Origin: a virus
IMG/VR virus record: IMGVR_UViG_3300034374_003448
Span: 1-25,085 of that record
Length of the DNA stretch: 25,085 nucleotides
Strand: one strand, 5' to 3'
Part shown: piece by piece, positions 1-25,085 of the stretch
Position numbering within the stretch: position 1 is the first letter of the stretch
Layout of the letters: every line of letters starts with the position of its first letter
The notes under the pieces: generated by a model
What the model was told of the DNA's origin: nothing
The model's database searches: none
What the model saw: the letters and a program-made list of their open reading frames with translations, nothing else
Translations under genes and position numbers: made by a program

Positions 1-1220
1 AGATTAGAGGTGGGCTTGTAGACTACGATAAGGTTGCTGGAGATACTCCTTTCGGAGAGGCTAGGCAATCTCTTTCTCTTGATCCATCTATGCTTAGGAC
101 TCAAGCACAAAAACGAGAAGAACAGAGAAGTATATATGCCACTCAAACTGCAGAATTTTTAAACTTAAACACCATAGAAAAATATGCTTTAGACGCGAGG
201 GAACGTGCCCTAAAACATAAAAAACTTAACATAGAGCAGCAGTTGCTAAATGCTAATACGCCAAAAGAAAAAGAGGCAGCAATCGCTGCCCTAAGAAAAG
301 ACCAATACCAACAAGCTATTTTAAACGCAGACGCTACAGCGGCTACTACGTTTGCCGATGGTTTAAAGGAGCTTACTACAATAATTAACAGGCAATACAG
401 ACTAAGCGATGATCTTGGCAAACAAGCAACCAACCTTGGTAAGGATGAAAAACAGAATTATAGTAAGGATATTCAATTAGGCAGGACACAAGCTATGGTA
501 AATGCTTTGTTTAGTATTCCTCAAGAAGCTATTTCTTTAGTACAATATGATTCTTTTGGGGCAGGTGGTGTCTCAGAAGATATGTTTGAGGCGGCTAAAA
601 AACATGTGCAGATATTTAGACAAGGGCAAAGAATTGCTGGTTCAGCTGCTTCGGCATACGAAAAATATATGGCTGGTGCTAAGGCCGTATTAGGGGATAG
701 TTACAATCAAGAGACTGTAGATGTTTTAGCTAAACAGTTTCTTCCACCGGATCAGTTCGTAGCATTCAGTGCGGCTAAGGCCGAAGAAGGTAAAAGAAAA
801 GAAAACATAGAAAAACGTGAAAGCAAAAAAGCAGAGGCAACAGGAACAGGCACGGCAGTTGATGCTACTCCCGAACCTACAAAGGAGACAGAGGCTGACA
901 GACAACAGAAAGTTGACAACAAGACAAAAGAAATTGATAGACTAAAAAAATTAGCGTATGATATACAAAGAGAAATATATGTTAGGAAGAGGCATATCAC
1001 GGTTAATTACACAAATAAAAAGAAAGATCCACCTAAAGAAATGATGACGCGTATAGAGGAATTAGAAGCAAATTTAATAGGGGTTAAAGAAGACCTATCT
1101 AAATTTTTAGCAGTTAAGTCCACTCCTCCTATAACGAATAAGTCTAACTCTCCTGAAGCCAGTATGGCTGAACCTCTTGTGCCAAGAAGGTCTGAACAAA
1201 CTTCGGATGCACTCAGATAA
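1..1220 (+). CDS. Virion-associated coiled-coil protein, 5'-truncated by the window edge
   Basis: The reading frame is open from base 3 to the TAA at 1218-1220, giving 405 visible codons. The first in-frame ATG (position 90) has no Shine-Dalgarno sequence, so the true start lies left of the window. The protein is rich in Lys, Glu, Gln and Ala with long helical, coiled-coil-like stretches. Its C-terminal third holds a low-complexity Lys/Glu/Thr linker followed by another charged helix. It sits 33 bases upstream of a giant virion protein on the same strand, the place where T7-like phages encode internal core proteins. A virion or DNA-ejection role is inferred from position and composition only; no enzyme motif is visible. 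I do not recognise the family. Confidence 0.75.
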   Translation, partial: IRGGLVDYDKVAGDTPFGEARQSLSLDPSMLRTQAQKREEQRSIYATQTAEFLNLNTIEKYALDARERALKHKKLNIEQQLLNANTPKEKEAAIAALRKDQYQQAILNADATAATTFADGLKELTTIINRQYRLSDDLGKQATNLGKDEKQNYSKDIQLGRTQAMVNALFSIPQEAISLVQYDSFGAGGVSEDMFEAAKKHVQIFRQGQRIAGSAASAYEKYMAGAKAVLGDSYNQETVDVLAKQFLPPDQFVAFSAAKAEEGKRKENIEKRESKKAEATGTGTAVDATPEPTKETEADRQQKVDNKTKEIDRLKKLAYDIQREIYVRKRHITVNYTNKKKDPPKEMMTRIEELEANLIGVKEDLSKFLAVKSTPPITNKSNSPEASMAEPLVPRRSEQTSDALR

Positions 1221-1253
1221 ATGTCTTAATTATTTATACTAAGGGATTAATAC

Positions 1254-4200
1254 ATGCCTCTTACATTTGACCTAACGGCATTACCTGCCTATTCTGAAAT
1301 AATGGGCGAAAAAACAGAACCGACTGTAGATACAGCTGGGCAAGATCCCCTGTCCTCTACACAAGATTATCTACAGTCTACAGATGATTATCTCTATCAA
1401 AGAGCGTCTGATGCAGAAGTTGTAGCTAACGAAGAGAAAGCTAGATTAGTTAAGGACGAAGACTTTATGGCTAATCTTCGTTACTATATGCGCTCTCGTT
1501 TTAATGATGACGGTAAACAAAACGCAGATGAATCTGATGAAGCATTTTATGACAGGTTTATGACGCACTATCGCTGGGCTACAAACAATAGTTTCTCCCT
1601 ATTAAAAGAGATAGATTTTCAGCGCGGTACTGATACACCAACCCGTGAAGCCTTTGGTAGGGTTTATGAAAAAGTAGAAAGAGATGCTCCTACTCTATTT
1701 GACATGTCTGCTGGTGAGGCTGCTAACGCTTTAGGAGATTATGTGTACGCAAGTGCTACTGATCCCTTGGGTCTTGCACAAACCGTTATTGGAGGCGTTG
1801 TTACAGGCGGTACAGGTGCTGTTGCCTCTCTTACAGCAAAGCAGTTTGCTTCTAGAGCAGCTCTAAAGAAAGCCCTAACAACAACTATATTAGGCAAGAA
1901 TGTATCAAAACATGTATTAAGAGGAACAGCTGCACACGGGGCTGTAGGGGCTGCTACAGGGGCTTTACAAGATGCTATGCTACAGGAGCTAGAGCAAAGA
2001 GCCTATATAGGTACAGACGAAGAAGGAAATGCTGTCTTCGATCCTACTATCTCTTATGAGGATAGAGCTACAGACATAAATAGAGTCCTAGAAAGCGCAG
2101 CATTAGGTGGCGTCCTTGGCTTAGGAGAAGGTGTACTTATTGGTAAAGCTGCTAAAAAGGGTGCTGTATCTTATGCTAATGAGCGTATTAAGATACTAGG
2201 TCTTCAGGGAAAATTAAACTCAAAACTTGATCTACTAGATAATGAGAATAGGATCGTAGATGCTATTACATTTGATCCTGTACAAGGAGATCAGACAAAT
2301 AGTCTACTAAGAGCGGTAGACTTAACAACACCAGAAGGTAAAAAATTTGAAGGTGTCTTAGGCAAGCTAAGAGACAATCTTAATGCTACAGCAAAAGATG
2401 ATCCTATACAGGCTGCTATAGATCAAGTAGATGTAGATGCCGTAGGAACGGTTGCTAACTCAGATGCGCTAACTCAAGCACAGCTTAGAGTTCAAGTTGT
2501 TAGAAACCTAGATAAATTTGCTACTGGGTTATACAAAGTTAAAGTAGAAGACTTTGAAGCTGCGGCTAAAATGGGCGTTAAGCTTGAAGATGATGCTTTG
2601 TTTAATCTTATTGAAGGCTTAAAAGACGATCAAGCTACAGATATTACTAGAGAACTATGGTCGTATGTAGTTAAAGATGCAAAGGAGGGTGATTGGGATG
2701 CAGTAGAAAGAGCCCTTGAGTCTGCTAATTTAACAAAGACAGATTTCTTAGATATTCTTGAAAGAGTAGACGCTGAAGGACCAGACGGTGAAAAGGTTAT
2801 GGTCGCTATTCAAAGGGCTTTTCGGCAGTCTAAGAGTGATGCAGGTCGCGTATTAAGCTCAGGTTCTGCTTTAGGTAAAGCCCGAAAGGCATTCTTTAGC
2901 ATGGACAAAAAGGATGTTGATAAAGTTAATAAGCTATTTGGCGCAGGCGATCCTACAACACAAGCATACACAAATCTGCTTGAATTTTTTCAAAGGGCAG
3001 GTCGTGTTAGAAGAGGTTTAATGGTTATTAATCCAGCCACTACTATGAGAAATATTTTTTCTGGTATGGCTAACGTAACTTTTAGTACTGCCTCGAACAC
3101 AATAGAGTCCGTGATTTATAACATGGGCAAGGCCGTTACGGGTAAACAATCTGTTGGTAAATCTCTAAATGAGATTTGGCTCGATTCTAGTAATTTGCTA
3201 TTAAGTCTAATTCAACCCAGTACTACTGTAGGTGCAGTAACAGGTAACTTATCTATTACTAAGGCAAAGGCTCTAGCAGATGCTGCCGTAGTTAACAATC
3301 CTACATTGGCGCGTAGACTATTTAGAAGCAATAATAACTTTGATGGCGATGGGTCTTTACCGGGGTTTGTTACATTTCTTAACGGCCTCAACATTGCACA
3401 AGACGCCTTCTTTAGGAGGGGTTTATTTGCATACGAGCTAGATAAAAAGTTTAGGAGAGCTGGTATAGAAGGGGGTCTTGAAGGTGTCCTTAAAGATAAT
3501 ACACATATCCCTACAGATATTCTTCAAGCTGCAGCAGCAGAAACTATGAAGGGTACTTTTAGTTATGCTCCTAGAAGGAATAAAGGATCATTAGAAAATA
3601 TTGCTGCTGTAACATTAGACTTTATTGAAAAGGTTCCAATGGGTACAGTAGCCCTCCCATTTGCTCGTTTTATGATGAATGCTCTAGCCTTTCAGTTTAA
3701 ATATAGTCCACTAAATGTTGCATCTAATGCTTTTGATGCTGCCTTTGTTGCAGCTACAAAGGGAAGAAAAGAAGTAAACCTACCTAAGTTGGCGGAATCT
3801 TTTGCTAACTCATCTGTAGGTATGGCTGCTCTAATGGCAGCACTAAAAGTTAGATCAGAAAACCAAGATCAACCTTATTATAACATGAGAGTCGGCGATA
3901 CTATTATAGACACAAGGGCTTTGTTTCCTATAACACCCTATCTAATGCTTGCAGATTTTCTGTATAAGATGGAAGCTCTTGGACCAGAGCAATTTAATAG
4001 GCAAATAGATCCAGATAGGATTGATAGAGCACCTCCAAATATTAGAGAGTTAGCTGAAGGTATTGCTGGTGTTAATCTACGCTCTAGCGCCCAGCTACCC
4101 TTGTTTGATGCTATGCTAAACATAGCTAGTGGTGATTTCACAAAGGAAGAAAAACCCTTTGAAGCATTTGGTAAGATGGTTGGCGAATACGCTAACAGCT

Positions 4201-5126
4201 TCTTGGTTGGTACTAACTTCGTAAAGGATGTTATTGCCTCCTTTGACTCACAAGAGGCAGCAATAAGAGACTACAATGCTGCTATTGAAGGTACGGGTGG
4301 TATGGAAAGAGGCTTAAGCGCCTTCACTCAAACCGTAAAGAAGAGTCTCCCCTTAGGAGTACAGAGACTTGCTGGTTTGGCAGAGCCGCCAACTAGGGCA
4401 TATGCCTATAGAGGGCCTAATGAAGTAGCTTATAGAGAAAACACACTTGCAAAGCAAACTATCGGTGTTACTACTGTTCGTAAACCTACTGATGTAGAAA
4501 CAGAAATGCGGTTTTTGGGGCAAGAGGAGTGGGTAGCCTTTAGAACTACAGGGGATAAACTTGTAGATAACTATATTCGTGAGGGTGCTAGTCAGTTCGC
4601 TAGTGGCGTTATACAAACGCTAATGTCTAATGACGCATATAAAGATATGGCGTATGAAAGTAAGAAGGTATTAGTTAACGATCTACTTAGTAAGATTAGA
4701 AAAGAAGCTAAAGTTATGGGAGAAGTATTTAGTCAGCGGGATATGGCTGCTAAGTACGATCTAGTAAAGACAGGAATTGAAAACGAAATTAGTGCTATTA
4801 TCAAAAAAGATGGCGACATAACAGACGCTAATGAAAATGAAGTTTCTACGCTTGAACGTAAGCGTCTCCTGTATAAAAATTATAGCTACACTGGGCCTTT
4901 TGCTAGATTCAGATGGTTGAAGGCAGACAATAGAACTAAAGCAGCTGTAAATAAACAACTAGAAGAATTAAGATTTACAGTTGCAGAAAAAGCAGACCGT
5001 GGAGAAAAACTAGCAGACTATGAAAAACTGCTACTCCTTGCTCCACGGCCTACTGTAGAATCTTCGGGGCTATATGGTTTAGGTTACGAACTAAGTAAGC
5101 TTATAGAAAAAAGCTATTCCTTCTAA
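1254..5126 (+). CDS. Giant internal virion (DNA-ejection) protein, probable
   Basis: A 1290-residue protein starting at an ATG preceded by AAGGGA with 7-base spacing. It is Ala/Gly/Asp-rich with an acidic N-terminal 60 residues, Gly/Ala-rich hydrophobic stretches near residues 175-200 and 275-300, and another near 790-830 (the segment containing PMGTVALPFARFMMNALAFQ). These may insert into membrane during ejection. Size, lone late-strand position at the end of the structural module and membrane-prone segments match the role of the large ejection proteins of T7-like phages (gp16 type). I see no lysozyme or transglycosylase signature. Its TAA stop overlaps the stop codon of the convergent MazG gene. 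Function is inferred from context; the coding call is secure. Confidence 0.8.
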   Translation: MPLTFDLTALPAYSEIMGEKTEPTVDTAGQDPLSSTQDYLQSTDDYLYQRASDAEVVANEEKARLVKDEDFMANLRYYMRSRFNDDGKQNADESDEAFYDRFMTHYRWATNNSFSLLKEIDFQRGTDTPTREAFGRVYEKVERDAPTLFDMSAGEAANALGDYVYASATDPLGLAQTVIGGVVTGGTGAVASLTAKQFASRAALKKALTTTILGKNVSKHVLRGTAAHGAVGAATGALQDAMLQELEQRAYIGTDEEGNAVFDPTISYEDRATDINRVLESAALGGVLGLGEGVLIGKAAKKGAVSYANERIKILGLQGKLNSKLDLLDNENRIVDAITFDPVQGDQTNSLLRAVDLTTPEGKKFEGVLGKLRDNLNATAKDDPIQAAIDQVDVDAVGTVANSDALTQAQLRVQVVRNLDKFATGLYKVKVEDFEAAAKMGVKLEDDALFNLIEGLKDDQATDITRELWSYVVKDAKEGDWDAVERALESANLTKTDFLDILERVDAEGPDGEKVMVAIQRAFRQSKSDAGRVLSSGSALGKARKAFFSMDKKDVDKVNKLFGAGDPTTQAYTNLLEFFQRAGRVRRGLMVINPATTMRNIFSGMANVTFSTASNTIESVIYNMGKAVTGKQSVGKSLNEIWLDSSNLLLSLIQPSTTVGAVTGNLSITKAKALADAAVVNNPTLARRLFRSNNNFDGDGSLPGFVTFLNGLNIAQDAFFRRGLFAYELDKKFRRAGIEGGLEGVLKDNTHIPTDILQAAAAETMKGTFSYAPRRNKGSLENIAAVTLDFIEKVPMGTVALPFARFMMNALAFQFKYSPLNVASNAFDAAFVAATKGRKEVNLPKLAESFANSSVGMAALMAALKVRSENQDQPYYNMRVGDTIIDTRALFPITPYLMLADFLYKMEALGPEQFNRQIDPDRIDRAPPNIRELAEGIAGVNLRSSAQLPLFDAMLNIASGDFTKEEKPFEAFGKMVGEYANSFLVGTNFVKDVIASFDSQEAAIRDYNAAIEGTGGMERGLSAFTQTVKKSLPLGVQRLAGLAEPPTRAYAYRGPNEVAYRENTLAKQTIGVTTVRKPTDVETEMRFLGQEEWVAFRTTGDKLVDNYIREGASQFASGVIQTLMSNDAYKDMAYESKKVLVNDLLSKIRKEAKVMGEVFSQRDMAAKYDLVKTGIENEISAIIKKDGDITDANENEVSTLERKRLLYKNYSYTGPFARFRWLKADNRTKAAVNKQLEELRFTVAEKADRGEKLADYEKLLLLAPRPTVESSGLYGLGYELSKLIEKSYSF

Positions 5127-5494
5127 CGCTTATCTCCAGAGCCACTAAGTACACCTCTTTCTAGACGCGACTGTAGTTTCTCTACATTCTGTTTAGCAAT
5201 GGTGTTAAGTGGAATACCAAGATCAGTAGCTAGTGCAGAACAGTACCAAAGAACATCGCCAATTTCAGCTGCGATTTGCTCCTTCCAGTCATAAGGAAGG
5301 TTCTCTATACCATCTCGCACTAGCTTCTTTACTTTGTTAGCTACCTCTCCAGCTTCACCTGTGAGGCCAAGAGCAGGGTATAGCAAGCTAACCTCTGCCC
5401 TATAGATAGCCGTTGTCTTACAGAAGTCTTGATACTCTTTAAAAGACATCGCATTGCTATTCATATATTCATCAGCCTCTTTTTTCAGTTGCAT
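5123..5494 (-). CDS. mazG: MazG-like nucleoside triphosphate pyrophosphohydrolase
   Basis: A 123-residue all-alpha NTP pyrophosphatase of the MazG type, which hydrolyses NTPs to NMP and pyrophosphate. The metal-binding acidic residues are visible as GEAGEV (E47, E50) and EIGDVLWY (E77, D80). I chose the ATG at 5494 because GGAG lies 7 bases upstream; the open frame continues 36 codons further with no good ribosome site. The start overlaps the 3' end of the preceding gene by 23 bases. Marine phages commonly carry MazG, proposed to alter nucleotide or (p)ppGpp pools; the substrate here is not deducible. It is the last gene of the - strand block. Confidence 0.85.
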   Translation of the reverse strand: MQLKKEADEYMNSNAMSFKEYQDFCKTTAIYRAEVSLLYPALGLTGEAGEVANKVKKLVRDGIENLPYDWKEQIAAEIGDVLWYCSALATDLGIPLNTIAKQNVEKLQSRLERGVLSGSGDKR

Positions 5495-5720
5495 TGAGCC
5501 TCTCCAAATTCTGGAAGTACGCTTCATTGTACCCCCTATGCCACTCTTTAGCTTGCATAGAGTCCGCTTTATAGGGGCAAGAAGTGACGATAACAGTCTC
5601 ATTGTCTAGTCTCTTAGTCCATTGTTTGGTGTTTGTGAAGGCATTGTACCCAGCTTCGTATTGAAGCTTGAGCGGTGGCATCTCGTTGTCACGTTTATGT
5701 TTATGCAATGGGCGTTTCAT
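5472..5720 (-). CDS. Small hypothetical protein with GY(N)A repeats
   Basis: An 82-residue basic protein whose ATG overlaps the TGA of the upstream gene (ATGA at 5717-5720). It has a strongly basic N-terminus (KRPLHKHKR) and two similar short motifs, YEAGYNAF near residue 21 and WHRGYNEAYF near residue 60, flanking a CPY. The spacing recalls small proteins of the ribosome modulation factor type, which have GY/GW-A repeats around a Pro-Tyr, but this is only a resemblance seen by eye. Its position between a nuclease-like gene and MazG gives no specific function. Confidence 0.6.
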   Translation of the reverse strand: MKRPLHKHKRDNEMPPLKLQYEAGYNAFTNTKQWTKRLDNETVIVTSCPYKADSMQAKEWHRGYNEAYFQNLERLNATEKRG

Positions 5721-6193
5721 AGTGAATCCTTTAAGTCCTTAATTTTCATGTTATAACAACTAGCTTTAACGATATAGCCATTAGAAGTATCAACATCCCC
5801 TTTACTAAGGAAGTTTGCTTTATCAAAGTATTCTTCTTTTGACATAACGCCTAAGAACCAACCTTTACTCATATCGTTTAAGATACGAACAAACGCATAA
5901 GCGTCACATTTCTGTTTAGTATTATAAGCTGCTACAGAGCAGTCATAATCAGGCAGGGGTGTGACACTTGTGCGTTTTGTTTTGACATCTACAGATGACC
6001 CATCTTCCAGTATAAGATCATAATCATATGAGTTATCCCAACTTCCTCCTAACACACTTAGGGCAATTTGTTCTCCTATAAAACCAGCGAAGTTTCCTGC
6101 GCCGGAGGTTATAGAATTATTTAGCTTGCCCAATTCAATGGCTTTGTCTTGGGCTTTAGCCAGCATCTCGTGTGTTACTAATACTTCTTGCAT
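5717..6193 (-). CDS. Predicted PD-(D/E)XK-fold nuclease-like protein
   Basis: A 158-residue protein starting one base after the stop of the ribonucleotide reductase gene, with a Shine-Dalgarno sequence (GTAGG) inside that gene's end. The arrangement of acidic residues resembles the PD-(D/E)XK nuclease core: a helix with GE (E41), a strand YDYDL (D59), and SSVDVKTK (D69, K71) followed by a strand CSVAAYN and an aromatic-rich strand. This pattern is found in phage and restriction endonuclease-like proteins of unknown target. Degradation of host DNA or a recombination role is possible. Fold assignment is an inference from motif spacing. Confidence 0.6.
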   Translation of the reverse strand: MQEVLVTHEMLAKAQDKAIELGKLNNSITSGAGNFAGFIGEQIALSVLGGSWDNSYDYDLILEDGSSVDVKTKRTSVTPLPDYDCSVAAYNTKQKCDAYAFVRILNDMSKGWFLGVMSKEEYFDKANFLSKGDVDTSNGYIVKASCYNMKIKDLKDSL

Positions 6194-6194
6194 G

Positions 6195-8144
6195 TTACCT
6201 ACTCGTAATGTCTACGACTTCGCATACCCCCGCTGTGCAGGCAAGTTCTTGAGAGCCTGTAGTATGATCCTCTCTCTCATATTCTCGCAGAAGCGTCCAG
6301 TTAATAGTGGATGGCATTCTCGCGGCCAAATTAGCGTAGGCCATTTCATCAATGTCTTGGTAGGGAGCCTGCTTATAAGTATGGTCTGAATAAGGCAGAA
6401 AACTAATACCCGAAATGGCATCAAAATTCTTAAATACCCAATCGCCAACACTAAGCCACTCATCTTCTTTTACGCTCACTGTGATACTAGGCTTATGCTC
6501 ACACCAATGCTCTTGGTAAATAAGCCAAAGTTCTAGATGCTCTAAAGCATTCATATCATCCCTACAAACTGAAGCAGCGGGTGACTGCATGGGGAATGAA
6601 AACACAGTCGCACTTTCAGGACGCATAAAGTCTGGTTCAGCTGGAATACCTGCGTCCTTTAGAAACTGCGTCATAGGGTCTTTATTATCCGCCCTTACTG
6701 TACGGATGTAGAAAGGATTATGGCGAGCATGAATGCCACTAGCAGAATCAACAAGCTGCGAGACTGTACCGCTAGGCTTGACACACGTAATAGCAGCAGA
6801 CTGATTAATACCAAGAAGAGCAGCAAACTGCTTGTTAACTTCAACGGCTGTACTCCTAAGATCACTTAACATACTAGCCAGATATTCTTTACCATTCTTT
6901 CCATTGCAATAAGAATTATCCATAATTCCTGTCAGAGATACTCCTAACAGGCGTTCTTCTTCAGTGTTCTTTCTCCAGATAGAACGCAGATACTTAAAGT
7001 CAGTTAGGCAGGATTGAAGAGTACCTAGAATAGTAGCTAACTCAACCTTCTCACGTAATGTTGCTTTAGTATCTCCCTCACGGACAACTACCTCAGATAG
7101 ATTACAGAATTGATAAGGTCTAAGAATAATCTCTGAGCATGGATTGGTACCCCACCTTATCTTTTTAGTCTTTGCTTCATCCGAATGATTAGATCGTCTA
7201 CCATTCTTAGCCACCTGTCTCTCCGCCGCTTGACGATTAAAGATGCCTCTTTCACCTGACTTACTTTCGTAGAGAGAAAGCCACTCAGAAAAAAATACTT
7301 CCATCGAAGGTTTATCTTTATACGAGACAGAGTTGTTTGCCAATGATCTTTGTGAATCATTGACCCACCATTCTCCAGACTTAGCCTTACGCATAGCGGT
7401 ATCATTAAGATTAGACAGAGAGATAAGAGCAGAGCGACGAACACCGCCGACAACAACAATCTCGCCAATCTTGCACATAATATCGTGGGCTTCCAGTGGG
7501 TATAAGCGTCTCCCAGCAGCTCCCTTAATCTTAGATACCACAAAGTTAAATAAATCCTCTAGGGGTTCCGGGCCACTTGCTCTACCGCCAAATGTTTTAA
7601 GCCTAGCTCCAGCGGGGCGGACGTTAGATACATCCCATTGTGGAATCTGGCCAGCATACAAGCAAGCAATTAACTCTCTTAGAGCCTTACACCATCCGAT
7701 CTTACTGTCGTCTACGACGATAACAGTGTTGCTTTCATGGAAATCTTCATTAATGAGTGGTAGCTTATCTACATTCTCACGCTCAACAGAGAAGCCTACG
7801 CCTGTTCCGCACATAAGAATGTACATAGCTTCATCAAAAGCACGTAAAGAATCTACTGGTACATATGAACAATTGTATGCTCCTACATGGCATCGCTCTA
7901 ATGCTGGACCAGCAGTCATTACGGCTCTCATAGAAGGCATTACATCTAAATTTAGAACAGCCTTTTGCAGACGTTCTCTATATTCAGAGACATCTACACC
8001 TTTTTCTTTTTTGATGTAGTCAAATAGATAATCGAAGTAACGTGTAATAGTCTCTTCCCATGTCTCACGGCGCTGGTCTTCTTCTCTCCAGCGAGCATAC
8101 CGTGAAAGAGCGATAAAGTTTTGATAGTCAGATGGTAATGCCAT
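6195..8144 (-). CDS. nrdJ: Adenosylcobalamin-dependent (class II) ribonucleotide reductase
   Basis: A 649-residue monomeric class II reductase that makes deoxyribonucleotides using a thiyl radical generated from coenzyme B12. The active-site set is complete by comparison with the Lactobacillus leichmannii enzyme: C92 (NCSY) and C347 (FCNLSE) as the redox pair, C336 and E338 in NPCSE as thiyl radical cysteine and general base, and C636/C641 as the C-terminal shuttle pair. CGTGVGFSVER (112-122) and GGVRRSALISLSN (233-245) are also diagnostic. Its ATG overlaps the TAA of the DUF3310 gene (TAATG). Use of class II implies that the host has or imports cobalamin, as many marine alphaproteobacteria do. 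No insertion or truncation is seen. Confidence 0.96.
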   Translation of the reverse strand: MALPSDYQNFIALSRYARWREEDQRRETWEETITRYFDYLFDYIKKEKGVDVSEYRERLQKAVLNLDVMPSMRAVMTAGPALERCHVGAYNCSYVPVDSLRAFDEAMYILMCGTGVGFSVERENVDKLPLINEDFHESNTVIVVDDSKIGWCKALRELIACLYAGQIPQWDVSNVRPAGARLKTFGGRASGPEPLEDLFNFVVSKIKGAAGRRLYPLEAHDIMCKIGEIVVVGGVRRSALISLSNLNDTAMRKAKSGEWWVNDSQRSLANNSVSYKDKPSMEVFFSEWLSLYESKSGERGIFNRQAAERQVAKNGRRSNHSDEAKTKKIRWGTNPCSEIILRPYQFCNLSEVVVREGDTKATLREKVELATILGTLQSCLTDFKYLRSIWRKNTEEERLLGVSLTGIMDNSYCNGKNGKEYLASMLSDLRSTAVEVNKQFAALLGINQSAAITCVKPSGTVSQLVDSASGIHARHNPFYIRTVRADNKDPMTQFLKDAGIPAEPDFMRPESATVFSFPMQSPAASVCRDDMNALEHLELWLIYQEHWCEHKPSITVSVKEDEWLSVGDWVFKNFDAISGISFLPYSDHTYKQAPYQDIDEMAYANLAARMPSTINWTLLREYEREDHTTGSQELACTAGVCEVVDITSR

Positions 8145-8404
8145 TATTGTTTTTCCTCCATAGAATTTACTACTGTGAGTAATAGTTTATTTAGATACCA
8201 CTGCGCTTTTAGTAGGTCTTTTAGTGGGTCCTCTTTATGCTTAACCCTATAACGACTAACGTACTTTAACACATTGCCTTTTAAATAACCTTCAAACTCT
8301 GCCTCTGTCATAGAGTTTTTGATTAAGTCGATGGTCTCCATGCCCGTAGTGTTATAGTGAGGTGGGCTATTGATAATATCAATAGGTTCGTTCTCTTCTG
8401 CCAT
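8144..8404 (-). CDS. DUF3310 protein (T7 gp1.7-type nucleotide metabolism domain)
   Basis: An 86-residue protein matching the DUF3310 pattern: PPHYNTTGMETID near residues 14-26, then F-x-G-x-x-x-KYVSRYR (38-53) and KDLLKAQWYLNKLL (62-75). The same domain occurs in T7 gp1.7, a nucleotide kinase, so a deoxynucleotide role is plausible but not shown. An ATG six codons further upstream (8422) exists; I prefer 8404 because AAGGA is spaced about 8 bases from it. It is translationally coupled to nrdJ by a TAATG overlap, which fits nucleotide metabolism. Confidence 0.8.
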   Translation of the reverse strand: MAEENEPIDIINSPPHYNTTGMETIDLIKNSMTEAEFEGYLKGNVLKYVSRYRVKHKEDPLKDLLKAQWYLNKLLLTVVNSMEEKQ

Positions 8405-8424
8405 TGCTAAGTATCCTTGCATTA

Positions 8425-8769
8425 CTATTGTTTTCCAAAGTTTATTTTTACGACATTACCTTCAGTACTAACAACTCTAGGAGTAGGCTTAGGGTCATCC
8501 CCTAATAAATAGGTGCCATCACTTGAGGATGCTAGTATGTCTTCTGCTGCCTCTTTTATATCAAGATTTTCTTCGTACAAAAGAAGCGACACAGACATGA
8601 GAGCCCCCATATTTAATAGGATGTCTTTACCCTCTTCGTCAAGAGGTATGTCGTTAGGGCATACTAAGGATACATCAATCTCACCGTCCCACTCTTTCTT
8701 ATTATCTAAGATGGGTAAAATCTTTATGTATAACGCATCACTGGAGAGTACATCTCGTATAGTTGTCAT
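8425..8769 (-). CDS. Hypothetical acidic protein
   Basis: A 114-residue acidic protein whose ATG overlaps the TGA of the endonuclease I gene (ATGA, 8766-8769), implying coupled translation. It has a predicted alpha/beta N-terminal half (residues 1-45), a helical segment at 52-80 and a Gly/Pro linker leading to a short basic strand (NVVKINFGKQ). No motif is recognised. It lies between a junction resolvase and nucleotide-metabolism genes, so a replication-accessory role is possible but unproven. Confidence 0.7.
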   Translation of the reverse strand: MTTIRDVLSSDALYIKILPILDNKKEWDGEIDVSLVCPNDIPLDEEGKDILLNMGALMSVSLLLYEENLDIKEAAEDILASSSDGTYLLGDDPKPTPRVVSTEGNVVKINFGKQ

Positions 8770-9215
8770 TTTATTTTCCTTTTATTAGGAAAGGTTACGA
8801 AGGTTGGTACGCTGCTCTTTGGTGGTTCCTCTAACCACTCATCGGGGATACTAACATCACTATATAGAAAGCCGTTATTCTCACACCACATAGCATACGT
8901 GGTCTTTGATCCCTTTGCAATACGGGCTCTACTATTAGAGAATACGAAACGAATGTCAAGGGTAGGATGCTGCGACTTAATAAGCTTGTGCTTACGTCTG
9001 TCTGCTGCTACAAACCTGCCCTTGGTTTCGACTATGATGTTGTTAGGTAACACGAAATCTGGGGTATAGGTTCGGTAAGCTAAATCTTCCCACTGAATTT
9101 TAATCTTCTCGTAGGTAAAATCTATACCTGCATCCTTAAGGGTGTCAGATATTTTTAGCTCTAGGCCAGACCTATACCCTAGCCTTCTAGCGTGCCTATG
9201 CCCTTCTTCATACAT
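8766..9215 (-). CDS. T7-type endonuclease I (Holliday junction resolvase)
   Basis: A 149-residue homologue of T7 gp3, which cleaves branched DNA during recombination and packaging and also degrades host DNA. The catalytic residues are in place: E19 in RSGLE, D53 in YTPDF, E63 and K65 in VETK, aligning with T7 E20, D55, E65 and K67. The DRRKH segment (about 72-76) and the DIRFVFSNSRARI strand also match. Length equals that of T7 gp3. It overlaps the preceding gene by 8 bases and the following one by 4. A TTGACA-like string inside it is coding (LDIRF) and is not taken as a promoter. Confidence 0.93.
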   Translation of the reverse strand: MYEEGHRHARRLGYRSGLELKISDTLKDAGIDFTYEKIKIQWEDLAYRTYTPDFVLPNNIIVETKGRFVAADRRKHKLIKSQHPTLDIRFVFSNSRARIAKGSKTTYAMWCENNGFLYSDVSIPDEWLEEPPKSSVPTFVTFPNKRKIK

Positions 9216-9465
9216 ACAGATAGCGGAAGCTATATGGGTTTAGCATTTTGCTTGTGGCACCTCCTAGAGCAATCATCTCATCTCTAATAGCTTTATTATT
9301 CTCCCTTTGGTTTTCTAATAGGGTACGCAGGTTACTATAACGCCTTTCATCATGCGCCTTTCTGGCTAAGACTAAGTGCTCTCTTAAGTCTTGGATCTTT
9401 TCTTTAATGTTTTCAATCTGTTCTAGTAGCTCGTCGTCTGACATGTCATTATAATTTTGAGTCAT
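9208..9465 (-). CDS. Small coiled-coil hypothetical protein
   Basis: An 85-residue protein that is almost wholly helical. Residues 8-68 are rich in Leu, Glu, Lys, Arg and Gln with heptad-like spacing, predicting a coiled coil; the C-terminal 15 residues are aromatic and non-helical. It lies between the Cas4-like exonuclease (2 bases upstream) and endonuclease I (8-base overlap), so it may be an oligomeric accessory to recombination. No family is recognised. Confidence 0.7.
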   Translation of the reverse strand: MTQNYNDMSDDELLEQIENIKEKIQDLREHLVLARKAHDERRYSNLRTLLENQRENNKAIRDEMIALGGATSKMLNPYSFRYLYV

Positions 9466-9467
9466 TT

Positions 9468-10316
9468 TTATTCCTTTATATAAACGTAATCTACATCTGC
9501 TGCATTCCTAGCAGATGATGGGATAGATGGACGTGTATCTAAACCGGGCCAACAGTCCCTCTTAAAATCACAGAACTTACAGGTATCTGACAATACCTTA
9601 TTTCCTGTGGCCTTGCCTCTAAAAGTTTCGTCTACAGCTGTGTAGTCTCTTTCAAATTTATTCTCCTCTAGCCTCCTTACTTTTTGTAGAAGCTGTGTGC
9701 AAACAGCATCAACGTCTACACCATTAGCTTCTACGTACTTAAACTGGCCGTTGGCTTTATTGATAACCCACCAACCACCAATCTTCTTGCCAGATGCTTT
9801 TGCATAGCCAGCAAGTTGTCCTATATAGCCAAAGGCATCACTCTTTTCAAGGCTTTCTAAAGAACTAAATTTATTTTGATATGACCAAGGTGATGCAGAC
9901 TTAATATCATCAATAGCACCATTGATGCTTAAGTCCGTAGTTCCTTTAACTTCTATTCCATCGCCAAGCTTTAAGACAACCTCTTCGCTACCTTCGTATT
10001 GAACTCCTGCCTCTGTAAGCAGCCCTTTAAATACGGCTTCAACGATGTCACCCATCATCATATTCATAACAAAGTTATAGGAGCGCCCTTCTGCCACCTC
10101 TGGTTTGTTTTTCTCATACCAAAGTTGGCAATAAGGACGCCCTATGTTTGACATTCGGATGTGAAAGGCATCCCTTTTACCCCCTCTGAACTGACGTACA
10201 AGAGCTTCCTTAACGTCTGAGGTAATCTGATTTATAGTATTTTCAGATACCTCTGCGTCTTTCTCGCGCAGACGAGAAAGGAGAATATGTAATGCCAATT
10301 CAGAGGGGTGGTTCAT
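9468..10316 (-). CDS. Cas4-like PD-(D/E)XK exonuclease with probable Fe-S cluster
   Basis: A 282-residue protein with a PD-(D/E)XK core: GD (D90), GTTDLSI (D128), DDIKS (D137, K139) and a QLAGYA motif (Q167). Four cysteines, C63 near the N-terminus and C246, C249, C255 near the C-terminus, match the 4Fe-4S arrangement of Cas4/AddB-like nucleases. The expected activity is single-strand exonuclease, equivalent to the role of T7 gp6 in recombination and host DNA breakdown. Its ATG overlaps the TAA of the SSB-like gene (TAATG), linking the two. Fe-S binding is inferred from the cysteine spacing. Confidence 0.87.
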   Translation of the reverse strand: MNHPSELALHILLSRLREKDAEVSENTINQITSDVKEALVRQFRGGKRDAFHIRMSNIGRPYCQLWYEKNKPEVAEGRSYNFVMNMMMGDIVEAVFKGLLTEAGVQYEGSEEVVLKLGDGIEVKGTTDLSINGAIDDIKSASPWSYQNKFSSLESLEKSDAFGYIGQLAGYAKASGKKIGGWWVINKANGQFKYVEANGVDVDAVCTQLLQKVRRLEENKFERDYTAVDETFRGKATGNKVLSDTCKFCDFKRDCWPGLDTRPSIPSSARNAADVDYVYIKE

Positions 10317-11215
10317 TATGCAGCTTCTCCTTCAACCTCAATGAAGCTGTCTAACAAGGCGTTTTGTCCGCTCGGTAGATCATCCCCATTAACTTTTGTG
10401 TCCCACTGACGTAGGACATAGCTGTTGTAGTTGTTCACCCAATCTAAGAAGGACTCAAAAAGCGCCTGCTCCTCTCCATTAATGTCAAACTTATTAGAGA
10501 GGTCTAGATCAAGCTTAGGTAGATAGAAGGATTCTCCGTTAGGCAAGGCTCTTTCCGTTGAAGAGACATTGATCCTACGGTGCATAGGTAGTTCTTTACG
10601 TGAATAGAGAGAACGGAAAGGAGCATTGCTATCCTTGAAGGCATCCCTATTATCAATCTCCCAGATCACTGGGATGTCTTTTTCTAAGTCAACCTGCTCT
10701 CCAGATGCATTGACTACACCATAAAGAGTTACTGTACCAAAGATAGCACGAGTACGCTTAATCTGTTTAATAACGGACTTAAGAGCATCAGGAACAGCGT
10801 TCCAATCTTTGATATAGCCCGCGGGCTTACCACAATTGAAACCCCCTTCTGTGTCTTTTAAATCGCTATTAAGGTCTGTTGCCATAACAGTCTTGATAAA
10901 CTTGTTAGGTTCATCTCCGCTCCCCCGCACAAAGCGTTTATACAAAACGCGCTGCATGTAGGGGCGTAGGTGCGCAGACTCTGCATAGAAAAGCTCTCTC
11001 GTATCTGCGTTTTCTAATTTGACGTATCCTGCTTCGACTACTTCTACATTGACCATTTTACCTTTGACTTCTTGCTTACCTACAATAGGTTTCTGCAATA
11101 GTCCAAGTCGGGATAGGCTGTTGGTCCGCGTTTCTGAGCCTTCAGATGCGAGCAACATACCAGCAGCTTTAGCTAGATCAGCAAAGCTGTTATTCGTCGT
11201 CATAAGTTCAGTCAT
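10316..11215 (-). CDS. Probable phage single-stranded DNA-binding protein
   Basis: A 299-residue protein between the DNA polymerase and the recombination exonuclease. Its middle (about 155-200) is beta-strand rich (RAIFGTVTLYGVV), and the C-terminus is acidic and ends near an aromatic residue (SFIEVEGEAA), as in phage ssDNA-binding proteins such as T7 gp2.5, whose acidic tail binds polymerase and helicase. I cannot show homology by eye, so the functional call is an inference from tail chemistry and neighbours. The ATG at 11215 has GGAG 6 bases upstream. A consensus promoter at 11243-11271 gives it dedicated transcription, fitting a protein needed in large amounts. Confidence 0.5.
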   Translation of the reverse strand: MTELMTTNNSFADLAKAAGMLLASEGSETRTNSLSRLGLLQKPIVGKQEVKGKMVNVEVVEAGYVKLENADTRELFYAESAHLRPYMQRVLYKRFVRGSGDEPNKFIKTVMATDLNSDLKDTEGGFNCGKPAGYIKDWNAVPDALKSVIKQIKRTRAIFGTVTLYGVVNASGEQVDLEKDIPVIWEIDNRDAFKDSNAPFRSLYSRKELPMHRRINVSSTERALPNGESFYLPKLDLDLSNKFDINGEEQALFESFLDWVNNYNSYVLRQWDTKVNGDDLPSGQNALLDSFIEVEGEAA

Positions 11216-11242
11216 GTTTTACTCCATAAAAAAAGGAAGAGA

Positions 11243-11271
11243 GTTATATCACTCAACCTCTTTTGTGTCAA
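11243..11271 (-). promoter_or_regulatory. Sigma70-like promoter for the SSB-like gene
   Basis: On the - strand there is TTGACA, a 17-base spacer and TATAAC, 28 bases upstream of the SSB-like start codon. This is a consensus -35 box with one mismatch in the -10 box at optimal spacing. The -35 box lies inside the last codons of the polymerase gene and the -10 box ends beyond its stop. It suggests that host RNA polymerase re-initiates here to boost the replication/recombination block downstream. Confidence 0.72.
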
Positions 11272-13288
11272 GCCAATTCGGTCCTATTTTTGCCTCTAAA
11301 AGAAGAGGCACATTAAAGTCTATGTCCCATTGCTGGTCGATAAGACGCTTAAGATTTTTGTTAGTTTTGTCTATTACGGATAGTGCATCTTTTACCTCCT
11401 CTGGATGTACGTCTAAGACGATAGAATCATGTACTGTGTTTACAATACATGTATTCAAACCTTCTAATTGCTCCTCAATATAGATGAGGGCAAGTGGTAC
11501 AATGTCCGCAGTAGCAAACGATTGTACTGGATAGTTCTTTATCTGCGTGAAGAATGTAGGTGTGCCATTTGCCCTACGTTCAATGTTAGGAAAAGCAAAC
11601 TGCCTACCAGAAGGTGTAGTTATACGGCCCTCATTTAAGGCTTCTTTGGCGAGTTCCCTATGCCAACGCGCAATGCCTTGGTACTTTTCTCCAAAGTGTT
11701 CATAGTATGTGGCTTCGGCAGAAGATCGTCCAAACCCGGTAGCTCCGTAGAGAGGGGCGAAGGTGTGGGCTTTTGCCTCTTGGCGAGTTGTAGGTTGGCC
11801 TGCATTACTGATAACCTGTGCTGTATAGGAATGTACATCGAACCCATTGCTTACTTCCTGTATAGCTGTTTGATCCTGAGACAGATATGCAGCTACTCGA
11901 AATTCCAATTGAGCAAAGTCAGCCTCTAGTATCTGGCCATTTTCCCACCGCGATACAAAACACCTCTTGACGGGGAAGGTTCCGCCGCGCGGCATGTTCT
12001 GCATGTTAGGATTTCGGCCAGAAAAACGACCTGTAGATGTAACAGCCTGTGTAAGCTGTACATGTAACTTTTTATCGTCCTTTGTAAAGGAACTAATACC
12101 CTCGACGAAGGAAGATAAATATGTCTCTATTGCACTTAGGCGCATAACCTTACTCAAGAAATTGTGAGCAACATCTTTCTTTAAGGAAATAGCAGTAGAA
12201 GCCAGTGTTGTCAAGTCAGACTTATTTGTACTAAATCCATTGGCTGTAACCCACTTCTCATTAGGTGCGCTAAACTTTAGCCCAGCTAGTTCATTAGTAG
12301 ATACAAACAGATAGCCTTCTCCCTCGCAGCCATTGCACTTAGTAGGTTTGGAGAAAGGCTTTCCATCCTTTTTTGTTTTGAAGATTTTCCCTTTGCCGTA
12401 GCAAACTTTACACTGTCTAGCTGTCTTCTTGTATATGAGTTCACTACCACAGGATACTGCACTTCTAAATTCCGCTGCATTCATTCCTCTATGAAATAGG
12501 TCTGGCCAACTCTTTTTATCTAGTGGCTTTCTAGAATAGATTACCCAAGATAACTGCTCTGGGCTGTTTAGATTTATGGGATAGTCCCCCATAAGCTTGT
12601 TTGTATTCTCATCTAACTCTTTGATTAGTTGCTGACGTTCATCTGTGTACTGAACACGAACGTCTTCTAAGACTTCCTTATCTACAGAGAAACCGCTCTT
12701 ATTCATCTTGGCTAATGACAAAGCAACCCTGTTCGTTAGTTGCACAGTAGAAGTAAGACTTACATTATCAGGTCTCTGTAGATCTGAAAGGTGAGCTGTA
12801 TATAAAAGTTCTGTTACAGCTAAGTCATCTAGGAGATAAGAAGACAGTTCATCATGAGGAATATCAGCTACGCTAACATCCTCTTTTAGGTATTGCTTAA
12901 GAGTGTCCTGCTTCTTTATAGGCAAGCAGCGACGTTCTGCGCAAGCCTCCAAAGAGAGGGGGTTCTTTAACCCCTTATGTAAGAGGTATTCTACTAGCAT
13001 GGTATCCCAAACAGGATTATCATACGTTAAGCCTACCTCCCACAACCACGTTAGATCATGTACAATATTGTGACCAATCATGAGAGTAGTTTTAGATAGA
13101 ATATCCTGTAGCTCTTGCTTATTGCTGACATACCGAGTATCGCTATGGTTGTAAGTAAAAAGTCTCGACTCACCCCCCAAAAATTTGACCCCTACCATCA
13201 CTAAACTATTAGTAGATTCGTAGGGGTCTAAGTGTTTCTTGCCGTTCTTAGTTGTAACCGTATTCTCAACGTCTAAGACGATTTGCAT
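11249..13288 (-). CDS. polA: Family-A DNA polymerase with 3'-5' exonuclease and DnaJ-like zinc insertion
   Basis: A 679-residue replicative polymerase. Exonuclease motifs: DVE (D6, E8), GHNIVHD (N74, D78) and YLLDD (D155). Residues 293-328 hold two CxxCxGxG units (C293, C296, C318, C321), the DnaJ zinc-finger signature; an insertion of this kind was described in SAR116 phage HMO-2011. Polymerase motif A is ADFAQLEFR (D457), motif B R502-K506-F510-Y514 and motif C VHDS (H620, D621). The residue equivalent to E. coli F762 is Phe (F510), unlike Tyr in T7. The start follows GGAG by 7 bases. No separate thioredoxin-binding insertion is apparent. Confidence 0.96.
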   Translation of the reverse strand: MQIVLDVENTVTTKNGKKHLDPYESTNSLVMVGVKFLGGESRLFTYNHSDTRYVSNKQELQDILSKTTLMIGHNIVHDLTWLWEVGLTYDNPVWDTMLVEYLLHKGLKNPLSLEACAERRCLPIKKQDTLKQYLKEDVSVADIPHDELSSYLLDDLAVTELLYTAHLSDLQRPDNVSLTSTVQLTNRVALSLAKMNKSGFSVDKEVLEDVRVQYTDERQQLIKELDENTNKLMGDYPINLNSPEQLSWVIYSRKPLDKKSWPDLFHRGMNAAEFRSAVSCGSELIYKKTARQCKVCYGKGKIFKTKKDGKPFSKPTKCNGCEGEGYLFVSTNELAGLKFSAPNEKWVTANGFSTNKSDLTTLASTAISLKKDVAHNFLSKVMRLSAIETYLSSFVEGISSFTKDDKKLHVQLTQAVTSTGRFSGRNPNMQNMPRGGTFPVKRCFVSRWENGQILEADFAQLEFRVAAYLSQDQTAIQEVSNGFDVHSYTAQVISNAGQPTTRQEAKAHTFAPLYGATGFGRSSAEATYYEHFGEKYQGIARWHRELAKEALNEGRITTPSGRQFAFPNIERRANGTPTFFTQIKNYPVQSFATADIVPLALIYIEEQLEGLNTCIVNTVHDSIVLDVHPEEVKDALSVIDKTNKNLKRLIDQQWDIDFNVPLLLEAKIGPNWLDTKEVE

Positions 13289-13297
13289 TGAGTACTC

Positions 13298-13477
13298 CTA
13301 ATGCAAGGGAGGAGGGGCATTCGAATGTTCGAAAACTAATCCCCAGTAGTCACATAGATTTTTATACGCCTCCCATATACAATAGAGGTCATCAGGTGTG
13401 AAGCTGTCATCATTCTGCATCCTACTCCTTAGCTTAGTGGTTATCTGTAGCAGCATATAGCAGTCAGGAGAAAACAT
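13298..13477 (-). CDS. Small hypothetical protein between deaminase and polymerase
   Basis: A 59-residue reading frame filling most of the gap between the deaminase and polymerase genes. Its ATG has GGAGG 5 bases upstream, and its TAG is immediately followed by GAG, so that stop and Shine-Dalgarno of the polymerase gene overlap. The first 45 residues are likely helical (SPDCYMLLQITTKLRSR, then DLYCIWEAYKNLCDYW), with three cysteines and an aromatic patch; the tail is Pro-rich. No family is recognised. Coding support comes from the ribosome site, snug fit and amphipathic pattern. Confidence 0.62.
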   Translation of the reverse strand: MFSPDCYMLLQITTKLRSRMQNDDSFTPDDLYCIWEAYKNLCDYWGLVFEHSNAPPPLH

Positions 13478-13488
13478 AATAGCCTCCG

Positions 13489-13926
13489 TCAGGTGTAATC
13501 GAACAGCGACATTGACGAATGCCTACGTTCAGCGACATTAAAGACACCACATCGCCTATCGTTTATAGAGTAGTATACAGTACGTAATTCAGCCTCTATG
13601 ATAAATTGGGTGCATACTTTACACGGCTTAGATAAAGCCATAGATGAGTCCGCAAGTATTCTACAAACGTATAAGTCTAGACCTTTACAGTTGTCTAGTC
13701 CGTACCTGAAGAGAGCATGTTGTTCAGCGTGTAAATGTGGCCACTGTGTTCTATGACGCAGAAGGGGGTGTGTCTTATAACTGTTTACACCAGAACAAAC
13801 TACGTATTTATCTACGAGTACTGCACCTAAACGAAACCTGCTGCCTTTGCTGGAATGTACGCCGGGTGTAGTCAAGGCAGCAGTTCTCGCGTGTTCAAGA
13901 AACTTGTTTACGTAGTATTTACTCAT
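13489..13926 (-). CDS. Deoxycytidylate/cytidine deaminase family protein
   Basis: A 145-residue zinc deaminase. The zinc and proton-shuttle motif HAE is at 66-68 (LHAEQHAL), and PCKVC at 101-105 supplies two cysteine ligands (C102, C105). Phage homologues convert dCMP to dUMP, the substrate of thymidylate synthase; ThyX is encoded two genes upstream, which supports dCMP as substrate. A nucleoside or tRNA substrate cannot be excluded from sequence alone. The ATG overlaps the TGA of the preceding gene (ATGA, 13923-13926). Confidence 0.8.
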   Translation of the reverse strand: MSKYYVNKFLEHARTAALTTPGVHSSKGSRFRLGAVLVDKYVVCSGVNSYKTHPLLRHRTQWPHLHAEQHALFRYGLDNCKGLDLYVCRILADSSMALSKPCKVCTQFIIEAELRTVYYSINDRRCGVFNVAERRHSSMSLFDYT

Positions 13927-14201
13927 GCCTTTCTATCTAACATAAAGCGTGCCGCATCTATTGCCATATGTACGTTGTTTTCAAAGGCAGACAAAAGAAG
14001 TTTTAATGCTGTAGCATCAACGTCATTAAACCTACCATCAGGATATTGATAATCTTTAATCATAGACTGAATCATATCGTCGATGTTATAGTTAATTACT
14101 TTAGGTTCATCTGAATCATCACCAAACCATACTAGTATATCAAAGTTACCATCATCCGATAAAACCGTATCAACATCAAGCTTAATAGTTACGTACTTCA
14201 T
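13923..14201 (-). CDS. Hypothetical acidic protein between ThyX and deaminase
   Basis: A 92-residue acidic protein. The N-terminal half is beta-rich with Asp-rich turns (TIKLDVDTVLSDDG, ILVWFGDDSDE), and the C-terminal 40 residues form a likely helix pair ending in RKA. It starts 5 bases after the ThyX stop and couples to the deaminase through ATGA. No motif is recognised; location suggests, but does not show, a nucleotide-metabolism link. Confidence 0.65.
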   Translation of the reverse strand: MKYVTIKLDVDTVLSDDGNFDILVWFGDDSDEPKVINYNIDDMIQSMIKDYQYPDGRFNDVDATALKLLLSAFENNVHMAIDAARFMLDRKA

Positions 14202-14206
14202 TTGTA

Positions 14207-14869
14207 TTAGTCCCCTTGAACGAATTGGTTAATGTATGGAAACACATTTGAAATAGCAGTAGCGCATTTAACTGCTAATTGTCTGTGCTCTTTCTGTGTA
14301 TCCTTATGAGTACGAAGTTCTACATAGTGAATCCAACTACGCATTGTCCCATTAACATATAGCTTAGTGCGAGTCAATCCTTCTGGAAGGATACAACGAG
14401 CAACCTCTTTGGCTATGTCGCGTTTAAGTGCTTGGTCGTATAAACGAAACACATGACGGCATAACTCTTTCTGTGCGCCCTCCCACCAAGCCTTTAACTC
14501 AGAATCGTTAGCAGCTAAGGAATTTTGTCTGTTGGTATAATCTTGTAGCCTAACCTCTCTGGCGTCTGCTAAAGTTTCTGTGGCTGAATACCTTTGACTA
14601 AACTCTTGTGCTGAAAAACTTCTATGCCTAAGCATTTGTCTAGAAATATCCCTAGACGTTTCTATTTCTAGAACAACATTAACCATTTCAAATGGAGACC
14701 AGTGCTTATGTCTAATTAGATACTTAAGTAGCTTATCTCCAGATAGATTTTCCATCTGGGCCGTAGGATTAGATACTCTAGCAAAGTAAACTATCGCATC
14801 CTCCATAGCGGCAGGTTGGTTAGGAACAATGGGCGCTACAGTCCACCCAGCTAACGACGCACTAGCCAT
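14207..14869 (-). CDS. thyX: Flavin-dependent thymidylate synthase ThyX
   Basis: A 220-residue ThyX that methylates dUMP to dTMP using FAD, NADPH and methylene-tetrahydrofolate. The ThyX signature RHR-x7-S is exact at residues 81-91, followed by QRYS. The N-terminal RVSNP (31-35) and HWSPFE (56-61) segments are also typical. I chose the ATG at 14869 because AGGAG lies just upstream; the frame is open for 12 more codons, but that stretch overlaps the previous gene. The start is two bases after the stop of the upstream gene. Confidence 0.94.
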   Translation of the reverse strand: MASASLAGWTVAPIVPNQPAAMEDAIVYFARVSNPTAQMENLSGDKLLKYLIRHKHWSPFEMVNVVLEIETSRDISRQMLRHRSFSAQEFSQRYSATETLADAREVRLQDYTNRQNSLAANDSELKAWWEGAQKELCRHVFRLYDQALKRDIAKEVARCILPEGLTRTKLYVNGTMRSWIHYVELRTHKDTQKEHRQLAVKCATAISNVFPYINQFVQGD

Positions 14870-14870
14870 T

Positions 14871-15068
14871 TCATTCTCCTGTTTTGCACCAATCAAAAAA
14901 CTCATCGTAGTTCATAAAGAACCTAAGCACAGTTATGAATGCTTTGCGTAGGTCTTCATCACTCTTGTCTATGTCTTTATATAAGTCAACAAGAACTTTT
15001 TTTACAAGAGTTTCTGCGGCACCATGGCTCACCTTTATACTGCTGTTAATATTTAGGCTATATTCCAT
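14871..15068 (-). CDS. Small hypothetical protein upstream of ThyX
   Basis: A 65-residue protein, mostly helical after residue 15 (AAETLVKKVLVDLYKDI and DLRKAFITVLRFF). The ATG follows GGAG within about 9 bases, and the stop lies against the ThyX start, whose Shine-Dalgarno sequence is inside this gene's last codons. It begins 32 bases after the tRNA-Arg gene in transcription order. No recognisable motif. Confidence 0.62.
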   Translation of the reverse strand: MEYSLNINSSIKVSHGAAETLVKKVLVDLYKDIDKSDEDLRKAFITVLRFFMNYDEFFDWCKTGE

Positions 15069-15100
15069 TATAACTACTCCTCAATCGCCCCTTATGTAGT

Positions 15101-15177
15101 TGGCGCACCCTAGAGGACTCGAACCTCTGACCCACAGATTAGAAGTCTGTTGCTCTATCCAACTGAGCTAAGAGTGC
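15101..15177 (-). tRNA. tRNA-Arg (anticodon UCU), CCA encoded
   Basis: A 77-base cloverleaf. The acceptor GCACTCT pairs with AGGGTGC (one G-U), the D loop is AGCTCAGTTGGATAGAGC, the anticodon stem ACAGA/TCTGT encloses a loop with TCT, and the T arm AGAGG-TTCGAGT-CCTCT is canonical. Discriminator G is followed by encoded CCA. It would read AGA and AGG, which are used heavily by this AT-rich phage and are the Arg codons of the Ser-X repeat genes. It lies inside the - strand operon, three bases beyond the upstream stop codon, so it is probably cut from a polycistronic transcript. Confidence 0.96.
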
Positions 15178-15180
15178 TTA

Positions 15181-15372
15181 TCAGTGTAGCGTATCGATAC
15201 CTAGTACCCAGTTCTCAGCACTATCTCTGTGGTAGTCTTCACTCTTTCCTAGGTAACTTTCTTCTCTGATCTTCTGGCCTTGTTCGTAGAAGACTACACA
15301 GAAACCACCTTCTTCCTTATAAACTTCAGACTTACGGTTATTTTCGTCATTGTAGTAGACTGAAAGTTTCAT
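15181..15372 (-). CDS. Small conserved-looking hypothetical protein
   Basis: A 63-residue protein with alternating charged and aromatic residues suggesting a small beta sheet (LSVYYNDEN, EVYKEEGGFCVVFYEQG) followed by a short helix. Its ATG has GGAG upstream, spaced about 7 bases, after the peptidase stop, and its TGA ends three bases before the tRNA-Arg gene. I recall similar short proteins in marine phages, but no function. Not assignable further. Confidence 0.62.
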   Translation of the reverse strand: MKLSVYYNDENNRKSEVYKEEGGFCVVFYEQGQKIREESYLGKSEDYHRDSAENWVLGIDTLH

Positions 15373-15381
15373 AAGAGTCTC

Positions 15382-15837
15382 CTACGGCAATTCAAAATGA
15401 GGAGAGTCGATGAATGGGGTACGACCCTCTCCTTTTCTTGTCTCTTCGTAAGAAGTTCTAGCGCCAATCATTGTACCTTCCCATTTACCAATGTCAGGTA
15501 CAGTCCATGCTGCCCCCCACCGTATAGGGACATTAATTTCTTTAGATACTAAAGCGACTGCCTCTGCAACTTCTGCAAAGGCGTCGTGATCCCAGACGAT
15601 ACTACCATTCTTATATACTAAAACGTCTACAGCATCACCTGTAATGTGCTTAGAGTTTAATGTCTTAGATTTTCCTGTGTCAAAAAGGTACTGCTGACGT
15701 TCTTCCGAACGTACACCTTCACCAATACCAAAGTCGATGGTAGACTTTAGAATTGCCATCTTCATAACAGTTTGAAGTAGCATATTTACACCTATTAAAT
15801 TTCTTAGTGAGCGATCACTGAACTTATACTGAGGCAT
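15382..15837 (-). CDS. M15-family L-alanyl-D-glutamate peptidase-like endolysin
   Basis: A 151-residue zinc peptidase resembling phage T5 endolysin and CwlK-type enzymes that cut peptidoglycan stem peptides. The GVRSEERQQYLF block (41-52), SKHITGDAVDV with zinc ligands H64 and D71, the RWGAAW strand (106-111) and PHFEL with H147 are all visible. Length is normal for a single catalytic domain and there is no signal peptide, so it would need a holin, which I could not identify in the window. Unusually, it sits among replication genes. GGAG precedes the ATG, which overlaps the upstream gene by 14 bases. Confidence 0.87.
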   Translation of the reverse strand: MPQYKFSDRSLRNLIGVNMLLQTVMKMAILKSTIDFGIGEGVRSEERQQYLFDTGKSKTLNSKHITGDAVDVLVYKNGSIVWDHDAFAEVAEAVALVSKEINVPIRWGAAWTVPDIGKWEGTMIGARTSYEETRKGEGRTPFIDSPHFELP

Positions 15838-16063
15838 TCTCTACTCCTGTCAGGAAGTATTTGGTATGTGACCATAACACAAAGACAGTCTCTTGTGCTT
15901 CAGTTATCAACTGAAATCCTTGTGCTGTATGGTTAATACCAACCACATTTTTTACGATAATGACATTTGCTTTGTCATCTTTGTCGTTCGTAAAGATTGT
16001 AACAGTGGTATTAGGCTCAAACTGGGTTTGAAGTTTTGTTGTACGAGCATTTGTTGTAGTCAT
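15824..16063 (-). CDS. Hypothetical beta-rich protein
   Basis: A 79-residue protein with a Thr-rich N-terminus and several short hydrophobic strands (TVTIFTND, NVIIVKNVVGI, ETVFVLWSH), suggesting a small beta barrel. There is no transmembrane segment of adequate length, so it is not an obvious holin. It starts 9 bases after the helicase stop with GGAG upstream, and overlaps the peptidase gene by 14 bases. No family is recognised. Confidence 0.65.
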   Translation of the reverse strand: MTTTNARTTKLQTQFEPNTTVTIFTNDKDDKANVIIVKNVVGINHTAQGFQLITEAQETVFVLWSHTKYFLTGVENASV

Positions 16064-16072
16064 ATTAATCTC

Positions 16073-17296
16073 CTATGCTGTATACCTACTTGTTCTGTAG
16101 TCGAATTCACAATGCACTATACCGTGCCATCCTGTCAACTTATTTTTAACTATGTTGATATGTCTCTGATTATCTTCTTCTGCTTGGTCAGATAGCTGGG
16201 GGTTCTTAGCTAACAAAAGCATAAGGTCTGCCTCTGCAGCTTTACCTGTGCGGCTCCCCTCCATCATGGATTGGTTCAATACAATCTTACCTTCTGCTTC
16301 TGCAGATAACTGAGACATGTAGAAGATAGCGCAGTCATGTCGCTTTGCAATACGCCTAGCGTAGATTGCATTAGCCTTTAGCGCTTCATCTACACGGCTA
16401 TGACCACTCATATTGGCTAGTTTATCCCCCATGTCAAGCACAACAATGTCGGGATTATAAGAACGGCAGACAGTATCAACCCAATCCATCTTGTAGTCAG
16501 TGACATCCTTAATAAAAATCTTGTCGCTGATCTTACTATATCGTGACGTAGCTGTGGCATAGTTATTCATTATGTCGCCTTCAGGATAGCCGGCAGCTGC
16601 TAATACATAGCGTAACAATACTCGACGCACTGGTTCTTCATTGCATAGTACAAGGACTTTAGCCCCCTGTTCTGCAAAGCCATCCGGCCCTGCAATCAAG
16701 CTGGCATGAAACGATGTTTTGCCTACGTTAGATCGTGCACCTACCTCAATTAACTGTCCACCATCAATGCCAGTGACCTTCTTTTGTAGAGAAGGGATAT
16801 TAAACTGCCACTTAGGTTTATTGAGTGTCTGTGCAATGATCTCATCAAAGGAGAGATTGTCCCAAGTAACTTCTACCCGTGGTAGAAAGTTATCTTCGTG
16901 CTTTTCTAAGAGGCTACGGAGTTCCTCTAGTGATGCCTTGTTTCCATTGACATATTCAAACCCTAAGTTTGCAATCTCTTCACCAATGTGTTGTTGAAAA
17001 AGAGTAGACAAGATGTCTCGTGCCACATCTTTTCCAATAACTTTTTCACGCGCAATCTTACTAAACGTTTCTGATACTGAAAGCTTCTGTGAAGAAGTCA
17101 GAGTTGGATTCTGTGTTAGGTATATAGCCTCCACCTCTGAGGGATCTAGGCTGCGCTTATACAACGCTAAAGCCTCGTCAATAGCCTTCTTAATCTTCTG
17201 ACCTTCCTGAGAGAAGATGGCCGTTGGACACTTAAAATTATTATGGTCCTCATGGAAAGAGTAATCCATTAGAGAACGCAGTATCATTAGCTCCAT
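16073..17296 (-). CDS. Replicative DNA helicase, DnaB/T7 gp4-like RecA ATPase
   Basis: A 407-residue helicase that unwinds DNA ahead of the polymerase. The N-terminal 150 residues are helical (an oligomerisation or primase-binding region), followed by a RecA-type core: Walker A GARSNVGKT (186-194, K193), acidic CNEEP (E220/E221) after beta 2, Walker B VVLDMGD (D288) and a sensor glutamine in YMSQLS (Q329). A basic helix RRIAKRH precedes the sensor strand. Unlike T7 gp4, helicase and primase are separate genes. The ATG at 17296 overlaps the primase end by 10 bases; a second ATG at 17287 forms TAATG with the primase stop and could also be used. Confidence 0.92.
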   Translation of the reverse strand: MELMILRSLMDYSFHEDHNNFKCPTAIFSQEGQKIKKAIDEALALYKRSLDPSEVEAIYLTQNPTLTSSQKLSVSETFSKIAREKVIGKDVARDILSTLFQQHIGEEIANLGFEYVNGNKASLEELRSLLEKHEDNFLPRVEVTWDNLSFDEIIAQTLNKPKWQFNIPSLQKKVTGIDGGQLIEVGARSNVGKTSFHASLIAGPDGFAEQGAKVLVLCNEEPVRRVLLRYVLAAAGYPEGDIMNNYATATSRYSKISDKIFIKDVTDYKMDWVDTVCRSYNPDIVVLDMGDKLANMSGHSRVDEALKANAIYARRIAKRHDCAIFYMSQLSAEAEGKIVLNQSMMEGSRTGKAAEADLMLLLAKNPQLSDQAEEDNQRHINIVKNKLTGWHGIVHCEFDYRTSRYTA

Positions 17297-18054
17297 ACTA
17301 AGTCTTCCAATCTCTGTAAGTCTTCAGTGATACGGTACTTAAGGTCATCCTTCAATTTTAGAGCCTTCACGTCAGGTAAGGATGACCTAAGCATACGGGT
17401 AAACTTAAGTGTCTTATCAGCAGCATCCGGGTCTAAAGCCACTATAACACGTCGATATTGCTTAAGCAGCTCTATATGCCTGTCTGCAAGAGAAGTACCT
17501 AAAATAGCTAAGCCAGTGACACTGCTACTGGCCACTACATAAGCACTTATACAGTCCTCTACTAAGACACAGACATCTCCTTCTCCATGTACATAGGGTA
17601 GCCCTGACCTGCCATACCGTAACCATTTAGGTCTTCTGTAGCCAATCGCGCGACCTGCTGCATCTACAAGAATACCTTCATGGTAGACAGGAAAGACTAC
17701 CCTATGATCCTTAATGTCGTACAAAACGTGCTTGCTGTCAATACCCCATTCTGTCAGCCATTCTATGGCCGCTGGTGAGAATTGCTGCACTAAAAAGGCA
17801 GGCTTGTTAAAGTCAAACATAAAAGATACGGTATCCTCCGTACCTTTACGCATAACTTTTAATACGTCAGCAGCTGACATATTAGTTTTTCCAGTACCCT
17901 TAATACTACAGCTTGCTTTATAACAATTCCATAGAATCTTCCCATTCATGTTAGATGCAGTGAATGTGTTACGACCTCTACAGACAGGACAGTTAGACCT
18001 TCTTGTCTCTCCTAAAGCTAAACCTAACTCCTCTACATACTTGTTTAGGTTCAT
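17287..18054 (-). CDS. DNA primase, T7 gp4A-like zinc-ribbon plus TOPRIM
   Basis: A 255-residue primase that makes RNA primers. The N-terminal zinc module has C22, C25 (CPVC), C44 and C49, and the TOPRIM part has the acidic triad as E166 in VLVEDCISA and DPD (D208, D210) in RVIVALDPDAADKT. I chose the ATG at 18054, since the longer open frame (to 18144) would overlap the integrase-like gene and lacks a ribosome site. It is coupled to the helicase by overlap, so the two proteins probably assemble together in place of the fused T7 gp4. Confidence 0.9.
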   Translation of the reverse strand: MNLNKYVEELGLALGETRRSNCPVCRGRNTFTASNMNGKILWNCYKASCSIKGTGKTNMSAADVLKVMRKGTEDTVSFMFDFNKPAFLVQQFSPAAIEWLTEWGIDSKHVLYDIKDHRVVFPVYHEGILVDAAGRAIGYRRPKWLRYGRSGLPYVHGEGDVCVLVEDCISAYVVASSSVTGLAILGTSLADRHIELLKQYRRVIVALDPDAADKTLKFTRMLRSSLPDVKALKLKDDLKYRITEDLQRLEDLVWS

Positions 18055-18097
18055 GTTTTCTCTTGCCCTTGTTAAGAGAGTTAAAACGTAGCACGAT

Positions 18098-18967
18098 CTA
18101 CACTTTTTGTCTAGTACGTGCTTTAACCATGTTAAGATGTGCAAATGTATTAACTATATTTCTTACACCCCTATCCTCTTGGAATCCTACCACTGATGCA
18201 ATATCAGAATTAGATAATCCAGCAGCTTTCATCTGCGAAACAGCAGTCCTGCGTAGATAATGTACCTTTAATTCAGTAGGTAAATTAACTCGTTCCTTAA
18301 TCTTGTTTGCGTAGTAGTTAAATTTGTATATAGAATAAGGTTGGTACTTCCCATTTACGGGGTTTATGCTAGGCGCAACATACTCTTGAAATCCAAAGTC
18401 TCTCTCCTGCTGCTTAAGCAGGTCAATTAAAGGGTCTTCAATCTCAAGATATAAATTTGCGCCATGGTTTTGTGCTAGGGTTACAATCTTAGACTTAAAA
18501 TCTATGCTATCCCATTTTAGTGTTCGTATAATGCCCGGAGGCTGAGCCCATTCATAGATTAGTTGGGATATAACACCTATATTTCTACACTTAAAATCTG
18601 CATAACACGCCTCAAGAAATTTCATAACTTGAGAATGGGTCCATATAGGAGTGCATATTGTTTTATAAGGCTTAGTTTTCATTACAAAAGGATTTGGAAT
18701 GCCCACCTTTCCGATATGAAACATTGTTCTACATAACTGTACACACATGCGGCCAATAGTAGCAGAATAGTCTTTCATTATTCTGTTATAAAAATCAACA
18801 GCGAACTCCTTGTCTATAGACGCGGCATCCACGTTAAGATCAGGGATATATTTTTCTATAACCTGTAGAAAATAAAGGTACTGTTTTTGTGTAGTATCCT
18901 TTAGATTCAACATGCGTTCATGGGTTTTATATAAATTAATTAAATCTCCAAATGTTTTGGTAGTCAT
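18098..18967 (-). CDS. Tyrosine-recombinase (integrase) family protein lacking key catalytic residues
   Basis: A 289-residue protein with a SAM-like N-terminal DNA-binding domain (about 1-90) and a phage-integrase fold: the segment ending GIIRTLKWDSIDF (145-157), HYLRR (H236, R239) and a C-terminal NTFAHLNM. The usual catalytic tyrosine position is Phe (F275, codon TTT); the box II 'GH' is G261-F262; and the first catalytic arginine position appears to be Pro (143/144) by alignment to LKW. The H-x-x-R pair is kept. It may be inactive for strand cleavage, or a co-opted DNA-binding protein. The ATG at 18967 has GGAGG spaced 5 bases, right after a terminator; an upstream ATG at 19021 would read through that hairpin. 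Confidence 0.8.
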   Translation of the reverse strand: MTTKTFGDLINLYKTHERMLNLKDTTQKQYLYFLQVIEKYIPDLNVDAASIDKEFAVDFYNRIMKDYSATIGRMCVQLCRTMFHIGKVGIPNPFVMKTKPYKTICTPIWTHSQVMKFLEACYADFKCRNIGVISQLIYEWAQPPGIIRTLKWDSIDFKSKIVTLAQNHGANLYLEIEDPLIDLLKQQERDFGFQEYVAPSINPVNGKYQPYSIYKFNYYANKIKERVNLPTELKVHYLRRTAVSQMKAAGLSNSDIASVVGFQEDRGVRNIVNTFAHLNMVKARTRQKV

Positions 18968-18978
18968 AGCATCCTCCA

Positions 18979-19009
18979 TAAAAATAGGGAGGGGAATTAA
19001 CCCCTCCCC
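18979..19009 (-). terminator. Rho-independent terminator after the DUF932-like gene
   Basis: On the - strand an 8-bp perfect G/C stem (GGGAGGGG with CCCCTCCC, 18987-19008) has a 6-base loop and is followed by TATTTTT. It lies 19 bases after the stop of the DUF932-like gene and directly before the ribosome-binding site of the integrase-like gene. It would isolate these two genes transcriptionally or lower integrase expression to read-through. Confidence 0.88.
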
Positions 19010-19027
19010 TGATGAAAGCATTACAGC

Positions 19028-19900
19028 CTAGGCTGCAAGGGCTTTGAATTGTGGGCTGTTTACCCACTTTATTACGGACTGTTCCCGCATAAACATGTTC
19101 ACTGCCTCATTGTCATTATCAGAGGCTTTCAGTTTAAACCCATTACGTTCATCCGCATACGTGGCATAGTTAGTGAATGCACTGTACAATGCATACACAT
19201 TATGCCCTCGCGTCTGCGTTTCCTCAAGGTAGAGGTGTCCCATCTTCTCAGCCTTACGCTTACTGCCTACGATCTGTGGAAGCAGTAGCTCAACATCCTC
19301 GAAGGCTAGTTCCTTTTCGGCCCACGTTTGTAAGACCCTGCCATGTTCATGGAACTCCACCTTAGCCTTATTTAGCTCATCAATGAAGCTATTTAAGCTG
19401 AAGTTAGCAGTGTTCTTACGCTTAACTTTATCCCAATCACCAACAATCATACCATTGGTGCAGAACGCATCAATCGCCCCAAAGAAAACCTGATTGGAGC
19501 ATAGCCCATCAATGCCATGCAAGGCAATGACACGCTGCGCAACATCCACTTGATGCTTCTTAGTGGTGACGCTGTAACGGACGTTCGGCAGGGTAATATC
19601 CATCAGAGCAAAGCACCCATTACGTGCTGTCTTCCAGCTAACCTTAGCATCTTGAAGATCGTGAATGCTTAGGTTGTCCCTAATTGTGTCTTGTACACGG
19701 GAGAAGTATTCGGGGTGAGAAGCACACTTAAACTTTGACCCTACTACATCTAGCGGATCACCCGTTACAGCGTTCACAACGTACTTCTTGTGTGCTACAC
19801 GGGACGACTCAAAGAAGATGTCGAAGTTTACATCTTCTGGGATTTCCCCAAACACATTTTGGTTCATGTTCGGGAAAGAGATAACGGTATCGAGCGGCAT
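19028..19900 (-). CDS. DUF932-like phage/plasmid protein
   Basis: A 290-residue protein with the look of the DUF932 family found in phages and plasmids: an early segment KYVVNAVTGDPLDVVGSKFK followed by HPEYF, and beta-rich NVRYSVTT-type strands in the middle with a helical C-terminus. The biochemical function of the family is unknown to me. I prefer the ATG at 19900 (AAAGGA spaced 6 bases) over that at 19933. It forms an isolated unit between a consensus-like promoter and a strong terminator. Two 60-base lines counted inside it are 50% G+C, against about 33% for a line counted in the adjacent integrase gene. Confidence 0.72.
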   Translation of the reverse strand: MPLDTVISFPNMNQNVFGEIPEDVNFDIFFESSRVAHKKYVVNAVTGDPLDVVGSKFKCASHPEYFSRVQDTIRDNLSIHDLQDAKVSWKTARNGCFALMDITLPNVRYSVTTKKHQVDVAQRVIALHGIDGLCSNQVFFGAIDAFCTNGMIVGDWDKVKRKNTANFSLNSFIDELNKAKVEFHEHGRVLQTWAEKELAFEDVELLLPQIVGSKRKAEKMGHLYLEETQTRGHNVYALYSAFTNYATYADERNGFKLKASDNDNEAVNMFMREQSVIKWVNSPQFKALAA

Positions 19901-19937
19901 TGCATTTCCTTTCATAGCAGCCGTTAGTGACACACTT

Positions 19938-19967
19938 TTTATACTAAAAAACTAGGCTGTTGGTCAA
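19938..19967 (-). promoter_or_regulatory. Sigma70-like promoter for the DUF932-like gene
   Basis: On the - strand there is TTGACC, an 18-base spacer and TATAAA, 37 bases upstream of the preferred DUF932-like start. The -35 box lies within the 3' end of the zinc-ribbon gene and the -10 box follows that gene's stop. A GAATC (GANTC, the CcrM methylation site) lies about 45 bases upstream of the -35 box. Confidence 0.72.
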
Positions 19968-20105
19968 CCTTTTTTTTATTTTACTAAGAGTGAGGTAGCA
20001 TGTCGCACATAGATTCCCACTTATGTGGACTAGATCCTGTGCTTCCTTCTGACAACGGGTACAGGGATACCTGAGATCCCCCTTTGGTCTGTCTTCCATT
20101 CGCAT
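19944..20105 (-). CDS. Zinc-ribbon microprotein
   Basis: A 53-residue protein found in a gap between larger genes. The ATG overlaps the TAA of the preceding gene (TAATG) and AAAGG lies 8 bases upstream. Two CxxC pairs, YPCTRC (C15, C18) and LCATC (C33, C36), 14 residues apart, form a classic treble-clef or zinc-ribbon metal site, followed by a basic tail (KIKKR). Such small zinc proteins in phages often bind nucleic acid or host transcription proteins; the target is unknown. The regular cysteine spacing and coupling make it a confident gene. Confidence 0.75.
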   Translation of the reverse strand: MRMEDRPKGDLRYPCTRCQKEAQDLVHISGNLCATCYLTLSKIKKRLTNSLVF

Positions 20106-20335
20106 TATGAAAGCCTTTCTATTTCGGATACCCCTTTAGGAGTAATGAAATAAGACAACCCATACTTAGGTGGGATGCGTCGTTCTTCAATCAGCCCTTC
20201 CTGCACGATTATACTGACCGCCCTTCTCAGTCCGTTGTCGAAGTGGCTTGCTAAATATCCCTTCTCGTATTGAGAAGCCCACTGCACACGTTGTAATGTT
20301 CGGAGCCTCCACTCAGGCGCTGCGATCTTAGTCAT
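20105..20335 (-). CDS. Small predicted winged-helix protein
   Basis: A 76-residue protein coupled to its upstream neighbour by TAATG at 20335. Residues 32-73 read like a minimal winged helix: a helix (LRRAVSIIVQEGLI), a two-strand wing (RRIPPKYGLSYFITPKG) and a final helix, a pattern common to MarR/PadR-type DNA-binding proteins. It could be an early transcription regulator. The fold is inferred by eye. Confidence 0.65.
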   Translation of the reverse strand: MTKIAAPEWRLRTLQRVQWASQYEKGYLASHFDNGLRRAVSIIVQEGLIEERRIPPKYGLSYFITPKGVSEIERLS

Positions 20336-20604
20336 TATGAAACACTCCCGTTGCCAAAGGGCAGAGAATAGTGATACCCAACTGGTGGGTTGGACTGGTT
20401 CTCTTTATCCAGAAATTCCATGATCTCACCAAGTGTCTCAATGAGAGACTGAGGGGTACCATCAAAAATCAGGGGGTCATGGTCTCCATTAATCACATAG
20501 ATTTCCTGAACGAGAGTGTCACCCCTTTCGTTTCTGTGTTGCGCTATCGAAACGATAGAGCCTTTGTAGTTGAGGTAAACATTGTTGAAGGATATTTCAG
20601 ACAT
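20335..20604 (-). CDS. Hypothetical protein
   Basis: An 89-residue protein with AGGAG spaced 6 bases from the ATG, overlapping the previous gene by 8 bases. The first 50 residues are likely beta-rich (NVYLNYKGSIVSIAQHRN, LVQEIYVING), followed by an amphipathic helix (SLIETLGEIMEFLDKE) and a Gly/Ser tail. No recognised motif. Confidence 0.65.
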   Translation of the reverse strand: MSEISFNNVYLNYKGSIVSIAQHRNERGDTLVQEIYVINGDHDPLIFDGTPQSLIETLGEIMEFLDKENQSNPPVGYHYSLPFGNGSVS

Positions 20605-20869
20605 TTTCTTCTCCTAAGATAGTCTTTAGACTCCAGAATAAAGCCTCATACTGTGAGAGCAGACTCAAGAGTTCACCCACCTTTTCTAGGTCAGCTTGTC
20701 TACTCTCCACTGGGTTGCTTACTGTTTGGTAGTTTCTACCATGGAATAACATTCCTCTAATAGAAACCAGCGCATCATGTAAGTAAGACACACTACGATC
20801 TAAGTCGTCAGCTAGTGTGTCGAAATCTTTCGGGCTGTTACCGTTGAGGTTAGGTCTTGCATAGATCAT
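20597..20869 (-). CDS. Hypothetical helical protein
   Basis: A 90-residue, mostly helical protein: DFDTLADDLDRSVSYLHDALV, then LEKVGELLSLLSQYEALFWSL, with a central basic turn (HGRNYQ). GGAAG precedes the ATG by 6 bases. It begins the small-gene run that leads into the DUF932-like gene. No family is recognised. Confidence 0.65.
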   Translation of the reverse strand: MIYARPNLNGNSPKDFDTLADDLDRSVSYLHDALVSIRGMLFHGRNYQTVSNPVESRQADLEKVGELLSLLSQYEALFWSLKTILGEENV

Positions 20870-20921
20870 ACTAGTCTTCCTTACTCTAGTTTATTGGGAG
20901 GGTTCCCGTAAGTCTCCTACT

Positions 20922-21023
20922 TTAGAGTGGTTTGTATTCGCGAGTAACACAGAAAGAAAAGCAGAGGCGTCCTACCTTTATGAAAAGGATACCACCTACT
21001 TTCTTTGAAGATATATTCCACAT
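20922..21023 (-). CDS. Possible microprotein downstream of Ser-X array 1
   Basis: A 33-residue frame starting at an ATG 13 bases after the stop of repeat gene A, with the same stop-Shine-Dalgarno fusion (TAGGAG) upstream at 10-base spacing. It does not contain the conserved head or Ser-X repeats. It has a short hydrophobic stretch with basic residues (GGILFIKVGRLCFSF), possibly membrane-associating. Support is only the ribosome site and position, so it may not be translated usefully. Confidence 0.35.
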   Translation of the reverse strand: MWNISSKKVGGILFIKVGRLCFSFCVTREYKPL

Positions 21024-21036
21024 AGGTTTCATTCTC

Positions 21037-21282
21037 CTAGTCAGACCCAGACCCAGACCTAGACCCAGATCCAGACCTAGACCCAGACCAAGACCAAGAC
21101 CTAGACACAGACCCAGACACAGACCCTGACCAAGAGCCAGACCAAGACCCAGACCCCGACCCAGACCTAGACCTAGACCCAGACCAAGACCTAGACCTAG
21201 ACCTAGACCCAGACCAAGACCAAGACACAGACCCAGACACAGACCTAGACCAAGACCTGTACTTGGTTCGTTTAGTTGCCAT
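21037..21282 (-). CDS. Ser-X repeat microprotein A (array 1)
   Basis: An 81-residue protein: a 10-residue basic head (MATKRTKYRS), then Ser at every second position with Trp, Arg, Gly or Val between, ending in Asp, its only acidic residue. The body is written with TCT for nearly every Ser and codons ending in G between. The ATG lies 11 bases after the stop of copy B, within TAG-GAGG-N7-ATG. Six copies share this design. In extended conformation all serines would face one side and Trp/Arg/Gly the other; nucleic-acid or membrane binding is conceivable but unproven. I do not recognise the family. Confidence 0.7.
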   Translation of the reverse strand: MATKRTKYRSWSRSVSGSVSWSWSGSRSRSRSWSGSRSRSGSGSGSWSGSWSGSVSGSVSRSWSWSGSRSGSGSRSGSGSD

Positions 21283-21670
21283 AGTTCTTCCTCCTAATCA
21301 GACCCAGACCAAGACCCCGACCTAGACAAAGACCTAGACCTAGACCCAGACCTAGACCCAGACCTAGACCTAGACTTAGACCAAGACATAGACCAAGACC
21401 CAGACCAAGACTCAGGCTCAGACCCAGACCAAGACTTAGACCAAGACCCAGACCTAGACATAGACCTGTACTTGGTTCGTTTAGTCACCATAGATGTTTT
21501 CTCCTAGTCAGACCTAGACCCAGACATAGACTCAGTCCCAGACCAAGAGCCAGACCAAGACCAAGACCCAGACCCGGACCTAGACCTAGACCCAGACCCA
21601 GACCTAGACCTAGGCATAGACCCAGACCAAGACCAAGACCTAGACACAGACCCAGACACAGACCTAGACC
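21040..21670. repeat. Hexanucleotide minisatellite array 1
   Basis: About 0.6 kb of degenerate 6-base repeats, AGACCN on the + strand (TCTNGG on the - strand, N = A, T or G, almost never C). It is broken twice by the conserved non-repeat segment holding stop, Shine-Dalgarno and 30-base gene head. The - strand is depleted in A outside AGG, with GG pairs every six bases, resembling telomere-type G-rich repeats. On the + strand the same sequence reads as Arg-Pro codons, which I treat as a shadow. Confidence 0.9.
21294..21491 (-). CDS. Ser-X repeat microprotein B (array 1)
   Basis: A 65-residue paralogue of copy A with head MVTKRTKYRS and a Ser-alternating body that includes Met, Lys, Leu and one Glu-Pro-Glu interruption (SEPES, about residues 24-28). 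The Shine-Dalgarno AGGAG begins within the stop codon of copy C; the start lies 12 bases beyond that stop. Middle gene of the first array. Confidence 0.7.
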   Translation of the reverse strand: MVTKRTKYRSMSRSGSWSKSWSGSEPESWSGSWSMSWSKSRSRSGSRSGSRSRSLSRSGSWSGSD

Positions 21671-21701
21671 AAGCCCTGTACTTGATTCGTTTAGTTGCCA
21701 T
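21504..21701 (-). CDS. Ser-X repeat microprotein C (array 1)
   Basis: A 65-residue paralogue with a slightly diverged head (MATKRIKYRA), the Ser-alternating body and a terminal Asp. It is the first gene of array 1 and starts 4 bases after the TAG of the preceding hypothetical gene. Its ribosome site (GGAG spaced 13 bases, or GGTGG nearer) is weaker than in the other copies, so it may rely on coupling to the gene upstream. Isolated breaks in the alternation (SMPRS, SGTES) show that the repeat is ageing. Confidence 0.68.
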   Translation of the reverse strand: MATKRIKYRAWSRSVSGSVSRSWSWSGSMPRSRSGSGSRSRSGSGSWSWSGSWSGTESMSGSRSD

Positions 21702-21705
21702 AGTT

Positions 21706-22203
21706 CTACCACCACTCCGGCTGTTGGGTTTTCCATTTAGCAAAGGAAGCCTTGGCCCCCCTGTAATAAGCACGATATGCTTCTACACAATCGTCCCTCT
21801 TATACTCATCTGGCATACACTGAGGCGGAGGGGTGAAAGATTCTAGGGGAATCCACAGTGGTGCATCCCTTAGATAGTAGGAGATTTCTTCTGACTTATG
21901 TATTTTTTTATACCTTTTCTTGTACTCATGGCAAAGAGTGTCATACAGTCTGTATAACCACTCATAATTATCTGCACTACTCCTAGCCCATACGGAGCTA
22001 GGATGATTTTGATGAGTTACTTTGTATAGGACAGAGTCTCTAATTCCAGACAAGACCCATCGCTTTTCTTCTAGCTTACCCTCCAACATACGGTGTGCCG
22101 TTGAGAGTATTTGCGCTGACTCCAACAGCATCTTAACCACATGCTTATCGCAGTGGTATTCTGCTGCGAGTCGAGGTGACTTATCTAAATAGAATATGTT
22201 CAT
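21706..22203 (-). CDS. Conserved-looking phage protein of unknown function
   Basis: A 165-residue protein beginning with a distinctive block: MNIFYLDKSP, then AAEYHCDKHVVKMLLESAQ and LSTAHR. The HCDKHVVK cluster (about 17-24) could bind metal. A second conserved-looking block is THQNHPSSVWARSSADNYEWLY near the middle. I recall similar phage proteins annotated as hypothetical, but no function. The ATG overlaps the TGA of the GcrA-like gene (ATGA). Its stop lies 4 bases before Ser-X copy C. Confidence 0.75.
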   Translation of the reverse strand: MNIFYLDKSPRLAAEYHCDKHVVKMLLESAQILSTAHRMLEGKLEEKRWVLSGIRDSVLYKVTHQNHPSSVWARSSADNYEWLYRLYDTLCHEYKKRYKKIHKSEEISYYLRDAPLWIPLESFTPPPQCMPDEYKRDDCVEAYRAYYRGAKASFAKWKTQQPEWW

Positions 22204-22556
22204 GCGATCCTCTCGTAGGGTACATAGGCTATATCACAGTGCTTCTTGCAGTAGGGTTTACCCTCCACTACATTTTCATCACCGCAATAGTGAAAGTTTG
22301 GCCTATTTGGATGGCCTATTGGCCAAGCACAGGTCTTCTTTACTGCAATAGGTTTTACTTTTATCTCTACTACAGCGAGGTTGGTACGAGTAGTCTTATC
22401 CTTTTTGGGCAGGCCCATTCGAAAGGCTTTCCCTATTACCGCCTTACGACTAACAACTCCTAGTATATCCGCAATCTCTTGCGCCGTGTATGCGGATGGC
22501 CATAGCTCCCGTAGCTTGTCTACTCTCCACCCAACCCAAACATTATCTCTAATCAT
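22200..22556 (-). CDS. gcrA: GcrA-like cell-cycle regulator
   Basis: A 118-residue homologue of GcrA, the alphaproteobacterial factor that binds sigma70-RNA polymerase and activates promoters carrying CcrM-methylated GANTC sites. The N-terminal helix-turn-helix reads LRELWPSAYTAQEIADILGVVSRKAVIGKAFRMGL in two blocks (15-31, 32-49). The C-terminal zinc-like part keeps C76 in CAWPIG, C91 in FHYCG, and C103/C107 in PYCKKHC, followed by AYVP. The family is confined to alphaproteobacteria and their phages, so this gene points to the host. ATGA overlaps occur at both ends. The likely role is redirecting host transcription or cell-cycle state. Confidence 0.93.
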   Translation of the reverse strand: MIRDNVWVGWRVDKLRELWPSAYTAQEIADILGVVSRKAVIGKAFRMGLPKKDKTTRTNLAVVEIKVKPIAVKKTCAWPIGHPNRPNFHYCGDENVVEGKPYCKKHCDIAYVPYERIA

Positions 22557-22708
22557 TCTCCGTACCTTTCTTCCAGTCTAGTATTATAGTCCACTACGTC
22601 AAAGGAGGGGCTTTCACCCCTCCACTCCTTAAAACAATCTCTACATGCATAGATAGCTATGCGGTCTTCTGAGTAGAGATATTCTAAGTCCTCACATTTG
22701 CATGTCAT
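22553..22708 (-). CDS. Small four-cysteine protein upstream of gcrA
   Basis: A 51-residue protein coupled at both ends by ATGA overlaps (22705-22708 and 22553-22556), strong evidence that it is a gene. Cysteines are arranged as CxC (C3, C5) and CRDC (C22, C25), a possible zinc site, with an acidic C-terminal helix (DYNTRLEERYGE). A perfect 7-bp hairpin with a GAAA loop lies within the coding sequence at 22604-22623. Function unknown. Confidence 0.72.
   Translation of the reverse strand: MTCKCEDLEYLYSEDRIAIYACRDCFKEWRGESPSFDVVDYNTRLEERYGE
22604..22623 (-). other. GC-rich hairpin with GNRA-type loop inside a small gene
   Basis: The - strand reads GGAGGGG, TGAAAG, CCCCTCC: a 7-bp stem closed by a possible U-G pair over a GAAA tetraloop. 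Only three T residues follow, so I do not call it a terminator; it could be a processing site or an attenuator upstream of gcrA. Confidence 0.45.
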
Positions 22709-23124
22709 GCTGCTAAAATCTCCTGTACTTGCTCATGGGTAAGGAGCTTCAATTCCCTATGGATTTCTAGCTTACCATCCGCAAAGATGTAGGGCGTTCC
22801 AAGCTTGCATGTAAGCATTACCTGTTCAGCCTTGTGGATTTCCGCAGTGCGGTCATTTTTTAACACAAAGTGATTTAGTGTGAATGGGTTGTAGATCACG
22901 TCTACAACGTTATTAAACACCTTGTGCGGTACAACGTCCCCTTCTACAAAAGCATGTACATTCTTCTGCCCGGTTCGACGAACCTTAGCTTGTCCAGACT
23001 TCCATACGATGAACTTTACATCCTCAAGGACTAGGTGATGGACATAGTCCACTACTATTTTCTTTTGCTTGTCTACAACGGAAAAGCATTGGCGTTGCAA
23101 GTTGTAGTATACTCTAGCGCGCAT
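22705..23124 (-). CDS. Conserved-looking phage protein of unknown function
   Basis: A 139-residue basic, beta-rich protein starting with MRARVYYNLQRQCFSV and containing DYVHHLVLEDVKF and RTGQKNVHAFVEG. I recall similar short phage proteins with a VHAFV-like motif, with no known function. I chose the ATG at 23124 because GGAGG lies 9 bases upstream; the frame is open 24 codons further. It overlaps the 3' end of the preceding frame by 52 bases and couples to the next gene through ATGA. Confidence 0.78.
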   Translation of the reverse strand: MRARVYYNLQRQCFSVVDKQKKIVVDYVHHLVLEDVKFIVWKSGQAKVRRTGQKNVHAFVEGDVVPHKVFNNVVDVIYNPFTLNHFVLKNDRTAEIHKAEQVMLTCKLGTPYIFADGKLEIHRELKLLTHEQVQEILAA

Positions 23125-23315
23125 TTGCTTCTTTCCTCCGACAAATACAGAACGACAATTGTATCCGTCCAATACGGATAAACCGAATGCCACCAATCTT
23201 TTTCATGGTCATGGCATACTTCCTCTTTAGTTTTAGCAGGATCATCAGTACCAGAATGCCAATCTGGTATAGGCTGAAGCAACTTGCTACATAGCAACTT
23301 GCCCCAACCTTTCAC
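23073..23315 (-). CDS. Probable small gene with GTG start
   Basis: An 80-residue frame starting at GTG, 4 bases after the stop of the gp88-like gene, with AAAGG spaced about 7 bases. It fills an otherwise empty 195-base gap and then overlaps the next gene by 52 bases in another frame. Its first 60 residues (with DWHSGTDDPAKTKEEV and DWWHSVYPYW) look protein-like and are rich in Trp and acidic residues. The long overlap makes it less certain; the C-terminus may be fortuitous. Confidence 0.48.
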   Translation of the reverse strand: MKGWGKLLCSKLLQPIPDWHSGTDDPAKTKEEVCHDHEKDWWHSVYPYWTDTIVVLYLSEERSKCALEYTTTCNANAFPL

Positions 23316-23319
23316 CCAG

Positions 23320-23931
23320 TTACCTTTTGCGGATAGCTTCCACTACATACGTTTTATCGTTGCGTGTATAGCAAGTCATGCAGTCTCTACAGCGTTGCCC
23401 CGTGCAGTCTTGCTGGTCTACAAACTTGTCCCGCGTGACGTTATTGAATACCTTATCAAAGTACATCGGCGGAACTGTCCGTAACTTGTTGACAAATGGG
23501 TTAGACCATACCAAGAATAAGTTTTCAGGCTTGCCATGTTTCCTAATGACAGCCTGCACCATGCCCGGACGTTTAGTCCACCACCCGAAAATTACTTTGG
23601 GGTTAGCACGGACTATGGCGAGATAATTTTCTGCATGTTGCAGATTTTCTACGTCCCCGTGATGGGAGAACCGGACTACGTCCCCCGGATAAAATCTTGG
23701 TATCTCGTGGTCCTCCAGAGGACGCTCCGTTATAAACCAATTGCGGTCAAGTGCCGCCTTTACACTAGGGCGGTATCCATTACCCAGTGTGGCATGGCTG
23801 TAGCAATAACGACAAATCCAGTCGTCACGGTCCACCTTGGACATCTTCTGGCAAAACTCTTGTTTAAGAGTGTTGGTTCCAATGGCGATCATGCGGTCCA
23901 TCTTGCCGTTTAACTTACTTACATGGGTCAT
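23320..23931 (-). CDS. Gp88-like phage protein with cysteine clusters
   Basis: A 203-residue protein resembling the phage 'gene product 88' group. It opens with KLNGKMDRMIAIGTNTL, then the cysteine motif EFCQKM..ICRYCYSH (about 26-45), a central RFSHHGDVENL strand-turn, WWTKRP, and a C-terminal cluster CTGQRCRDCMTCY (about 178-190). The CxxCY and C-terminal cysteines suggest a metal or Fe-S cluster with a radical-enzyme-like alpha/beta core, but this is inference. Its start overlaps the upstream small gene by 17 bases. Function is unknown; it lies in the early region. Confidence 0.65.
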   Translation of the reverse strand: MTHVSKLNGKMDRMIAIGTNTLKQEFCQKMSKVDRDDWICRYCYSHATLGNGYRPSVKAALDRNWFITERPLEDHEIPRFYPGDVVRFSHHGDVENLQHAENYLAIVRANPKVIFGWWTKRPGMVQAVIRKHGKPENLFLVWSNPFVNKLRTVPPMYFDKVFNNVTRDKFVDQQDCTGQRCRDCMTCYTRNDKTYVVEAIRKR

Positions 23932-24091
23932 TGTCCATCCTCCTGAGTTTTAGGACTAGCTTTGCAGCGAGTAGGCTGCGGTTTTCTTTGGGGCTGTTCA
24001 AAGATGAACAGTCCTCGTGATTCTCCACCATAGCTTTAAGAATCCACGAAGGTTCTCCTCCGTACATCGACAGTGCTTCTATGTATGTCAT
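23915..24091 (-). CDS. Small hypothetical protein after Ser-X array 2
   Basis: A 58-residue protein with an excellent ribosome site (TAGGAGG spaced 4-5 bases from the ATG), following Ser-X copy F by 22 bases. It is mostly helical (YIEALSMYG, PSWILKAMVENHED, RSLLAAKLVLKLRRM), suggesting a small helical bundle. It overlaps the gp88-like start by 17 bases. No family is recognised. Confidence 0.66.
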   Translation of the reverse strand: MTYIEALSMYGGEPSWILKAMVENHEDCSSLNSPKENRSLLAAKLVLKLRRMDNDPCK

Positions 24092-24113
24092 ATCACCTCC
24101 TAACCAGTACTCA

Positions 24114-24293
24114 CTAGTCAGACCAAGACTCAGACCAAGACCTAGACCTAGACCCAGACCAAGACCAAGACAAAGACCTAGACCCAGACCTAGACAAAGA
24201 CCAAGACCCAGACCTAGACCTAGACCAAGGCCAAGACTTAGACCCAGACCCAGACCTAGACAAAGACCTACATTTGGTTCGTTTAGTTACCAT
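24114..24293 (-). CDS. Ser-X repeat microprotein F (array 2)
   Basis: A 59-residue paralogue with head MVTKRTKCRS, where Cys replaces Tyr, and a Ser-alternating body of Leu, Arg, Gly, Lys, Trp and Glu, ending in Asp. One Ser is replaced by Pro (WPW, about 21-23). It starts 11 bases after the stop of copy E in the TAG-GAGG cassette and ends with TAG immediately followed by TGA. Last gene of array 2. Confidence 0.7.
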   Translation of the reverse strand: MVTKRTKCRSLSRSGSGSKSWPWSRSRSGSWSLSRSGSRSLSWSWSGSRSRSWSESWSD

Positions 24294-24304
24294 AGTCCTT
24301 CCTC

Positions 24305-24424
24305 CTAGTCAGACCCAGACCCAGACTCAGACCAAGACCAAGACCCAGACCAAGACCAAGACCTAGACCCAGACCTAGACTCAGACCAAGACCTAGACCT
24401 GTACTTGGTTCGTTTAGTCACCAT
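24305..24424 (-). CDS. Ser-X repeat microprotein E (array 2)
   Basis: The shortest paralogue, 39 residues: head MVTKRTKYRS, then an unbroken Ser alternation with Arg, Trp, Glu and Gly, ending in Asp. Every repeat Ser is TCT and every repeat Arg is AGG. Its head DNA is identical over 30 bases to that of copy B in the other array. A clean ATG with AGGAGG upstream, 12 bases after the stop of copy D, argues that even this short version is a gene. Confidence 0.68.
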   Translation of the reverse strand: MVTKRTKYRSRSWSESRSGSRSWSWSGSWSWSESGSGSD

Positions 24425-24436
24425 AGTTACATCCTC

Positions 24437-24622
24437 CTATTCAGACCAAGACACAGACTCAGACCCAGACCAAGAATTAGGCCCAGACCCAGACCCAGAC
24501 CAAGAATTAGGCCCAGACTCAGACCCAGACCAAGAATTAGGCCCAGACCCAGACCCAGACCAAGACCCAGACCAAGACCCAGACCTAGACCTAGACCGGT
24601 ACTTGGTTAGTTTAGTTGTCAT
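24437..24622 (-). CDS. Ser-X repeat microprotein D (array 2)
   Basis: A 61-residue paralogue with head MTTKLTKYRS and a Ser-alternating body that includes three copies of a 10-residue unit GPNSWSGSxS. It ends in Glu rather than Asp. AGGAGG is spaced about 8 bases from the ATG. First gene of array 2, preceded by a short remnant of another copy. The GPNS units come from a 30-base tandem duplication found only here, showing recent expansion. Confidence 0.7.
   Translation of the reverse strand: MTTKLTKYRSRSRSGSWSGSWSGSGSGPNSWSGSESGPNSWSGSGSGPNSWSGSESVSWSE
24471..24560. repeat. 30-base higher-order tandem repeat within copy D
   Basis: CAAGAATTAG recurs at 24471, 24501 and 24531 with exact 30-base period, with nearly identical sequence between. 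Each unit encodes ten residues of the microprotein (GPNSWSGS plus two). This is a second level of duplication superimposed on the 6-base repeat. Confidence 0.92.
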
Positions 24623-24649
24623 AACTCTTCCTCCTAGTCAGACCAAGAC

Positions 24650-24676
24650 CTAGACCCTTGGTTAACAAAGGTCTAG
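24650..24676. other. 11-bp inverted repeat upstream of array 2
   Basis: CTAGACC at one end and GGTCTAG at the other continue through one G-U and three more pairs to a 5-base loop containing TTAAC, giving an 11-bp stem. One arm is repeat-derived sequence from the remnant copy. No T-run follows on either strand, so it is not a typical terminator. It could be an RNA processing site or a trace of the recombination that created the array edge. Confidence 0.6.
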
Positions 24677-24692
24677 GCATTTCCCCTTGAAA

Positions 24693-24959
24693 TTACGTCT
24701 TGTTCATGACGCCGAACGACTCAATCGCAGCCGTCTGGACATACCAAGCTTCAGCGCCAAGGTCTTGGGCGTCCTTCCACTTTGCGTCATTGAAGGGACC
24801 AGTTTCGTAGACCACTTTGGCTCCGGTCAATTTGACGCAAGAGCTATTCACACCTACCAGCTTACCTGTGTAGATATAAACACCACACCACAGCGTCACA
24901 GTCTGACCCAGCAGGGCTTCGAGACCTTCGTTCTGCACTTCGTTAACGATAACTTTCAT
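24693..24959 (-). CDS. Small beta-rich conserved-looking phage protein
   Basis: An 88-residue protein with AAGGA spaced 7 bases from the ATG. Residues 15-55 show five alternating strands and Gly turns (TVTLWCGVYIYTGKLVGV, then CVKLTGAKVVYETG), like a small Sm-like or SH3-like barrel, followed by a Trp-rich segment (KWKDAQDLGAEAWYVQTAAIESFG). I recall similar marine phage proteins annotated as hypothetical. The fold is a guess from the strand pattern; an RNA-binding role would follow only if it is confirmed. Confidence 0.7.
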   Translation of the reverse strand: MKVIVNEVQNEGLEALLGQTVTLWCGVYIYTGKLVGVNSSCVKLTGAKVVYETGPFNDAKWKDAQDLGAEAWYVQTAAIESFGVMNKT

Positions 24960-25085
24960 AACAATTTCCTTCTCAGGTTTCTTCGATTTGGCAGGCTCAT
25001 CAGCGTAGGTTTGCCAAGTCTACGGACCCTAGGGCAATCCTAGGGTTTCGCCTCTACCGATGTTTCATTACCAGTACTCGATTAT
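24960..25085 (-). other. Leader region with CCTAGG hairpin, no clear gene
   Basis: These 126 bases upstream of the 88-residue gene contain an 8-bp inverted repeat (ACCCTAGG / CCTAGGGT, 25026-25046, loop GCAAT), each arm itself holding the palindrome CCTAGG. No T-run follows on the - strand. I found no promoter of sigma70 type and only a 14-codon frame. The region may be a 5' leader or the gap after a gene outside the window. Confidence 0.5.

Follow-up and report, generated by a model that had tools for sequence, protein, structure and literature searches.

Hundreds of uncultured phages carry a pair of genes consisting of gene A, whose small acidic product is predicted to adopt an Sm/LSm fold, and a gene for a serine-alternating microprotein (Ser-X or SX). 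The pair was analysed in a viral DNA stretch of 25,085 nucleotides (IMG/VR record IMGVR_UViG_3300034374_003448, hereafter the window) and in its relatives. We propose a two-gene phage cassette in which gene A would be translationally coupled, as a rule by overlap at an ATGA, to at least one SX gene; each SX gene is laid out as a conserved head of about ten residues followed by (Ser-[Arg/Gly/Trp])n up to the stop codon. The tail is probably a disordered, basic and Trp-rich chain, with selection acting on its composition and not on its order. SX may act multivalently to bind or condense nucleic acid, with Arg and Trp as stickers and Ser and Gly as spacers, and the product of gene A, presumably in a physical complex with it, as an oligomeric hub, chaperone or RNA-selecting partner, both acting early in infection by forming or remodelling RNA-protein, possibly ssDNA-protein, assemblies. 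Cationic peptides, which condense RNA (PMC10630377), and Hfq, which forms foci (PMC7458820), provide precedents. For this cassette reading as a whole we estimate a probability of about 0.42.

Analysis of the window bore out the six minus-strand Ser-X frames predicted by the first-pass annotation, with lengths of 81, 65, 65, 59, 39 and 61 residues in order of position (Table 1). Each copy starts with its own ATG, has the shared basic head M-x-T-K-[RL]-[TI]-K-[YC]-R-[SA] and carries Ser at alternate positions, the last residue being Asp in five copies and Glu in one. A strong Shine-Dalgarno sequence of the AGGAGG or AGGAG type precedes five of the six, and the copy starting at 21701 has a weak one. 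The copies of this family stand, its confinement to one phage does not: it represents one half of a widespread module with a predicted Sm-fold partner. The link of the array to the adjoining upstream gene A was absent from the first description. The motif (TCTNGG)3-TCT occurs 46 times in the window, exclusively on the minus strand and within the arrays, and not once in 100 dinucleotide shuffles. Ser is encoded by TCT at 146 of 150 tail positions and X mostly by NGG.

Table 1: Gene A, the SX ORFs and an SX-tail remnant in the window.
Feature	Position	Strand	Length	Remarks
Gene A	24693-24959	-	88 aa	opens the module; acidic small beta-barrel protein, Sm/LSm fold predicted
SX-tail remnant	~24633-24656	-		headless, S-R-S-W-S-D-stop ('..TCTAGGTCTTGGTCTGACTAG'), between gene A and SX ORF 1, just upstream of the latter; read from the sequence
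SX ORF 1	24437-24622	-	61 aa	head MTTKLTKYRS; Shine-Dalgarno AGGAGG at 24630-24635
SX ORF 2	24305-24424	-	39 aa	
SX ORF 3	24114-24293	-	59 aa	
SX ORF 4	21504-21701	-	65 aa	weak Shine-Dalgarno; first of the distal array, after the phrog_624 gene (21706-22203)
SX ORF 5	21294-21491	-	65 aa	
SX ORF 6	21037-21282	-	81 aa	

A search of IMG/VR yielded 282 Ser-X mini-ORFs in 169 viral loci, with Ser encoded by TCT, TCG, TCA, TCC or AGC; the residue is constant among phages though its codon differs. That the protein is made and its frame kept had been proposed from the window, together with a check set beforehand, namely a look for related phages in which the frames are broken while the DNA repeat persists. 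This check was run on 207 related viral TCTNGG arrays. The Ser-X frame is open, with an in-frame ATG close by, in 168 of them, and the two remaining sense frames in 15 and 2; the Ser-X frame, and no other, was retained across the set. The two frames in which the variable base is silent were rejected, as the sense Leu-Gly frame has an ATG and is open in at most 15 of 207 arrays and the antisense Arg-Pro frame in at most 22 of 197. TCTNGG arrays from bacterial genomes showed no frame preference. Comparison of the heads showed that their amino acids (e.g., MNAAVLRTGFD) are conserved with third codon positions free to vary, which argues that SX proteins are made. Taken from sequence comparison, these findings support the view that SX ORFs form an undescribed family of microproteins that are translated and under selection. 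Consistent with the novelty first claimed, SX proteins had no match in Pfam, PHROG or PADLOC and none above cutoff in NCBIfam. DNA-similarity and literature searches on the SX tail yielded nothing relevant, and neither gene A nor the SX protein is described in any Pfam or PHROG entry or paper found.

In 123 of the 169 loci a gene A homolog immediately precedes the Ser-X ORF. When gene A alone was used for searching, an SX ORF was found downstream in 71 of 76 loci in a first set and in 69 of 80 in a second, in which the contig ends at five loci and six are misses, three of the latter showing a truncated SX frame. An exact overlap of 4 nt is present in 119 of 204 gene A-SX pairs. Comparing the neighbouring genes of the module revealed none that is conserved apart from gene A and SX, and therefore the two belong together. 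The Y subfamily of gene A is accompanied by basic heads in 35 cases and by an MN head in one, the R subfamily by MN heads in 79 and basic heads in four; gene-A subfamily and SX head type go together, and shared descent can account for this pairing. The cassette of the window lies in the early region, upstream of the replication genes, and that of MW202573 among early genes and not structural ones.

The AF2 model of the window gene A protein reached a pLDDT of 94.8 and a pTM of 0.84, and a second model of the family a pLDDT of 91.5. The models show the bent five-stranded small barrel and N-terminal helix of the Sm fold. In Foldseek searches the best 50 PDB matches of the window protein were all Sm/LSm structures (probability 1.00, TM 0.55-0.65), with E-values of only about 1e-3 for this small fold, and the top matches of the R subfamily were nearly all Sm/LSm. 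Strand order and a Sm1-like motif (G-K-L-x-G-V-N...L) fit Sm, and the R subfamily has a Sm2-like motif (I-x-R-G-x-I) too, both motifs being read by eye. At the level of sequence profiles no match to Sm/LSm/Hfq families was obtained: the window protein had no Pfam match at E<1 and no PHROG match, a gene A profile search with A1 retrieved no PDB chain at E<1, and no LSM family was among the matches of 53 R-subfamily members. Based on the models, the gene A product is predicted to have an Sm/LSm fold. Its median net charge is -3, and such mild acidity is unusual for an RNA binder; it counts against the cassette reading, as do the missing sequence-profile match and the modest Foldseek E-values. 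Matches to gene A in the Microbacterium phages Squash and Mashley, without SX and without matching context, were dismissed as spurious.

The X residues of SX tails are Arg (.345), Gly (.338) and Trp (.317), approximately 1:1:1 and in random order, and none of 220 tails examined lacks any of the three. The net charge of SX has a median of +10 and is positive in 379 of 380 proteins, with Arg contributing approximately 15% of all residues. The order of Arg, Gly and Trp is reshuffled between phages with partner genes 90-97% identical, as in the locus pairs L112/L113 and L213/L445, where gene A and the downstream flank are still at least 90% identical. The one conserved ortholog, that of SX ORF 4 in L185 (5455), is 96% identical with unit order unchanged. 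Several rules and generators for the tails were considered and rejected: hypermutation of N, as substitutions in that ortholog fall at all positions; complete exclusion of one base from N, as AGG and CGG at first seemed not to be mixed within any phage, whereas the minor codon reaches 3-4%, like other variants, when all loci are counted; and simple tandem duplication as sole source, as internal duplication was found in only 34 of 158 tails. Many contigs end within SX arrays.

The first-pass annotation had suggested a regular two-faced beta strand, and such alternating chains could assemble into fibres or sheets. Strict Ser alternation fits a structural polymer of this kind, but because the order of Arg, Gly and Trp is random and reshuffled among close relatives, a fixed register is not suggested and a disordered chain appears likelier; together with the high charge this makes the polymer very improbable. 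A different possibility arises from the X codons, which are nearly always NGG (Gly being GGG in 48 of 51 loci), a near-constancy not explained by protein selection alone. The hexamer array of Ser codon and NGG might itself act as DNA or RNA, as a repeat binding site, G-rich R-loop or recombination hotspot, with the frame as a by-product. Five of its six bases are nearly fixed within a phage, the silent third base of Ser included, and NGG is kept despite Ser codons differing among phages. Nevertheless, we give this reading little credence: the Ser-X frame is kept and others are not, Ser triplets as unlike as TCG and AGC are in use, heads are under amino-acid selection, and arrays in bacterial genomes lack a frame bias. 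Frame bias, Ser codon variety and head selection led us to reject, as main reading, that the repeat matters chiefly as DNA or RNA, and a special RNA structure was discarded as native tails are neither more structured nor stabler than synonymous recodings, G-quadruplexes included.

Among known systems, gene A resembles the Sm/LSm/SmAP/Hfq superfamily in its structural matches but differs from it in having no Pfam or PDB sequence-profile match, in its mild acidity, in having an SX gene behind it in nearly every case and in being almost confined to phages. Small phage proteins in BFVD (DUF6948 proteins and the 'RNA binding protein' of Gordonia phage Reyja) have a similar predicted fold, whereas sequence identity is below about 20%. 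In the RNA machinery of eukaryotes, SR proteins and RG-tailed Sm proteins (SmB/D1/D3) bring together the Sm fold and Ser/Arg or Arg/Gly low-complexity chains. The likeness to SX is an analogy only. SX is a separate gene with strict Ser alternation and Trp as one third of X; SR proteins are defined by an RRM and an RS domain, and in SX ORFs Pfam detected no RRM and Arg is only one third of X. Staphylococcal Sdr/Clf adhesins share Ser-X dipeptide repeats and account for the one match that an SX protein had in the libraries, far below threshold (E ~0.01, 13.6 bits versus a cutoff of 1150); they have Ser-Asp in adhesin stalks, in contrast to Arg, Gly and Trp in free SX peptides of 40-110 residues. 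Cationic antimicrobial peptides are likewise short and cationic and form condensates with RNA, but SX is phage-encoded, Ser-alternating and provided with an Sm-like partner.

The same likeness speaks for a guarded peptide that shuts off or kills the host. SX, cationic and rich in Trp and Arg, would block host transcription or translation or damage membranes, and the acidic gene A product would hold it back until it is needed, as in type II toxin-antitoxin systems. For cationic antimicrobial peptides, RNA condensation as well as inhibition of both transcription and translation has been described (PMC10630377). The arrangement of two small overlapping genes, acidic first and basic second with the 4-nt overlap, is that of type II systems, and the strong positive charge of SX, its several copies and the early-region site in the window agree with it. 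Type II systems reside on bacterial chromosomes and plasmids; unlike most toxin-antitoxin pairs, the module was not found in 72,556 plasmids and is practically absent from approximately 870 bacterial genomes sampled (0/289, 1 weak/297 and 1/287). Neither was any PADLOC anti-phage defence model matched. As Ser at every second position is moreover not typical of membrane-active peptides, we regard a guarded toxin as unlikely. Alternatively, SX might act on phage DNA like a protamine while the genome is replicated or packaged, gene A providing the scaffold. The chain is basic and rich in Ser and Arg and the window cassette lies upstream of replication genes, but its company of early, not structural, genes in the window and MW202573 argues against a compaction or virion factor. 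Protamines have an Arg share far above the approximately 15% of SX, and this role appears improbable.

Compared with these alternatives, we favour the coupled Sm-like protein and nucleic-acid binder or condenser. There is an even chance that the cassette represents a new viral system, present in hundreds of phages, in which an Sm-fold protein is the dedicated folded partner of a free, order-independent tail made of the codon-fixed hexamer words Ser-Arg, Ser-Gly and Ser-Trp in equal proportion, continually reshuffled and selected for composition alone, and which either builds nucleic-acid assemblies or disables the host. The tails resemble a natural experiment in which composition, not sequence, is under selection, of relevance to the biology of disordered proteins and condensates, and pose the puzzle of how three hexamer words stay balanced in a phage while their order reshuffles. 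Free repeat peptides are usually removed as low complexity; here, the conserved Sm-fold partner makes function testable. Two single-motif searches of viral contigs retrieved 412 and 255 relatives of gene A, yet none of the protein-family libraries searched contains the module, and GenBank holds only two carrier phages, both metagenomic; a common phage strategy has therefore apparently been overlooked. Among TCTNGG arrays from bacterial genomes, the gene A family was detected only in two Patescibacteria MAG contigs (L351 and L385).

The Ser-X (SX) ORFs, which encode a head of about ten residues followed by Ser alternating with Arg, Gly or Trp, appear from sequence comparison to have a partner overlooked in the first-pass annotation, gene A (88 aa). 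Among the matches listed, gene A homologs were located directly upstream of an SX ORF in 123 of 169 loci. For an SX-independent test of this linkage, two profile searches were performed using gene A alone, yielding an SX ORF just downstream in 71 of 76 loci for the R subfamily of gene A (65 distinct gene A sequences) and in 69 of 80 for the Y subfamily, with some contigs shared with the set originally found by the SX pattern. Six of the gene A loci lacking SX are contig ends, and in four more (L459, L538, L563 and L565) the SX frame is truncated or very short. The two genes overlap by exactly 4 nt in 119 of 204 pairs, and no other conserved neighbour was found around the loci.

Pattern scans of IMG/VR, which give lower bounds, detected at least 282 SX ORFs in at least 169 viral loci, pointing to a widespread family. 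Among the 282 ORFs listed, the median length is 63.5 aa with a median head of 10 residues, the repeat tract mostly extends to the stop codon, and the X residues are Arg (30%), Gly (29%) and Trp (28%). Heads are either basic (MVTKRTKYRS, MIRGKKQKWS, MITKRTKWRRRS, MIKKSIYKRNI) or of the type MNxAxLRxGFDxS. Tandem copies are numerous in certain phages, reaching 14 in locus L012. Unrelated contigs (L018, L038, L054, L079 and others) contain simple hexamer repeats, (TCTGTG)n or (TCTCGG)n, that encode SV, SL or SR runs; having neither heads nor the R/G/W mix, these are a separate phenomenon. Many contigs (L524, L527, L573 and L594 among them) stop inside an SX array or soon past it, at least 18 of 80 doing so no farther than 700 nt from gene A; assembly thus probably breaks off at the arrays, leaving the module under-counted. 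Among 50,697 deposited phages the pair occurs in only two, both from the Manatee Spring metagenome: MW202825 has two SX frames, and in MW202573 the SX gene (UOF78858.1, 43 aa) is annotated as hypothetical. No match was obtained among plasmids for the one R-subfamily gene A used as query, and gene A was practically absent from about 870 sampled bacterial genomes, an empty answer of limited weight. The exception is two Patescibacteria MAG contigs of 10-12 kb carrying the gene A family (L385 and L351), the former also with a typical SX ORF (head MRGKKQKW), which are perhaps Patescibacteria phages or misbinned contigs.

Openness alone is weak evidence for translation, since more than one frame of a TCTNGG array can be open. 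Arrays were scored for an ATG at most 75 nt upstream together with a frame staying open. This was the case for the Ser-X frame in 168 of 207 viral arrays, compared to 15 for the Leu-Gly frame and 2 for the third frame; the three antisense frames gave 22, 8 and 16 of 197, and arrays from bacterial genomes showed no preference (9, 6 and 9 of 94; 8, 4 and 12 of 82). Routine breakage of the frames in related phages, named by the first-pass annotation as evidence against its proposal, was consequently not seen. Across 37 distinct heads of the form MNxAxxRxG[FYLVH][DE], four codons are used for the invariant Ala, six for the invariant Arg and four for the invariant Gly. Taken from sequence, these findings argue that the SX proteins are made.

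The Ser codon differs by phage (TCT, TCG, TCA, AGC or TCC) and is nearly uniform inside each, whereas X codons are nearly always NGG. Codon counts of the pattern-derived set are biased by the search patterns; the gene-A-only sets are free of that bias, their SX ORFs still having been selected as Ser-X and R/W/G-rich. Tail Arg is AGG or CGG in a given phage, seldom both, and tail Gly is GGG in 48 of 51 gene-A-found loci, while heads use all four Gly codons. The NGG rule is not accounted for by RNA structure and is unexplained by protein selection alone. Over 220 tails, R:G:W was.345:.338:.317 with a scatter close to multinomial; all three residues occur in every tail, and unit order showed no autocorrelation at lags 1-6. 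Internal duplication was found in only 34 of 158 tails. In two close pairs, L112/L113 (97% identity in gene A and 94% over the 600 nt downstream) and L213/L445 (90% and 96%), the order of units showed no more resemblance than shuffled tails do. Unlike these, window copy 21504-21701 and its ortholog in the relative L185 are 96% identical with unchanged order, so turnover is uneven. Most of this pattern is explained by rapid turnover under selection for composition.

AlphaFold2 models of the window gene A (59 relatives; pLDDT 94.8, pTM 0.84) and of an R-subfamily member (pLDDT 91.5) predict an Sm-type fold. All 50 PDB structure matches listed for the former are Sm/LSm domains or complexes containing them (probability 1.00, E about 1e-3, TM 0.55-0.65), as are those of the latter with few exceptions; no sequence-level match was obtained in Pfam, PHROGs or PDB, nor in NCBIfam above cutoff. 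Neither a paper in the literature searched nor a family model describes SX or gene A; the fold is known, and as far as the tests reach, both the gene pair and the three-word tail are new. The gene A product carries a mild negative charge (median net -3, compared to +10 for SX), with conserved acidic residues E11, E52, D63 and E80 in the Y and D69, E84 and E86 in the R subfamily.

In the SX chain, Arg and Trp are spaced by Ser and Gly, and composition is conserved but order is not; this would fit multivalent, non-sequence-specific binding better than it fits a defined structure. Gene A's acidic, Sm-like product, made in step with SX, may hold, limit or direct it. As certain cationic peptides condense RNA and inhibit both transcription and translation (PMC10630377) and Hfq, the bacterial Sm protein, forms foci (PMC7458820), building of assemblies and host shutoff are each plausible. 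We favour an assembly-building role, tentatively, at a probability of roughly 0.4, over a toxin guarded by gene A that shuts off the host, which the blocking activity of such peptides would suit but which we consider unlikely.

The window phage, with a record of 25,085 bases, is by sequence of the HMO-2011 type: its DNA polymerase shares 58-59% identity with those of Roseobacter phage CRP-1 and Puniceispirillum phage HMO-2011, and the early gene order integrase, primase, helicase, ThyX, polymerase is common to CRP-1. The six SX ORFs of the first-pass annotation were confirmed, their repeat motif giving 46 matches compared to 0 in shuffled sequence, far beyond chance. No gene A accompanies the distal array, and the copies are split 3+3, compared to 2+4 in L185. 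The metabolic and endolysin genes tabulated are a set expected in an HMO-2011-type phage.

Features of the window phage
Feature	Position	Strand	Basis or remark
Ribonucleotide reductase	6195-8144		CRP-1/HMO-2011 gene-order comparison and sequence reading
Deaminase-like	13489-13926		CRP-1/HMO-2011 gene-order comparison and sequence reading
ThyX	14207-14905		CRP-1/HMO-2011 gene-order comparison and sequence reading
tRNA-Arg(TCT)	15101-15177	-	sole tRNA gene
Endolysin	15382-15837		PHROG match
SX ORFs, distal array	21037-21282, 21294-21491, 21504-21701	-
phrog_624 ("DNA binding protein")	21706-22203	-	precedes distal SX array
SX ORFs near gene A	24114-24293, 24305-24424, 24437-24622	-
Putative hairpin	about 24650-24680		just past gene A, before SX ORF 1
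Gene A	24693-24959	-	predicted Sm/LSm fold

In the putative hairpin, CCTAGACC and GGTCTAGG can pair, possibly forming a coupling or processing element. The tRNA could read AGG, the codon by which almost every Arg of the SX tails is encoded.

Follow-up and report, generated by a model that had tools for sequence, protein, structure and literature searches.

Eukaryotic SR (RS-domain) proteins and the RG tails of SmB, SmD1, and SmD3 are Ser/Arg- or Arg/Gly-rich disordered segments that work with ribonucleoproteins (RNPs). The phage repeat proteins described here differ from them in their strict S-x alternation, in being one third Trp, and in having no RRM, so the likeness is an analogy only. The nearest published system is the Borg Sm ribonucleoproteins, which are described as carrying amino-acid tandem repeats, with units of 4-17 aa, N-terminal to the Sm domain (PMC9879509, section 2.4.1). 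The Borg proteins share with our locus an Sm fold, a predicted disordered tandem repeat, a location on an extrachromosomal element, and fast-evolving repeats; but in the Borgs the repeat is fused to the N-terminus of the Sm domain, while here it is a separate, closely coupled, and often tandem phage gene with a dipeptide unit. A search of the open-access literature for phage dipeptide repeats, phage Sm proteins, DUF6948, or tandem small genes found no description that matches this module, which is a weak negative. We regard the module as a new kind of system, although both the Sm fold and Sm proteins with repeats were already known.

The stretch of DNA that we analysed (the window) is a virus record of 25,085 b that contains two arrays, each with three cassette genes on the minus strand. 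The cassettes look like the second gene, copied in tandem, of a two-gene viral module that has no name, because the same type of gene lies behind an Sm-like protein in many uncultured phages. Gene 1 would encode a small protein whose predicted fold is Sm/LSm. Gene 2 would encode a small, basic, low-complexity protein with a lineage-specific head followed by (Ser-[Arg/Trp/Gly])n, or S[RWG], which is encoded by hexamers (TCTNGG in the window).

Array 1 is transcribed in the order C-B-A and comprises cassettes C (21504-21701, 65 aa), B (21294-21491, 65 aa), and A (21037-21282, 81 aa); array 2 is transcribed in the order F-E-D and comprises cassettes F (24437-24622, 61 aa), E (24305-24424, 39 aa), and D (24114-24293, 59 aa). 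All six have the same plan: a head, Mx-TKRTKYRS, which is present six times in the window with few changes; then Ser-x dipeptides from TCTNGG-like hexamers; and a TAG stop. Within the cassettes, 97% of the serine codons are TCT, versus 37% in the window's other genes.

The first-pass annotation proposed that the TAG stop is the first part of a TAGGAG(G) that also serves as the Shine-Dalgarno (SD) sequence of the next gene, with the ATG 11-12 b on. We found this arrangement (TAG|GAG) at all four internal junctions: C>B (GACTAGGAGAAAACATCTATG), B>A (GATTAGGAGGAAGAACTATG), F>E (GAATAGGAGGATGTAACTATG), and E>D (GACTAGGAGGAAGGACTATG), with 12, 11, 12, and 11 b from stop to ATG. On the minus strand, the C>B junction lies at 21492-21509 (GACTAGGAGAAAACATCT, then ATG) and the B>A junction at 21283-21299 (GATTAGGAGGAAGAACT, then ATG). 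These four junctions are not independent events, as they descend from one ancestral junction. There are two exceptions: the start of cassette C overlies the stop of the upstream gene (GGTGGTAGAACTATG), without TAGGAG, and the stop of cassette D (GACTAGTGAG) is not followed by GAG. Ahead of cassette F, at 24623-24650 (minus strand), the sequence retains what is left of a lost cassette, its tail (GSRSWSD-stop) and a TAGGAGG (tail GGTCTTGGTCTGAC plus TAGGAGG, 24630-24650), which the first-pass annotation did not list. The stop-SD of a lost copy thus apparently serves the first gene of array 2 as well. At the 5' edge of array 2 lies a hairpin (TAGACCTTTG-TTAAC-CAAGGGTCTA, 24651-24675, minus strand; RNA fold -11.8 kcal/mol, z -3.7) that is conserved in the viruses L174, L092, and L002. 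The annotation was also right that a TAGGAG feeds the frame at 20922-21023 (minus strand; 33 residues, MWNISSKKVGG...): the TAGGAG after cassette A sits 12 b before ATGTGG (21023). In a sequence comparison, this frame recurs behind the array of L174 with two differences, both synonymous, and may thus be a genuine small gene.

If the cassette is the repeating unit, as was proposed, then close relatives should gain and lose whole cassettes with their heads intact. We compared the window to two relatives, 3300025647_000468 (G005) and 3300025687_000190 (G003), which are about 98% identical to it over long flanks, and this is what we found. Array 1 has three cassettes in the window and four in both relatives; array 2 has three cassettes in the window and two in G005 (G003 does not reach array 2). 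The alignment has 281 gap columns in array 1 and 113 in array 2, but none in the 2,412 b that separate them, where identity is 99.1%. The contigs are short-read assemblies, in which copies could be hidden or collapsed, but the four-cassette array 1 is identical in G005 and G003, and identical arrays in independent assemblies argue against such an artefact. All 15 of the cassettes that we compared (from the window, G005, L174, and L002) are intact, each with an odd number of residues, which implies that the bodies change by whole hexamers.

Furthermore, window cassette C is orthologous to the second of the four cassettes in G005 (8 differences in 198 b), while the first cassette in G005 (g1a) combines the upstream junction of window C and a C-like head with the tail and junction of window B. 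This mosaic suggests recombination within the bodies, with the tail-stop-SD-head block kept whole. Thus, that the block moves as one and that exchange occurs within a hexamer body of variable length is well supported, although the reshuffling is inferred from its end products. Two other differences lie at the edges of the arrays. Just behind array 1 (about 20614-20926), the window differs from G005 and resembles L174 (92.7%), which from this comparison is recombination beside an array. Where the window has a gene block between its arrays (21706-24091), L174 has a single array instead, so the arrays coincide with a gene-order breakpoint.

Gene 1 of the module (24693-24959, minus strand, 88 aa) lies upstream of array 2, with the repeat genes directly behind it. 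The AlphaFold2 models of this protein and of a diverged subtype have pLDDT of 92.5 and 93.5, and the two subtypes match each other by profile (E = 3.7e-11). Both predicted models have the five-stranded, strongly bent barrel of the Sm/LSm fold; an N-terminal helix before the barrel is predicted in the window subtype only. In VIA-align, the matches to the window protein are headed by Sm/LSm chains (Z = 9.3-10.5, with 62-77 of 88 residues aligned), and the rank-1 matches for the two subtypes have Z = 10.5 (2.3 Å, 69 residues) and Z = 9.6 (2.0 Å, 65 residues). Foldseek E-values were moderate (best 1.2e-3, for the gene 1 model). The Sm/LSm fold is thus well supported as a prediction. In the gene 1 alignment, G32 and G54 are invariant.

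Gene 1 resembles the RNA-binding rings of the Sm/LSm/SmAP and Hfq proteins in its predicted fold, but unlike them it has no above-cut-off sequence match in Pfam, NCBIfam, or PDB profiles. PDB sequence profiles gave no solved relative; no Pfam, PHROGs, or NCBIfam family passed its cut-off for the tested members of either gene; and neither gene 1 (two subtypes) nor cassette A matched a PADLOC profile. The NCBIfam family MM0924 matched gene 1 at E = 0.0013 and 18 bits, below its cut-off of 45. Structure matches in BFVD include phage proteins that are DUF6948 members by name, but the Pfam profile for DUF6948 did not match either subtype at E = 1. (We did not read the absence of a family from the structure-match lists as exclusion.)

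The two genes find each other in both directions. We scanned for five TCTNGG units (at least 119 stretches) and for TCA/TCC/TCG units (at least 120 stretches). Among the matches listed were plain microsatellites and many short head-(S[RWG])n genes with many unrelated heads, and 119 of the 234 loci fetched in this way have a relative of gene 1, which is on the same strand and mostly stops about 40 b upstream of the first repeat run. For the reverse search in viral contigs, we used only a gene 1 profile, from the closer alignment subset A2. Among the 80 loci listed, 68 have an S[RWG] repeat gene behind gene 1, and another 6 lie on contigs that end within 98 b of gene 1. L520 and L525 have degenerate repeats (by eye). 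The other four (L501, L502, L544, and L567) have no repeat gene by the criteria that we used, despite ample sequence, which means that the link has exceptions. The repeat forms its own reading frame, unfused to the Sm domain, both in the window and in the gene-1 loci that we examined. Two GenBank records contain the module: MW202573.1 has the pair, annotated as two hypothetical proteins, and MW202825.1 has gene 1 with two repeat genes. (In MW202825.1, or L289, an apparent Illumina adapter, AGATCGGAAGAGCGTCGTGTAGGG, lies at the end of the second repeat gene, at about 6010-6050, which suggests a misassembly there.) Several viral contigs (L506, L516, L524, L532, L541, L550, L561, and L575) end within about 100 b of the Sm-like gene. 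Assembly probably breaks in the array, and the module is thus likely to be under-counted.

These searches indicate that the S[RWG] genes are a widespread family, with a short lineage-specific head and then (S-[R/W/G])n; its counts may include same-species duplicates, and the sets of loci may be biased to arrays that can be assembled. Of the 172 clusters among the matches listed, 36 comprise two or more genes, and up to eight. Across the family, the start of a repeat gene is usually tightly linked to the preceding gene, by start/stop overlap or by stop-SD fusion. Among the matches listed, gene 1 and gene 2 overlap by start/stop codon in 31 of 66 pairs and have gaps of 12 b or less in another 18, while neighbouring repeat genes overlap at 28 of 68 junctions (mostly ATGA or GTGA) and are at most 12 b apart at 26. 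The TAGGAG fusion also occurs with two unrelated heads, MRYLFEGS (L191) and MNPAIQAWS (L307), so it is one of several solutions to coupling. The suggestion that the stop-SD fusion is what makes the cassette work is therefore not supported, and "self-propagating", as the cassette was called, goes too far, as it implies a drive that nothing shows.

The most likely function of the module would be that of an RNA-binding Sm ring whose disordered partner is encoded separately. The Sm-like protein would form the ring and the S[RWG] proteins would be its detached, disordered partners, with Arg providing charge for RNA, Trp for stacking, and Ser/Gly as a spacer, a role that their composition and neighbourhood suggest. 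Cassette copy number and length would set dose and valency. The exchange points would fall within the mutually homologous hexamer bodies, so that every product keeps an intact, coupled gene, and copy number could shift in one step at the cassette junction with expression unbroken. Taken jointly, we consider the two-gene module, the cassette-exchange mechanism, and the Sm/S[RWG] RNP function to be likely. The module recurs in many uncultured phages, its Sm-like gene constant and its repeat gene hypervariable. A broader proposal is tentative, and we would not bet on it at even odds: that tailed phages widely carry an RNP system with an Sm-like ring and separate S[R/W/G] disordered arms, retuned by slippage and cassette exchange. 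If so, the length, number, and R/W/G mix of the arms could be quickly retuned, with every product expressed via the stop-SD or start/stop overlap. The module itself would add a viral Sm-like family beside those of archaea, eukaryotes, and bacteria, in which the ring and its repeat partners are encoded by different genes.

Alternatively, the S[RWG] peptides might be cationic, Trp/Arg-rich effectors that act on the host's membrane, nucleic acids, or translation, with gene 1 controlling their expression or masking them. Their R/W/G composition does resemble Arg/Trp-rich antimicrobial peptides, their heads are basic, and rapid variation in length and copy number would suit an arms race. However, the libraries that we searched gave no match to a toxin or any other family, a repeat diluted with Ser and Gly is atypical for an amphipathic peptide, and an Sm fold is not known to act as an immunity protein. 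We consider this explanation unlikely.

A cassette has also arrived at a new site. In three contigs of another phage species (L001, L002, and L004), a single cassette lies between the genes for primase-helicase and DNA polymerase; the lone cassette of L002 is closest to window cassette B in head and tail. In L420, L421, and L422, the same junction is empty, with flanks that are 98-99% identical (98.0 and 99.1%). The filled and empty sites differ by 263 b: a 248-b insert, which starts with the hairpin (TAGACCTTTG...GGGTCTA) and ends with TAGGAGAATGAAACCTAT, and a 15-b duplication (AATGAACTATGAAGA). Overall, whole cassettes have been gained, lost, reshuffled, and, once, inserted ectopically, with the tail-stop-SD-head kept as a unit. 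Unequal crossover, which was the proposed mechanism, fits the whole-cassette changes in copy number among relatives but does not explain this lone insertion. The insert raises the idea that the cassette is itself a small mobile element that moves between sites and phages. Its presence or absence among contigs that are 98-99% identical, its 15-b duplication, and its edges, which match array edges elsewhere (the TAGACC... hairpin and TAGGAGAATGAAACCTAT), all fit this idea, as does L174, whose Sm-like protein is identical to the window's but whose replication genes are unlike the window's. Yet there is only one such event, and we saw no transposase and no terminal inverted repeats. Furthermore, the insertion site already consists of a 14-b tandem repeat, albeit an imperfect one, at which either transposition or template switching could have given the duplication. 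We think it quite improbable that the cassette is a mobile element.

Codon usage bears on whether the repeats are selected as proteins or as nucleic acid. Among the matches listed, we analysed 69 arrays from a set that was not biased by hexamer. The serine codons are nearly uniform within each array but differ between arrays (TCT in 39, TCG in 18, AGC in 6, and TCA in 6). Diversity was 0.086 at the synonymous position of serine versus 0.612 at the base that chooses R, W, or G, and the latter was larger in 69 of 69 arrays. W is present in every array, and the variable positions are about 30% R, 31% W, and 39% G. Turnover of the repeats, which homogenises them, accounts for the uniform synonymous codons, so something else must maintain the R/W/G mixture. 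Most simply, the mixture would be kept by protein-level selection; a mutation hotspot at the R/W/G-choosing base is less likely. This would be a clean natural case of protein-level selection opposing the homogenisation of a tandem repeat.

The array might instead act as DNA or RNA (a recombination hot spot, a binding platform, or a packaging signal), with the reading frames as by-products of a stop-free hexamer. In the window's family, the synonymous position of serine is the most constant and the amino-acid-changing base is the most variable, as a fixed TCTNGG would require, and the arrays flank the gene block that is rearranged between the window and L174. But the use of TCG, TCA, or AGC for serine in other arrays leaves no common motif (we dropped a fixed TCTNGG as the selected feature once these arrays were found), and an array usually keeps to one Arg codon (AGG or CGG) even as W, R, and G stay mixed. 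Odd residue counts and start codons that overlap the partner's stop also argue for protein-coding genes, so we regard this explanation as very unlikely. Finally, functionless microsatellite slippage or an assembly artefact is hardly credible: although hexamer scans also pick up plain (TCTTGG)n or (TCTCGG)n runs and contigs tend to stop in arrays, there are identical arrays in independent assemblies, a constant neighbour gene, W in 69 of 69 arrays, and conserved heads and couplings.

With two queries, gene 1 turned up in 2 of 50,697 phage records and, in searches for prophages, in none of 398 genomes from a Pseudomonadota-centred sample and in 1 of 287 from a Patescibacteria-centred sample. Among the hexamer matches in metagenome-assembled genomes are a few on short, possibly viral contigs. 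Of 25 contigs, 11 have a terminase domain, as expected of tailed phages. With megablast, the window gave only short tRNA-Arg matches to phage records (at about 15130-15190). A GcrA-like protein in the window (22200-22556; PF07750, E = 8.8e-24) hints at an alphaproteobacterial host. The window also encodes an integrase-like protein (18098-19021; phrog_1, E = 1.3e-20) and a DUF932 protein (19028-19933). By eye, a similar gene is present in L174 (2565-3422), where it sits directly behind the array and the MWNISS frame.
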